This document shows, in pieces, positions 1-52,248 of a DNA stretch of 52,248 nt. Numbering within the stretch: the first letter of the stretch is position 1; every line of letters begins with the position of its first letter. Origin of the DNA: a virus. The notes below the pieces were generated by a model. The model did no database searches. It saw nothing but the letters and a program-made list of their open reading frames with translations, and was not told the origin of the DNA. The stretch is taken from the IMG/VR virus record IMGVR_UViG_3300009420_001906, positions 1 to 52,248 of that record; one strand, written 5' to 3'. The position numbers were made by a program, and so were the translations under genes.

Positions 1-612
1 ATGACACATGAATAACGATTTACCTACTCCAGTTCCTGCTAAACATATATTAAGAGTCTTCTTAGATAGCCCGCCTTTAGTAACCTTATTTAAGTAATCA
101 ATATCAAATGGTATTCTATCTTCTTTCTTATTGTAGAAATCAAACCTAGCTTCTGAATCATAGATATAATCATGACCAATATGGCTATCGAATGATACTG
201 ATAATGCGTCAGTTAGTAACTTTGGTATTTGCCCAGTATCTTTATTTTTATCTTGACCATCAATGATCTGAATACCATCCATAATAGCATTGTAGATAGC
301 TTTATCTTGACAGAACTTCTCAGTTTTATCTGTTAACCACTCTTTAATGTCTTCAGGTTGCTCAGCCATTCCTGAGATATAATCTAATCCTTGTTGACTC
401 TGATCATCTGATAAGCCGCCGGCGTTATTAAACTCTACTAGTAGAGCCTCCTTAGTAGGTAGCTTAGTATATTGCTCATAGAACTCACCTATTAAACTAA
501 ATATTTTACGTTCTGTTATGTCACTGAAGTATTCTTCTTTAATAAACGGCAAAGCTTTCTTAGTAAATTCTATATCGTAAATTAAATTACTTAAGATCTG
601 CTTTTCAATCAT
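1..612 (-). CDS. 41: gp41 replicative DNA helicase (N-terminal part, cut by window edge)
   Basis: This is a DnaB-type hexameric 5'-3' helicase that unwinds the phage replication fork together with primase. I translated 204 residues from the ATG at 612 to the window edge. The protein starts MIEKQILSNLIYDIEFTKK, has an all-helical N-terminal domain, and near residue 195 shows the Walker A motif AGTGVGKSLF, just before the cut. The start overlaps the TGA stop of the upstream oxygenase gene as ATGA. The remaining two thirds of the ATPase domain lie outside the window. Identity rests on the Walker A context, the N-terminal sequence and the position next to uvsX. Confidence 0.88.
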   Translation of the reverse strand, partial: MIEKQILSNLIYDIEFTKKALPFIKEEYFSDITERKIFSLIGEFYEQYTKLPTKEALLVEFNNAGGLSDDQSQQGLDYISGMAEQPEDIKEWLTDKTEKFCQDKAIYNAIMDGIQIIDGQDKNKDTGQIPKLLTDALSVSFDSHIGHDYIYDSEARFDFYNKKEDRIPFDIDYLNKVTKGGLSKKTLNICLAGTGVGKSLFMCH

Positions 613-1160
613 TTGCGTTTATCCAAATTAAATGAGATTGTTATTCTCGGATTATCAGTTTCACTCTGTGTAGGCACAGAATGCTTTAGCCAACTTGGCC
701 ATATGTATATTGTATTAGCTTCCACGTTGAATTGCAAGCTTTGATTGTACCTTCCGGTTAAATAACTTCCAGCCCAGCTTCTTATTAAACCGTCCAAAGG
801 TGATTCAATATCAAAAGGAGCTGATGTCTCGTCTGCGTTTATGTATATTGTTCCGGATAGTAATGCTCTAGCATGATCATGAAAGCAATGATGATCGCCT
901 TCGCGATAGACATTCCACCAAATGTGAATATCATCTGTATCGAATTCTATGTTTCGATCTGATATTGATGAGAAGAATTGATTTCCATGCTTCATTATAG
1001 CTTGTGCTATTACAGGAAAGGATTCTATTGGGAAACTATCTTCATCAAAGTATGATGTATAGTTTGTGTTTTGTGATCTTGCTGCTAAGATTTCTTTTGC
1101 TATCTTACTACAGGGAAGCTCAAGCTTCTCCTTCAGCAGCGGGATCGGGAACAAGTCCAT
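609..1160 (-). CDS. Putative 2OG-Fe(II) oxygenase
   Basis: A 183-residue double-stranded beta-helix type protein resembling the TIGR02466 phage 2OG-Fe(II) oxygenase family. Candidate iron ligands are His94/His96 in FHDHARALLSG and His160 in WPSWLKHSVP. Arg172 in NPRITISFN would bind 2-oxoglutarate. A longer reading frame begins at 1214, but its first 18 residues lie inside the uvsX end. I prefer the start MDLFPIPLLKEKL, which is how family members usually begin; it still overlaps uvsX by 41 nt. The substrate is unknown. Genes of this type are common in marine T4-like phages. Confidence 0.72.
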   Translation of the reverse strand: MDLFPIPLLKEKLELPCSKIAKEILAARSQNTNYTSYFDEDSFPIESFPVIAQAIMKHGNQFFSSISDRNIEFDTDDIHIWWNVYREGDHHCFHDHARALLSGTIYINADETSAPFDIESPLDGLIRSWAGSYLTGRYNQSLQFNVEANTIYIWPSWLKHSVPTQSETDNPRITISFNLDKRK

Positions 1161-2190
1161 CATAACTGTCGTCCTCAACTCCATACATAAATTCTTTCTT
1201 CGCGGCCATGTCAATCTGAGTTAATAGCTCTTCAGTAAAATATTCTGTAGGATTTTCATATATAGTCTTAGCATAGACTTTACGCCCATCTGGCATCTCT
1301 ATTCTTGTGGATACCTTCTTTACAATACCATATTTCTCGGCTAAGTCAAGCAGCCCATAATATCGATCTAAACCTTTCTCGAATGATAATTTAACTTCAA
1401 CAAGCTTACCTTCTTTAGATAGTCTTGATTTATGCATTCTTGCTTTAATAATATTGCCGACTAGCTCTGTGCCTTCTTTATCTTTCTTCTTACCTAGCAT
1501 AATGATAGTAGACGCAGCATACTTAAGCCCTGAACCGCCACCAATCTCTTTGGTAGGGAACAATGAACCAATAGCATCGTATACATGATTAGTAACTAAC
1601 ATAGGAACTTTGATCTTAGCCAGTTTAAGAGTTAATACCCTAAAGGTCGCCTTTATGAGCTGAGCCTTAGTCATATCCCTTGTCTCTTTACCGCTCGCGG
1701 TATCTTCTATCTCTTTGGTAGTACTGAGTAGGCCTAACGAATCTAACACAAACATCATAGGAGGACGTCTGCCAGCTGGTTGGCTCTGATAGTTATCAAT
1801 TACTCTTAATGCATGAGTTCTGAATGACTGAATCGTATCAGGTTCTGCTAAGATAACTCTCTTAGTATCAATCCCTCTATCTTCCATCATTCCTTTTGTG
1901 ACAGCAGCTTCAGTATCGTAGAACACAACACCTGCTTCTGGATCGTTGTCTAGGAAGCTTCTTATCACTCCTAGCACAAAAAAGGTTTTGCCAGTTGCAG
2001 ATTCACCAGCGAAGGCAGTAACCTTATTATTAGGAACACCTCCGTAAATAGAACCTGAACACGCAGCATTAAGTATATAAGAACCAGTATCAACTGTTCC
2101 TGTAAACTCTGCTGAGCCTTCTCCATCATATGCTATGACCGTATCTTCATCCTTGAGATCTTCGACCATATTTCTAAAAAAATCACTCAT
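1120..2190 (-). CDS. uvsX: UvsX RecA-like recombinase
   Basis: This is the strand-exchange protein for recombination-dependent replication and repair. It works with UvsY, which is also encoded in this window. The 356-residue protein has Walker A GESATGKT at residues 62-69, a Walker B-like MMFVLDSLG near 150, and the RecA-core sequence LVTNHVYDAIGS. The length is close to T4 UvsX (about 390). The acidic tail overlaps the next gene by 41 nt. A consensus-like sigma70 promoter lies 23 nt upstream of the start, so it is probably expressed early. Confidence 0.96.
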   Translation of the reverse strand: MSDFFRNMVEDLKDEDTVIAYDGEGSAEFTGTVDTGSYILNAACSGSIYGGVPNNKVTAFAGESATGKTFFVLGVIRSFLDNDPEAGVVFYDTEAAVTKGMMEDRGIDTKRVILAEPDTIQSFRTHALRVIDNYQSQPAGRRPPMMFVLDSLGLLSTTKEIEDTASGKETRDMTKAQLIKATFRVLTLKLAKIKVPMLVTNHVYDAIGSLFPTKEIGGGSGLKYAASTIIMLGKKKDKEGTELVGNIIKARMHKSRLSKEGKLVEVKLSFEKGLDRYYGLLDLAEKYGIVKKVSTRIEMPDGRKVYAKTIYENPTEYFTEELLTQIDMAAKKEFMYGVEDDSYDGLVPDPAAEGEA

Positions 2191-2212
2191 TCTTTATTCC
2201 TCACTTTTATAT

Positions 2213-2241
2213 ATTATATACTATTTTAGGTTGAAAGTCAA
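2213..2241 (-). promoter_or_regulatory. Sigma70-like promoter of uvsX
   Basis: On the minus strand, TTGACT (2241-2236) is followed by a 17-nt spacer and TATAAT (2218-2213). The -35 box overlaps the TGA stop of the preceding small gene. uvsX starts at 2190. The same box sequences and exact spacing recur upstream of gp43, uvsY, iscU and the formyltransferase gene. Confidence 0.75.
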
Positions 2242-2507
2242 CCTTTAAACACTTTATCTAAAGCGTCTGAAAACTCTTCTATCTTATCATTCCGGTTAGG
2301 CCAGTAGATATAATCCTTCTCAGGATTCTTTTTAAGATTGCTCAATAATGGTTGCACCATATTGTATAGTTTATTTAATCGATCTTCTAGATCATCAGCT
2401 CCTGCGTTTGCTGATGCAACCGCGGCTTTACCAGTTTGGACGGCTTCTAGCTCGTCCTCATCCATTGCTGAAAATCCAAAGTCGAAGCTGTAGTCTGTAT
2501 TAGCCAA
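2238..2507 (-). CDS. Conserved T4-like phage protein of unknown function
   Basis: An 89-residue acidic protein beginning MANTDYSFDFGFSAMDEDE, with a predicted helical middle (residues 38-65). It lies between DNA polymerase and uvsX, where marine T4-like phages often carry a small gene with a similar FDFGF start. The start codon is TTG. It is supported by GGAGG six to seven nt upstream, which lies inside the last codons of gp43. The gene overlaps the gp43 stop by 8 nt. Translational coupling to polymerase is likely. No function is assigned. Confidence 0.75.
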   Translation of the reverse strand: MANTDYSFDFGFSAMDEDELEAVQTGKAAVASANAGADDLEDRLNKLYNMVQPLLSNLKKNPEKDYIYWPNRNDKIEEFSDALDKVFKG

Positions 2508-4998
2508 ATAACACCTCCAGTGTTTGTCTCGTTTCTACATTCCAACCAATTGCGTGAATAATGGTCTTCATAGGTTCGAGAAAAGATTTATCGAACTGCA
2601 AATCATAATCTATATATTGATTCAAACCTAATTCATGAGGAAGAGTATTCGGCACAGCGATTATATTCTCCCTACTAGGGTTAGGCAGCTTCAGGTAGCA
2701 GAACTTAACTTTATCTCCTTCCATTACAGGTTGAAATCTTTCTACCTTTTTCTCTTTAAGTAGATAATTATACATCAACGCACCTCGTACGTGGATAGGA
2801 GTCCCTTTCTTATATATTTGTGAAGCGTCCATATATTTAGCTAGACCTTTACACCCTCGAGGAAAAGCCACGTCTTCAAAATTCTGAGATCTGAAATCAG
2901 CGCGCTTATTCTCAATAAACTTAATAACAGATTGCTCGTCTTCATTAATAATAACGTTGATAGCTTCTTTAATGTATTGTCTTACAATACTAGGAGTAGA
3001 AGATCTAACAGCTTCAATGCCCATCATTTTTAGTTTAGGCTCTTTATATCTTACACCTTCACTATCATGCACATTCATAATATATCTTTTCTTCGCAGTC
3101 CAGATAGCTTTATCACCTATATTTTCTCGCTTCATGAACATCTTCTGGTCCATAGCATTTACATAGGTCGCAAGCTCTCCATAAGATTTTTCAATTTCCG
3201 GTTCAAGAATCTCCTCGCAGGACTTATCAAGAAAGTCGATGATCCGTGAAGTCTCACCGCCTGCTGGAAACACTTTTTGTACAAGTGCGTCCAAAGTAAC
3301 ATATACTGAATCCGTATCAATCGCAACAACATAATCTTTATCCTCTGTTTTTAAAGTTTTATTTAAAAACTGGTTTAGAGTCCTTTCAATCCATCTGATA
3401 GATAACTGACCGCCTTTAGTGATTGACTCTGTATTGTTCATATCAAAGAATCTAAAGTATTCATTACCTAACGCACCATAAGCTGAGTTAAGTTGAATCT
3501 TTTTAGCCATCTGCATATTATAGCATTGACTAATCTCATTCTCTAATTTTTTAGTAGGATCTTTCTGATATTGCTTTTGAGCTTTAATCATTCGGTCCTT
3601 CCAAATGACTCTATCATCATACATCTTACGCATTAACTTAGGTAAGAAGCCTTCAAAATCTCTCGTATATAAATCCCCATTAGCAGATATAACATTATTC
3701 TCTTCTAAGAGACTTTCTCTTACTTTATCGAGTGCACCATCTAATATCTGATCTACTGATGGAGCAAATCCTGATTTTCCCATCCAGGTTTCAGGTGATA
3801 TATTATATTGCATAATTAAATGAGGATACAGAGAGTTTAAATCAAAGCTAACAACCCAATTATGCATACCTACTTGAGGATCTTTAACGTATGCACCTTC
3901 AGCCTGTCTGTCCTTGTTGGATCTTATAAACTGAGGTACTACTATATTCTTCTTAGACAGGTAGTTATGAATAATAAGATCCCATAATCTAACTGATGTG
4001 AATGTGTCTTGAAAATTAACCTTAGCATCATATGCAATAGCATATACTTGCTCAATAAGTTTTAACTTATCATCTAGCTTTCGAATAAGCTCAACATCTT
4101 TAATATTGTAGTCAATAAACTTATCCCAATCAGTCTTATAGAGATCAAAAAGACTATCATGATCAGAGTAGTCTAATTTTTTCTCACCTAATTCAACGTG
4201 AGCAATATTATCTAATCTATATGACTCTTGCATAACATAAGTAAACTTACGATACATCTGTAAGTAGTCTAATGTACTAACACCAACTATATCATAAAAC
4301 TGATTTGTTCTACCTGCAATAGTAACTTCACGTTCTTTTAAAACTTCGAATGGAGATAATTTCTGAGCCATATCACGACCAATTATCTGATCCATTCTAT
4401 TAATTATATAAGGAATATCAAAACCTTCTACATTCCATCCAGTAACAACATCTGGATCAATAGCGCGCCAGCAATCTAAGAATCTCATTAATAGATTAGC
4501 TTCATCTGTACAGAGAATATACTCTACATTATCTGCTTTTGGTGTGTAAGGTTGACATCCTAATGCTACATATTGACCATTAAATTCTAATGTAATAGCA
4601 TTTATTTCTTTATCTGCTTTTCTTATATCAGGGAAGCCTTCATCTGCAGCTACCTCAATATCAACATTAATTACTCTTATTAGATCAGCATCATATTTGA
4701 AGCCATCATCATAATTATCATTAATATATGTATATGCAAACATCGGTAGACCATATATTGATCTTCCTGAGATATCTTTATTTTCTTGAATATATTTCTG
4801 TGCGTAATGAGGATTATCGAATTCCTTCTTCATTACTTTTTGACCTTTTAGAGTTGTATATCCGGTCTCCTGTTGAACAGGTCCGGTAAACATATAAGGT
4901 CGGCAGGGCTCGGAGTAACTGAAACGTTCTCCATTATCATAACCACGATGAAGGATCTTTGATCCTCTCAATAATACATTAGTATAGAATTTAGACAT
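2500..4998 (-). CDS. 43: gp43 DNA polymerase (family B)
   Basis: This is the replicative polymerase with 3'-5' proofreading. The exonuclease motifs are INVDIEVA (Exo I, near residue 113), NVEGFDIPYI (Exo II) and YNIKDVEL (Exo III). The polymerase motifs are DLNSLYPHLI (A), KIQLNSAYGALGN (B) and AIDTDSVYV (C, carrying the catalytic DTD). At 832 residues it is close to T4 gp43 (898). The frame could open at a GTG at 5007. The ATG at 4998 (MSKFYTN) is preferred because AGTGAG sits just upstream and it fits the family N-terminus. It has its own sigma70-like promoter. Confidence 0.97.
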   Translation of the reverse strand: MSKFYTNVLLRGSKILHRGYDNGERFSYSEPCRPYMFTGPVQQETGYTTLKGQKVMKKEFDNPHYAQKYIQENKDISGRSIYGLPMFAYTYINDNYDDGFKYDADLIRVINVDIEVAADEGFPDIRKADKEINAITLEFNGQYVALGCQPYTPKADNVEYILCTDEANLLMRFLDCWRAIDPDVVTGWNVEGFDIPYIINRMDQIIGRDMAQKLSPFEVLKEREVTIAGRTNQFYDIVGVSTLDYLQMYRKFTYVMQESYRLDNIAHVELGEKKLDYSDHDSLFDLYKTDWDKFIDYNIKDVELIRKLDDKLKLIEQVYAIAYDAKVNFQDTFTSVRLWDLIIHNYLSKKNIVVPQFIRSNKDRQAEGAYVKDPQVGMHNWVVSFDLNSLYPHLIMQYNISPETWMGKSGFAPSVDQILDGALDKVRESLLEENNVISANGDLYTRDFEGFLPKLMRKMYDDRVIWKDRMIKAQKQYQKDPTKKLENEISQCYNMQMAKKIQLNSAYGALGNEYFRFFDMNNTESITKGGQLSIRWIERTLNQFLNKTLKTEDKDYVVAIDTDSVYVTLDALVQKVFPAGGETSRIIDFLDKSCEEILEPEIEKSYGELATYVNAMDQKMFMKRENIGDKAIWTAKKRYIMNVHDSEGVRYKEPKLKMMGIEAVRSSTPSIVRQYIKEAINVIINEDEQSVIKFIENKRADFRSQNFEDVAFPRGCKGLAKYMDASQIYKKGTPIHVRGALMYNYLLKEKKVERFQPVMEGDKVKFCYLKLPNPSRENIIAVPNTLPHELGLNQYIDYDLQFDKSFLEPMKTIIHAIGWNVETRQTLEVLFG

Positions 4999-5024
4999 GG
5001 TTCTCACTTAGGTTCATAATATAT

Positions 5025-5053
5025 ATTATAGTCTCAAACGGACCATAATGCAA
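5025..5053 (-). promoter_or_regulatory. Sigma70-like promoter of gp43
   Basis: TTGCAT (5053-5048), a 17-nt spacer and TATAAT (5030-5025) on the minus strand, 27 nt before the polymerase start. The -10 is followed by the AT-rich ATATATT seen at the sister promoters. Confidence 0.72.
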
Positions 5054-5061
5054 GCTATTTT

Positions 5062-5400
5062 TTAGTTATGTGTTACTTCGCCAGTAGATAATACAATAAG
5101 GTCTATTCTAGAGTTGATGTATGCAGGTATCCCAGCATCCATTGATCCATCGGAATGAGCTGTGACAGCAGTTACAAGTGCAGGCCAGTCAGCAGCATCT
5201 ACAGCTGCAATTTCATCAGCATTAAGTGTACTGACGTTGTCTAGCACAATAATAGCATGTTGAATAATAGAAGGAACTGCATTAAAATCAGCTATCTTAG
5301 CCGTCGTCTGATTAATAGCAGCTGTTACATCGCTATCAAGGACAGTCGCAGCAGTCCAGATTTGTATCTCTATTTTTAAAATATCGCTTTGAACAGCCAT
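5062..5400 (-). CDS. Hypothetical protein
   Basis: A 112-residue protein rich in Ala, Val, Ile and Asp (MAVQSDILKIEIQIWTAA...) that I do not recognise. It looks mostly helical and soluble, with no signal peptide. ATG at 5400 is preceded by TTGGAGTAAATT, a good ribosome-binding site. A CTAAATAT box about 27 nt upstream could be a weak late promoter. It sits between gp43 and a small late membrane protein. Composition resembles small virion-associated proteins, but this is only a guess. Confidence 0.6.
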   Translation of the reverse strand: MAVQSDILKIEIQIWTAATVLDSDVTAAINQTTAKIADFNAVPSIIQHAIIVLDNVSTLNADEIAAVDAADWPALVTAVTAHSDGSMDAGIPAYINSRIDLIVLSTGEVTHN

Positions 5401-5438
5401 AATTTACTCCAAGTTGTTTATGATATATATTTAGCTTA

Positions 5439-5573
5439 TTAGGCACTTAACATTATAATTACTACCGGCAGGAAGGGGATTAAGAGACCGGCTAAAAACA
5501 TTAAAGTTTCTACCATGGCATCTGTATCACACTCATCTACACGTGCAGTGATCGCTTTGATCATCGCGGACAT
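5439..5573 (-). CDS. Small single-pass membrane protein
   Basis: A 44-residue protein read directly from the sequence. An amphipathic N-terminal half (MSAMIKAITARVDECDTD) is followed by one hydrophobic segment (LMFLAGLLIPFLPVVIIML) running to the C-terminus. GGAG lies 8 nt before the ATG. An exact T4 late box TATAAATA is 55 nt upstream, so the gene looks like a single-gene late unit embedded among early genes. That architecture would suit a lysis-related or membrane-accessory role, but there is no family match to support one. Confidence 0.62.
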   Translation of the reverse strand: MSAMIKAITARVDECDTDAMVETLMFLAGLLIPFLPVVIIMLSA

Positions 5574-5627
5574 TTTCTACTCCAAGGGAAAGGGTTATTA
5601 GGTTGATTTATATCTTCCTATCACGTT

Positions 5628-5635
5628 TATTTATA
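5628..5635 (-). promoter_or_regulatory. T4-type late promoter box TATAAATA
   Basis: The exact consensus recognised by gp55-containing RNA polymerase, on the minus strand. The predicted start site is near 5622, giving a leader of about 50 nt for the 44-residue membrane protein. gp55 is encoded in this window. Confidence 0.72.
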
Positions 5636-5636
5636 A

Positions 5637-5687
5637 TAGCCGACCACGCAGGCCGGCTACTAATCCCCATGATTTTTGTTTATGGGG
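5637..5687 (-). terminator. Two tandem hairpins after hsp20
   Basis: Hairpin one is CCCCAT/ATGGGG (5665-5670 with 5682-5687). Hairpin two has a 9-bp stem TAGCCGGCC/GGTCGGCTA (5637-5645 with 5651-5659) and a 5-nt loop. Hairpin two is better as minus-strand RNA (G-U wobble) than as plus-strand RNA (A-C mismatch). No strong U-run follows, so termination or mRNA end protection after hsp20 is inferred. The late box begins directly after it. Confidence 0.45.
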
Positions 5688-5701
5688 TGTATCGGCTGAG
5701 G

Positions 5702-6148
5702 TTATTCAGCTAAGAAAGAAGCAACCCTGATATCCTTTCCAATATCGATTTTCTTAGGTTGTTTTTCTTCAGGAATCACTTTTTCTAACTTAATAGTTAG
5801 AATTCCATTCTCTACATCTGCACGAGTAACAACAACATCTTGAGCTAGTACAAAGTTCTTATCAAAGGCTCTATTCGAGATCCCTTGATGAACTGTGTTA
5901 GCTTTTTCTTTGTCTTCAATATTGCCTGATACGCGAAGATTGTTCTCCTGCATAGAAATATCGATGTCCTTCTTGCCAAATCCAGCAATAGCCATCTCAA
6001 TAACATAGTTATTCTCGTCAACATTAATGATGTTGAAAGGTGGATAGTTTGTGGTTTGTAGTGTTTTGGTTCTATTCAATTCTGAAAAGAGTTGATCTAG
6101 GCCAATTGAGTATTGATAGAATTTATCAAACGGGTTTATACTTGTCAT
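5702..6148 (-). CDS. Hsp20 / alpha-crystallin small heat-shock protein
   Basis: A 148-residue ATP-independent holdase that keeps unfolding proteins soluble. The alpha-crystallin domain spans roughly residues 35-130, with the conserved strand VENGILTIKLEK. A C-terminal IxI-like motif (KKIDI) would drive oligomer assembly. The N-terminus (INPFDKFYQYSIGLDQLF) resembles IbpA. Hsp20 genes are frequent in marine T4-like phages, where a role in virion assembly or host stress is suspected. It appears to be a single-gene unit, with a promoter inside the upstream gene and hairpins after its stop. Confidence 0.92.
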   Translation of the reverse strand: MTSINPFDKFYQYSIGLDQLFSELNRTKTLQTTNYPPFNIINVDENNYVIEMAIAGFGKKDIDISMQENNLRVSGNIEDKEKANTVHQGISNRAFDKNFVLAQDVVVTRADVENGILTIKLEKVIPEEKQPKKIDIGKDIRVASFLAE

Positions 6149-6210
6149 AATAGTCTCCTTTAAAAAGCAAGTTTTTATATAAAGGCCCGATAATTCGGCA
6201 CCTTACATAG

Positions 6211-6239
6211 TATATAGGCAACCAGCAATCAACAATCAA
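6211..6239 (-). promoter_or_regulatory. Possible sigma70-like promoter of hsp20
   Basis: TTGATT (6239-6234), a 17-nt spacer and TATATA (6216-6211). It overlaps the 3' end of the upstream gene and leaves a leader of about 55 nt before hsp20. It is weaker than the other promoters of this set. Confidence 0.45.
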
Positions 6240-6909
6240 CTAGGAATAGTCCTAGTATAAAGTCTCTTGATTCTGCTGTTCTTATTCCTGTTACTTGAAG
6301 TGTTACTCTAGGATGATGACCAGCATTAGCCGTTGAGTGAGGTACATCTTGCCATTTAAATGTAGTAACATCTCCTGCTTTCCAGTGTTCAAATGTATAG
6401 TTACCATAAGAGAACCATTGTCCTGGTCTCCAATCAGTTAACTGTACCATATATCTCTCTACTGAGTCAGGATTATCAGGTGCCCACTTCTCTAGCTTAT
6501 CCATATGTAAGTTCCATACTTGACCAGGAAACTGTACATGCACTCTAGTCATCTGTCTCTCTAATTTAAACTCATCAGCTATAGATTGTATACTGTCTGG
6601 GACGTCCCAGTTAAGATTACTTATAATATGATCAGCTTCATAGCCTGTGTTCTCTAGGTCATACTCCTCTGCTTGAAACTCTTCTTCTTTTCTAGATCTT
6701 ACACCTATCTTACTATGCTTATCTTTATTGCCTCTTGTGCGCCAAGTAGCTCCGTATGACTCATCAATAACTTGTTTTAGATCAGTAGCAGGTACTCTGC
6801 TTAGATCAATATGGCCAACTCTGTCTATTCTATCATACTGAGGGTCAATTAAATCAGGATCGAAATGATAATTACTTCTCTCTTTATTTTTATCCCAACT
6901 GCTGCTCAT
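6229..6909 (-). CDS. Putative Fe(II)/2OG-type oxygenase
   Basis: A 226-residue protein with the spacing of a double-stranded beta-helix oxygenase. His135 and Asp137 lie in VWNLHMDKLEKW, His191 in WQDVPHSTANAG, and Arg201 in HHPRVTLQVTG. The first 90 residues are polar and lack recognisable motifs. The ATG at 6909 overlaps the stop of the upstream gene as ATGA; an in-frame ATG two codons earlier is the alternative. It forms a pair with the next gene, another cupin-like protein. Substrate unknown; peptidyl or nucleoside hydroxylation are both possible. Confidence 0.62.
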   Translation of the reverse strand: MSSSWDKNKERSNYHFDPDLIDPQYDRIDRVGHIDLSRVPATDLKQVIDESYGATWRTRGNKDKHSKIGVRSRKEEEFQAEEYDLENTGYEADHIISNLNWDVPDSIQSIADEFKLERQMTRVHVQFPGQVWNLHMDKLEKWAPDNPDSVERYMVQLTDWRPGQWFSYGNYTFEHWKAGDVTTFKWQDVPHSTANAGHHPRVTLQVTGIRTAESRDFILGLFLVDC

Positions 6910-7499
6910 GCCCATTTATGTCCGTTCACTTCAATTTGAGTATCATATGTAAATTCACAATTAATACTTACTCTAGCTTCATTGCTCCAATTAGTAGCAG
7001 GCTTATGCATCATCCAACCTGGCATTGTATACATTACGCCTTCTACAACTTCTAATTCTATAACCTTTGGTCCTTCAAAAGGACATACATCTACTACTTG
7101 TAACCCAGCTGATCCTGGTCTAAGGTATGTTACAAAGTTAACAGATGCTGATCTACTATGATTGTGCCAATGATTAGTATGCTTATCTTTGTCTTGAAAA
7201 TAGCTCCATGCTTGAAAATTCTCAATAAAATGATCCTGGAATCCTTTCATGTTAAATTTGTTTAATATGCGGCTACATGAGTATTTTAGTATATCTAATA
7301 CTTCAGGTATTTCTATCATTGACTGCAGAATCGGTAAGTCTCCTTTCGCTGGTTGCAGCTTGCATAACTCAGAGTAATGCTCTTTTAAATGGAATAATTG
7401 TGGATCTCTATATCCTTTTATAAAGTCTGTTATACATGATCTGCCGCCACCATATTGCGCTTGTGGTTCTGGGTCAAATCTTAGATCTACTAGATGCAT
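6906..7499 (-). CDS. Putative 2OG-Fe(II) oxygenase / cupin-like protein
   Basis: A 197-residue protein with the late-domain layout of phage oxygenases. A histidine cluster HTNHWHNHSRSASVNF (residues 107-122) is followed by MPGWMMHKPATN with His165, and Arg176 in EARVSINCEF. The frame could open at a GTG at 7514. The ATG at 7499 is better, since AGGA lies 7 nt upstream. It overlaps the next oxygenase gene by 4 nt, so the two are probably made together. The metal triad is less canonical than in its neighbour, so catalytic activity is uncertain. Confidence 0.58.
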   Translation of the reverse strand: MHLVDLRFDPEPQAQYGGGRSCITDFIKGYRDPQLFHLKEHYSELCKLQPAKGDLPILQSMIEIPEVLDILKYSCSRILNKFNMKGFQDHFIENFQAWSYFQDKDKHTNHWHNHSRSASVNFVTYLRPGSAGLQVVDVCPFEGPKVIELEVVEGVMYTMPGWMMHKPATNWSNEARVSINCEFTYDTQIEVNGHKWA

Positions 7500-7520
7500 A
7501 TATGTTCCTGTCACGAGAGC

Positions 7521-8420
7521 TTATGAATAGCCTGCGCCGGGCTTTGCCACGGGGAGAGAGCTTAGCTCGTTCACTAGATATTTTGCGAATCTTTTATGTA
7601 CTGCCATAGTCGGATGATGAAATCCATGAACTTGGCCTCCATGTTGATGCATGTCTGTATCAGCAACTTCATACTCAGTCATTCGCTCATATGATTGTAA
7701 ACAGTAGTCCCAGAACTCCCATTCAGGTCCTAACTCAATATCATTATAAGCTTTGTAAGGTCTCTCAGTTTTTGGGAGATCTACTTTGAGATATTCTTTA
7801 CTAATGTGATGAATAAAATTAAATTTAAATTTATTAACGATAGCAAAGTCGATAATTGCATTAACTGATTTCCAGTATTCGGCTGTCTGACGATAGTCAC
7901 TTAAAAAGTTTAGCAATGGTTTCATATTACCTAATAGATGATCTGTAAGAGGTGTTGCTCTCTGGCCGTCACTGATAGACATTCGATGATGATATGTCAT
8001 ATCAAATTTACCAGTCTTCTTACTAAGGGAGTATGTTCTTGTTGGACGAGTTAGTCCTACGAATAGATGATCAGTCTTCGGATCTAAGGCGCCGCTCATA
8101 TGATCTTGTTGTATTTTAAGTAAAGCATAATCAAGAGGCATTGCTATGATGCACCGCTTTACACACTCACGCTTTCTTAGCTTAGACATAACGTTAGGAT
8201 AAGCTGTTTGCACATCTCTATGTATAAACTCCCATAGAGTTGTCTTACATGCCTCAGCTAAAACTTTATGGTGACTGCGCATAGCTAATTCTAAGCCATG
8301 CTCAGCTTTATGTGCTTTCTTTTGGATATCTAGTTCAGCAGGATCTACATCTAGAATTAGGTGGTCTTCAATTTCGATTCCCATCATATGGCTACAGCCA
8401 TAAAACACGTCTCTTTTCAT
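7521..8420 (-). CDS. SGNH/GDSL hydrolase-like protein
   Basis: A 299-residue protein. Its ends look like an SGNH esterase fold: an N-terminal block FYGCSHMMGIE with candidate nucleophile Ser10, and a C-terminal block HHPTMAVHKRFAKYLVNEL that resembles the DxxHP block supplying the catalytic His. The middle (residues 40-230) is long and unfamiliar, with a helical region and several Tyr- and Trp-rich patches. It lies in a run with two oxygenase-like genes. A role in modifying a glycan or lipid is an inference from the fold; no substrate is evident. Confidence 0.42.
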   Translation of the reverse strand: MKRDVFYGCSHMMGIEIEDHLILDVDPAELDIQKKAHKAEHGLELAMRSHHKVLAEACKTTLWEFIHRDVQTAYPNVMSKLRKRECVKRCIIAMPLDYALLKIQQDHMSGALDPKTDHLFVGLTRPTRTYSLSKKTGKFDMTYHHRMSISDGQRATPLTDHLLGNMKPLLNFLSDYRQTAEYWKSVNAIIDFAIVNKFKFNFIHHISKEYLKVDLPKTERPYKAYNDIELGPEWEFWDYCLQSYERMTEYEVADTDMHQHGGQVHGFHHPTMAVHKRFAKYLVNELSSLPVAKPGAGYS

Positions 8421-8442
8421 AATATACCTTTAAGGGTCGAAG

Positions 8443-8820
8443 CTACTTCTTTTTACCGATGTTATACTTCGTTACAAGCTCCCATTGAGATTTCTCACCA
8501 AAGGGAATGATTTTGATTCTACTAATTGGTACAGTAGGTTCTTTTATTTTCTCTGGACTGACTAAGATCACTAGACCCCAATCTGATAGTAATTTTGTTA
8601 TGGAGTTTCTTCTGCCAGTATCTTCTTGTGTAAAGTCGAATGGCTTACCGTCTAGAGCAAAGAGCTCTTTGAAGTGGACGATATAGTATCTACCTTGTTT
8701 ATGAAGTATGTGGCAAGATTGAAACAGTGTGTTGTTCTTTCTGGAAGCTACACCAATTCGTGTAAGTGTCTCTCTCACTTTTAAGAAATCATCTTCTTCT
8801 GCTAACTTCACTTCGATCAT
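8443..8820 (-). CDS. regA: RegA translational repressor
   Basis: This RNA-binding protein represses translation of early mRNAs by covering start regions, including its own in T4. The 125-residue form matches T4 RegA over its length: MIEVKLAEEDDFLKVRETL, then FQSCHILHKQGRYYIVHFKE, then LLSDWGLVILV. The frame extends 7 codons upstream to 8841, where AAAGG precedes an ATG pair inside gp62. The family N-terminus (MIE...) favours 8820, whereas the ribosome-binding site favours 8841. Its position beside gp62 and gp44 matches T4. Confidence 0.93.
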   Translation of the reverse strand: MIEVKLAEEDDFLKVRETLTRIGVASRKNNTLFQSCHILHKQGRYYIVHFKELFALDGKPFDFTQEDTGRRNSITKLLSDWGLVILVSPEKIKEPTVPISRIKIIPFGEKSQWELVTKYNIGKKK

Positions 8821-8821
8821 C

Positions 8822-9217
8822 TTATCGACTTGACTCATCATTTGTACCTTTATTTAACCTTAGGCGTATTTCTTCAATTTGCTCTACGTTTAGTATTCTG
8901 TTATATTCAAGAGCCTTCGAATCACTACAATTATAATATTCCTTGATAATGTTTACGACATCGCTTTTAGCCTTCTTAGGCCACTTGCTAAATCTTTTTC
9001 GAGGTCTGATACTATTTAGGTAATAGTCATACGCTAGCTTTGAGTCTAGCCCGGCTCTTTGGTTCATTTCATTAGCTTGAAGCACAGTATCTGGATACAA
9101 AGATAGTCCTCGATTAACCATAAAGGCAGGATAGTCCTTTTCGGCCTCAGGATCATTCTCCATTAAGTCATTTTTCTTAAAGGATATCGAGTTTATGTAG
9201 TCGAAAGGATTAGCCAT
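8822..9217 (-). CDS. 62: gp62 clamp-loader small subunit
   Basis: A subunit of the gp44/gp62 clamp loader that places the gp45 sliding clamp on DNA. The 131-residue protein has the family signatures PFDYINSISFKKNDLM and YPAFMVNRGLSLYPDTV. It is shorter than T4 gp62 (187 residues), as in marine relatives. Its ATG shares one base with the TAA of the upstream 52-residue gene (TAATG), and its stop is 1 nt from the preferred regA start, so the three are translationally coupled. Confidence 0.92.
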   Translation of the reverse strand: MANPFDYINSISFKKNDLMENDPEAEKDYPAFMVNRGLSLYPDTVLQANEMNQRAGLDSKLAYDYYLNSIRPRKRFSKWPKKAKSDVVNIIKEYYNCSDSKALEYNRILNVEQIEEIRLRLNKGTNDESSR

Positions 9218-9375
9218 TACCAGTGATGTACCACACCTGATGCAATAAATAAACAGGTTATAAAATTAGTTAATACAATAGCAGATCTAAATAGGGCTAC
9301 TATATTAGCCTCATCATCAGAACTGCCTTCTTTCTCACCTAGGCTCTTGGCCCAGAGTCTCCAAATCTTTGACAT
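9217..9375 (-). CDS. Small membrane protein nested between gp62 and a 74-aa gene
   Basis: I read this 52-residue frame directly. It starts MSKIWRLWAKSLGEKEGS, then an acidic linker SDDEA, then a hydrophobic segment IVALFRSAIVLTNFITCLF, and ends HHW. It overlaps the upstream gene by 41 nt and touches gp62 by one base. A Trp/Lys-rich start followed by one membrane helix resembles small proteins found next to gp62 in other marine T4-like phages. The predicted location is the inner membrane. Function unknown. Confidence 0.68.
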   Translation of the reverse strand: MSKIWRLWAKSLGEKEGSSDDEANIVALFRSAIVLTNFITCLFIASGVVHHW

Positions 9376-9559
9376 GTGTTTTTAACTTCTCTATGTAGAC
9401 AGTTGCGTCCATTAATTCTTCTTGAAGGTGTGTTAACCAATCAAGCGTTGATAGATCTGTTCGATCTAAGTTCGTTCCATACTTCTTCCATCCTACTTGC
9501 TCTCTCGATAACATCTTTTCGATAACAGCTTTAACCATTGAATCATTACTTGAGCTCAC
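9335..9559 (-). CDS. Conserved phage protein, possibly MazG-like helical fold
   Basis: A 74-residue helical protein. Its block GWKKYGTNLDRTDLSTLDW followed by LTHLQEELMDATVYIEKLK is common to many phage proteins. The EELMDA helix resembles the acidic helix of MazG-type pyrophosphohydrolases, though the full metal-binding set is not visible, so no enzyme activity is claimed. It overlaps gp44 by 14 nt on one side and the 52-residue membrane gene on the other, and so belongs to the clamp-loader operon. Confidence 0.7.
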   Translation of the reverse strand: MSSSNDSMVKAVIEKMLSREQVGWKKYGTNLDRTDLSTLDWLTHLQEELMDATVYIEKLKTHVKDLETLGQEPR

Positions 9560-10490
9560 ATTGCACCATTATTTCAGCTAGACATGCTGCCAAATTAACC
9601 TCTTGATCAGCCACAAAAGCGGCCTTATACTGATAATCAGCTAAGGTTAATACAAGTTGAGGAATTGAACCAGGTTTAAATAGGTTCGAGGATTGATCAT
9701 ATAACTTTCTAAATATTCTATTAGAATCGTTATGTATATTTTCAGCTACCCACTTGCGCACATTTGAATAGTTTTTACCTTTCATATGATCTACAAGTGA
9801 TTTAATAGATACTTCTGTTAAGTCAGCGAGTATACCAGAGTCAATTTTACCAACTGCAGAGTATCTCTGTAGTTCGTTTAATACTCTTCTCCAGTCTGGA
9901 AAATGCTTTTGAATAAAAGCAGCTACTGTTTTCTGATCGTACTCTATATTCTCTTTTTCAAGAATAGTCTGAACTCGTTTAAAGAAGTTCGCAGCTAGCT
10001 GAGGAGCTTCAGGTGACTTAATAGTAAAGTCTATAACTGAGCACCTACTATGTAACGGACTTATAATTCTATTCTTGAAGTTACAAGTAAGAATAAAGCC
10101 ACAGTTCTTAGAGAACTCTTCCATAAAATTACGGAGAGCTGGTTGAGTTGAGTTTGCATTTAGATAATCAGCTTCGTCAAGTATAACATACTTACGCCCA
10201 CCAGTGAATGAGACTGCAGATGCAAACTGCATTATCTCATTCCGGAGAGTATCTATATTACCATGCATTGAACCATTAATAATAATATGATCAGCGCCTA
10301 TTTCATCAAGCATCGCTCTCGCGACAGTAGTCTTACCTACACCAGGACCTCCTGATAGAATCAGGTTAGGTACATTGTCTTGATCAATAAACTGCTGAAA
10401 AGTATTTTTTAGTTCAGGCGGTAATATTGTATCTGATATTGTATGTGGGCGATATTTTTCCACCCACAGGAATTCTTCACGTTGTTGCAT
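9546..10490 (-). CDS. 44: gp44 clamp-loader large subunit
   Basis: An AAA+ ATPase that with gp62 opens gp45 and loads it at primer ends. The 314-residue protein has Walker A GGPGVGKTT (47-55), Walker B YVILDEADYL, sensor 1 LTCNFKNRI and the arginine-finger motif LHSRCSVIDF, which is standard for RFC-like proteins. The start MQQREEFLWVEKYRP fits the family. It is separated from gp45 by a peroxiredoxin gene, an unusual insertion in this otherwise conserved block. Confidence 0.96.
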   Translation of the reverse strand: MQQREEFLWVEKYRPHTISDTILPPELKNTFQQFIDQDNVPNLILSGGPGVGKTTVARAMLDEIGADHIIINGSMHGNIDTLRNEIMQFASAVSFTGGRKYVILDEADYLNANSTQPALRNFMEEFSKNCGFILTCNFKNRIISPLHSRCSVIDFTIKSPEAPQLAANFFKRVQTILEKENIEYDQKTVAAFIQKHFPDWRRVLNELQRYSAVGKIDSGILADLTEVSIKSLVDHMKGKNYSNVRKWVAENIHNDSNRIFRKLYDQSSNLFKPGSIPQLVLTLADYQYKAAFVADQEVNLAACLAEIMVQCELK

Positions 10491-10505
10491 AATATATTTT
10501 TCACT

Positions 10506-11006
10506 TTAGATTTCTGTAAATTTGCTCAGCAGGTTTTCAGGCGTGCTTACTTCATAAGGGTCTTGATTATGATTATCATCAATATCATCTTCTGCATACA
10601 TTCCAGTAATGTTTCCATTATCTACAATCATTGCATATCTCCATGAGCGGACACCAAAACCAACGTTGTCTTTTGCAACATCCATTCTCATACCGGTCGT
10701 GAAATCACCTGACCCATCAGGTAACATTTTTACTTTTTCTATTCCCAAGCTTTCAGCCCAGGCGTTCATAACAAAAGAATCATTTACAGCTAAGCAATAG
10801 ATTTCATCTATGCCTACATGCTGGAATGATTCATAATGCTCTTCATATCCAGGTAACTGGAATGTTGAGCAAGTAGGTGTAAAGGCTCCTGGTAGAGCAA
10901 ATACAATTACTTTTTTGCCTCCAAAGATATCATAAGATGTCTTAGAGACCCACTCACCAGCTTCACGGATTTTAAAATCAACGGCTGGTACCATTTCGAT
11001 AGTCAT
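10506..11006 (-). CDS. Peroxiredoxin (Prx5/AhpC-TSA type)
   Basis: A 166-residue thiol peroxidase that reduces H2O2 and organic peroxides. The active site PGAFTPTCS contains Thr43 and the peroxidatic Cys46, with the supporting Arg in FGVRSWRYAM (residues 117-126). LPGYEEHYESF follows as in Prx5-type enzymes. The second Cys (Cys71 in IYCLAVNDSF) sits where many Prx5 proteins have a Cys and is not clearly a resolving residue, so reduction by host glutaredoxin or thioredoxin is likely. It lies between gp44 and gp45, with 1 nt to gp45 and 15 nt to gp44, and would be co-expressed with the replisome. Confidence 0.92.
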   Translation of the reverse strand: MTIEMVPAVDFKIREAGEWVSKTSYDIFGGKKVIVFALPGAFTPTCSTFQLPGYEEHYESFQHVGIDEIYCLAVNDSFVMNAWAESLGIEKVKMLPDGSGDFTTGMRMDVAKDNVGFGVRSWRYAMIVDNGNITGMYAEDDIDDNHNQDPYEVSTPENLLSKFTEI

Positions 11007-11007
11007 A

Positions 11008-11688
11008 CTATCCTCCTTTTACAAAATTACTACTGACTTCAGTAGCCACCCAATACGTCATTTTAGGACCTGCAGTATTCATAGATGTGAACTTTGCAAT
11101 GCCTTGATTACTTATTTGTAACAAATAACTTAGGTTCATTAACTTAAGATTCTCTACTCTAAATATAAAAGTAAATTCATCTTCAGTTGTACCGACAGCT
11201 GATGCATAAACATCTGCAGTTGGATTCTTGCTATCAATTGCTGATAGATTTATCTCACCATTCGAGCCTACAACGGCTATCTCAGGCAGTCCCATTACGG
11301 CTGCAGCTTTCAATACTTGGCTTAATTCACTCCAAGGTATCTCAACATTAACTTCTGCTTCTGGGAATTGGATTTCTTTCTCAGGTGGGACAATAATCAT
11401 TTGCGGATCAGCGAAGGTATAGTTAATCTTCTTACGATCTTTCTGTACTGTAACATTCTTCTCACCAAAGTTTAGATCAGGCTCATCAAATAAGGAGAGC
11501 ACACCTAAGAATCTATTTAAGTCATAGACTGCTCCCTTTGATGGAAAGGTTTCATCAACCTCAGCTTTAGCCATTACAGTCTTTTGAGGACTAACAGTAG
11601 TAAGAACTGTTCCGGGTTTAAATTCAATTGAAGGATTAATCTGAGAGAAATTCTTCAAAACGTTTACTGTGTTTTCACTTAGTATCAT
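11008..11688 (-). CDS. 45: gp45 sliding clamp
   Basis: The trimeric processivity clamp for gp43. In T4 it is also the mobile enhancer of late transcription through gp55. The 226-residue length matches T4 gp45 (228). The start MILSENTVNVLKNFSQINP and the strand-rich middle (FPEAEVNVEIPWSELSQVL) fit the PCNA-like family. It lies in a run with the peroxiredoxin and gp44 downstream and the glycosyltransferase-like gene upstream. Confidence 0.93.
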   Translation of the reverse strand: MILSENTVNVLKNFSQINPSIEFKPGTVLTTVSPQKTVMAKAEVDETFPSKGAVYDLNRFLGVLSLFDEPDLNFGEKNVTVQKDRKKINYTFADPQMIIVPPEKEIQFPEAEVNVEIPWSELSQVLKAAAVMGLPEIAVVGSNGEINLSAIDSKNPTADVYASAVGTTEDEFTFIFRVENLKLMNLSYLLQISNQGIAKFTSMNTAGPKMTYWVATEVSSNFVKGG

Positions 11689-11703
11689 AATATATTTACC
11701 TTT

Positions 11704-12735
11704 TTATTTCTTTTTCTTTTTTTGCTTAGAATGATCAGGCCCAGTAGCAACTGATTTCTTTTTCAGTTTACTTTCATCAGCGGTTGCACTAGCACCAATC
11801 GCTGCAAGGTCTGCTAATGAGCCGCCGAATACATAAGTACCAACATGCTGCAATTGCATCCAAGGACATAACCAGACTTGTAGCCCAATTTTCCTTGCCC
11901 ATTGACAGAACATATAATCTTCTGACAAATATCTATTAGAGTATTCTGACTCACCATCACCGCTTCCGGTTTTATCAGTCACGAATTCAATAATCTGTTC
12001 TTTAGTAGGTTCAGGGTTAGCTTTATAAAACTGCTCCATCTCATTACCCATATTGTTATACTTGTCATCAATAAGAGCATCAAAGTACGCCATAATTTCT
12101 CTTGAGCCATCAAATTCAGCTGTACGAACATGATCTGGCTTATACATCAATTGAGGATAAGCATCTCTATATTTCTCTAGAGTCTCTCTTCTTATCATCA
12201 TAAAGCCTGTACCACCTTCCATAACCTCTGCAGGCTCTTGAAGACTAATTTGGTTACCTGATTTAGGTACTGGATTAAATACATAATCACCAACAAACTT
12301 ACTCAGTACTTCAGCATCTTCATCTGCTACACCTTGATCTACGGCTTGCTTAACCTTCTCCCATGAAATACATTTCTTAGGATATGGACCACATAAGATA
12401 TCAAACGGATTGCCGTCATTAACACCTGGGTGACCATCTGACATAGCTAGTAAAGCTAATACATCATTAGCATCAAAGCCAATATCACTATCGATAAACA
12501 TTAAATGACTGCAATCAGATCTCATGAACTCATCTGTACAATAGTTACGTGCTCGAGTCACAAGAGACTCATTAAAGAGATAGTAAAATTTTAGCTCAAT
12601 GTTATGCGCTCTGAACAGCGCTGATAAATCGTTAGTTGACTTGCAAAACATGCCTGCGCATTGTCCACCATACATCGGAGCTGCAATAAACAGTTTCTTC
12701 TTTTGTAAGTCACTTATTTCAACTTTTAATTCCAT
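11704..12735 (-). CDS. Putative GT-A fold glycosyltransferase
   Basis: A 343-residue protein with a nucleotide-sugar transferase pattern. The start is KKLFIAAPMYGGQCAG, then ESLVTRARNYCTDEFM, then the DxD motif FIDSDIGFD (Asp82, Asp84), then GGTGFMMIRRETLEKY and a later SEDYMFCQWARKIG block. This resembles family 2- and 62-like transferases of large marine phages. The C-terminus is a lysine-rich tail (KQKKKKK). The acceptor is unknown: DNA, virion protein or a cell glycan. Its start abuts the stop of the dUTPase-like gene. Confidence 0.6.
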   Translation of the reverse strand: MELKVEISDLQKKKLFIAAPMYGGQCAGMFCKSTNDLSALFRAHNIELKFYYLFNESLVTRARNYCTDEFMRSDCSHLMFIDSDIGFDANDVLALLAMSDGHPGVNDGNPFDILCGPYPKKCISWEKVKQAVDQGVADEDAEVLSKFVGDYVFNPVPKSGNQISLQEPAEVMEGGTGFMMIRRETLEKYRDAYPQLMYKPDHVRTAEFDGSREIMAYFDALIDDKYNNMGNEMEQFYKANPEPTKEQIIEFVTDKTGSGDGESEYSNRYLSEDYMFCQWARKIGLQVWLCPWMQLQHVGTYVFGGSLADLAAIGASATADESKLKKKSVATGPDHSKQKKKKK

Positions 12736-13178
12736 TACGCCTCAACCTTCTGCATTACCAGTTCACCAATATCTTGTCCAGGTTCAATGAATGCTTCTCC
12801 GCCATCTACTCTTAGTACACCTTCAATTAGTCCTTTATAACCAGCGCCAAATAGTGCACTTGATACACTCAATCCAGCTGCTACTAATTTTGAACTTGGT
12901 ACTAACCATGCAACGTGTCCTTTTGGTACTGTAAGATAGGCATCACTTGTAAAGGCATAAGTGCCTGGAAACATATGAGCTATTTCTCTGTTCTTTTCTG
13001 GGTCACCTGGATCAATCATCAACTGAATTTCATAAGTTTCTCTTTCGAGATTTGTTTCATCAGTTATGACAAAGGGATTGCCTTGATAGCCTCTAATTGA
13101 GGCCGCGTTTACTGGCACACTATATCCAGTTCCATCAGTATCTATTCCACTGACATATTGTTTAGGGTTCACTAACAT
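12735..13178 (-). CDS. dUTPase-fold protein (first of a tandem pair)
   Basis: A 147-residue protein with the strand pattern of the trimeric dUTPase/dCTP-deaminase superfamily. VPKGHVAWLVPSSKLVAAG corresponds to the RSS/RSG motif region, and SALFGAGYKGLIEG to the DxGYxG motif with the acidic residue lost. IEPGQDIGELVMQ corresponds to the pGxrIaQ strand. The first 70 residues diverge. Because catalytic Asp and Ser positions look changed, it may be structural or regulatory. It is 3 nt from a second, better conserved copy, which suggests duplication or a hetero-oligomer. Confidence 0.55.
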   Translation of the reverse strand: MLVNPKQYVSGIDTDGTGYSVPVNAASIRGYQGNPFVITDETNLERETYEIQLMIDPGDPEKNREIAHMFPGTYAFTSDAYLTVPKGHVAWLVPSSKLVAAGLSVSSALFGAGYKGLIEGVLRVDGGEAFIEPGQDIGELVMQKVEA

Positions 13179-13181
13179 TTC

Positions 13182-13682
13182 TTACTCCTGTGCTTGATAT
13201 TTTTTATCATGGTCTTTGTTAAGGCCATAATCCCCATCATAGAGATGTAGACTTTCGGCTTTGAATAATAAGAATTGACCGATTCTTGTATTCACTTTCA
13301 CTTTAAATGGTCCTGACGTTACGTGCAACGCACCTGCCATCACTCCATTATACCCTGAGTCATAAAGACCTGAGGTTATATATACACCGTTACGGTTTAA
13401 AGTTGATCTTGTAATAACAAAACCAGCTTCTCCCTCGCCTACAGTAATAATATTCGACATTAATACTTCGTATGTTCCTACATCAAGTTCGAAGTACCCA
13501 TCCTTATTAGGTTGAATTTCAATAGAGCCTCTATGGACCTTCTGATCTTCATCTAATATGAACGGTAGATTTTTAATCATATAAACTTTGTCAAGACGTA
13601 AGTCAACCGCGTTAGGTTGAATGTCTTGTTTTTGTACGTTTGTTAATTGTGATAAGGATTTATCACTGGAGATATGTATCAT
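13182..13682 (-). CDS. dCTP deaminase / dUTPase-like protein (second of the pair)
   Basis: A 166-residue protein that would act on dCTP or dUTP if active. DIQPNAVDLRLDK (20-32) is the typical N-terminal strand of dCTP deaminases. TRSTLNRNGV (91-100) matches the RSxxxRxG substrate loop, YDSGYNGVMAG (107-117) the DxGYxG motif, and NTRIGQFLLF (131-140) the conserved RIxQ strand. The usual Glu after the DxGYxG strand is not evident, so the reaction cannot be assigned. A nucleotide-pool role fits its place between replication genes and the base-modification cluster. Confidence 0.68.
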   Translation of the reverse strand: MIHISSDKSLSQLTNVQKQDIQPNAVDLRLDKVYMIKNLPFILDEDQKVHRGSIEIQPNKDGYFELDVGTYEVLMSNIITVGEGEAGFVITRSTLNRNGVYITSGLYDSGYNGVMAGALHVTSGPFKVKVNTRIGQFLLFKAESLHLYDGDYGLNKDHDKKYQAQE

Positions 13683-13685
13683 AAT

Positions 13686-14312
13686 TTATCCAAAATAGTA
13701 TGGGTTATTTTTGGTTTTAAAGGTGCCTATTTCATCAAGGCTATTCTCTTCAAAATTCACTTTGTACATTGAATTCGGCTTTGTCTGAGACGACCCCTCG
13801 AATTTAGTACTACTTATATTTAGCTTACCATCAATAAACATTGGTGATATCTCATTACGAAAAAGGAATAATTCTCCTTCGCTATATCTTAGACAGCTAA
13901 ATGTGCCGTCTATGGCATCTAGTTGATTACCATCTCTAATCCAATCATGGACGAGACTAGTGTCCCAACTCTTAGAAGAGCTCAAAGCGACTTGTAAGTC
14001 CTTTATGCACTCTTCTTTTATAATACCGTTATGCCATAGTAGGTCTCTACCTCCAGCTCGCATGCTGGGATGGATAGAGTCTATGGCAGAGGCTGCGGTA
14101 GTCGGCGCCTGGATGTGTGCGACGTAATACATCCCAGCACTGAGCTCGATATCTTGCAGGCTGAAGGACCCCAGACATTTTCGCCTCGTGTTCATCGTGC
14201 GTGTCTTCAAATCATATTCACTAATAGAATATGAATGTTGACCTCTATAAGAATTTATTTCAACTAACTCTTCTAGCGTTTGTCGATTAAAGCTTCCTAT
14301 AATTGCACACAT
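13686..14312 (-). CDS. Class-II glutamine amidotransferase domain protein
   Basis: A 208-residue Ntn-type glutaminase that would release ammonia from glutamine. The catalytic Cys2 becomes N-terminal after Met removal (MCAIIGSFNR). SYRGQHS (21-27) and LLWHNGII (91-98, with the oxyanion Asn-Gly) are family marks. The usual HVR motif reads HIQAP, so the Arg that normally holds the glutamine carboxylate is absent. It lies 4 nt after queC. In some archaea and phages a GAT domain is fused to QueC to form the amidine of archaeosine/dG+. Here the two are separate genes in the reverse order to that fusion. Confidence 0.75.
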   Translation of the reverse strand: MCAIIGSFNRQTLEELVEINSYRGQHSYSISEYDLKTRTMNTRRKCLGSFSLQDIELSAGMYYVAHIQAPTTAASAIDSIHPSMRAGGRDLLWHNGIIKEECIKDLQVALSSSKSWDTSLVHDWIRDGNQLDAIDGTFSCLRYSEGELFLFRNEISPMFIDGKLNISSTKFEGSSQTKPNSMYKVNFEENSLDEIGTFKTKNNPYYFG

Positions 14313-14316
14313 ATAT

Positions 14317-15078
14317 TTATACTATTTCCGCTTGTGACTGCGCTGCGCTGAACGCATTATTAAGATAAGGTATCGGGTCAGTGACACCTGCTTTTATAAA
14401 GTTCATCATCCTCTCAGAACAAGTTGGGCATTTACCACAACTGACTCCATCGACAGGATCATAACATGAAATAGTATTAATTAATAGGTGCTCAGATTCC
14501 ATATCTAGTGCTAGAAGAATCTCATCCTTCTTAGATAGCTGACTAAACGGAGCCTCTATTTGAACCTTGAAGGTTCTATTTTGAGATGCTACAGCATTGA
14601 GACTGTCAACAAATTGCTGACTTGTATCCCAATAACCATACTCATCATGGACTTGAAGCCCAGTGAACACGTGACTAGCTCTTCTTACTTCTGCTAGACT
14701 CATAGTTAATGATAACATAATTAGGTTTCTAAATGGAACATATGTAGGTGGTTGAGGATCACCCAGCACGTCTTGGATGGTAGGCATCGCTACCTCCGTA
14801 CCACTAATGTTAGCTGATATAGGAGAAGCGATATCTCCAAGTATGCTTAAGTTAAGTATCTTATGTTTAATTCCTAACTTATTACAAAGTTCAAAAGCTT
14901 TCTCAAGTTCTACTCTTTGCTTCTGACCATAGTCATAGCTTACAGCAGACACTCTCTCCGCACCGTACTTCTTTACCAGTAGCATTGTCATTACTGATGA
15001 GTCAAGCCCACCTGATAACACAGCTAATACGTTCTGACTTGTGTCAGGTAAATTATCTAATGCTTGATTAAGATTCAT
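14317..15078 (-). CDS. queC: QueC, 7-cyano-7-deazaguanine (preQ0) synthase
   Basis: An ATP-dependent enzyme turning 7-carboxy-7-deazaguanine plus ammonia into preQ0. The PP-loop motif SGGLDSS is at residues 22-28, with SYDYGQKQ at 47-54 and FTGLQVHDEYGYWD as the substrate region. The zinc site is Cys205, Cys214, Cys217 and Cys220 in SCYDPVDGVSCGKCPTCSE. The 253-residue length is slightly above the bacterial norm (about 230). It overlaps the upstream 74-residue gene by 11 nt and is followed 4 nt later by the amidotransferase, so ammonia might be supplied directly. Confidence 0.96.
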   Translation of the reverse strand: MNLNQALDNLPDTSQNVLAVLSGGLDSSVMTMLLVKKYGAERVSAVSYDYGQKQRVELEKAFELCNKLGIKHKILNLSILGDIASPISANISGTEVAMPTIQDVLGDPQPPTYVPFRNLIMLSLTMSLAEVRRASHVFTGLQVHDEYGYWDTSQQFVDSLNAVASQNRTFKVQIEAPFSQLSKKDEILLALDMESEHLLINTISCYDPVDGVSCGKCPTCSERMMNFIKAGVTDPIPYLNNAFSAAQSQAEIV

Positions 15079-15292
15079 TGATTGACTTAATCCCTAATAC
15101 ATAATTTTCTGCAGCGTTTTCAGCATATACTTCTGCCTTACCAATATAGATTTCATCTTTTAAAAATGCTCCTGATGGCCCATAGAATCTACATCCATGT
15201 TCTCCATCATTAGTTTTAAAGACTTCAACTCTAGCTCTGCCTTCGGTATGTTCCTGCATGTATTGACTCAGGACGGTTATATCATTTCTCAT
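15068..15292 (-). CDS. Hypothetical protein
   Basis: A 74-residue soluble protein (MRNDITVLSQYMQEHTEGR...) with an alternating strand pattern (ARVEVFKTNDGEHGCRFYG) followed by a helix (AEVYAENAAENYVLG). It shares one nt with the queF stop and overlaps queC by 11 nt, so it is translated within the queuosine-type operon. I do not recognise the family and see no catalytic motif. Confidence 0.65.
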   Translation of the reverse strand: MRNDITVLSQYMQEHTEGRARVEVFKTNDGEHGCRFYGPSGAFLKDEIYIGKAEVYAENAAENYVLGIKSINES

Positions 15293-16224
15293 TATTGCCT
15301 CGCGGTTTTTCTGTGCGGTACGTCTGTATCAACTAAATCCATAGTTATACCGTCTATTAGTTCTTGACTAGTAGCTCTGATAGGATTAATATCAATGCCA
15401 CCTCTTCTTGTATATAGACAAGCTACTAATACTTCAGTATCATCGTCTAATATATCTACTAATCGTTTGTATATACACTCACATATTTCTTCATGAAAGT
15501 GATTCTCTTTTCTCATGCTTATAATATATCTCATAAGTGATTCAGGAGTTACACAATCCATACCTCTAATATGAATATATACATCGCCCCAATCGGGCTG
15601 GTTAGTAATTCTACAATTAGATCTTAGAGCGCTACTCGTGACTTGGAAAGGCATAAAGCCTAACTGAGGAGCATGTTCCAGAATATCTGGATCTTCTTCA
15701 TAGTTACTAAACTTTATATCTTCAATATCGACAAGTGATTCTAGTCTAACAAAATGACCTCTGATTGGAGCTCCAGGTAGTTCATTCTCTTCATCGTAAT
15801 GGAATGTAACGTCTACTTCTGTCTCTAAACAACTCTCAAGGTCGCCTTTAATTCTTTTTTCTAATGCTCTTATACCTGAGGTTAAAGTCTTACCTAATGT
15901 ATCCATATTAAATGAATTCATATACAACTTAAGACTCTTCGACTCAACTATGCATTCACTGTCAGCTGGATAAGCTAATTTAATAACACCACTAACAGGG
16001 AAGCCATTATTTAATAAGAAAGATACTTCATAGCAATTCCATACATCGAAACCAACAAACGGAAGCCTGTTTTCATCTATCTCATATTCTGTTCTATTAA
16101 GTATTCTTGGAACTGGTACAAGCAGGTCAGTCTGGATCTTAGTAGGAGTCACATATGGTTTAACAATGCTCCCGTCACCAGCCTTACCTAAGTGTTTGCT
16201 AACAATTTTATCTAATTCTTTCAT
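15292..16224 (-). CDS. queF: QueF, NADPH-dependent preQ0 reductase
   Basis: Reduces the nitrile of preQ0 to the aminomethyl group of preQ1. The 310-residue bimodular form resembles E. coli QueF (282). The NADPH-binding QueF motif ESKSLKLYMNSF begins at residue 94, which separates it from QueF-like amidinotransferases. Catalytic Cys204 and Asp211 lie in SNCRITNQPDWGD. His244-Glu245 lie in NHFHEEICE. All key residues are present, so the enzyme should be active. A reductase is only needed if the end product is preQ1 or a derivative, not preQ0 or dG+. Confidence 0.95.
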   Translation of the reverse strand: MKELDKIVSKHLGKAGDGSIVKPYVTPTKIQTDLLVPVPRILNRTEYEIDENRLPFVGFDVWNCYEVSFLLNNGFPVSGVIKLAYPADSECIVESKSLKLYMNSFNMDTLGKTLTSGIRALEKRIKGDLESCLETEVDVTFHYDEENELPGAPIRGHFVRLESLVDIEDIKFSNYEEDPDILEHAPQLGFMPFQVTSSALRSNCRITNQPDWGDVYIHIRGMDCVTPESLMRYIISMRKENHFHEEICECIYKRLVDILDDDTEVLVACLYTRRGGIDINPIRATSQELIDGITMDLVDTDVPHRKTARQ

Positions 16225-16751
16225 CTACCTACAACCTTCAGTACTTGAGAGACTCTTTCTCTAACTGACCCTGAAACTGTAATATGTTCTCTAGGCAGCT
16301 CTTTAATAAAGCCTTCAAAGATATCGTTAATGTCATCTCTAAATTGTGGATCAATTGACCTAACGCCATCATCAATGATAGGAAACTCTGGACGTATATA
16401 AAAGATATAATCATAACTGTTAATTAGTTTCTCATATATAGAATAAACCTTTTCCAAAGTTGCTTGAGTTACTTTATTATGCTGATGCATCCATGTAGTA
16501 TATACTAGTCCATCTAATGCAGTACGATCAGTTAACATATCATCATACATGAATACGTTTGAGATATGCTTCTGCATAATTAATATTTGAGTTAAGTCAG
16601 ATCCCTGTTCATTGATATCAAATCCCATTTCTCTAATCTCTCTCGTCACTTCATCACACACTGTATATCCATCAAACCTTGGCTCGGATCTAAGTGCGTT
16701 TAACAAAGTCGTCTTCCCGACTGATTGCGCTCCTGTAATTCCTATTTTCAT
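16221..16751 (-). CDS. P-loop nucleotide kinase-like protein (NadR/AAA_28 type)
   Basis: A 176-residue P-loop protein: GITGAQSVGKTTLL (4-17) is Walker A, CDEVTREIREMGFD follows as in NadR-type kinases, and LTDRTALDGLVYTTW is the substrate-lid region. Phages often carry such kinases near nucleotide or NAD metabolism genes. It overlaps queF and the formyltransferase gene by 4 nt on each side, so it belongs to the 7-deazaguanine operon. A kinase for a deazaguanine intermediate, NMN or a nucleotide is possible; the sequence does not decide. Confidence 0.68.
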   Translation of the reverse strand: MKIGITGAQSVGKTTLLNALRSEPRFDGYTVCDEVTREIREMGFDINEQGSDLTQILIMQKHISNVFMYDDMLTDRTALDGLVYTTWMHQHNKVTQATLEKVYSIYEKLINSYDYIFYIRPEFPIIDDGVRSIDPQFRDDINDIFEGFIKELPREHITVSGSVRERVSQVLKVVGR

Positions 16752-17275
16752 ATATTCCTTTGCTTAATTAACATAGACCATAAATTAACTGCTATGTTTC
16801 TCAGTTCTTCAATTAACGATTCTAATGTATCATGATTCTTTATTTGGTAATCCATGAAGAGTTGAATCTCTCCAGTATCTACTCCAGTATCTACTCGATG
16901 TATAATAACACCAGTTGAGTCTAAACCAAGCTCTAAAGCTTTCTCTTGAGGATGTTTGCCTTTTAGCTCAGGATATTTAATAATATCTCCGGGATGAACA
17001 TTAAACATATTCTTAAGAATTGATTCTTCAGGAATGATTCTATTATATCCATGCAATGTAACAAGCGTGTCAGGTCTCTCTAATTTAATTCCATACAGCT
17101 CTTCATTAATATATTCTGCTGAGGTGAAGTCACCTATACGGTGTCCATTAGTAAGTCTCTTATCAATCTTTGATGCGTCTTTTTGATTTGTAAGTATAAC
17201 GTCAGGCCACATGCCTAACTTCTCACAAACAGATGCTAATTCTGATCCACTATAACTAAAGCAAGCTACCCACAT
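16748..17275 (-). CDS. Formyltransferase, candidate DpdN (preQ1 formylase)
   Basis: A 175-residue formyltransferase of the PurN/Fmt catalytic-domain family, which uses 10-formyl-THF. HGYNRIIPEESI is followed by FNVHPGDIIKYPELKGKHP, containing Asn92 and His94, and by HRVDTGVDTGEI with Asp133. These form the Asn-His-Asp set of PurN. The anticodon/tRNA C-terminal domain of Fmt is absent, and so are other purine genes. It overlaps dpdA by 10 nt and lies one gene from queF. A dPreQ1 formyltransferase (DpdN) has been proposed for phages with 7-formylaminomethyl-7-deazaguanine, and this gene fits that role by context. Confidence 0.8.
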   Translation of the reverse strand: MWVACFSYSGSELASVCEKLGMWPDVILTNQKDASKIDKRLTNGHRIGDFTSAEYINEELYGIKLERPDTLVTLHGYNRIIPEESILKNMFNVHPGDIIKYPELKGKHPQEKALELGLDSTGVIIHRVDTGVDTGEIQLFMDYQIKNHDTLESLIEELRNIAVNLWSMLIKQRNI

Positions 17276-18066
17276 ACATTATCCTTAAACTTATGTATAT
17301 TATATACTATATCAGCTTCATTGTCAACTTTTTCTTCCATAAGCTCAAACAATTTTACTGACTCTTTATTTGCTAATCCAAATATACCATTAGCATCTAA
17401 ATCAGAATACTTAATACCTTTCATGCCATGCACTACTGGGTTGGATGTATCTAATGTATCTAGAAAAGGAAATCCTTCTCTATAGTATGCAAACTCTTGA
17501 GGAAGGCTGCAGCCTAATAAGTGATGTGGCTTCTTAGTATTAATAATCTGCTCATCTCTCATCTGTGTTATTAGTTGTTGTCTACCTTTCATCCAAGCAT
17601 GATACTTAGTTGGCTCATTAGGGAATTGTTTTTCATAGTAGCTATAATCAAAACTAATAGCAATAATATCAGCGCGCTTCTGCATATACTGATAGCATTC
17701 TATTATCTCATTATAATCTCTACCTTGAACAACACCAATTTTGAGCCCTGGTAAGGCACTATATCGTTCCAACCACGAACTAAAGTTCTCAATAGTTGTA
17801 GCTTTCTGTTCTAGTGCGTCGGGCACGATATAAGCAGAAGGAGTAAGCTTTGTTATCCACTCCGCATACTTAACCGCATCAAATGCCTCACCAAGTTCAA
17901 AAATCGAATTGTCTAAAATGACATAACGTCCTTTATCGACAGCTTGTTTAAAATAATCAAAGTAGTCAGGAAGCTCTTCAAATAGATGCACAAGAGCATA
18001 ATCATAGTCAGTCATTACTCCGACCTTGCGAATGATATTTAATGGTGCTTCGTGACTAATTCTCAT
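17266..18066 (-). CDS. dpdA: DpdA-like DNA guanine transglycosylase (TGT superfamily)
   Basis: Would swap guanine in DNA for a 7-deazaguanine. The 266-residue protein keeps the order of TGT motifs. GRYVILDNSIFELGE (46-60) carries Asp52, in the place of the DSGGFQ Asp. AYIVPDALEQKATT (78-91) follows, then LKIGVVQGRDYNEI (108-121), matching GIVQGG. FLDTLDTSNPVVHG (201-214) has Asp203/Asp206 in the place of the nucleophilic Asp. The zinc site of tRNA TGT is absent, as in phage DpdA proteins. queF, queC, queD, queE and folE are all close by. A promoter lies in its 3' end. Confidence 0.82.
   Translation of the reverse strand: MRISHEAPLNIIRKVGVMTDYDYALVHLFEELPDYFDYFKQAVDKGRYVILDNSIFELGEAFDAVKYAEWITKLTPSAYIVPDALEQKATTIENFSSWLERYSALPGLKIGVVQGRDYNEIIECYQYMQKRADIIAISFDYSYYEKQFPNEPTKYHAWMKGRQQLITQMRDEQIINTKKPHHLLGCSLPQEFAYYREGFPFLDTLDTSNPVVHGMKGIKYSDLDANGIFGLANKESVKLFELMEEKVDNEADIVYNIHKFKDNVCG
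17299..17327 (-). promoter_or_regulatory. Sigma70 consensus promoter inside the dpdA 3' end
   Basis: TTGACA (17327-17322), a 17-nt spacer and TATAAT (17304-17299): a perfect consensus on the minus strand, entirely within the dpdA coding end. It would drive the formyltransferase gene starting at 17275 and the genes after it independently of folE-queD-dpdA transcripts. Confidence 0.75.
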
Positions 18067-18308
18067 CTAAAATAATCCTCTACGACATCTAAAAGATCTT
18101 TATAATGAGCTACTTTGCCCATCTCATCTTCTATTGTCTGCATAATGTCAGGATGCTCTGCAACTCCGACTTGCTTTTGTAGCAACACTTCAACATTCAT
18201 AACTGCTTGTGAAATTCTTGCTGCAAAAAATTGCGAACTTACGTTTAATAATTCTTCTCTTAAATCTACGGGTGATAGCGATACGCCACTCTTTTCTTCT
18301 GTACTCAT
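18063..18308 (-). CDS. Hypothetical protein
   Basis: An 81-residue, mostly helical acidic protein (MSTEEKSGVSLSPVDLREELL...) directly after folE and overlapping dpdA by 4 nt. No motif is recognised. By position it is co-translated with the deazaguanine genes; small helical proteins of this kind can be partners of a larger enzyme, but nothing in the sequence shows it. Confidence 0.65.
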   Translation of the reverse strand: MSTEEKSGVSLSPVDLREELLNVSSQFFAARISQAVMNVEVLLQKQVGVAEHPDIMQTIEDEMGKVAHYKDLLDVVEDYFR

Positions 18309-19136
18309 TTATTTTCCTCCAGCGAATTGTTGCTGTAATGCAATATCGTCAAAAAATTCTTTCTTTACATCCGCCTCATTAAATCTACCTTTTAGTACAG
18401 TAGTCTGAGTAAGAGATGAATGCGCCATAATGCCTCTATTCTCACAGCAACCATGAGTCGCGTGAATATATACAGCAATATCTTCTGTGCCTGTTGCGTC
18501 TTGTAATTCTTTTACAATAGCGTTAGTCAGTTCTTCTTGCAAAGTACCTCTACGAGCAACCCATTGAGCAATTCGTGTATACTTTGATAATCCAATAACC
18601 TTTCCATTAGGAATGATACCAATATAAGCAGTGCCAACTACTGGTTGGTGATGATGAGAGCAGACAGATTTTAATTCTGATCTTACTACTAACATCCCTG
18701 TATAAGCATCTTCACCTACATTAGGAAATGCTGTCGCGACTGGTCTTTCATCATATCTACCAGCAAGGAGCTCGTTGATATACATTTTAGCTAGACGCTT
18801 TGGCGTTCCTTTAGCATTAGGATCGTTCTTCCAATCAATAAGGAGTCTATGTAAAACCTCTTCAAAGGCTTCAGCCACCTCATCTATTAGATTTAGTTTA
18901 CCAGACGCAGTTAATACTCCTGCTATATTATCATTAGAGAAAGCTCTTAAGCCTTCCTTTTTAATAACATTCCAGTAGAGTTCATGAACTTTATTTTTAT
19001 TCGGCATGTCTATATTATAGTCGCTTTTAGGTGGAATGGCAACAGCTTTTCTTTTTAATATTGATTCATTGCGATCATCTTCGAATGAAGAAAATGCTCC
19101 TTCCTTATTAGTCTGATACTCTATTTCATCAATCAT
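18309..19136 (-). CDS. folE: FolE, GTP cyclohydrolase I
   Basis: Converts GTP to 7,8-dihydroneopterin triphosphate, the first step to preQ0. The 275-residue protein has the zinc site SVCSHHHQP (Cys159, His162) and HGCCENRG with Cys230, plus the family block IGLSKYTRIAQWVARR. An N-terminal extension of about 50 residues is not part of the catalytic domain. Start at 19136 is supported by AGGAGA upstream and by the ATGA overlap with queD. It provides the entry enzyme of the pathway, so the phage does not depend on host folE levels. Confidence 0.96.
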   Translation of the reverse strand: MIDEIEYQTNKEGAFSSFEDDRNESILKRKAVAIPPKSDYNIDMPNKNKVHELYWNVIKKEGLRAFSNDNIAGVLTASGKLNLIDEVAEAFEEVLHRLLIDWKNDPNAKGTPKRLAKMYINELLAGRYDERPVATAFPNVGEDAYTGMLVVRSELKSVCSHHHQPVVGTAYIGIIPNGKVIGLSKYTRIAQWVARRGTLQEELTNAIVKELQDATGTEDIAVYIHATHGCCENRGIMAHSSLTQTTVLKGRFNEADVKKEFFDDIALQQQFAGGK

Positions 19137-19588
19137 TTAACTCTCCTACAAGTTGCTGAATTATGTTCGTGCTCTCGTACCGTTACTTGCTCAACCCAGC
19201 ATCTATTACCGTATTGATCGTTAATAATATCTTGAGCCATATCGAATACCATTTGAGAAAATCTCTCACATCCTACTGCTTCAACTACTCTTATGTCTAT
19301 AAGACCATCTTTATAGAGTTGAGTGAACGTCTCTAAGTGAGGGTCATCTGCTGCAACTAAGCACGTATGATCAAACATAGTCTTAAGCCATGTTTTTAAA
19401 GCTTTAAGGCCACCGAAGTCAACTACCCAGTTGCGTTCATCTAATCCATCACTACCAAATTGTAGTTCAAATTGCAGAGCGTAACCATGTATTAATTTGC
19501 AATGACTATCTGCTCTCCATTGTCTAAACGCACAGCTATGTCCTGTGCTATGGGAATAAGTCTTCCCTGATAAAAATTCTACTGCCAT
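19133..19588 (-). CDS. queD: QueD, 6-carboxy-5,6,7,8-tetrahydropterin synthase
   Basis: Second step to preQ0. A 151-residue PTPS-family protein. STGHSCAFRQW holds the first zinc His (His17), ADSHCKLIHGYAL (26-38) the catalytic Cys30 and His34, and VVDFGGLKALKTWL is the family strand-helix. VREHEHNSATC carries the C-terminal His and Glu. The usual HGH zinc motif reads HGY, so one zinc ligand appears replaced by Tyr36. The gene is linked to folE by a 4-nt overlap. Confidence 0.92.
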   Translation of the reverse strand: MAVEFLSGKTYSHSTGHSCAFRQWRADSHCKLIHGYALQFELQFGSDGLDERNWVVDFGGLKALKTWLKTMFDHTCLVAADDPHLETFTQLYKDGLIDIRVVEAVGCERFSQMVFDMAQDIINDQYGNRCWVEQVTVREHEHNSATCRRVK

Positions 19589-19597
19589 ATTATTCTC

Positions 19598-19945
19598 CTA
19601 TATTGCGCTGACGATCAGAGCTAATGTTAAAAAATGTGCAAACTGATCCGTACCATGCAGCATCCAAAATCCTTGACTATCAGGATCTAAACTATATTTG
19701 TAATCGATCTGAGCTTTAGCCCAGTCGATATGATAATGAACCAATCCATTACCAATTGCTAGAAAGATTGCAAACCAGCTATTAACAAAAAATGTCAATA
19801 CAATAAATGTAAACGCTGCATGTATTCCAGAATGAAATACAGCTGTGTTTAAACCATACTCTCTCTTGTCTCGTATCATATCAGAGTCTTGCAGAAAGTA
19901 ATCAGCTAGCGTATGCCCTGTCATTAAAAGTATTAGTTCAATCAT
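19598..19945 (-). CDS. DUF3307 membrane protein
   Basis: A 115-residue integral membrane protein with three to four hydrophobic helices. The start MIELILLMTGHTLADYFLQ matches the DUF3307 pattern with conserved His and Asp. WMLHGTDQFAHFLTLALI is near the end. The frame opens at 19981, but GGGAGA just upstream of 19945 fixes the start there. It overlaps the phosphoribosyltransferase by 8 nt. DUF3307 has no established function. Its place between prt and queD is likely operon sharing rather than pathway membership. Confidence 0.8.
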   Translation of the reverse strand: MIELILLMTGHTLADYFLQDSDMIRDKREYGLNTAVFHSGIHAAFTFIVLTFFVNSWFAIFLAIGNGLVHYHIDWAKAQIDYKYSLDPDSQGFWMLHGTDQFAHFLTLALIVSAI

Positions 19946-20393
19946 GTTTTGTCTCCCACCAGAAGTCAACCCAACTGTCATCAGTTGACCTTTCTATTGT
20001 CTTGTGCCAGAAGTCTGGCTGAATATCTTGATCGATATTATAGTAACAGCAAGCTATACTGAGATTTTCTTTTGGAAAAACCCCCCAGGTTTCTAATAGA
20101 GAATTAATTGTAAGACCTGAGTCTATAATATCATCTACTAGTAAAATCTTTTGACCGTCCCGCATATCATCTGCAGGGATATCATTATATTCTTTCTGCG
20201 CGAAGTCTCTATGAGACCATGTAATGCATTCTAATGGCATGCCTAGTTCGTATGATAGTCTAACAGCAAGTGGAAGTCCACCTCTCGCTAATCCTACTAC
20301 TCTATCATATGTTGTTCCAACAGCTCTAATATTATTTAAAATATAGTCGACGCCATCTTCAAACTCTTTATAGTTATATTTTATTTTCTTCAT
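19938..20393 (-). CDS. Phosphoribosyltransferase (HGPRT/xanthine-type)
   Basis: A 151-residue type I PRTase that joins a base to PRPP. VVGLARGGLPLAVRLSYEL is the PPi-loop region, and ILLVDDIIDSGLTINSLL (83-100) is the PRPP-binding loop with the Asp-Asp pair. C-terminal WVDFWWETKHD resembles bacterial xanthine/guanine PRTases. It overlaps the oxygenase gene by 20 nt. It could salvage purines, or recycle guanine released by DpdA during base exchange. Confidence 0.85.
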   Translation of the reverse strand: MKKIKYNYKEFEDGVDYILNNIRAVGTTYDRVVGLARGGLPLAVRLSYELGMPLECITWSHRDFAQKEYNDIPADDMRDGQKILLVDDIIDSGLTINSLLETWGVFPKENLSIACCYYNIDQDIQPDFWHKTIERSTDDSWVDFWWETKHD

Positions 20394-20910
20394 TTTTATA
20401 CCATGTTACGAGTACTAGTCTAGTACCGCTCTCCACTTTACTAACTGAATGTAATACACTCGGTCCATATTTTATTGTCTCACCGACTGCTTGATTAACT
20501 ACTATAGGGATAATACTATCTCCTGCTTTATAATCACCTTCGGTATATCGGTTAGTTACTTCTGGAGTTACTTCTATATCTTTTTTATAGTGAGGCTCCA
20601 TTACAATTATTTCGCCGCCTTGCAGGTTTTCTGTCTCGAGTAATGTTATTGATGTGCCAGTGATTACATCATCGTTGTCACTATGCATTCGAGTAAAAGA
20701 ATCCTTCTCCATCATTAAGAAATAAGCTGCGTATAGACTCATGCCTTCTTCTCTTAAGATGTCAGGCACATCATCAAGTGAAATATCCTTCTTAATCATA
20801 TAGTGAAGATTATAGAATCTCTTTATACGTTCTTCCGGAAGCGAATGATAGAGCTCTATCAGAGCTTCTCTATCAGGAATGCTTATAAGTCTATCTCTAC
20901 TAAACACCAA
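20374..20910 (-). CDS. 2OG-Fe(II) oxygenase (prolyl-4-hydroxylase-like)
   Basis: A 178-residue protein with a complete facial triad. His76 and Asp78 are in TRMHSDNDDV, His154 is in GPSVLHSVSKV, and Arg164 in GTRLVLVTWY would bind 2-oxoglutarate. LLETENLQGGEIIV is the typical strand between. The GTG start at 20910 overlaps the queE stop by 11 nt. Wedged between queE and a PRTase in a 7-deazaguanine locus, it is a candidate base-tailoring enzyme, though peptide or ribosomal substrates are also possible for this fold. Confidence 0.8.
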   Translation of the reverse strand: MVFSRDRLISIPDREALIELYHSLPEERIKRFYNLHYMIKKDISLDDVPDILREEGMSLYAAYFLMMEKDSFTRMHSDNDDVITGTSITLLETENLQGGEIIVMEPHYKKDIEVTPEVTNRYTEGDYKAGDSIIPIVVNQAVGETIKYGPSVLHSVSKVESGTRLVLVTWYKNEENKI

Positions 20911-21814
20911 TTACATTGCCCCATATATAAGCATGCACTCGTGCACTAACATTAAAGCCTCTTTTGAAAGCTTCTGTTGCGACGTCTGCTGCTACAAGTT
21001 CTTGACCTTCTACGGTTGCGCCTACTGGCATAATCCATACAGGCCAATTAACACCTGCATATCTAAACTGCTCAATTGTATCTTCTAATTCATCCCAGCA
21101 CTCTTTAGTTCCATTAACAACGAACTTAAGCTGCCCTGAGTGAGCAAATTCTTGATATGAATTAACAATATCAGGTCTGATTGCTCTCTTAGATTCTTCT
21201 CCTGATACAGTATACAATTTAGGACTGCATGATATAAATAACTCGCTGCCCCAAACGTCTCTATACTCTTGCCAGAAGTTTATATAATCGCTTGTTTCGA
21301 TTTCTTTAGTTCCATTAGTTTCATATGTAACACTTCTTGGATAATCTCTTTGATCAATCCAATACTTCATCATATCCATTGAACACTGCTGAGCAGTCTT
21401 CATCATCGGCTCCCCGCCTGTGAAACACATATGCCTATTAAGCCACATACCTGCATTCCATTTATTTTTAAATGACTCACGAACTTTATCTGCTAAAGTT
21501 TCTGCATCATCCATCATTTGAAGTTTTTTGAATTTCTTAGCCCATGAATATGAACTATCACATCCCTTATCCCATACAGGAAGGTCTGTCATTTTTTGAT
21601 ACTTAAGCTCTCCGTCATCGTTGAGTTCAGTTAAGTCGATTTTTTGATAAGGTAAGTCCCATGTCTCAGGTTTAGTAGGATGATCCTGACCAAAGCCGTC
21701 GCATTGAAGATTACATAAGAAGAATCTCAACCAAGCTGTGGGTACACCTGTGTACTGTCCTTCACCTTGAATCGAGTCGAAGATCTCTGAATAGAGATAC
21801 TTTTTATTTGCCAT
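20900..21814 (-). CDS. queE: QueE, 7-carboxy-7-deazaguanine synthase
   Basis: Radical SAM enzyme making the 7-deazaguanine ring from the QueD product. SIQGEGQYTG (14-23) is the QueE hallmark and MCFTGGEPMMK the radical SAM GGEP motif. Cluster cysteines are Cys34 and Cys38 in FFLCNLQCDGF and, after an unusually long insert, Cys85 in DKGCDSSYSW. The 304-residue length exceeds bacterial QueE (about 210-245), mainly from this insert. AGGAG precedes the ATG, and a hairpin or possible pseudoknot lies in its leader. Confidence 0.93.
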   Translation of the reverse strand: MANKKYLYSEIFDSIQGEGQYTGVPTAWLRFFLCNLQCDGFGQDHPTKPETWDLPYQKIDLTELNDDGELKYQKMTDLPVWDKGCDSSYSWAKKFKKLQMMDDAETLADKVRESFKNKWNAGMWLNRHMCFTGGEPMMKTAQQCSMDMMKYWIDQRDYPRSVTYETNGTKEIETSDYINFWQEYRDVWGSELFISCSPKLYTVSGEESKRAIRPDIVNSYQEFAHSGQLKFVVNGTKECWDELEDTIEQFRYAGVNWPVWIMPVGATVEGQELVAADVATEAFKRGFNVSARVHAYIWGNVIGV

Positions 21815-21819
21815 TTTAG

Positions 21820-21857
21820 CTCCTAGTTTTGTTTTATTCGCTGTGGAAGGGCACAGC
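21820..21857 (-). promoter_or_regulatory. Hairpin / possible H-type pseudoknot in the queE leader
   Basis: On the minus strand a 6-bp stem GCTGTG/CACAGC (21857-21852 with 21845-21840) closes a loop CCCTTC. A 15-nt A-rich stretch follows, and then the queE ribosome site AGGAG (21824-21820). Loop bases CCU can pair with AGG, or CUUC with GGAG, giving a pseudoknot that hides the ribosome site. The layout (short stem, A-rich tail, SD at the end) recalls preQ1-I riboswitches, but the conserved loop is too short for that consensus. Confidence 0.4.
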
Positions 21858-21868
21858 TACAATAATAT

Positions 21869-22414
21869 TTAGCTGCCTTGCTTAGCCTTAGCGATCTTAA
21901 TCGCATGGTTCTTAACCAGCCGCGTCACCTTCTTCCATTTTCTCTGAAATCTGTCTCTATGAATAGTATTTGCTCTTGTGAAGTATTCTATTCCATCTAG
22001 ATGATCTAACTCATGTTGGAATACCCTTGAGGCCATTCCGTCAAATTTCTTTGTGCATACATTGCCGTATGGATCTTGAAATCTAACTCTTGTAAATCTT
22101 GGACGTCTGATTTTAATAGTAACTCCAGGATAGGATAAGCATCCTTCGTCCATTAGAATTAATTCTTCACCAGTATACGTTATTTTCGGATTAAAGGCAA
22201 CTATCATAGGCTCTGAATACATAACAAATGCTCTTGCTCTGATGCCTAATTGATTAGCTGCTAGTCCAGCGCCTGCCTCATTCTTAATAGTGTCGATTAG
22301 AGTGTGTGCTAACTTAACTGCATCATTCTCCGGGTCGTTAAAGTCATAGTCAGGTACTACTGACCTGAGCATATCATTCCTATCGCCGAATGGTATTATA
22401 ATTTTTTGACTCAT
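21869..22414 (-). CDS. def: Peptide deformylase
   Basis: Removes the formyl group from N-terminal Met of new proteins. All three motifs are present: GAGLAANQ (48-55), EGCLS (90-94) and QHELDHLDG with the metal-binding His pair (134-138). The 181-residue length is near the bacterial enzyme, unlike the shortened cyanophage versions. It overlaps gp46 as ATGA and precedes queE. The neighbouring pathway contains a formyltransferase, but PDF action on a formylated base is not suggested by the sequence. Confidence 0.94.
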   Translation of the reverse strand: MSQKIIIPFGDRNDMLRSVVPDYDFNDPENDAVKLAHTLIDTIKNEAGAGLAANQLGIRARAFVMYSEPMIVAFNPKITYTGEELILMDEGCLSYPGVTIKIRRPRFTRVRFQDPYGNVCTKKFDGMASRVFQHELDHLDGIEYFTRANTIHRDRFQRKWKKVTRLVKNHAIKIAKAKQGS

Positions 22415-24126
22415 GTTGCTATTCTACTGAAAGACTTAACTTTCTCAAATCTAATTATGTTTTGAAACTTGTCTATTAAAGTGTCGCCCTTATGTGATAT
22501 TATATACACATTTGTGTCAGAAGTCAACTCATTTAGTAACTTTAGGAACTCTTCAGTACCAGTTGAATCTAGACTACTATCAAACACCTCATCCATTATT
22601 AATAGATTAGTTGAAGCACTGTTTCTTATCTTAGCAATTGAGCGCCATGTGAACAATAATGATAAGTCAATTCTCATCTTCTCACCCTCTGAGAACGATG
22701 CGTATGAGAAGTCATCTCTGAATCTAGACCTAATAGTCTCATTAAAGTTTTCATCTAATTCAAACTGCACAAAGAAGTCCATTGCTGCTAGATACTTATT
22801 GACTAGCTTATTCATAATGGGTACGTATTGTTTAATGATCTTAGATTTAATGCCTGAGTCTTTTAATATAGAAGATACAACTGCTAGAGTCCCTCTATCC
22901 AATACTGTAGCTTCTTTTACCTCTTCTTCTGATAAAAGCTTATCACTAAATTTATCTAGGTTAGCATGCTCTTGTTTCTTGCTGCCTTTAAAGTCGCTAA
23001 GCTTAGCATTATCTGCTATCAATTTAGTCGACGTAGCATTTAAAGTATTAACTGCCCAATTCCATTCACTGATGGTTGATTGCATATTAATAATCTCAGT
23101 CTGCGTCTTAGATATTTCTTCTAGTCTATCTTCTGCTTTCTGTACTTCAATTAGTAACTGTTCTATCCCTTCAGTTTTCTCTTGAATTCTATTGTTATGT
23201 GTACATGCTATATCTTCAGCGAACTCAGGATTAATTTCCTGCTCACATGTATGACATTTATCAGCCGTCTCATAGAACTTGACTTTACCTTCTAGGTCTG
23301 TTACCTGCGATGTTAGTTTAGTTCTTAGTTCTTTAAGCTTCTCATACTTACCTTTTAACTTGGTTGCATCCTCTATTGAAGTCTTTAAGCTATTGATGTC
23401 CTGTGTGGAGACATCTATTTGCCCTAAGAGAGCCTGTGTCTCCGCTGTGTTATTAGTTACCTGTAGTAAGTTATCTTGGATTCTTTTTTCGTTGTCTAAT
23501 TCAAGGGAGAGAATGTGTTGATTAGTTAGAGCAATCTTTTCTTCTAGTACAGTTATTGATAGTTTAATATCAGTTAACTCTTTCTCATTAGTAGATACTC
23601 GCTCGCGTAACAGGAGAGACATAACTGAGAAGATTTGCAAATCGAGCAGGTCTTCAATCACCTCTCTTCTATGCATTGTTTGTAATTGCATAAAGGGAAC
23701 AAATGATGTGCTTCCTAATACAACTACTTGACTAAAAGCTTTGAATGATAACTTAAGTATATGCTTCTCTAAATGCTCTTGGTAATCTCTTACGCTAGCA
23801 TCTTGATTAACCATCTTACCATTAACCCATACTTCAAATATAGAAGGCTTAGCTCCTCTTATAATCTTATACTTATTCTGTCCAATATTAAAATACAATT
23901 GTACTTTCATATCTTTCTGGTTGATAGAGTTAATTAGCTGCGGCTTCGATACCTTTCTAAACGGCTTACCATATAGAGCAAATGCTAAAGCGTCTAGAAA
24001 TGTAGATTTACCCGCGCCATTATCTCCTATGACTAGTGTAGTAGGATTGTTGTCGAGTTCTAATTCTGTATAGGTGTTTCCAGTGGATAGAAAGTTCTTC
24101 CACTTAATCGTTTTAAATGTTATCAA
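22411..24126 (-). CDS. 46: gp46 recombination nuclease subunit (Rad50-like)
   Basis: SMC-type ATPase that works with gp47 to resect DNA ends. The 571-residue protein has Walker A GDNGAGKST (34-42), a long coiled coil broken by a zinc hook CHTCEQEI, the ABC signature SFSEGEKMRIDLSLLF and Walker B LLIMDEVFDSSLD. The start codon is TTG at 24126, overlapping the gp47 stop as TTGA. No ATG fits the conserved N-terminus MITFKTIKWKNFLSTG. Confidence 0.96.
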   Translation of the reverse strand: MITFKTIKWKNFLSTGNTYTELELDNNPTTLVIGDNGAGKSTFLDALAFALYGKPFRKVSKPQLINSINQKDMKVQLYFNIGQNKYKIIRGAKPSIFEVWVNGKMVNQDASVRDYQEHLEKHILKLSFKAFSQVVVLGSTSFVPFMQLQTMHRREVIEDLLDLQIFSVMSLLLRERVSTNEKELTDIKLSITVLEEKIALTNQHILSLELDNEKRIQDNLLQVTNNTAETQALLGQIDVSTQDINSLKTSIEDATKLKGKYEKLKELRTKLTSQVTDLEGKVKFYETADKCHTCEQEINPEFAEDIACTHNNRIQEKTEGIEQLLIEVQKAEDRLEEISKTQTEIINMQSTISEWNWAVNTLNATSTKLIADNAKLSDFKGSKKQEHANLDKFSDKLLSEEEVKEATVLDRGTLAVVSSILKDSGIKSKIIKQYVPIMNKLVNKYLAAMDFFVQFELDENFNETIRSRFRDDFSYASFSEGEKMRIDLSLLFTWRSIAKIRNSASTNLLIMDEVFDSSLDSTGTEEFLKLLNELTSDTNVYIISHKGDTLIDKFQNIIRFEKVKSFSRIAT

Positions 24127-25178
24127 TTTATTGTCAAAGCCTCTGAATATAGATCACCGATAACAGAAGATACATCTTCTTTATTAACCACCGTGTCTAA
24201 GCTATTTACATAGTTATGTAATATTGTGAGCGTGTCTTCTGCTTCTTGTATGAGCTCGTCTTCGTCTTCCAAATCTAGATTAAGATGGTCTTCTACTACT
24301 TGCAGATGAATTGGTTCTTGCTTCTCAAGTCGCTCAATAAACATATCGAACCAGTAAGGGTTTGTTTTATTTTTAACTATAAGTTTTACGAAACAGTTTC
24401 TATATTGACTGAAGTCTTGTTCTATAATATCTGTTATTACTGCGTCTTCATCTGAATACCAAATCTTCTTAAACATTGTATTTGGATTCTTAATAAACTC
24501 TATTGATCTATCATCTGTATCATAGATATGAAATCCTTTTTGATCATCAGCATCTGACCAAGTCATCTCATATGGTGTTCCTAGATAATTAATATTACCT
24601 CTCTGAGATTTAGTATGGAAGTGCCCTGAGCATACAAGATCAAATTTCGATAAGAAGTCATCCTTCATTCCTATTCCAGGTATCACCTGACCTCTATACA
24701 TCTGATAACCAGACAGCTCTAAATGACCAAACAGTACTTGACATTTAGTTTTAGCAATCAAGTCATCTGTTTGCTGCCTGTTGTCGTCACATATCCATGG
24801 AAGCATTACAATACCATTCCACTCTGTAGGTTCTTCGTATGTAACGATGTTGGGGTACGCTTCAGCTAATAATTTAACAGAGTTAATCTCTAATGTATTC
24901 TTATAGAACGAATCATGATTACCAACTAGCATATGAACAGTGATTTTTCTCTCCGCTAACGGAGTAAAGAACATCTTTTTTGCTCTATCTAATGAATAGA
25001 AGTTTATAAACTTTCTACGGTCAAAAGTATCTCCTAGATCAACAACAGTATCAATACTATTCTCATCTATATAAGGAAAAAATACTTCTTTGAAAAACCT
25101 TTCCTGAAAATCTGCTACTTTTTGGTTATCGTTTCTACAGCCGAAATGTAAATCAGTTACTAGTGCTATCTTTGCCAT
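24123..25178 (-). CDS. 47: gp47 recombination nuclease subunit (Mre11-like)
   Basis: Calcineurin-like phosphoesterase partner of gp46. Metal-binding motifs are ALVTDLHFG (start of the domain), VDLGDTFDRR, LVGNHDSF and CSGHFHTK. The frame opens at 25259, but the first 27 residues are lysine-rich and lie inside gp55. MAKIALVTDLHFG at 25178 is the family start, giving 351 residues (T4 gp47: 339) and a 26-nt overlap with gp55. Confidence 0.95.
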   Translation of the reverse strand: MAKIALVTDLHFGCRNDNQKVADFQERFFKEVFFPYIDENSIDTVVDLGDTFDRRKFINFYSLDRAKKMFFTPLAERKITVHMLVGNHDSFYKNTLEINSVKLLAEAYPNIVTYEEPTEWNGIVMLPWICDDNRQQTDDLIAKTKCQVLFGHLELSGYQMYRGQVIPGIGMKDDFLSKFDLVCSGHFHTKSQRGNINYLGTPYEMTWSDADDQKGFHIYDTDDRSIEFIKNPNTMFKKIWYSDEDAVITDIIEQDFSQYRNCFVKLIVKNKTNPYWFDMFIERLEKQEPIHLQVVEDHLNLDLEDEDELIQEAEDTLTILHNYVNSLDTVVNKEDVSSVIGDLYSEALTIN

Positions 25179-25740
25179 CTTTATCCATGAATTTTTCAAG
25201 GCCTTTTTCTGCCTTTTTGCTCTCACGTTTTTGTTTACGAGCTTCAATTTTATCTTCAAAGTTAGTTACAAAGTCTTTCATATAATCTGATTGTAAGTTC
25301 ACTCCTATCGAAACGCCTCCCTCTGCCTGCTCATGGTAATCAACTAACTCATCCATTACCATATGATTCTCTAATGCTTTATGCTTAACATATAACTGTC
25401 TCTTCTCTCTATCGATTCGTCTTAGGAACGCATAATAGATTATCTGAGTAAAATATGCAAACGGGTTCTTGCTCTTTTCAGGGTCAAAGTTATTTAAATA
25501 GTTAATACAGTTCTCAATACCATCACCAACCATTTCCTCTCTGAACATATAGTTAGCAAAATTAGGCTTGTATGATAGTCTGTTAGCTATCTGCAATAAA
25601 CATTCTCCGACATAGTTTGGTATCTTAGGATATTTTTTATGATGTCTATCATATCCTTTCTCCTCTGCTGCTAGTCTCTTCTCTTTGAACTCTAATAGAG
25701 TCCGATATAGTTCTTTATTGTCGACGTAATGTTTGCCCAT
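25153..25740 (-). CDS. 55: gp55 late-transcription sigma factor
   Basis: Directs host RNA polymerase to late promoters with the TATAAATA box, coupled to gp45. The 195-residue protein matches T4 gp55 (185) with PNYVGECLLQIANRLSYKPNF, FREEMVGDGIENCINYLNNF and PFAYFTQIIYYAFLRRIDRE, the sigma region 2-like core. Exact and near-exact boxes are found upstream of several virion genes here, consistent with its activity. Confidence 0.95.
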   Translation of the reverse strand: MGKHYVDNKELYRTLLEFKEKRLAAEEKGYDRHHKKYPKIPNYVGECLLQIANRLSYKPNFANYMFREEMVGDGIENCINYLNNFDPEKSKNPFAYFTQIIYYAFLRRIDREKRQLYVKHKALENHMVMDELVDYHEQAEGGVSIGVNLQSDYMKDFVTNFEDKIEARKQKRESKKAEKGLEKFMDKDGKDSTSN

Positions 25741-26159
25741 TAGTGTATCTCCGTATTAGCGAGGTTCTTTATTTCTAGATATGCCTCTAATTCTTCAAGT
25801 GCTTCCCTATCGATAGAATGGGCTTCTAGTTCAACCTCTTCTTCTGTCTGGATTGGTTTTCTTCTCTCGAACCATTGTTTTATAAACTTCTCTCTATGTA
25901 CGATCAGAGAGTGGTCTAGTTCATCATAGTATGCTATGACATGATCTTTATAGATTCTACTTATAATAGGTGATGCTTTTGGAAACGGATTATGCATCCC
26001 AGAAAAGAAGTATCTAAATTCGGTAATTGATATTGGTGAACTAGCTAGAACAACTGCGTTCTTTATTTCCATATACGCTTCATTCTCAGAGACTACCTCT
26101 CCAACAACTGAAGTTTTATCTAGAAGTTTTACTAAGGCTATTATTGTTTGTTCAGTCAT
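25740..26159 (-). CDS. Conserved phage protein between uvsW and gp55
   Basis: A 139-residue protein. The N-terminal half (IIALVKLLDKTSVVGEVVSE through NAVVLASSP) has a strand pattern reminiscent of Sm-like folds. The C-terminal half is charged and helical (EEEVELEAHSIDREALEEL). It overlaps uvsW by 8 nt and shares one nt with gp55. I do not recognise a named function. The Sm-like idea is weak and based on strand spacing only. Confidence 0.65.
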   Translation of the reverse strand: MTEQTIIALVKLLDKTSVVGEVVSENEAYMEIKNAVVLASSPISITEFRYFFSGMHNPFPKASPIISRIYKDHVIAYYDELDHSLIVHREKFIKQWFERRKPIQTEEEVELEAHSIDREALEELEAYLEIKNLANTEIH

Positions 26160-27627
26160 TTATTTTAACTTGGTATATTTTATAATCAAATTTTTCATCA
26201 TTATAATACTTAACCCTTTCAGCAAAATGCTGTAGTGTATAATTCACTTTAGCTTTGTATTGTAGATCGTCTGCAATATCGAACAATGTAGCTTCAGTCT
26301 TTCTATCTGATCGTCTCAGGCCTCTTCCTACTGATTGTAAAACTCTAATCTTAGACTTCGAAGGCGATGCGAATACTATATTGTCTAGGTTCTTTATATT
26401 TATGCCTGTACTAAATGTACCATAAGAAGCAACTATAACTGCATCTTTTTCACCTTCGACTATTCCTCTAATCTCTTCTCTTGTCTGTGCTTTTATCTCA
26501 CCTGACACGAAGAAGATCTGTCTATCAAAGAGCGCTGCTTTTTGTTGTTCTATAAGGTTATTATATATTATTTTGCCATGCTTTTCAACTAATTGGTATA
26601 AGACTAATGTGTTGCCTTTTAGTGACATGACTAGGTTCTGTAGGAAGGTTAATCTTCCTTGATGTGCAACTATGAATTGCATCTCTTCTTGATAGGTTTG
26701 TCCCTTTCTCTCTTTGCATGTTGCTTCTGGATAACCTAACTGTATGCATTTGATCTTTAGCTCAGCTAACGTGCCTTCATCCATTAGCTCTTTAGATGTT
26801 GTAACCTTCTTAGTAGCTCCAAACAATCCTTCTAGTACTAACTTATGAGTCATTGTACCATCTAATGTGCCTGTAAAGCCATATCTATATTCACAGCTCT
26901 CTAATTTAGTCATAATAGCTGTAAGAGATTTAGACTTAAAGTTATGCGCTTCATCTCCCATAACACATTTGAATTGATTAAACCAAGGCTTAGGCATTTT
27001 ATATATTGACTGCCAGGTTGATACAACTATGTCTTCATCAATATCATTACGCCAGCTTTTGTCTTGTGTTCCATCAATGACTCTTACATTCTTGTCGTAG
27101 CCATATTCCTGGAAGTCTGTCTTCATCTGATATACTAGCGATGTAGTAGGGACTATAACAAGTATCTTTCTACCTGCTTCTATCATCTTCTTAGCTAGCA
27201 TATAGATAATTAATGACTTGCCTGATGCTGTCGGTGATAGTAATAGAGCTCTTCTTGTTCTCATTGCATGAGCAAATGCTTCTACTTGATAATCTCTTGG
27301 CTCAAAGGTAGTTGAAGCAGAGCAAAACTCTTGTGCTTCTTTTAATGAATAGTCTGTATCTTGTAATTCGTAATCTACGTCAACTGTATACTCTCTATCA
27401 TAAGCAAACTTTCTTATGTAGGGAATTAATCCAGCATATAAGAGTCCAGTAGCAACATTGAAAAGTCTTATCTTACCGTCCCAGAATTTACTTTTAACCT
27501 GCGGCATAAACTTAGCTCCAGGTACTACAAATGTGAAGTACTCAGATAGTTCATATCCTACACCCGGTTCGCATAATACCTTTATGTATGCGTCGTTGTA
27601 TTTTTCGACGGTGATTAGATCAGACAT
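26152..27627 (-). CDS. uvsW: UvsW DNA/RNA helicase
   Basis: SF2 helicase that rewinds DNA, migrates branches and removes R-loops, ending origin-dependent replication. The 491-residue length is close to T4 UvsW (about 500). RDYQVEAFAHA is the Q-motif region, LLSPTASGKSLIIYM motif I, MGDEAHNFKS motif II, YGFTGTLDGT motif III and QSVGRGLRRSD motif VI. Its start overlaps the nucleotidyltransferase stop by 8 nt. Confidence 0.96.
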   Translation of the reverse strand: MSDLITVEKYNDAYIKVLCEPGVGYELSEYFTFVVPGAKFMPQVKSKFWDGKIRLFNVATGLLYAGLIPYIRKFAYDREYTVDVDYELQDTDYSLKEAQEFCSASTTFEPRDYQVEAFAHAMRTRRALLLSPTASGKSLIIYMLAKKMIEAGRKILVIVPTTSLVYQMKTDFQEYGYDKNVRVIDGTQDKSWRNDIDEDIVVSTWQSIYKMPKPWFNQFKCVMGDEAHNFKSKSLTAIMTKLESCEYRYGFTGTLDGTMTHKLVLEGLFGATKKVTTSKELMDEGTLAELKIKCIQLGYPEATCKERKGQTYQEEMQFIVAHQGRLTFLQNLVMSLKGNTLVLYQLVEKHGKIIYNNLIEQQKAALFDRQIFFVSGEIKAQTREEIRGIVEGEKDAVIVASYGTFSTGINIKNLDNIVFASPSKSKIRVLQSVGRGLRRSDRKTEATLFDIADDLQYKAKVNYTLQHFAERVKYYNDEKFDYKIYQVKIND

Positions 27628-28039
27628 TCTTTGGATTATCTTCTACCCTTTTTCTGAGGTTGCTCGTAGAGAAATTATGTGATCTATTATTAAAGTATAG
27701 CTCAATGCCTCTCTCTTGACAGATCTCTTTACCTGTAAAGGATGCATTGCGATACTCTTCACCTAATATACGTATATTAATTGGCATCATCATTAAGATG
27801 TCTTTAAGATCTTGCTCGTATACATAGGGAATAATCTCATCTACATAGCTAACTGCTTGCAGTTGAGTATATCTTTCTACGATTGTTTGAATAGGTTTGT
27901 TTTTTGTATCTCGATCGAGAGATGGATCAACCTGCAATCCACAAATGAGATGGTCGCATTGTGACTTAGCTTCTCTTAGCATATTAATATGACCTGCATG
28001 CAACAGATCAAACGCTGAACATGTGAATCCTATTTTCAT
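27620..28039 (-). CDS. Cytidylyltransferase-like nucleotidyltransferase
   Basis: A 139-residue protein of the HxGH nucleotidyltransferase superfamily (TagD/RfaE-like): FDLLHAGHINML contains His14 and His17, and the C-terminal RSHNFSTSNLRKRV matches the family's ISTS-type motif. It would attach CMP or AMP to a phosphorylated sugar or polyol. It overlaps the UDP-sugar dehydrogenase gene by 4 nt, which suggests sugar-nucleotide chemistry. The acceptor is not known. Confidence 0.85.
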   Translation of the reverse strand: MKIGFTCSAFDLLHAGHINMLREAKSQCDHLICGLQVDPSLDRDTKNKPIQTIVERYTQLQAVSYVDEIIPYVYEQDLKDILMMMPINIRILGEEYRNASFTGKEICQERGIELYFNNRSHNFSTSNLRKRVEDNPKNV

Positions 28040-28827
28040 TTTCTGTACTTTTGATTTTCTATAACGGTCGTATTAAATATATTCACTGCACTAAAACGAT
28101 CCGTTAAGGGAAGTAGCCCAGCGAAATGCTCTGTGTCTTTAGGTAGACACTTACCTCCAAATCCAGACTTGCCATCTGGTCCCGGAACATCAAAATGAGT
28201 AGTACCTAGTGTACCATCCACAATGAATAACTCTTTAACAGTTTCATAATCAACTTGATACGTCTCGCATACCTCTTTGATCTCATTGGCCATAATTACC
28301 TTTGCTGCTAGCATAGCATTACGACTCAATTTAAATATAGCTGCAGCCTTAGCGGTAACTATCTTAACCTGTCTACCTTTAGGCATGAGAGCGCCTAGAG
28401 CAGCTGCGCCATGCCCGCCTATAATAATAGACTTGTCTTTATTAGCTACATCTTCTGCCCAATGAATCTCTCTTAAAAACTCCGGCATAAATAACCAATC
28501 AGCTGATAGCTGATCTGGGCCAATAGTACTTCGTATTACTATCCTTGGAGGCTTACCATTTGGACAAGTAGGTATAGATCTTATTGCATTGTCTACAAGA
28601 CGTAATTCTAGTCTGCCGCAGACAGGAATCTTTGATCCATTTTCATCGACAAAAGATGTTGCATACAGAGGAGTAGGTACACATATAAAAACATACTCTA
28701 CGTCTGTCCAATCATCAATTTTTAAGCCGAGTGCTGGATCTTGTATAACAATATCAAACTCTGTGTCTATCAATAATTGCTCAGTAGCTTTACCTACGAA
28801 GCCGTATCCTAATATAGCTGCTTTCAT
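28036..28827 (-). CDS. UDP-glucose/GDP-mannose 6-dehydrogenase-like protein
   Basis: A 263-residue nucleotide-sugar dehydrogenase. The NAD-binding GYGFVGKAT is at 7-14, FICVPTPL marks the first domain end, and SGFGGKCLPKDTEHF carries the catalytic Cys of the family. The full enzymes have 380-450 residues; here the C-terminal UDP-binding domain is missing, as in other short marine-phage forms. It may oxidise a UDP- or GDP-sugar to a uronate, perhaps for virion or host-surface glycans. Confidence 0.82.
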   Translation of the reverse strand: MKAAILGYGFVGKATEQLLIDTEFDIVIQDPALGLKIDDWTDVEYVFICVPTPLYATSFVDENGSKIPVCGRLELRLVDNAIRSIPTCPNGKPPRIVIRSTIGPDQLSADWLFMPEFLREIHWAEDVANKDKSIIIGGHGAAALGALMPKGRQVKIVTAKAAAIFKLSRNAMLAAKVIMANEIKEVCETYQVDYETVKELFIVDGTLGTTHFDVPGPDGKSGFGGKCLPKDTEHFAGLLPLTDRFSAVNIFNTTVIENQKYRK

Positions 28828-29024
28828 TTAACTTCAATTTCCTTGAACTCTGGTTCGCCGTGGTACTTGGGTGCAGTTGCTAGAGCTGCGTCAACAGCAT
28901 TCTTTATACCCCAGAGCCTTTTCTTCATATCAAGGCCGGTGAATCCACAATTACGAGTGTTGTGCATCTCGTGATGCAGTTCCCATACAATGTGTCTAGC
29001 TTCTGTGTCGTTTGGTAATATCAT
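28824..29024 (-). CDS. Hypothetical protein
   Basis: A 66-residue soluble protein (MILPNDTEARHIVWELHHEMHN...) with His- and Cys-containing helices. It starts 1 nt after the uvsY stop and overlaps the dehydrogenase by 4 nt. The family is not recognised. Confidence 0.62.
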   Translation of the reverse strand: MILPNDTEARHIVWELHHEMHNTRNCGFTGLDMKKRLWGIKNAVDAALATAPKYHGEPEFKEIEVK

Positions 29025-29025
29025 A

Positions 29026-29460
29026 TTATAATCCTACTTTAAATTTCTCCCAATCTATCGCTGACTTAATATTAAAGCCTCGCGAGTTAAGAGATCTGAT
29101 AGCATTCTCTAAGAATTCTACTTTCTCTTTCTGATACGCTAGTTTTAAATTTAGCTGTATTATGTCTTGATCAGCATCTATGTACTGACCTATATCTGTT
29201 CTTAATATCTTAAGCGGATTTGGCTCCCAGGAGAGTTCTGTGAGGTCATCTATATCCATAGTGCCATTAAACCATTCATACTTCTGCTTATGAAGTACTT
29301 TTTGATCGGTTTCGAGTTTACGTAGTAACAATCTCTCCTTAGAAAAGATGTTAAAGTATTTTGAGTGTAGTTGTGGTATCTTTAATGACTCTTCACCGAG
29401 CTCTGTACGATCGAGATCGCAGTCTTTGCTCCAAAGGGCCATTATATCATCTAAGGTCAT
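29026..29460 (-). CDS. uvsY: UvsY recombination mediator
   Basis: Helps UvsX displace single-strand binding protein and form filaments. The 144-residue length fits T4 UvsY (137). The layout is the same: an acidic N-terminus (MTLDDIMALWSKDCDLDRTEL), a helical middle with KERLLLRKLETDQKVLHKQK, and the conserved end IRSLNSRGFNIKSAIDWEKFK. It has its own sigma70-like promoter that overlaps the 3' end of the upstream tail-like gene. Confidence 0.92.
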   Translation of the reverse strand: MTLDDIMALWSKDCDLDRTELGEESLKIPQLHSKYFNIFSKERLLLRKLETDQKVLHKQKYEWFNGTMDIDDLTELSWEPNPLKILRTDIGQYIDADQDIIQLNLKLAYQKEKVEFLENAIRSLNSRGFNIKSAIDWEKFKVGL

Positions 29461-29486
29461 ACTATATTCTCACGGCTTTATACTAT

Positions 29487-29515
29487 ATTATAACGGCTTT
29501 CACCGTCGAAGTCAA
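29487..29515 (-). promoter_or_regulatory. Sigma70-like promoter of uvsY
   Basis: TTGACT (29515-29510), a 17-nt spacer and TATAAT (29492-29487) on the minus strand, 27 nt before the uvsY start. The spacer contains a small inverted repeat ACGG/CCGT. Confidence 0.74.
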
Positions 29516-29516
29516 C

Positions 29517-30050
29517 TTATAATGGTATGATTTCGTACTGCTCGTAGTTGAAGGACGCTACACATTCTATGTACATTACGTCTTGAGCTCTTAGGTCTAG
29601 TGTTAATTCTGAAATTGTTGATGGAAATAGACCTTTAAATTTAATCTCTATATTTGGATTAGCTGCGCTATTAAAGATTAATAAAGAAGCATCTGAGACT
29701 ATCTCTTGTGTTCCTAATGGGTTGAGTCTTCTGTCACTGTCTGACATTTGTTTGTAGTCATCAAAGGTGCTTGGTGAACCTAATGCTGTTATCCAATTAA
29801 ATACTTCTATGTAGTTCTTCATGTCTTCATCTACTCTAAAAGTAATCTGCATTTCACCAAAATCTATATGATCACCTGGCATAGGAATTCTTACAAATGG
29901 TGTTGATACATCAAGCTTTGGTAGTGTGATGGCAGGTAATAGAACCGACTGACAAAAGAAGTTGACGTTAGGTAATTTAGCTACATTAAATCCAAACTTG
30001 AGAGGACTCAAGAAGGACATATTAGTAGGTTGTGATGTTAATTCGCTCAT
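29517..30050 (-). CDS. Tail-tube/baseplate-like structural protein
   Basis: A 177-residue protein with a beta-rich pattern similar to gp19-like tail proteins: FCQSVLLPAITLPKLDVSTP, VRIPMPGDHIDFGEMQITF and a final strand VMYIECVASFNYEQYEIIPL like the gp19 end. It overlaps iscA as ATGA with GGAG 5 nt upstream. It probably belongs to the tail or baseplate; the exact T4 equivalent cannot be named from sequence alone. Confidence 0.6.
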   Translation of the reverse strand: MSELTSQPTNMSFLSPLKFGFNVAKLPNVNFFCQSVLLPAITLPKLDVSTPFVRIPMPGDHIDFGEMQITFRVDEDMKNYIEVFNWITALGSPSTFDDYKQMSDSDRRLNPLGTQEIVSDASLLIFNSAANPNIEIKFKGLFPSTISELTLDLRAQDVMYIECVASFNYEQYEIIPL

Positions 30051-30412
30051 GCGGTCTCCATTAATAAAGCTTCATTAGTATTTATCTTATCTTGATCGAA
30101 CAAGATGCTAACTCCGCATCCACATGCCGCTTCTTCATTAGGATTGACTATCCTGAATGATTCATTTAGACCTTCTTTAACCCAGTCTAATGTTGATCCC
30201 ATTAAGTAAGGTTCGCTGCCTGCTTCAATATAGATCTGGAAATTTCCGTAGTCTGTTATAGTACCTTGTAAAGGGCCATCATCAGCCCACTTAATAACAT
30301 ACTCGTAACCAGAACAGCCACCGCCAGTAATCCCAAATGAAATAGTACTTCTACCATCATCCTTTGCTTTCTCAGCCGCCTTAATTACCGCTGCATCGGT
30401 TAACTCAATCAT
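30047..30412 (-). CDS. iscA: IscA/ErpA-type iron-sulfur carrier
   Basis: A 121-residue A-type carrier that takes Fe-S clusters from a scaffold to target proteins. The three ligands are present: Cys33 in GGGCSGYEY and Cys97/Cys99 in CGCG. It overlaps iscU by 8 nt, so carrier and scaffold are made together. HesB/IscA-like genes are known in marine T4-like phages. Possible clients include the phage radical SAM enzyme QueE. Confidence 0.92.
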   Translation of the reverse strand: MIELTDAAVIKAAEKAKDDGRSTISFGITGGGCSGYEYVIKWADDGPLQGTITDYGNFQIYIEAGSEPYLMGSTLDWVKEGLNESFRIVNPNEEAACGCGVSILFDQDKINTNEALLMETA

Positions 30413-30833
30413 CGAACTGGTTATGTTTTCTCTTATCGAGCTTTCCTTTCCAATCAGTAATTGCCATCTGTATGCTATCTTGAGCTAATACAAAGCAATG
30501 TATCTTGATTGATGGAAGCTCCAGAGCTTCTGCTATGTCTTTATCTTTAATGAGAGAAGCTTCTTCGGTAGTTAGACCGATAAGCATATCAACAAATAGA
30601 GAGGAAGATGCAATTGCAGAACCACAACCGTACGTTTTAAATTTTACGTCTTCAATAATATTATTATCTGGATTGATTTTAAGATCCAATTTCATGACAT
30701 CACCACATGCTGGTGCACCTGTCATACCAGTAGCTACGTTTGGATCAGCTGGGTCGAATCTACCAACTCCATGTTTGGATGGTTCATCTAATACAGCGTT
30801 AAATCTGTCTACTACTTTCTGTGAATATGGCAT
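30405..30833 (-). CDS. iscU: IscU-type Fe-S cluster assembly scaffold
   Basis: A 142-residue scaffold on which IscS builds Fe-S clusters. It is very like bacterial IscU: MTGAPACGDVMKLDLKI holds Cys43 and Asp45, FKTYGCGSAIASSSL holds Cys70, and ELPSIKIHCFVLAQDSI holds His112-Cys113. All cluster ligands are kept. The LPPVK site bound by HscA reads LPSIK. The N-terminal loop is a few residues longer than in E. coli. No iscS or hsc genes are in the window, so host partners are needed. Confidence 0.94.
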   Translation of the reverse strand: MPYSQKVVDRFNAVLDEPSKHGVGRFDPADPNVATGMTGAPACGDVMKLDLKINPDNNIIEDVKFKTYGCGSAIASSSLFVDMLIGLTTEEASLIKDKDIAEALELPSIKIHCFVLAQDSIQMAITDWKGKLDKRKHNQFDD

Positions 30834-30851
30834 ATAATCTCCTGATAGGTT

Positions 30852-30907
30852 AACCTTAAAAAATGGGACTAAGCTGCCTCTATGGCGTTGAACTTAGTCC
30901 CAAGGTT
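30852..30907 (-). promoter_or_regulatory. Hairpin with U-run in the iscU leader (attenuator-like)
   Basis: On the minus strand GGGACTAAG pairs with CTTAGTCCC (30901-30893 with 30873-30865), closing a 19-nt loop with a small inner GCC/GGC stem, and is followed by ATTTTTT. An outer AACCTT/AAGGTT pair (30907-30902 with 30857-30852) can extend it. It lies just after the predicted start site of the iscU promoter and before the ribosome site CAGGAGA. It could act as terminator, attenuator or stability element. Confidence 0.6.
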
Positions 30908-30921
30908 GCTATCTACAATAT

Positions 30922-30950
30922 ATTATAGTCGATCTCTCGACTTATTGCAA
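30922..30950 (-). promoter_or_regulatory. Sigma70-like promoter of iscU-iscA
   Basis: TTGCAA (30950-30945), a 17-nt spacer and TATAAT (30927-30922) on the minus strand. The predicted start is near 30915, directly before the leader hairpin. The -35 box lies next to the stop of the upstream 70-residue gene. Confidence 0.72.
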
Positions 30951-30958
30951 CTACTTTA

Positions 30959-31171
30959 TTACTTCTCGTTAACAAAATTGTACAGCGACTTAGCCGTATC
31001 AACCACTTCCTGTGTACCTATCGATTCCGAAGCTATTGCTTCTTTGTTTCCGAGTACTTCATTGTTGTATTGAATAGTATCTACTCTATTTTGTCTATTA
31101 TCTATCAATAGACCTTGAGCTAGGTTTAGCAATTCGGCTCGAATCTCGAACCCTGATTTTCCTTGTGACAT
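30959..31171 (-). CDS. Conserved small phage protein downstream of gp23
   Basis: A 70-residue protein of the FEIRAELLNLAQGLL type found near gp23 in marine T4-like phages. A helix at the start is followed by a polar stretch and a C-terminal block QEVVDTAKSLYNFVNEK. ACAGGAGGTAAC gives a strong ribosome site. It follows the gp23 terminator, so it must have its own promoter; a weak CTAAATAG box near 31232 is a candidate. Function unknown. Confidence 0.75.
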   Translation of the reverse strand: MSQGKSGFEIRAELLNLAQGLLIDNRQNRVDTIQYNNEVLGNKEAIASESIGTQEVVDTAKSLYNFVNEK

Positions 31172-31251
31172 GTTACCTCCTGTGTGTGTGTATGTCTGTA
31201 GATAAAGAGTGTCTCTATCTAACTATTCTATTTAGGCAACCTCGGACCAAA

Positions 31252-31277
31252 AAAAAGAGCCCGTAAGGGCTCTTTTT
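31252..31277 (-). terminator. Intrinsic terminator of gp23
   Basis: AAAAAGAGCCC-TTAC-GGGCTCTTTTT stem-loop (11-bp stem, 4-nt loop) followed on the minus strand by a U-rich stretch, starting 19 nt after the gp23 stop. This is the clearest rho-independent terminator in the window. The stem is symmetric, so it could also act on the plus strand, though no gene uses it there. Confidence 0.9.
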
Positions 31278-31295
31278 AAAGTTTAAAACTTTAGA

Positions 31296-32639
31296 TTACA
31301 TGATGTTGTTAACCAATACTCTTCTGTAATATACGTTAGAGTCTTTAGTTAATGCACCAGCGCCGTAAGCAGTTCCTTCAGCAAATGGATTTGCAACTAC
31401 GCCGTAACGAGTTTTAAAGCCAATTTTTGGTTGGAAAGTATTCTCACCGACCGCACGAACCATTTGTAATGGAACATATGGGCAATAGAAAAGACCAGCA
31501 TCGAAGCTTGAAGATCCTTTATAACCTAATGTGTAATAGTTACCAGTAGTGTAAGGATCGATGTAAACTCTATAACGTCCGTTAAGTACGCCGGCAAAAG
31601 TATTACCAGTGTCATCAACTTGGAGGTTGTTTGAGTTTAAAGCAGGAGCATAATCAAGCACGCCAGCCATTTGTAAAGCAGAAGCAACGTCACTTGATGT
31701 GATCAATACGTTACCCTTTCCTCTACGAGTGTCTTTTGCAATTTGGTTAGCATCTCTTTCGATTTGGAACATTAAGCCCTTGAACTTCTCAACAGACCAA
31801 CGACCATTTGAATCAGTATCTAGATCAAATGTTCCGGCGGTTGTTGTATCAGTTTGAGCACCTTGCTTAGCAACAACGTTAATTGTTCTAATGATTTCTC
31901 TGTTAATCTCTGCAAGAATTTCTGTAGAAAGAATATTCGCAAGTTCTGTTTCAGCATCTAGACCATGAATGGCTTTAAGATCCTGAGCAAGTTCCATTGT
32001 GTATTCAGCTTTCAGAGCTCTTGACCCAGCTGTAACAGATACTTTCTCAATTGAGAAAGCCATTTCAGGGAAAGCAGCGTTAGATGCATTTCCGAGAGCT
32101 TCAGCTTGGTTAGTAGACATACCGTCTGCAAAGTTATACAATCCAGCTTCAGCGTTATTCGCTGTAGCAGGTGTAGTACCGACGTTTTTGTCACCGACAG
32201 TGTTTGCACCAGCATTAATAGTTCCGAAAGCAGTATCTGCTTCGTTGTAGAATGCTTCAGTGGCTGAGTTAGCAGCAGTAGTATACTTACTTCTCATTGC
32301 AAATATAAGACCAGTAGGTCCAGACATAGGCTGAACGCCACACATGTCATATGCAACAAGGTTAGGCATAGCTCTTCTTACTAAGCTAATTAAAACAGGA
32401 TCATAGTTCTGAACGCCGTCACCGAAACCAGCTGTGCCAGTTGCGTTGACAGGAGTGTGAGTTCCTGCTTCTGAGAGGAGTGATTGTGAAGAATAAGCGC
32501 TTCCTTCTCTTAACGCTATTTCTGTATTTTCTAATAGTTGGGCTGTAACTGCTCGTTTATGAGAATCTCCGATCGTTGGTAGATCTTCGTGCTCAAGAAT
32601 TGGCTGCCACTTTTCAACTAAGTTTTGATTTAGGTTCAT
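31296..32639 (-). CDS. 23: gp23 major capsid protein
   Basis: HK97-fold shell protein of the T4 type, 447 residues (T4: 521). Typical blocks are LVAYDMCGVQPMSGPTGLIFAMRS, FSIEKVSVTAGSRALKAEYT, ELAQDLKAIHGLDAETEL and GFKTRYGVVANPF. The N-terminal region up to about residue 65 (QPILEHEDLPTIGDSHKR) would be removed by gp21. AAAGGAGA gives a strong ribosome site, a late box lies upstream, and the gene ends in a strong terminator, matching high late expression. Confidence 0.97.
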   Translation of the reverse strand: MNLNQNLVEKWQPILEHEDLPTIGDSHKRAVTAQLLENTEIALREGSAYSSQSLLSEAGTHTPVNATGTAGFGDGVQNYDPVLISLVRRAMPNLVAYDMCGVQPMSGPTGLIFAMRSKYTTAANSATEAFYNEADTAFGTINAGANTVGDKNVGTTPATANNAEAGLYNFADGMSTNQAEALGNASNAAFPEMAFSIEKVSVTAGSRALKAEYTMELAQDLKAIHGLDAETELANILSTEILAEINREIIRTINVVAKQGAQTDTTTAGTFDLDTDSNGRWSVEKFKGLMFQIERDANQIAKDTRRGKGNVLITSSDVASALQMAGVLDYAPALNSNNLQVDDTGNTFAGVLNGRYRVYIDPYTTGNYYTLGYKGSSSFDAGLFYCPYVPLQMVRAVGENTFQPKIGFKTRYGVVANPFAEGTAYGAGALTKDSNVYYRRVLVNNIM

Positions 32640-32671
32640 TAGTAGTTCTCCTTTAATTTATACCCTAACAT

Positions 32672-32679
32672 TATTTATC
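32672..32679 (-). promoter_or_regulatory. Late promoter box GATAAATA for gp23
   Basis: A one-mismatch form of TATAAATA on the minus strand, overlapping the TAA stop of gp22 and 33 nt before the gp23 ATG. The distance and the strong ribosome site fit a late unit. Confidence 0.62.
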
Positions 32680-33709
32680 TTTTAACGGTACGCGAAATCG
32701 CACCGGCATATCTCTCCATTAAAGGATCGACTGCAGCCTTTTCCTCTGCTTCCTGGAGAGGCTCTTCGAAAGTCTCCTCAGTTACGGCTGTTACGCTCTT
32801 TGAAGCAAAGTACTGAGTCTTAATGACATCTAGTTTTGCTTGAAAGTCATCAAGGCTATCATACTCTATACCTTCAGCAAGTGCTGAAAGCTTTTCCTTC
32901 TGAGTAACGGTCAATGATTCTGATTGCTCAGCAACATATGCGCTCTTCAAAAGACTATCAATATCGTTCTGAAGTTCAATCTTCGAAGCAACTGCTTCGT
33001 TTAGATCGGCTTCTAATTTCTCTGCTCGTTCGATTTGCTCTGCAGCAAGATCAATCTTCTCTTCTGGAAGATCAACGAAGTTCTCTTCGAATAAGCCTTT
33101 GAGGCCTGACATGAAGTTTTCAGCGATTTCTACTTTAATAGCAGATTCGATTGCAACTTCGTTCTCAGATGCCCACTCTTCAGCGGCATATGAAAGGTAC
33201 TTGTCTACCTTAGTGTTTGTTTCTTCTATATAAGATGAAGTAGCTTCTTCAAGCTTTGCTTCGAATTCTTCTTCTAGTCTAAGTTGCTCTGCAATTACTC
33301 TAGCAGTTACTGCTGCAGTGAAAACTGTTTCAGCTTTTTCCATGAATTCTTCAGCAAGTTCTTCGCCATCAAAAATATCCTCGATGTCTTCTCTCATACC
33401 TTTTGTTTTAATGCTTGCAGCATTTTTAGAAGAACCACCGCCAGCAGCAGGGCCCTTTCCAAAAATTGTGTTGTAAGCATCGTTGACTTCTCCTTTACCA
33501 AAAGAAGATAATTTTTGTACTACCGCAGCTACCATACCGGCCTTAGATAAAGTTGGCATTGCTTTTTCGCCATCGTCTTTGTCTGCAGGTCTTTTGTTGC
33601 TCTTAGTAGAAACTGGGTCAGCAATCATAGAAGCATCGCCTGTGGCTTTGAATTCATCAAGTCCGACTGCAGCTTCGCTGTTCACTGTTTCCATTTCTTT
33701 TTTAGCCAT
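32675..33709 (-). CDS. 22: gp22 prohead scaffold core protein
   Basis: The main scaffold that fills the prohead and is cut away by gp21. The 344-residue protein is highly charged and helical, with long Glu/Ala-rich coiled-coil stretches (residues 110-300), as for T4 gp22 (269). Its N-terminus MAKKEMETVNSEAAVGLDE is followed by a Lys/Asp-rich linker. The C-terminus ends in basic SRTVKR. Position between gp21 and gp23 is the T4 order. Confidence 0.9.
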   Translation of the reverse strand: MAKKEMETVNSEAAVGLDEFKATGDASMIADPVSTKSNKRPADKDDGEKAMPTLSKAGMVAAVVQKLSSFGKGEVNDAYNTIFGKGPAAGGGSSKNAASIKTKGMREDIEDIFDGEELAEEFMEKAETVFTAAVTARVIAEQLRLEEEFEAKLEEATSSYIEETNTKVDKYLSYAAEEWASENEVAIESAIKVEIAENFMSGLKGLFEENFVDLPEEKIDLAAEQIERAEKLEADLNEAVASKIELQNDIDSLLKSAYVAEQSESLTVTQKEKLSALAEGIEYDSLDDFQAKLDVIKTQYFASKSVTAVTEETFEEPLQEAEEKAAVDPLMERYAGAISRTVKR

Positions 33710-33762
33710 TTTTACGACTCCTCTAAAATTTAATTAAAACTATTTTAATACTTTATATGTAT

Positions 33763-33770
33763 TATTTATA
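33763..33770 (-). promoter_or_regulatory. T4-type late promoter box TATAAATA for gp22
   Basis: Exact consensus on the minus strand, 54 nt before the gp22 ATG and just after the gp21 stop. Confidence 0.72.
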
Positions 33771-33776
33771 AAAACC

Positions 33777-34439
33777 TTATACTAGCGAGTCAAGAAACTT
33801 CTGGAAGAACTCAAATTTGCGTTCTTGAAGTTGTTTAACACTCTTCGTTCCGGTTTTTATTACCTCATCTATAACTCGTTGTGATCTCCATTGACCTTCA
33901 GCAGCGTTATAAACCCAATCCACACCCTCCATAACACCTCTTACATAAGCATCAGGTGCAGATGGATCAGCAACAATATCGGCTGCTGTAGCTAGCATGA
34001 AATCACTTTGTACTTCCATAACATCTCTGTTAGGCTTTATTGATCCCATACCTCTTGAAGATACACCTAGTTGTGCGCCTTCATCCATTAGATTTTTTAC
34101 GATTTGTCCATAAGGAGTATCCAAAATCTTGGCTCTTCCTATGAAGTTGTCTCCATCCTCTTTCAAAGATGTAATCATATGTGAAACTCTTTCTAGGTTG
34201 ATAGTTGGACCTGAAGGGTGACCTAGTTCACCATATGCTCTCTTCGCATCTATATTGTCTTTAATATAGCGACCAACTTCTTTGGTCATTGTTTCCTTAG
34301 GATACATACGACCATTTCTATTCTTTAAATTTGATTGTAAGAATACGCCTTCAATAAAGTAGTTCTGTTTTCCGTCTTCTGTTTTACCTTCTTTTAGGTA
34401 TTCAAAGTCTGAAAAGGTTACTTCTGTTATTAGCTTCAT
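33777..34439 (-). CDS. 21: gp21 prohead protease
   Basis: Serine protease that matures the prohead. The 220-residue length fits T4 gp21 (212). GELGHPSGP carries the catalytic His74, and LGVSSRGMG the Ser (127/128). The N-terminal EGVFLQSNLKNRNGRMYPK is the family mark. Cleavage sites in gp22 and gp23 would be of the short [small]-x-E type, as in T4, but were not mapped here. Confidence 0.94.
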   Translation of the reverse strand: MKLITEVTFSDFEYLKEGKTEDGKQNYFIEGVFLQSNLKNRNGRMYPKETMTKEVGRYIKDNIDAKRAYGELGHPSGPTINLERVSHMITSLKEDGDNFIGRAKILDTPYGQIVKNLMDEGAQLGVSSRGMGSIKPNRDVMEVQSDFMLATAADIVADPSAPDAYVRGVMEGVDWVYNAAEGQWRSQRVIDEVIKTGTKSVKQLQERKFEFFQKFLDSLV

Positions 34440-34448
34440 ATCTTTACC

Positions 34449-34694
34449 TTAATTCGCGAACCCGACTGGGGTTCCGTTTATTGTAGGAGCGCATGCTATC
34501 TTGTCTGTTGGAGACTTAGCGATAAGATGTGTACCTGCAAGTAATGTTGTAGTACCAATAGCTGCATCAGCTGCTGTTGTTAAAGTAACAACTGTTGCTG
34601 CTGCTGTAGCATTGATTTTGATTAGTCTAGCACCGCTAAAATTGGATGCGGTGGAGGTGATTGATGCTTCTGCGCCTTTAATGTCGATGATCAT
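34449..34694 (-). CDS. Small Ala/Thr-rich protein, probably virion-associated
   Basis: An 81-residue beta-rich protein (MIIDIKGAEASITSTASNF...) with low charge and many Ala and Thr residues. It overlaps the upstream gene as ATGA, inside the head operon between gp21 and the next gene. Composition resembles head-decoration or accessory capsid proteins, but no family is recognised. Confidence 0.6.
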   Translation of the reverse strand: MIIDIKGAEASITSTASNFSGARLIKINATAAATVVTLTTAADAAIGTTTLLAGTHLIAKSPTDKIACAPTINGTPVGFAN

Positions 34695-35218
34695 TGCGCT
34701 TCATCTCCCATTGATATAGCAAAGTCAACCATTCTTAGGAAATCTTCTTCTGATGTTTCAAGCTTCTCTAAGAACTTCTCTGAATTTTCATCGTTTAAGA
34801 ATTCCATTACGTTAACAATATTTCTAGCTGTATCAGGATCTACATCGATCATTGTGCCGTCTGTTAGCTCAACTGAGCGCTCTTCATCGGCTTCTACTAT
34901 AGCTTGTATATCATCAAGTACTGACTCTTGAAAATCTTCTAAGAGATCTTCTTCTGAAAGGATTGACTCAAGAACAGAATTAACGTCTTCATTAGCTAAC
35001 TCTTCTTCATCTTTAGTCAGGTGTGTTCTTTTCGATGTATCTTTCTTCATCGACTTAGCGTTAAGAATATCCATATTCTTTTTGCCTGTTGGGTGTTCAG
35101 GATCGTTTATGACGGCAGTATGAAGGTTTTTAAAGTCCTTCTCGCCTTCAGCTTTATCACGACCGTGATGAGGCAGTTTGCCTACTGCTTCAAGAATGTC
35201 TTTAAGTTTCTTCGCCAT
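34691..35218 (-). CDS. Hypothetical head-operon protein
   Basis: A 175-residue charged, helical protein. The N-terminal third is basic (KKLKDILEAVGKLPHHGRDK) and the remainder strongly acidic (SVLESILSEEDLLEDFQES). The pattern suits a scaffold/core component that can be proteolysed, and the gene lies between the acidic core protein and gp21. Function unassigned. Confidence 0.65.
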   Translation of the reverse strand: MAKKLKDILEAVGKLPHHGRDKAEGEKDFKNLHTAVINDPEHPTGKKNMDILNAKSMKKDTSKRTHLTKDEEELANEDVNSVLESILSEEDLLEDFQESVLDDIQAIVEADEERSVELTDGTMIDVDPDTARNIVNVMEFLNDENSEKFLEKLETSEEDFLRMVDFAISMGDEAQ

Positions 35219-35227
35219 TTTATTCCT

Positions 35228-35599
35228 CTATTGACTTGATTCTTCTTCAGAATCGTCTTCTATTTGTTCTTCTTCAGTTGGAAGCTCTTCTTCAGGATTT
35301 TCATCCTCGTCATCTAGTGCAGCTTCCAGCTCATCATCTGTGACTTCTGCGTCGAGTCCATCTTCTTCCGGCTCAACATCTGCTACTTCTTCAGGTGCTT
35401 CTGCTTCTGCTTCAACCTCTTCTGGTTCTTTATTACCAACCATGGACTGAACTACTTCATCTCTCTTACCAGAGATAACATCTGCTACTCTATTTAGCAT
35501 CTCGTCATCGAACGCTTGCTTAACTGATACTGGTTTATCGCCTATAGCGCCTTTAACAATATCATCAACATTCACTTTATTATAATCTACATCAGGCAT
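35228..35599 (-). CDS. Acidic prohead core protein (gp67/gp68-like)
   Basis: A 123-residue protein in which Glu and Asp dominate the last 70 residues (EEVEAEAEAPEEVADVEPEE). It lies directly after the portal gene, where T4 has gp67 and gp68. Two ATGs are possible. GGAG is only 1 nt before the first (35605) but 7 nt before the second (35599, MPDVDYNKV), so the second is chosen. A late box lies 23 nt upstream. Assignment is by position and composition. Confidence 0.65.
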   Translation of the reverse strand: MPDVDYNKVNVDDIVKGAIGDKPVSVKQAFDDEMLNRVADVISGKRDEVVQSMVGNKEPEEVEAEAEAPEEVADVEPEEDGLDAEVTDDELEAALDDEDENPEEELPTEEEQIEDDSEEESSQ

Positions 35600-35621
35600 A
35601 TTCATTCTCCATTATATTTAT

Positions 35622-35629
35622 TATTTATC
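35622..35629 (-). promoter_or_regulatory. Late promoter box GATAAATA after gp20
   Basis: A one-mismatch late box on the minus strand, 22 nt before the chosen start of the acidic core gene, giving a leader of about 17 nt that includes GGAG. It lies between the portal stop and that gene. Confidence 0.58.
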
Positions 35630-35654
35630 ACACCTCTAAACGAGATCTCAGCAT

Positions 35655-37220
35655 CTATTGCTCTTCTGGTTCAGTTTGATTCCATGGTGCTTCAGGATGA
35701 GACCCCCCGCCGGGTCCAAAGTCCTGTTCATCACTGGATTCTTGATCCATAGATGACTTCATATCAGCTATCTCTTGCTCGTTTAATCTTAGTATATTCT
35801 TACGTACCCAGTCTTTCGAGAAGTATGTTCCAGTGTGTTGAACAAGAGCATCTAACGTTTGTAGTCTTTCTCTTACAACTTCTGAATCTTTTAATTCTGC
35901 GAAGTGATTGTCTTCAACGTAATCAAACTTAACATAATGAATAGCGTGATGCCATTCATCTATTGTCATAACACTCTTAAGTGCTAATTGTTTCTCTAAC
36001 GCTTTAATAAATAATAGGCTGAATCGTAATCTTAATCTTCTGATAAACTTATTAAATTTAAGTTCATCTCTTGAAATCTCTGATGCTCTGCCTAGAGTGA
36101 AGCCAGCGTCTGGCTCTAATCTACTAACAGGCACATTAAGAGATCTATATAATTTCTTTTTAAAGTATTCTATATCTTCCATCTCACCTAGATTTTGTCC
36201 ACCAGGTAAGGTTGTTATTTCTGTCCCTCTGCCGCCTTCTCTTCTAGGTAGCCAGAAATCTTCCATCATAGTCATAAACTTACGATCATCTCTGATCTCT
36301 CCTGAAGCAGCATCGTAGACTAATCTGTTCTTATGCTTAGTCATCATATCTCTTAGATATTGTTCTGCCTTCATTTTAGGTAAGTTACCTACGTCGATAT
36401 AAAAGATTCTTCTCTCAGGGGCTCTCGATATTCTGTAGATGACTGATGCATCCTCTAACACTTGTAATTGGTTAAGAGGTTTAATAGCTTTATGCAAATG
36501 CGATAAAACCATTTTATTGTATTCGTCTGTTAAGCCAGATGTAATATGTAATATACTATCCTTGGCTATTTTAAGTCCTTGTGCTCCGCCCGCTACAATT
36601 GGGTCCGGTGACATAGTTGACTTGGAGTGGAACCCTTTATCATTAAAAATATAAAATTCATTTATAACTTTAACAACCGGTACACCGCCTTGCTTGACTT
36701 TCTTAGTTTCTCTAATAAGTCTGATCTTTCTTGGATCAATATATCTTAGCTCTTTTATACCTTCTTCAGGCTTATCTTCATCGATGACTGCATGGAAATA
36801 CATACGACCGTCAACGTACCACTTACGAAATAATTCGTAGCCGCCTTGATTGAGATAAAGTAATTCAGATATTTTTTTGAATTCTGCATCGATAAGATTT
36901 TTAACCTTAGTGCTAAAATCGGTACCATCTAAATTAATATCAACTACTGGCTGAGTAGGATCTGATATAATAGTTTCATTAATGATATCGTCGATTGCAT
37001 GTTCGACTTCAGGTTGTAAAGACATCTTACGATAGCGAGTAACCAATTCAGCTTCGTTCTTTGCCGTACCTTCTAGGTCTACGTACGTTCCATACATGCC
37101 ACCTGTAGTGGTAACATTAACAGCTCCGTCATCGTACTGAGGTGTGACAAAAGAAGGTTGCGTCTTAGACTCTTCTTCCGCTTGCTTACGCTTTATTTCA
37201 AAGCCAAATAATTCAGCCAT
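35655..37220 (-). CDS. 20: gp20 portal vertex protein
   Basis: Dodecameric portal through which DNA is packaged. The 521-residue length matches T4 gp20 (524). Typical blocks are VTRYRKMSLQPEVEHAIDDI, YVDGRMYFHAVIDE, EDASVIYRISRAPERRIFYI, PGGQNLGEMEDIEYFKKKLY and RASEISRDELKF. GGAGATCACAA precedes the ATG. The C-terminal tail is acidic and Gly/Pro-rich. Confidence 0.97.
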   Translation of the reverse strand: MAELFGFEIKRKQAEEESKTQPSFVTPQYDDGAVNVTTTGGMYGTYVDLEGTAKNEAELVTRYRKMSLQPEVEHAIDDIINETIISDPTQPVVDINLDGTDFSTKVKNLIDAEFKKISELLYLNQGGYELFRKWYVDGRMYFHAVIDEDKPEEGIKELRYIDPRKIRLIRETKKVKQGGVPVVKVINEFYIFNDKGFHSKSTMSPDPIVAGGAQGLKIAKDSILHITSGLTDEYNKMVLSHLHKAIKPLNQLQVLEDASVIYRISRAPERRIFYIDVGNLPKMKAEQYLRDMMTKHKNRLVYDAASGEIRDDRKFMTMMEDFWLPRREGGRGTEITTLPGGQNLGEMEDIEYFKKKLYRSLNVPVSRLEPDAGFTLGRASEISRDELKFNKFIRRLRLRFSLLFIKALEKQLALKSVMTIDEWHHAIHYVKFDYVEDNHFAELKDSEVVRERLQTLDALVQHTGTYFSKDWVRKNILRLNEQEIADMKSSMDQESSDEQDFGPGGGSHPEAPWNQTEPEEQ

Positions 37221-37284
37221 TTGTGATCTCCATTATAAAAAAGAAGATTGCCAGACTAATTGATAGCCTGGCTCTCTTTCAATA

Positions 37285-37292
37285 TATTTATG
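37285..37292 (-). promoter_or_regulatory. Late promoter box CATAAATA for gp20
   Basis: A one-mismatch late box on the minus strand overlapping the gp19 stop, 65 nt before the portal ATG. Confidence 0.55.
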
Positions 37293-37833
37293 TGCCCGCG
37301 TTTCCAGTTGCACCAGATACAGTCCAGTAGTCGTATTGAAAAATACAACTGAATTGTTGGATCTGATCTACAGCTTCCCAATCTAATTGAATCTCTTCAA
37401 TTTGAGCTGGATAAATTCCTACGAACTTATACTCTCTGATCGGTACCCCAGTTTTACTAAACTGAGTTACTGTTGCATCTGACTTATACGCAGAAGGACT
37501 TGCACTACCAAACCCTCTTACATTTTCTTGATGGGCGTTTATTTCATGTGACCAAGCTTCTAATGCATTTCTGATTAAAAAGTCTTCGTCATTTAAAATT
37601 GTAACAGGCCATTCAGCGAATGTTCTGTCCCCAGCAATTTTTAGTTTCCTTCCAAAGTAAGGTACTTCAATTAACCCTAACGTTGAGGCTGGGATCTGAG
37701 AAGCTCTGATTAAAAATGGAGCCTTCAAGTCGCCAGCTGATTCAGCCGGGTTATTTATTCGTACTTGGAATAAGGAAGGACGTGCGCCGCCTAATGTAAG
37801 CTGCGATCTAATTTCGTTTATATTAAATGCCAT
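37288..37833 (-). CDS. 19: gp19 tail tube protein
   Basis: Forms the hexameric inner tube. The 181-residue protein (T4: 163) has the family marks RPSLFQVRINNP, FLIRASQIPASTLG, EVPYFGRKLKIAGDRTFAEW and the end QFSCIFQYDYWTVS. AGGAG precedes the ATG, 10 nt after the sheath gene stop, so sheath and tube are made from one transcript. Confidence 0.96.
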   Translation of the reverse strand: MAFNINEIRSQLTLGGARPSLFQVRINNPAESAGDLKAPFLIRASQIPASTLGLIEVPYFGRKLKIAGDRTFAEWPVTILNDEDFLIRNALEAWSHEINAHQENVRGFGSASPSAYKSDATVTQFSKTGVPIREYKFVGIYPAQIEEIQLDWEAVDQIQQFSCIFQYDYWTVSGATGNAGT

Positions 37834-37843
37834 GTCTTACTCC

Positions 37844-39934
37844 TTAAAATTTTCCAACTACTTCACTAAATTCTACACCCGATCTAACGGCTACAAAGTT
37901 TAGTTGAATAAAGTTAATTGATCTAGCAGGTTTGATATAAATATCTCCTACAAATTCGTTTCTGTCGATTACTTCGCCAGTGTTGTTTGAATCGTTACAT
38001 ACAACCCTAAAGTCATATATTCCTCTTCGCCCTTGAACATCTCTTAAGAAAGGCTCAACTAGGTTAACAAACTGTGATCTAGTAAACTCATCATTGAACT
38101 CGAACAATGTGAAGTTAGAAGCTGTACTAATTGCTTTCTCTAGAACGATGAATAAACGTCTTACGTTGATTCTATCGAATGCAGAAGGCTTACTTAGCAA
38201 TGTCTTATCACCAAATAGAACTGTTCCCTGACCTGGGAATGCAACTACTGGGTTAACACCTGCTTTGTAAAGTACATCTCTATATGCTTGTCTTGGGTTG
38301 AACGCTAACTTAATTACGTTTTTGATCTGACCTCTATTGAAACCACCTGGTGAAAACCAAGCATCTCTTTCGTTGTCAGTTCTAGCACAAAGACCAGCTA
38401 CGTCGCCATTTAATGGGACCCATCTGTAAACGTCGTTGTACTTATCGTAAGCGTATTTATAACCACTATCTAACATAGCATAAGAAGACGATCTACAAGT
38501 GTTTCTAAATGCGACGACATTGTCTGCTGCTGTTGAAGGGGCTGTAACGTCTACGACATCCGCTTTGTCTGGCGAACCAAACGCAACGCAATCTTTTCTT
38601 ACTTCGCAAATATTATCGATTACGTAGTTAAGTAATGCTTCACCGTTGGTGCCGCCTTTACTCTTACCTATCATTACTAATGATACATCTACATCTGCTC
38701 CGTCTGAGAACAAGTCGTAACCAACTGCTATATCTCCTAATGAGATACTAGATTCTGTGCTACCATCTAGGCCACCTGCGAAGTCAAGCTTCACCGGAAG
38801 TGCTGTAGATAATGCAGTCAATCCAGAAGCAATTCCTGGTGTGTGACCTGATACTGAATTTACAAAGTAAATCCATTCAGAAGCATCGTTAATTTTGTCG
38901 TAGTAATAAGTAGATTCGCCGCTTTCGTTTTTAGCGTCAGTGGCTCTTGAAAGAGCTTCCCATTTCTCAAGAATTGTTTCTTGAGTTCCGGTAATGTCAC
39001 CAGCTTCATCTACTACTACAACATGAACTTCATCACCTGCGCCGCCTTTTCCAGCTGCGTAAGTTGATGTGCCTGGAGCATTGTCGAATGAATCGCTATA
39101 CTTCCAGAACCTTTGTATTGTTCCTGTACTATAATCAGTAGATAATGTGAATCTATTATTTAATGTAACCGTTCTGCTAGCTGTAAATACACCACTGCCG
39201 TCATCGACATATGTATCTGAACCTGCTGCAGCTATTGATTTAATGCTTAACTTCTGTTCACCTATAGAAGAGTTACCTACTTTAACTAGGTCTCCTACTT
39301 GTAAATCAGCAGCAACACCTGTCAATAAGGTTGTTAATGTAGCGTTTGCAACACTACTTGATGCGCCTTTCAATGCTATGGTTGCACTAGTGCTACCAAT
39401 ACTGAAAGACATTTTTGTAACTGTATCTGATGTTGCAATGTCTGCGTTTGCACTTGCAGCGCCGCCGTTAATTAAAACAACGTTGCTTTGCCAAGCACTC
39501 GTACTATCACAAACCTCTACTCGTAAACCATTACCCCTAACACCGACATATTTTGCCGCGGTGATATGAGCATCGTTAGCAGCAGTTACTGCAGCGTCAA
39601 GAGAATCTGAATTCTTTAAAGAGATTCCAGATGTATTCCCGCCTGCAACAACACCAGTAGCATTTCTTGCTGCTGATGAAACTGTTCTAACAACGTATAG
39701 TTTATTTCCATAAGACAAAAAGTTGGCAGCAGTGAAAAAAGTCTCTGCGTTGTCAGATGTTGGTTCCCCAAATCTAGCAACTAAAGATGTTTCACTATCA
39801 ACTAGGACTCGCTGTTCAGCGGGACCCCAATTGAATACGCCAGCTATTGCGCCTTCTGTAGTAGAGACTGCAGGTACGACTGTGGTTAAGTCTATTTCGC
39901 TTACATTTACACCAGGACTAACTTGAAATCCCAT
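37844..39934 (-). CDS. 18: gp18 contractile tail sheath protein
   Basis: The 696-residue sheath (T4: 659). N-terminal SPGVNVSEIDLTTVVPAVST and FVVRT-like early strands, an expanded variable domain (residues 90-340) rich in Ala and Ser, and the conserved C-terminal FNPRQAYRDVLYKAGVNPVV, INVRRLFIVLEKAIS and NFIQLNFVAVRSG. GAGGAGACATAAT is the ribosome site. Confidence 0.97.
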   Translation of the reverse strand: MGFQVSPGVNVSEIDLTTVVPAVSTTEGAIAGVFNWGPAEQRVLVDSETSLVARFGEPTSDNAETFFTAANFLSYGNKLYVVRTVSSAARNATGVVAGGNTSGISLKNSDSLDAAVTAANDAHITAAKYVGVRGNGLRVEVCDSTSAWQSNVVLINGGAASANADIATSDTVTKMSFSIGSTSATIALKGASSSVANATLTTLLTGVAADLQVGDLVKVGNSSIGEQKLSIKSIAAAGSDTYVDDGSGVFTASRTVTLNNRFTLSTDYSTGTIQRFWKYSDSFDNAPGTSTYAAGKGGAGDEVHVVVVDEAGDITGTQETILEKWEALSRATDAKNESGESTYYYDKINDASEWIYFVNSVSGHTPGIASGLTALSTALPVKLDFAGGLDGSTESSISLGDIAVGYDLFSDGADVDVSLVMIGKSKGGTNGEALLNYVIDNICEVRKDCVAFGSPDKADVVDVTAPSTAADNVVAFRNTCRSSSYAMLDSGYKYAYDKYNDVYRWVPLNGDVAGLCARTDNERDAWFSPGGFNRGQIKNVIKLAFNPRQAYRDVLYKAGVNPVVAFPGQGTVLFGDKTLLSKPSAFDRINVRRLFIVLEKAISTASNFTLFEFNDEFTRSQFVNLVEPFLRDVQGRRGIYDFRVVCNDSNNTGEVIDRNEFVGDIYIKPARSINFIQLNFVAVRSGVEFSEVVGKF

Positions 39935-39972
39935 ATTATGTCTCCTCTAAAAATCAATAAATCGTCTGATTA

Positions 39973-39980
39973 TATTTATT
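39973..39980 (-). promoter_or_regulatory. Late promoter box AATAAATA for gp18-gp19
   Basis: A one-mismatch late box on the minus strand, 39 nt before the sheath ATG and 12 nt after the terminase stop. Confidence 0.55.
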
Positions 39981-39991
39981 AAAACCGGTGG

Positions 39992-41614
39992 TTAGAAAAC
40001 CTTGTCTCCTGTCTCCCAGTCAATTATTTCCATACCCCCTGGTACGTCTTCGTGGCCATCATCTATAAACCCTAATGGTAACATATCCTCTTCATGCTGT
40101 GCAGCACTCTGCCCTTGAATATGTTTACGTATATCAGTGCTTGTTATTTCCTTATAGTAGTCTTGTATACTTAACCATCCATAAAGAACTAAACACATAA
40201 CTAAATCATCATGCCCGCCATCTGCTTCCCATGATTCACCTTTTTGCGTAAAATGTGTTAACTCTTCTAGGATTTTAAAGTCAGAGATAATCAGCTGATC
40301 ACTCTCGATTAAAGTCTTAAGATTCAAACAACCGTTCCGCTTAACTTGCTTCGTTGTTCTAACACCAAAATACTGTCCACCTGCGCCAAACCCTGATGAA
40401 AGTACTTGCCCTGCTCTTCCTCTAGCAGCTGACATAAGAACGTTTTCTACTTCTAATTCATTGTGCAGACTCTCGACTACACTCATACCAATATCGTTTG
40501 ACTCTACTAATATATAGGCATTATTGTATTGCTTGGCCATCGATTGCAATACAACTGGATAATTCATTGGGCTTATTGTATTGTTCTGATACACACATAC
40601 TACTCTATGAGGTAATTCAGTAATATCTAATACTACACATGCCGAATAATCATTGTTAACCCCACGCGCCGTGTCAACTACCATCTGATAAAGATGATCT
40701 TTCTGAGCGCTTTCAAATACTCTTATACTTTCGTTTGTAAAGATTGGATTCTCATATACGAGCCGCTTTAATACTGACGGGCTTATTAATGTATTTGAGC
40801 TTCCTATGAATTCACATTCGAACTCAACTCTAAACTGATCAGCAGAAGTATTTCTGATGGTCATTTCTCTCCACTTCTCATCTCTTCCAGGAATGTCAGA
40901 CCAATGAACGTCTATTCTTTTATAGTCATTTAGTTCATTTTCACTATCATTCCATATCTTATAGAATAGATTCATTCCATTAGGTGTGGATGTTATTAAT
41001 ACTTTAGAAGTATTACCAGATGAAATCGTAGGATATACAGAAGCAAAAAACTCTTCCTGTATATGCATTGGAACGAATGCAAACTCGTCTAAGTAAATAA
41101 GGTTAAATGATCCACCTCTAATAGCTGATGCTGATGTAGATGCAGCTAATATCTTGGAACCATTTTCTAATTCTACGTTACCTTTGTTCCATTCTACTAC
41201 ACCTAGTTGTAACCATCTTGGTAAGTGTTCGTATGCTAAAGATATTCTTCCTAATATTTCTCTTGATTGTTGAGACTTATGAGCAAGAATAGCTAATGAA
41301 AACGATTCATGGAACATTATATACCATAATAGCACAGCTGCGACTGTTGTCGTCTTACCTGACTGTCTAGGCATCTTACATATTACAAATCTTTCTTCTG
41401 TAATAAGATCAACTATATCTTCTTGAAAATCATATAAGTCAAAAGGAATTAAGCCTTCATCTATATTGACAATCTGTATATAGTTATTAATAAAATAGAG
41501 CGGAGATTTACTACACTTAATAAATTCACTAACTTGCTCTGGAGAAAACTCCTGAGGAACATTGGCGCGTTTAAGGTTTGGATTTCCTAGGTAGTTCTCT
41601 CTAACTTGATTCAT
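39992..41614 (-). CDS. 17: gp17 terminase large subunit
   Basis: Packaging motor and headful nuclease, 540 residues (T4: 610). Walker A is CKMPRQSGKTTT near residue 80 and Walker B is LIYLDEFAFV. The coupling motif LITSTPNGM follows. The nuclease domain starts at VVDTARGVNNDYSA, and the end GGHDDLVMCLVLYGW holds the last metal Asp. It overlaps gp16 by 14 nt. Confidence 0.97.
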   Translation of the reverse strand: MNQVRENYLGNPNLKRANVPQEFSPEQVSEFIKCSKSPLYFINNYIQIVNIDEGLIPFDLYDFQEDIVDLITEERFVICKMPRQSGKTTTVAAVLLWYIMFHESFSLAILAHKSQQSREILGRISLAYEHLPRWLQLGVVEWNKGNVELENGSKILAASTSASAIRGGSFNLIYLDEFAFVPMHIQEEFFASVYPTISSGNTSKVLITSTPNGMNLFYKIWNDSENELNDYKRIDVHWSDIPGRDEKWREMTIRNTSADQFRVEFECEFIGSSNTLISPSVLKRLVYENPIFTNESIRVFESAQKDHLYQMVVDTARGVNNDYSACVVLDITELPHRVVCVYQNNTISPMNYPVVLQSMAKQYNNAYILVESNDIGMSVVESLHNELEVENVLMSAARGRAGQVLSSGFGAGGQYFGVRTTKQVKRNGCLNLKTLIESDQLIISDFKILEELTHFTQKGESWEADGGHDDLVMCLVLYGWLSIQDYYKEITSTDIRKHIQGQSAAQHEEDMLPLGFIDDGHEDVPGGMEIIDWETGDKVF

Positions 41615-41999
41615 CTAATTCTTTTTTTATAAGCTTTTGAAGATCGCCGGTACTTCCGACGAACAGATTATTATTAACTGTATTAGGGTTCTTAACTGCT
41701 TCCCCTGTTATGTCTTGTTTCTTTTTAGTTAAATCCATTAGCGCTATGTTTGCGTCAGATAATGTTCTGACTAGTGTAGCCACTACTTCGTAAGCTCTCG
41801 GGTGCTGTCCTTGCTGTGCTACTTGTAGTAGATCAGTCAAAGCATTGGACCCATTCTCAATCACTTGGTAGAGGTTGCCTCTAGCATATTCAAAATCATT
41901 GTCTATTTTAGAATCTTTAACAAGCTGATTGGCTTGTTTTATATCTTTCTTGATTGGTTCTAATTCTAAAAATTCACCAATTGCATCATTATTATCCAT
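41601..41999 (-). CDS. 16: gp16 terminase small subunit
   Basis: Regulates gp17 ATPase and recognises the DNA to be packaged. The 132-residue protein (T4: 164) is all helical, with YARGNLYQVIENGSNALTDLL and PRAYEVVATLVRTLSDAN as family blocks. It overlaps gp15 by 8 nt and gp17 by 14 nt. Confidence 0.9.
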   Translation of the reverse strand: MDNNDAIGEFLELEPIKKDIKQANQLVKDSKIDNDFEYARGNLYQVIENGSNALTDLLQVAQQGQHPRAYEVVATLVRTLSDANIALMDLTKKKQDITGEAVKNPNTVNNNLFVGSTGDLQKLIKKELDESS

Positions 42000-42822
42000 T
42001 AAAAGTCTTCTCAGTTATATAACCAAAGCTATCATTAGCGTTAATACTATTAGTATTTATACTTACGCTAGAATTAGATGTTGCAACACCGTTAGCATCT
42101 AAACCTGGTTTAACAACAACCTTACTGGCTACAGATGTAGCGTCCAGTTTAAAGACGCCTGTTGCACCTGGGTCAACATGGAACTGAGTATTAGCTGATC
42201 TGATAAGACCTTTCTGATCTTTAACATTTCCAAATACAAAACCTTTTACTACAAAATCTAAAGTATGTATTAATACTCTTCTTGTTGTATAGTCTGCTTC
42301 ATATGAATCTTCTGTATTTAATCCTTGGAATATAACTGGGACATCAAGAACAAAATCCATATTGTCTATAAGCTTTAGTGTTGCTGTAAATTCAGGAGTA
42401 AAGAATGGTAGTATCTGTTCTAGTATTCTTACTCCATCTTCAGCATTCTTAACCATAATAGCTAACTGAAAACCTATATCAAATGGTGTTGGTGTATATG
42501 TAGATAACAGATTATTTGTATCGTCTGTCTTAGCTTGATAGATTTTTTTAGTTGGTGACAGTCTTCTTTCAGCATCGTATTGGAATGCTGTCATCTCAAA
42601 TGACATACGAGGTAACTGCAATGCCACCTTTCTGTCGAGATTAGCGTCCACATCAAGCCTTTCTATAAACTTCTGCCTAGGACCGTAGGAGATAGGGACT
42701 CTCAAGGTCTGCTGCACTGTTCCAGCACTGTCCACTCGATCTATCTCTAAGTCATTAAATAAAGTCCCGAAGTATATAACATACTTCCTAATGACTCCAT
42801 TATAGAATTTTTGGCCGAACAT
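41992..42822 (-). CDS. 15: gp15 tail terminator / sheath stabiliser
   Basis: Hexamer that caps the tail and joins it to the neck. The 276-residue length fits T4 gp15 (272). The start MFGQKFYNGVIRKYVIYFG parallels the T4 protein. RVPISYGPRQKFIERL, ILEQILPFFTPEFTATL and GLIRSANTQFHVDPG are conserved blocks. The start shares one base with the gp14 stop (TAATG). Confidence 0.93.
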   Translation of the reverse strand: MFGQKFYNGVIRKYVIYFGTLFNDLEIDRVDSAGTVQQTLRVPISYGPRQKFIERLDVDANLDRKVALQLPRMSFEMTAFQYDAERRLSPTKKIYQAKTDDTNNLLSTYTPTPFDIGFQLAIMVKNAEDGVRILEQILPFFTPEFTATLKLIDNMDFVLDVPVIFQGLNTEDSYEADYTTRRVLIHTLDFVVKGFVFGNVKDQKGLIRSANTQFHVDPGATGVFKLDATSVASKVVVKPGLDANGVATSNSSVSINTNSINANDSFGYITEKTFNG

Positions 42823-43574
42823 TATAGTACTCCTTCACTGAATGGATTAATATCACTAAAGTCAATAAAGCCATCTGCTGTATCCTCAAACATGGTTGAG
42901 TCATCATCTTTATCGACTAGTCTCTTATCGTAGTTATCGTTTATAAACGACACTCCATTCTCTGCTGTTACTATGACTCCAGCCTCTGTTGTAATAGTAG
43001 TAGCGTCTAATTGATAGTCTTGTGAATTATCAACTTCAATATTATCAATTAATGCGACACCTGTATCAAGCCTTTCTTCTGAGTAGTTAAATCTCTCTAA
43101 TGTAATGTCGTATGTTTGTAGGTCGCCCATTTGATAGAACACTGCATCATGATTAACAAATTTAATCTCGAACAATGCTCCTGTCGCTGTAGGAAGAGAT
43201 CCTTTGACCCAAGGTAAAAATATTAAATCACCTTCTCTTGGTCTTGTTATTTCTGGCTCAAACTCTTCTATTTCTTCTTGGAACTTTCTTCTTGCAACTG
43301 TGAGTACCATTTGGTCTTGGATTTGTAAACCAAATCTAGACATGAACTCACCTTCGCCTTCAAACCCTTCAACTGATTTAATATACATCTCAATTGGATA
43401 AGTAGTTTCGAATTTAGAAAGAGGGGCTTCAGAATATAACTGATCAGTCTCAACTCTGTTTCTTGGAAGGTACAGAGTCTCCTGCCCGTAGATAGAAATA
43501 GATTCTATTACGAGATCTTCTATTAAGCGAGCTTCTCCGCTAGCTTCGTAATTCTGAAAGAAAGTGCTTCGCAT
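42822..43574 (-). CDS. 14: gp14 neck protein
   Basis: Forms the neck ring with gp13. The 250-residue protein (T4: 256) starts MRSTFFQNYEASGEARLIED and has ETLYLPRNRVETDQLY and FEGEGEFMSRFGLQIQDQMV, which are family blocks. The C-terminus is acidic and aromatic. Confidence 0.93.
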   Translation of the reverse strand: MRSTFFQNYEASGEARLIEDLVIESISIYGQETLYLPRNRVETDQLYSEAPLSKFETTYPIEMYIKSVEGFEGEGEFMSRFGLQIQDQMVLTVARRKFQEEIEEFEPEITRPREGDLIFLPWVKGSLPTATGALFEIKFVNHDAVFYQMGDLQTYDITLERFNYSEERLDTGVALIDNIEVDNSQDYQLDATTITTEAGVIVTAENGVSFINDNYDKRLVDKDDDSTMFEDTADGFIDFSDINPFSEGVL

Positions 43575-43580
43575 TAAACA

Positions 43581-44327
43581 TTATCCGATCATATCAGATA
43601 CTGGAAGACTGTAACTTGAAATCATCTCTTGTTCTAACTGATTGATCTCTCGCTCTGCATCATCCATTATCTTGGTTCCATTAAATTGTACGCCGCCAGG
43701 TAATTGCATTCCTTCAAATTTCGTTAAGTTTGATCCCCATTGATATTTGATTTTTGCTGATGCATAGCTTAGCAACCATCTATCTTTATAGACATTAGTA
43801 AATGTTTCTGGGTCTACTATCTGGTATGCTTCTGCTATGATCTTTTCACCCACCTGCACCTTTTCCCAATCCATGTCTACGTATAGTCTATTAACATGTC
43901 TGTTATATCTGATTGGCTGTCTGCCGACTAATAGCTCTTCAATAAATTGAATGTGTTGCATATTAGTATAGTATGTTACTAGGGATTGATTGAAAGAAGT
44001 TAGATCGTACAAATCATTCAAAGCAATTTGATATCTAATATTGAATAGATTATTTGTTGATAGTGAATCACCAATATCAAAAATTCTAACAACTCCAATA
44101 ATATTTTCTGGAACTGTCAGGTATCTATTTGTAATGTCAGAGGCGCCCACTGTCCATTTATAGTAGTCTTTTACGACACCGTCAAAATGATAATCCCAAT
44201 AAAATTGTAATGCTTCGTCGATTCTATCTTCGACCTGCATGTCCTCAACATTAATTTCGATTACAGGGTAACCTAATTTTCTTAAGCAGTATTATTTAAA
44301 TGCTACTCTACTTGCTGGAAGGGCCAT
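43581..44327 (-). CDS. 13: gp13 neck protein, interrupted by an in-frame TAA
   Basis: Neck protein that joins head and tail; essential in T4. The gene most likely starts at the ATG at 44327, right after GGGGG and the stop of the fibre gene: MALPASRVAFK, then TAA (44294-44292), then YCLRKLGYPVIEINVEDMQ and the remaining protein in the same frame. The YCLRKLG-PVIEINV block is the conserved gp13 N-terminus, so it is real coding sequence. A single base change in a Glu, Lys or Gln codon would make the TAA. The next in-frame ATG (44240) removes this block, and its GAGG sits only 2 nt upstream. Apart from the stop, the 248-codon frame is intact. Confidence 0.85.
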
Positions 44328-44330
44328 ATA

Positions 44331-47072
44331 TTACCCCCATACCACACTTCCGGCGGCATTATAGATCTTTAATGTTCTATTAGAACCGTCCAGTAATGTT
44401 GTTACCTTTGTATTGGCTGATATAGTCGCGTCAGCAAATGTGACTGCGGATGTTGTTGCAACTGCTTGTCCGATATGAACACCTGTTGAATTAGCCACTA
44501 CTCCTGTGCCGCCTGTTACTGCTAATGATCTAGAAGCAGCTATTGTGCCACCACCAGTTAGACCAGCGCCGGCTGAGATTGATACACTAGTATGATCAAT
44601 ATGTTCGTTAGCTACAAAGCCACTTAAGCTATCATGGACAATTTCTGAATCTTTACTAAATACACCAGTACTGTTAGCTGTGATACCAGTGTTTGCTAAA
44701 ACTGCTGTTGCAATTGCGTTAACACTTATTCCGTTTCCGGCTCCGACTGTTAATGTTCTAGTAGCAGCTATTGTACCGCCGCCTGTTAAACCACTACCAG
44801 CTGTAATTGTAACACCAGTATGATCTATATTTTCATTAGCGTCATAACCAGATAATGCTGTCATCACGATTTGTGAATCGTTTGTAAATAGTCCAGTAGA
44901 GTTAGCTGTAAGTCCTGTTTGTGCGTCTACTGCTACGTCATCTGCGTTTGCGGTTATTCCGTTTCCACCTATAACATTTAATGTTCTAGAAGCAGCTATT
45001 GTACCGCCGCCTGTTAAACCAGTACCAGCTATTGTACTTACTGCTGAGTGATCAATATGTTCGTTAGCTACAAATCCGCTTGTGCTATCATGAGCTACTT
45101 CTGATGAGTTTACAAATACACCAGTTGAATTAGATACGATACCTGTATTAGCTAATACTGCTATTGAAGGATCTGATCCTTCTCCTGGAGTATGTGTTAC
45201 TGCTATACCTACGCCTGCTGTTACACCATCAACATAGTTACCAGATGTGTCTGTTCCTAGAGCAATATCGGTTGCTTTTGTATGGAAAACGTATTCTGTT
45301 CCACCAGTTAATTTATGAGTCCATCTATCATTTGACTCATCCCAGTATATGGTTGCATTAGCTGCACTACCACGATTAACTTCAATACCTGCATCCAATG
45401 AAGGAGCAACTCCTGAGCCTAATCCAGATACAACTGTTATAATAGCATCGTTAACTGCTAAGTCAGTTGTGTTTAATTGTGTTTTTGTTCCTGATACTGT
45501 TAAGTTACCAGAGATAACCAAGTCAGCAAATGTAGGAGTATCTCCTGTACCAACTGCTTGTCCGATATGAACACCTGTTGAATTGGATACTACACCAGTG
45601 CCGCCAACTACATGAGCTCCTGTTGAATTAACACTAACACCATTACCTGCTGTAACTGATACAGCTGTACTGTTAGTTGTTATACCATCACCGGCTCCGA
45701 CTGTTAATGTTCTAGTAGCAGCTATTGTGCCACCACCAGTAAGACCGGCGCCTGCTGTCACAGTAACACCAGTATGATCTATATTTTCATTAGCGTCATA
45801 ACCAGACAATGCTGTCATAACGATTTGTGAATCGTTTGTAAATAATCCAGTAGAGTTAGCTGTAAGACCGGTAGATGCATCAACGTGAGTACCAGTTGAA
45901 TTGGCTGTTATACCATCACCTGGAATTACTGCTACGTCATCTGCGTTTACTACAGTACCAACACCAGCGCCTATGGCTAGTGTTCTAGTAGCAGCTATTG
46001 TACCACCACCTGTTAAACCACCACCAGCAGTTATTGTAACTGCTGAGTGATCAATATGTTCGTTCGCTACGTATCCACTCAGGTTATGAAGATCAATGTT
46101 GCCTTCATCAGCATATACACCTGTTGCGTTAGATACAATACCTGTTGCGCCTACAACGTGTGTGCCAGTTGAATTGGATGCTACACCGTCGCCTGCACTA
46201 ACAGTTATTGTTCTAGTAGCTGCAATTGTGCCGCCTCCAGATAACCCATTACCTGCTGTAACTGATACAGCTGAGTGATCAATATGTTCGTTAGCTACAA
46301 ATCCAGCTAGAGTGTCATGATCAATTGAAGCTGAATTAATCCATACACCAGTTGTGTTGGATATTAATTGTGAGTTGCCTGCTGCAAAAGAAAGCTCAAC
46401 GTTAGCATTAATCGCTGAATTACCTGATAAACCATTACCACCTTTAATATAGATAGTGCTATGATCGATTACTTTGTTAGCTCCGTAATCAGCTAGTCCT
46501 GTAATTGTTAATGCAGCGTTGTTAACAAAAACACCTGTTGAGTTAGTAATAATTGCGTCACCAGCTACAACATTAATTGTTCTAGTTGCTGCTATTGTAC
46601 CACCACCTGATAGACCAGAGCCTGCTGTTACACTCACGGTTGAGTGATCAATGTGCTCGTTAGCTACAAAGTTTGTAAGCGCGTCATGGTCAATACTTGA
46701 TTCTGATACTGATGCAAATCCAGTTGAGTTAACTGCAAGTAGGTCACCTACTTTAATAAACCCTGAAGATGTTGTATTGGCTGTTGGAAGTGTTTGTGCA
46801 AATGCAGTGCCGGTACCAGTAGTAAGAATAAAGGTTGAGTTGCTTGCTGTGTATGTATAATCAGATATTGAACTAATAGCTGCTGACTGAACGTTAGTTA
46901 CTATACCTCTGGTATTAACTGTAATAACAGGCACATATGTTGTGTTACCTGTTGTACCAGCCGATGCACCTGATACGCCAAAAGCGGTAGTATTGACAGC
47001 ACCGGAAGAGGATACAACCTCTACGCCGCCGACTTCTAAACCGTTCTTAACTCTAAAATTTTGATTTGCCAT
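44331..47072 (-). CDS. Repeat-rich tail-fibre-like structural protein
   Basis: A 913-residue beta-rich protein. The core repeat (VANEHIDHSAVSVTAG followed by GLSGGGTIAATRT) appears about eight times with varying linkers of type ITANSTGVF. A non-repeat domain near residues 510-610 (NLTVSGTKTQLNTTDLAV ... YWDESNDRWTHKL) resembles a domain in the protein at 48897. The start MANQNFRVKNGLEVGG is typical of marine phage virion fibres. Low-charge, Gly/Thr/Asn-rich composition suggests a trimeric fibre or surface protein. It is probably late-expressed from the upstream CATAAATA box. Confidence 0.75.
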   Translation of the reverse strand: MANQNFRVKNGLEVGGVEVVSSSGAVNTTAFGVSGASAGTTGNTTYVPVITVNTRGIVTNVQSAAISSISDYTYTASNSTFILTTGTGTAFAQTLPTANTTSSGFIKVGDLLAVNSTGFASVSESSIDHDALTNFVANEHIDHSTVSVTAGSGLSGGGTIAATRTINVVAGDAIITNSTGVFVNNAALTITGLADYGANKVIDHSTIYIKGGNGLSGNSAINANVELSFAAGNSQLISNTTGVWINSASIDHDTLAGFVANEHIDHSAVSVTAGNGLSGGGTIAATRTITVSAGDGVASNSTGTHVVGATGIVSNATGVYADEGNIDLHNLSGYVANEHIDHSAVTITAGGGLTGGGTIAATRTLAIGAGVGTVVNADDVAVIPGDGITANSTGTHVDASTGLTANSTGLFTNDSQIVMTALSGYDANENIDHTGVTVTAGAGLTGGGTIAATRTLTVGAGDGITTNSTAVSVTAGNGVSVNSTGAHVVGGTGVVSNSTGVHIGQAVGTGDTPTFADLVISGNLTVSGTKTQLNTTDLAVNDAIITVVSGLGSGVAPSLDAGIEVNRGSAANATIYWDESNDRWTHKLTGGTEYVFHTKATDIALGTDTSGNYVDGVTAGVGIAVTHTPGEGSDPSIAVLANTGIVSNSTGVFVNSSEVAHDSTSGFVANEHIDHSAVSTIAGTGLTGGGTIAASRTLNVIGGNGITANADDVAVDAQTGLTANSTGLFTNDSQIVMTALSGYDANENIDHTGVTITAGSGLTGGGTIAATRTLTVGAGNGISVNAIATAVLANTGITANSTGVFSKDSEIVHDSLSGFVANEHIDHTSVSISAGAGLTGGGTIAASRSLAVTGGTGVVANSTGVHIGQAVATTSAVTFADATISANTKVTTLLDGSNRTLKIYNAAGSVVWG
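44811..45866. repeat. Near-identical 102-bp direct repeat in the fibre gene
   Basis: Positions 44811-44912 and 45765-45866 match over 102 bp with three differences that I can see. The offset is 954 bp, exactly 318 codons, so the frame is kept. The encoded stretch (LTANSTGLFTNDSQIVMTAL and following) is the same in both copies. Shorter, more diverged copies of the GGTIAATRT segment occur between and around them. Confidence 0.88.
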
Positions 47073-47091
47073 TTTTGTTGTCCCTATCCTT

Positions 47092-47099
47092 TATTTATG
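47092..47099 (-). promoter_or_regulatory. Late promoter box CATAAATA for the repeat-rich fibre gene
   Basis: A one-mismatch late box on the minus strand overlapping the stop of the 136-residue gene, 20 nt before the fibre start, with AGGG between them. Confidence 0.55.
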
Positions 47100-47505
47100 C
47101 ATCTACAAATTCAACTTGGAATTTAAATGTAGTGTTTGTTGCTACTGGTGTGGCTAATAGCTGAATGGTACTTCCACTCACATTACCTGCATACGTAGCT
47201 ATGACAGCATCGCTCATTACATCTGCGTATTGAGTATCAAATGCTGTTGTGCTGTCATGGTTTATTAATATAACAGTTGTGTGAAACTCACCACCCTGAC
47301 TAGCAGTAATTATATACTGCGCTGCGCTGTAATCAGCCTTTACAAACGAGTCAATTTCTTGCTGACTAGTTGTTGTAGTGACCTTAGTCTTTCTTACTTT
47401 ACCTTCTGATTTAATTGACTTTGTTGTTTCAAGTGTATCATTTGTCGCATTGTAATTTAAATGCCTGATCAACTCTGCCATGTTAAATGCTTTTGTCTTA
47501 GCCAT
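47095..47505 (-). CDS. Structural protein with shared C-terminal fibre domain
   Basis: A 136-residue protein. Its last 85 residues (IDSFVKADYSAAQYIITASQ ... NTTFKFQVEFV) match, strand by strand, the C-terminal domain of the preceding gene at 47508 (IDTFNKATFRTAKYFIQANT ... GTTFKMKRIGI). The N-terminal part is polar. It lies 2 nt after that gene's stop. A stand-alone copy of the terminal domain suggests a cap or adaptor of the same fibre. Not otherwise recognised. Confidence 0.65.
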   Translation of the reverse strand: MAKTKAFNMAELIRHLNYNATNDTLETTKSIKSEGKVRKTKVTTTTSQQEIDSFVKADYSAAQYIITASQGGEFHTTVILINHDSTTAFDTQYADVMSDAVIATYAGNVSGSTIQLLATPVATNTTFKFQVEFVDA

Positions 47506-47507
47506 GT

Positions 47508-48638
47508 TTAAACCTTAATTCCTATTCGTTTCATTTTAAATGTTGTCCCGCTTCTCGTAGGTGTTACTCTCAGCCTACAATTCACTCCAGAAATATCAGC
47601 ACTCACGGCGTATAAAACACCATTTGAGCTTATCATTCCATACTCTGAAGTAAAGGCGTTAGTTCCGTCATGAACTACCAATGCCTCACTTGACGTAAAT
47701 GAATCTGACGTGTTCGCTTGTATAAAGTATTTAGCAGTCCTAAAGGTTGCCTTGTTGAATGTATCTATTGTTAACAAGGATGTGTCTGCGGATGCATACC
47801 CTGTAGCTTCTAATAAATCTTTTGTTGCTCCGCCAAATGCTAGTACTTGCAATATATCGCCTGATACAGCATTAGCTGTTAATACGCAATGTGTTGAGTT
47901 AGCTGCAGCATAGTCATCTGTTGTTACTAGTTTAACACCATTTAAGAAAACAAGCTCTCCGCCTGCAATATAGTTTAATACAGTACCATTATCGTCTGCA
48001 CCAGAAAAGGATGTTGTGTTAGATGCTACTGTATATTCAAATTCTTTATAATTAGTGTTACCTACTATTCTCTGTATTTCTAATGTGTCACCAGATACAG
48101 CATTAGCTGCTAAAGTAATACAAGTTGTATTCGTAGCAGCATAGTCATCATCTGCTAATAGTTTAATACCATTTAAATATAAGTCCTCTTGTCCAGAGAC
48201 ATAGTCTAATATATTACCATTCTCATCTACGCCTTGGAAAACAGTCTGATTAGATGCAGGCTCATATTTAAATGTTGTAATAGTTATACCAGGACCGCCG
48301 CCTGCTGCGCCGTCTCCTGATGATCCATCTTCCCATGTAACAGCGCCTGAACCATCAGTTGTTAATACCTGATTGGCAGTTCCGTCTGTTCTTGGGATTG
48401 TAAAGGCACCTATTGTTAACGCTGAGTTAACTCTGGCGGTTGTTGCATTGATGAATAGGTTGTTTGCACCTACTGACGTAGCTGAAGTATTGGCACCTAT
48501 CTCAAAGATTATAGTTCCGTTAGAACCATACATCCTTCCATCAGGTAAATTGAGCGCTAGCTCACCTGTTTGTAATTGAGATGTGTTTGGAGCGTTACCT
48601 GTACTCGAGGTACGCTTGACTAAAAATTTTGCTGCCAT
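47508..48638 (-). CDS. Tail-fibre-like structural protein with duplicated domain
   Basis: A 376-residue protein. The start AAKFLVKRTSSTGNAPNTSQ then LQTGELALNLPDGRMYGSNG is the fibre attachment motif seen in many phages. Residues about 120-190 and 195-265 are two copies of one domain (YLNGIKLLADDDYAATNTTC and FLNGVKLVTTDDYAAANSTH). The C-terminal 85 residues are the domain shared with the 136-residue gene. A palindrome overlaps its ribosome site. Confidence 0.7.
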   Translation of the reverse strand: MAAKFLVKRTSSTGNAPNTSQLQTGELALNLPDGRMYGSNGTIIFEIGANTSATSVGANNLFINATTARVNSALTIGAFTIPRTDGTANQVLTTDGSGAVTWEDGSSGDGAAGGGPGITITTFKYEPASNQTVFQGVDENGNILDYVSGQEDLYLNGIKLLADDDYAATNTTCITLAANAVSGDTLEIQRIVGNTNYKEFEYTVASNTTSFSGADDNGTVLNYIAGGELVFLNGVKLVTTDDYAAANSTHCVLTANAVSGDILQVLAFGGATKDLLEATGYASADTSLLTIDTFNKATFRTAKYFIQANTSDSFTSSEALVVHDGTNAFTSEYGMISSNGVLYAVSADISGVNCRLRVTPTRSGTTFKMKRIGIKV

Positions 48639-48649
48639 TTTGGCTAGTT

Positions 48650-48665
48650 CCTCTTATATAAGAGG
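48650..48665 (-). promoter_or_regulatory. 16-bp perfect palindrome over a ribosome-binding site
   Basis: CCTCTTATATAAGAGG is its own reverse complement. In minus-strand RNA it folds as a 6-bp stem with an AUAU loop. Its 3' arm contains AAGAGG, part of the AGAGGA ribosome site located 10 nt before the ATG at 48638. It may limit translation of that gene or be a protein site. Confidence 0.55.
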
Positions 48666-48689
48666 TTCGGGATCACGTTTCCCCTTCAC

Positions 48690-48872
48690 CTACTTCTTTT
48701 TTACGTCTGTATTTACAGTCGGTTGAGCTTCTATAAGCTCATTTATCTTATCATTTGCTAATTGTAACTGAGCTTTAAGACTTAAACATTCTAATGTCTT
48801 AGTACTAAGCTCAGAGTTCAATTGAGCAATATAATAAGTCACGTATTGATCTTGATTCTTCCGATCTACCAT
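48690..48872 (-). CDS. Small coiled-coil protein
   Basis: A 60-residue helical protein (MVDRKNQDQYVTYYIAQLNS...) with a heptad-like centre (LSLKAQLQLANDKINELI) and a Lys-rich end. It lies between two fibre genes, with 24 nt to the upstream gene. A second small helical gene occupies the same kind of place at 50128, so both may be fibre chaperones or connectors; this is inference from position. Confidence 0.6.
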   Translation of the reverse strand: MVDRKNQDQYVTYYIAQLNSELSTKTLECLSLKAQLQLANDKINELIEAQPTVNTDVKKK

Positions 48873-48896
48873 AATATAATCACCATTTATTATTCT

Positions 48897-50111
48897 TTAG
48901 TATGTGCCACCATCAACGATTGCTTCAATATAAGCAAGATCGCCTGCAGCATATGTTACAGTTGTTCCTGGTTCAGCAGTAATACCGTCTACAAATACCC
49001 ATGCTTTATTAGCATTGTTTGTATCTCTGAATACTCCAGAATACTTCTGAGTTCCACCAACATCATATGTACCGTAAATACCAACGTCAACTGCATCTGT
49101 GTCAGTTGCAAGTTGGTTAGCAGCTAGTTTGATTAATGAATCATCTATTGAAACTGTAGTTGAGTTAATCTGTGTTGTGGTTCCAGCAACGTTTAAGTTA
49201 CCGCCAATGAACACATTCTGTGCAACACCAAGGCCTCCATCTACAACTAAAGCACCTGTGCCTGTTGAAGAAGAACCTGTTGTGTCGTTAATATTAACTT
49301 GGCCAGCTATTTCATTATTGGCTCCATTAAAAGAAGTGTTTCCAGCAACGGTTAGTAAACCGTCTGTATTAATATCACCAGCGGAGCTTATAACAGCGTT
49401 AACTGTTGAGTTGCCAACTGTGACATTGCCTTTAAATAATGATGTTGTTTCAACGGATAAAGTAGTACCTACATTAGCAAATCCTGAGAATGTAGTATTA
49501 CCTGTTAGTGTAGATAGTCCAGCAACTTCTAATGCGCCGTTTAAGTCTGAAAGGCCTGCAACTGTTAAAGTTCCATCTGTATCAATATTACCACCAGAAG
49601 AAATAGCAGCATTAACTGTTGAATTACCAACTGTAATTGCTCCATCAAATAATGATGTTGTTCCTACTCTTAACGATGTTCCAACTTCTACTGTAGAAGC
49701 TGTATTAATACTACCTGATACGTTTGCGAATCCTGATACTGTTGTATTACCAAATCCTACTACTTTACTTGTTGTAGCTCCTCTTCCAACGACTGTGTCG
49801 AGAGTAGAGGTTGAATTGATATTTATTACTGTTGAGTTACCAGCGACTACTGTATCTGTGCCACCAGTTACTAATATGCTATCGTTTGATAAAGTTGTGT
49901 TATCAACTGTAAGTGTGATGATACCATGCGTAGCGTTACCGCTCTGCGATGCGTTGTATTGATCTCCACTTAGAGTGAATGCAAACCCAGTTGAGTTCGC
50001 GGAATAGAGTTTCTTCGCCGTTACGTCAATGGCTAACTCGCCTTCAGTCAGCGCATTATTAGCCGGAGCTCCGGAACCTCTTCTTAGTTTAATTAAAGCT
50101 GATCTAGCCAT
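48897..50111 (-). CDS. Tail-fibre-like structural protein (LRRGS N-terminus)
   Basis: A 404-residue protein. The N-terminus ARSALIKLRRGSGAPANNAL and LTEGELAIDVTAKKLYSANS is a common virion-attachment motif in phage fibres. The middle has repeats of type TVGNSTVNAVISSAGDINTD and LTVAGNTSFNG. The C-terminal domain (NLNVAGTTTQINSTTVSIDD) is also found inside the 913-residue protein, and the protein ends in DGGTY like its neighbour at 50406. AGGGG is 9 nt before the ATG. Confidence 0.72.
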   Translation of the reverse strand: MARSALIKLRRGSGAPANNALTEGELAIDVTAKKLYSANSTGFAFTLSGDQYNASQSGNATHGIITLTVDNTTLSNDSILVTGGTDTVVAGNSTVININSTSTLDTVVGRGATTSKVVGFGNTTVSGFANVSGSINTASTVEVGTSLRVGTTSLFDGAITVGNSTVNAAISSGGNIDTDGTLTVAGLSDLNGALEVAGLSTLTGNTTFSGFANVGTTLSVETTSLFKGNVTVGNSTVNAVISSAGDINTDGLLTVAGNTSFNGANNEIAGQVNINDTTGSSSTGTGALVVDGGLGVAQNVFIGGNLNVAGTTTQINSTTVSIDDSLIKLAANQLATDTDAVDVGIYGTYDVGGTQKYSGVFRDTNNANKAWVFVDGITAEPGTTVTYAAGDLAYIEAIVDGGTY

Positions 50112-50112
50112 T

Positions 50113-50120
50113 TATTTATA
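50113..50120 (-). promoter_or_regulatory. TATAAATA box abutting a start codon
   Basis: An exact late consensus on the minus strand placed between the ribosome site and the ATG at 50111. A normal start site would fall about 4 nt inside the gene, so it cannot make a full mRNA for that gene. It may be a chance match. Confidence 0.3.
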
Positions 50121-50127
50121 CCCCTGT

Positions 50128-50388
50128 TTAATTCTTAATAAAAGGACTTGTCTTCCTCTTAATATCTTTTAATTTTAATGCTTTGTTTACGTCCATACTA
50201 TTTATATTACTCAGGTCGTCTAGCACCTCACGTAACACTGAAACTTCAGCTACAAGTTGCTGATTTTTTCCAGATAAGCTATTAATAATATTCTGTTGGT
50301 TAATCAGATATGTGCTTAGTACTTTTAGTTCTATATCACCTAGCTCGCTATTGAGTATCTTCTTTTCCCAAAACTTCCACTTACTCAT
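50128..50388 (-). CDS. Small coiled-coil protein
   Basis: An 86-residue helical protein (MSKWKFWEKKILNSELGDIE...) with a central coiled-coil stretch (INSLSGKNQQLVAEVSVLRE) and a basic C-terminus. It lies between two fibre-type genes and resembles the 60-residue protein at 48690 in kind, but not clearly in sequence. Function unknown. Confidence 0.6.
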   Translation of the reverse strand: MSKWKFWEKKILNSELGDIELKVLSTYLINQQNIINSLSGKNQQLVAEVSVLREVLDDLSNINSMDVNKALKLKDIKRKTSPFIKN

Positions 50389-50405
50389 AATTTATTCAAT
50401 CCTAT

Positions 50406-51155
50406 TTAATATGTACCACCATCTAAATCGCCGAAATCGACATCATTATTGGTGACTATCATTACCTGTCCATTGCTACCAGACTTAAATTCAATGGCTG
50501 TTGTATTGGATGTACCAAACAACGCGTTTGAAGTAAAGCTTGAGAGCCCTGTTCCACCATCTTTCACTTCCAGAGGGGCACTTAAACTAGTTATTGTTCC
50601 GTTAATTAGCTCTGAGTTGCTAATAGTCATTGCATTATAACCGGTCGTGCCATTATATTTAGCTCCCGAAAGAAAGATACTCTTACCTGCTACTACTTGA
50701 CTCGGTAAATTATCACCTATGAAGTGTAATGTGCCTGATTGATAGTCGAATGTCCATTCGTCACTAGAGCCTGATCCAGTTTCAAATATTTGTGTTCCAT
50801 TAGAAGCTGGGTCAGTTGATCCTGTTGTATCGACATATACCTTTAATTGATATGTAGATCCAAATGTAGGCGGCACCCAATTAAGTATACTGCTCTTCCA
50901 TGTTCTTCTAGCCGTAGATGTATTATCTTCTGTAGTCTGTAATTGATCCTTTATTATTAACACACCTGCATTTGCGGCAGGCTGAGTAGATGGTATGCTT
51001 GCTGCTTGTGACCATAAAGTAGAAGGCTTAATAATTAATTCAGTAACTATTGCTTCATTGGCCGCTTTTTTATTAGCGTTAGTATCAGACTTAGCTTTAC
51101 CAAACCCTACCTTCTTCCAGAGCAGGTCAATTTTTTGTGCATCTTGAATAGCCAT
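50406..51155 (-). CDS. Conserved virion structural protein (LLWKKVGFG family)
   Basis: A 249-residue protein. The start AIQDAQKIDLLWKKVGFGKA, then KSDTNANKKAANEAIVTELI and LWSQAASIPSTQPA, is characteristic of a virion protein family in marine T4-like phages. The centre is a beta domain (GSSDEWTFDYQSGTLHFIGD) that resembles fibre or baseplate carbohydrate-binding modules. It ends in DGGTY. The start overlaps the stop of the upstream gene by 1 nt. Confidence 0.75.
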   Translation of the reverse strand: MAIQDAQKIDLLWKKVGFGKAKSDTNANKKAANEAIVTELIIKPSTLWSQAASIPSTQPAANAGVLIIKDQLQTTEDNTSTARRTWKSSILNWVPPTFGSTYQLKVYVDTTGSTDPASNGTQIFETGSGSSDEWTFDYQSGTLHFIGDNLPSQVVAGKSIFLSGAKYNGTTGYNAMTISNSELINGTITSLSAPLEVKDGGTGLSSFTSNALFGTSNTTAIEFKSGSNGQVMIVTNNDVDFGDLDGGTY

Positions 51156-52248
51156 TATTCTACTTCCAATTTGGTTAAAGTTTGATTAGGGTGTAAACCT
51201 ACACTAACTAATATTTGATTATTGTATGCTCCAGATCCATTCTGATCACCGAGCGTTTGTTCGTATGCTATATTACTTATGGATGTATTAGCTGCAACTC
51301 TAGCTCCAAGGCCGCAACCATTTGATCCGTTACCATCAGCACTTGTATTTGCTCCTGGGGTTCCAGCACCACCATATGCTGTTGTACAATCTAACCATCC
51401 GTTTAATGTTGAAGCACTGTCTATTCCTGTTGCTGGTGCTGCGATATGTAATGAAGCAATACCTGTTGTTGAATTTAATCTAATATTAAAATTAGCCATC
51501 GCTGTTCTCTTAAATGCAAATCTAAGATATTGAACTCCAGTTCTTCCAGATGAAAGATTAGGTCCTACTGGTAAGTAACCTGTTGAATAATTAGTAACAT
51601 CATGTTTGAGAGTACCATATCTCTGTACGGCCTCATCTGTTCCTGCTACTGTCTGATTTCCTGTCCAAACATTAGACGCATAATAGTCTGTGCTTGAGCT
51701 AAATGTTGGTGTGCCATTTGTTGAGCTAAATGAATTTAATCTAACTCCGTTTGTGTCATACGTTGCTCCTAAAGAAGCTGAAACTGGAATTGCTGACTCA
51801 TTAACACCTGTTGATGTTCCATTGTGTGCTTGAATAATTGTATTACCATAGTTAACATATGATCCATTACCGTTTGTGTTTCTCATTCTCATCTGGAAGC
51901 CTTCTGCCTTTCGGCCGCCGCCATTAACACTCACTTGGAAAGTATCTATTGTTACATTTGCTCCGACACCTGTATTAGCTATCGGCACGCTAGATGCTAA
52001 GGTGCTTGAAGGCAATATTGTATATGATTTTGATTGTGTTCCAAATGCTGATCCTGAATCACCGTCTACGTCAGATCCTGATTGAATACTAAAAGGTGTT
52101 GAATCGTCTCTGTAGACCTGGCCTGCAACATTAGATACTTTAGCTCCAACAACATTAATAACACCGTCATTAGTATAATAAGGAACTCCAGAAACATAAG
52201 TTATTGTTCCAGCATTTGCTGTTACTGATGCTCCATTATGTGCTATGA
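51155..52248 (-). CDS. Virion structural protein, 5' end outside window
   Basis: The frame is open to the window edge. 364 codons are visible, with no start in view upstream of the TTG at 52015, so the gene is partial at its N-terminus. The visible protein is beta-rich with low charge: GASVTANAGTITYVSGVPYY near the edge, VNGGGRKAEGFQMRMRNTNG in the middle and LVSVGLHPNQTLTKLEVE-like strands at the end. Probably a fibre or baseplate protein; no family name is supported. Confidence 0.65.
   Translation of the reverse strand, partial: IAHNGASVTANAGTITYVSGVPYYTNDGVINVVGAKVSNVAGQVYRDDSTPFSIQSGSDVDGDSGSAFGTQSKSYTILPSSTLASSVPIANTGVGANVTIDTFQVSVNGGGRKAEGFQMRMRNTNGNGSYVNYGNTIIQAHNGTSTGVNESAIPVSASLGATYDTNGVRLNSFSSTNGTPTFSSSTDYYASNVWTGNQTVAGTDEAVQRYGTLKHDVTNYSTGYLPVGPNLSSGRTGVQYLRFAFKRTAMANFNIRLNSTTGIASLHIAAPATGIDSASTLNGWLDCTTAYGGAGTPGANTSADGNGSNGCGLGARVAANTSISNIAYEQTLGDQNGSGAYNNQILVSVGLHPNQTLTKLEVE

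Follow-up and report, generated by a model that had tools for sequence, protein, structure and literature searches.

DpdN is reported to have been proposed by Cui and coworkers in 2023 (NAR 51:9214, cited in PMC12783734) as a dPreQ1 formyltransferase, in work that is also said to describe its product, fdPreQ1. Flavobacterium phage immuto, in which dpdA and queF are annotated, is presumably a likely candidate for an fdPreQ1 carrier. A further DNA modification, dADG, has been reported for Campylobacter phages. Streptococcus phage Dp-1 makes dPreQ1 by way of QueF and DpdA (PMC6884629), as does Vibrio phage 6E351A, whose DNA contains it at 15% of dG (PMC12028318). The genome record MW824377 (phage 6E35.1a) is taken here to be that of the latter phage.

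We have analyzed an IMG/VR virus record of 52,248 bases (hereafter, the window), in which a formyltransferase gene (FT) lies among genes for 7-deazaguanine DNA modification. The phage is a marine, T4-like one; the window includes T4-like genes, and the nearest homologues of its terminase, at ~55–57% identity, are those of cyanophages. A megablast search of the operon against phages gave no match.

Results

The formyltransferase gene lies within a predicted complete preQ1-DNA operon

The window FT is read on the minus strand from 17275 to 16748, starts with ATG, encodes 175 aa and is preceded by a Shine-Dalgarno-like motif, TAAGGA. It shares 10 nt at its start with the end of dpdA (17266) and 4 nt at its stop with the following gene (start 16751); because FT overlaps both of its neighbors, the genes form a tightly packed series that we read as one operon. 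A single gene, encoding a P-loop AAA_28 protein, separates FT from queF. The 10-nt overlap with dpdA, the distance of one gene from queF, and the presence in one operon of all of the enzymes upstream of the proposed reaction (FolE, QueD, QueE, QueC, QueF and DpdA) had been asserted in an earlier note made by reading this DNA, and all were confirmed. The features are as follows.

13686–14312, minus strand: stand-alone class-II glutamine-amidotransferase-like (Gat-like) protein, phrog_12378, starting Met-Cys, as assigned from reading of the sequence
14317–15078, minus strand: QueC, preQ0 synthase (Pfam/NCBIfam)
15292–16224, minus strand: QueF, nitrile reductase of the bimodular type (preQ0 to preQ1); NADPH motif ESKSxKLY, Cys204, Asp211 and H244-E245
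16221–16751, minus strand: AAA_28 P-loop protein, kinase-like (phrog_2107, "thymidylate kinase")
16748–17275, minus strand: FT, DpdN candidate with the PurN fold, 175 aa; catalytic N92, H94, H126 and D133; clade signature W2, E12 and Q110
17266–18066, minus strand: DpdA, DNA guanine transglycosylase, 266 aa, with invariant D52 and D206
18309–19136, minus strand: FolE, GTP cyclohydrolase I (Pfam/NCBIfam)
19133–19588, minus strand: QueD, PTPS family (Pfam/NCBIfam)
19938–20393, minus strand: phosphoribosyltransferase, PF00156
20900–21814, minus strand: QueE, phage-type radical SAM protein, with conserved Cys 34, 38 and 85

The window DpdA falls in one subfamily with the annotated DpdA of immuto, with which it shares 53% identity, and with that of Campylobacter phage CP220 (41%). 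QueE belongs to a divergent type found in phages and has its three Cys residues conserved; it shares 42% identity with the QueE of Vibrio phage nt-1. QueF aligns with E. coli QueF over its length and retains the NADPH motif as well as Cys204 and Asp211. Because this motif and the catalytic Cys and Asp are kept, the predicted product is preQ1 rather than G+, and the same nitrile-reductase motif check led us to reject a QueF-L enzyme making G+.

Other genes of the region deserve brief mention. The Gat-like protein, which has no Pfam match, likely supplies ammonia to QueC; a stand-alone Gat-like gene also adjoins queC in Vibrio giant T4-like phages and in Pseudomonas phage pf16. The phosphoribosyltransferase of the operon recurs in many relatives and might salvage the guanine released by DpdA. 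Two adjacent dCTP-deaminase/dUTPase-like genes, ~27% identical to each other, are present at 12735–13682 on the minus strand.

FT retains the catalytic residues of PurN and has lost its GAR site

The earlier note described FT as a catalytic formyltransferase domain with the Asn-His-Asp set and nothing else, and this description holds: Formyl_trans_N (PF00551; E 5e-14, 52.9 bits against a cut-off of 26.1) is its sole domain and contains Asn92, His94 and Asp133. The NCBIfam PurN model gives 47.1 of the 150.1 bits required, below its equivalog cut-off, and the models for Fmt (33 of 201.5 bits), ArnA (25 of 777) and two weaker matches all fall far under theirs. The AlphaFold model of FT (pLDDT 94.6, pTM 0.89) is best matched in the PDB by GAR transformylases, with a TM-score of up to 0.83 for 4s1n.

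Among 42 representatives of the FT family, N92-x-H94 and D133 (window numbering) are invariant, and alignment with E. coli PurN shows N106, H108, H137 and D144 of that enzyme to be kept in all 42. Conversely, PurN N13, which lies in the GAR phosphate loop, is replaced by Glu in 42 of 42 (Glu12 in the window), H121 is likewise Gln in every representative, and E173, a contact to the GAR ribose, is kept in none, its place being taken by S, A, Q or G; R64 is absent from the window FT. Retention of the catalytic residues together with changes in the GAR-site residues indicates that the transfer chemistry has been retained and the acceptor site altered. Based on its position in the alignment, Glu12 may read the guanine edge of preQ1. 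The window FT is acidic (net charge −7) and is without a DNA-binding domain.

FT belongs to a separate clade that is widespread in phages and rare in cells

A maximum-likelihood tree was built from 60 proteins (42 FT representatives and references that included 8 PurN, 5 Fmt, 4 sugar formyltransferases and PurU). A branch supported by 100/99 separated the 42 representatives, including the immuto FT, from PurN, Fmt, ArnA, QdtF, other sugar-formyltransferase-like proteins and PurU, in a sampling that contains few sugar formyltransferases and in which QdtF and PurU have long branches. The phylogenetic check suggested in the earlier note therefore sets FT outside the sugar-amine formyltransferases, PurN and Fmt. 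Cyanophages also carry PurN genes, and these group with PurN, not with the FT clade. The FT profile draws a similar boundary, as family members score 128–183 bits and other formyltransferases of the same bacterial genomes score 54 or less.

An IMG/VR profile scan yielded 424 tblastn-confirmed relatives, a number that rules out a chance open reading frame; the best 80 loci of the 424 were kept. The family is rare in cells, with 3 loci in a GTDB scan and an occurrence in 1 of 146 cyanobacterial genomes. Two of the 3 GTDB loci adjoin DpdA and so are probably viral contigs. In Microcoleus, a homologue of the same clade resides in a chromosomal cluster (L181:2695–6534) with genes for a radical SAM protein, a deoxynucleoside-kinase-like protein, a DegT aminotransferase and a PRTase, and with no DpdA, which means that the link between the clade and DNA is not a strict one and that its members can serve outside DpdA systems; this cluster perhaps makes a formylated-amine small molecule. 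Matches labeled as Listeria and Enterococcus "phage" proved to be unannotated contigs, two of which were tested and group with PurN, and were set aside. Two FT proteins (L142:2328–3239 and L168:8916–9824) have an extra C-terminal domain of ~120 aa with no Pfam match; the idea that they are fusions of FT to a Pfam nucleotide-modification domain is unsupported.

FT usually lies between DpdA and QueF and appears to depend on QueF

Among the best 80 of the 424 IMG/VR loci, all selected by their FT, DpdA was present at 61 of the 63 with enough flanking sequence to judge it and QueF at 63 of 65. No more than 300 nt separate the end of DpdA from the FT open reading frame in 70 of 74 loci. In most IMG/VR relatives, as in immuto (gene order DpdA, small ORF, FT, P-loop kinase, QueF), FT stands between DpdA and QueF. 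Exceptions are few: L044 has no DpdA within 6 kb upstream, with QueF, QueC and Gat nearby; L046 has neither DpdA nor QueF nearby, and the whole of its 26.7-kb fragment is without QueF; and in L083 QueF is located elsewhere in the record. One operon (L014:4312–5992) contains two adjacent DpdA-like genes followed by FT and QueF. The AAA_28 gene was found at 98 of 128 FT-plus and 57 of 58 FT-minus DpdA loci and adjoins DpdA even in CP220, which is without QueF; it is a general partner of this type of DpdA whether or not FT is present.

Scans with DpdA and QueF provided 186 distinct callable DpdA loci, of which 126 carried both FT and QueF, 52 QueF without FT, 6 neither, and 2 FT without QueF. For one of the latter pair, QueF was located in another part of the record, giving corrected counts of 127 and 1; at L182, which has FT and DpdA, QueF was not found on the partial contig or in its bin. 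The association (Fisher p ~0.004–0.012) is only indicative, as the loci are related and were selected with FT, DpdA and QueF queries. FT thus appears to need QueF, and QueF does not need FT, as would fit an enzyme that uses the amine made by QueF.

The presence of FT varies among close relatives. In two FT-minus loci (L007 and L008), QueF is 78% identical to that of the window, and an unrelated short open reading frame replaces FT. The window DpdA is closer to that of an FT-plus locus (L005), whereas its QueF is closer to that of FT-minus L007. Approximately 5 changes of FT state are needed on the tree of DpdA and 6 on that of QueF, numbers that do not support the transfer of DpdA and FT as a single module.

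Discussion

The window FT is, with high probability, a DpdN-type N-formyltransferase that uses 10-formyl-tetrahydrofolate and is predicted from its sequence and context to formylate the 7-aminomethyl group of (d)PreQ1 and thereby give fdPreQ1. In the proposed pathway, preQ0 would be made by FolE, QueD, QueE and QueC and reduced by QueF to preQ1, the exocyclic 7-aminomethyl group of which is a primary amine, and DpdA would exchange guanine in DNA for preQ1. FT would then formylate this amine, most likely after insertion (i.e., on dPreQ1 in DNA), to give 2′-deoxy-7-(formylamino)methyl-7-deazaguanosine (fdPreQ1), which may have a role against restriction. A PurN-type transfer involving His94, Asp133 and Asn92 is envisioned, with the GAR phosphate and ribose site of PurN rebuilt for a different substrate by the replacement of Asn13 with Glu12 and other changes. 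The assignment of FT as a dPreQ1 formyltransferase, which the earlier note had advanced, gains support at the sequence level from the separate clade, the gene context, the co-occurrence with QueF, the loss of the GAR site and the existence of a dPreQ1 phage without FT.

The same chemistry could take place on the free base, with preQ1 formylated first and 7-formylaminomethyl-7-deazaguanine then inserted by DpdA, a variant of our explanation to which we assign a minor though appreciable likelihood. The small, acidic, single-domain nature of FT, the overlap and adjacency of its gene with dpdA, and the action of PurN-like enzymes on small substrates favor this order of events. On the other hand, the name DpdN reportedly assumes action on dPreQ1, and the approximately 5 changes of FT state on the DpdA tree occurred with no obvious new DpdA clade, so that DpdA would have to accept both bases.

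Diversion of the pathway toward dG+, or a mixture, would require that the Gat-like protein convert preQ0 to archaeosine and that FT act on another amine, which we regard as improbable. The stand-alone class-II Gat-like gene does adjoin queC, and fusions of Gat to QueC make dG+ in phage 9g (PMC6884629). Nevertheless, the QueF-QueC-Gat order of the window recurs in 6E35.1a, a phage with dPreQ1 in its DNA, so a Gat-like neighbor alone does not divert the pathway, and this phage makes the branch to dG+ unlikely. Furthermore, Gat is missing from 29 FT-plus loci that have QueC, and in immuto, which has FT and QueF, the QueC is a different one encoded elsewhere and Gat is not present close to QueF.

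We are similarly skeptical that FT formylates the amine of a sugar nucleotide or modified pyrimidine and is in this operon by coincidence. The DegT aminotransferase gene beside the Microcoleus homologue is consistent with such a substrate, as are, in the window, a gene resembling 2OG oxygenases and a weak match to glycosyltransferases, but the DpdA-FT-QueF position is conserved across many diverse loci, and the one-way dependence of FT on QueF argues against coincidence. Least credible of all is an auxiliary GAR transformylase that boosts purine synthesis, since, although PurN gives the best match in Pfam, NCBIfam, the PDB and fold comparison, the immuto homologue is annotated PurN and cyanophages have PurN genes, FT falls short of the NCBI threshold (47 of 150 bits), forms a clade apart from the PurN group into which cyanophage PurN falls, lacks the GAR phosphate and ribose residues and is linked to QueF and DpdA, not to purine genes.

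The preferred reading, formylation of the QueF-derived amine, offers a concrete predicted product, fdPreQ1, for a widespread phage group. FT-plus and FT-minus relatives provide a way to ask how the formyl group benefits the phage, e.g. through restriction escape or neutralization of the amine charge, and the residue signature tells the FT clade from PurN, the name under which members are annotated. A broader scenario, which we put forward tentatively as a doubtful extension, is that of a large PurN-fold branch specific to phages, in which an invariant Glu in place of the phosphate-binding Asn would read the guanine-like edge of preQ1. The base would be formylated, possibly while free, ahead of insertion by a DpdA able to use either form, and the last step would be switchable between dPreQ1 and fdPreQ1, gained or lost among near relatives.

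Comparison with known systems

With PurN, the window FT has in common the fold and Asn-His-Asp catalysis; it differs in its lost GAR site, shorter length, separate clade and lack of a purine operon. CP220 has a DpdA of the same subfamily as that of the window and an AAA_28 gene beside it, and its complete genome contains neither QueF nor FT. The dPreQ1 pathway of Dp-1 and 6E35.1a has FolE, QueD, QueC, QueF and DpdA in common with the window, as well as Gat in 6E35.1a. The DpdA of 6E35.1a is longer (459 aa), that of the window has no BLAST match to it, and no FT of this clade occurs anywhere in the 6E35.1a genome. Immuto, from which the T4-like window phage is distant, has the same gene order and an FT that is 43% identical to the window FT, annotated as PurN. 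DpdN, as it is reported, resembles the window FT in having the fold of a formyltransferase, in its genomic association with DpdA and the making of preQ1, and in its predicted product. DpdN and fdPreQ1 were already known; what is new is how large the clade is, together with its Glu signature and the natural FT-plus/FT-minus pairs.
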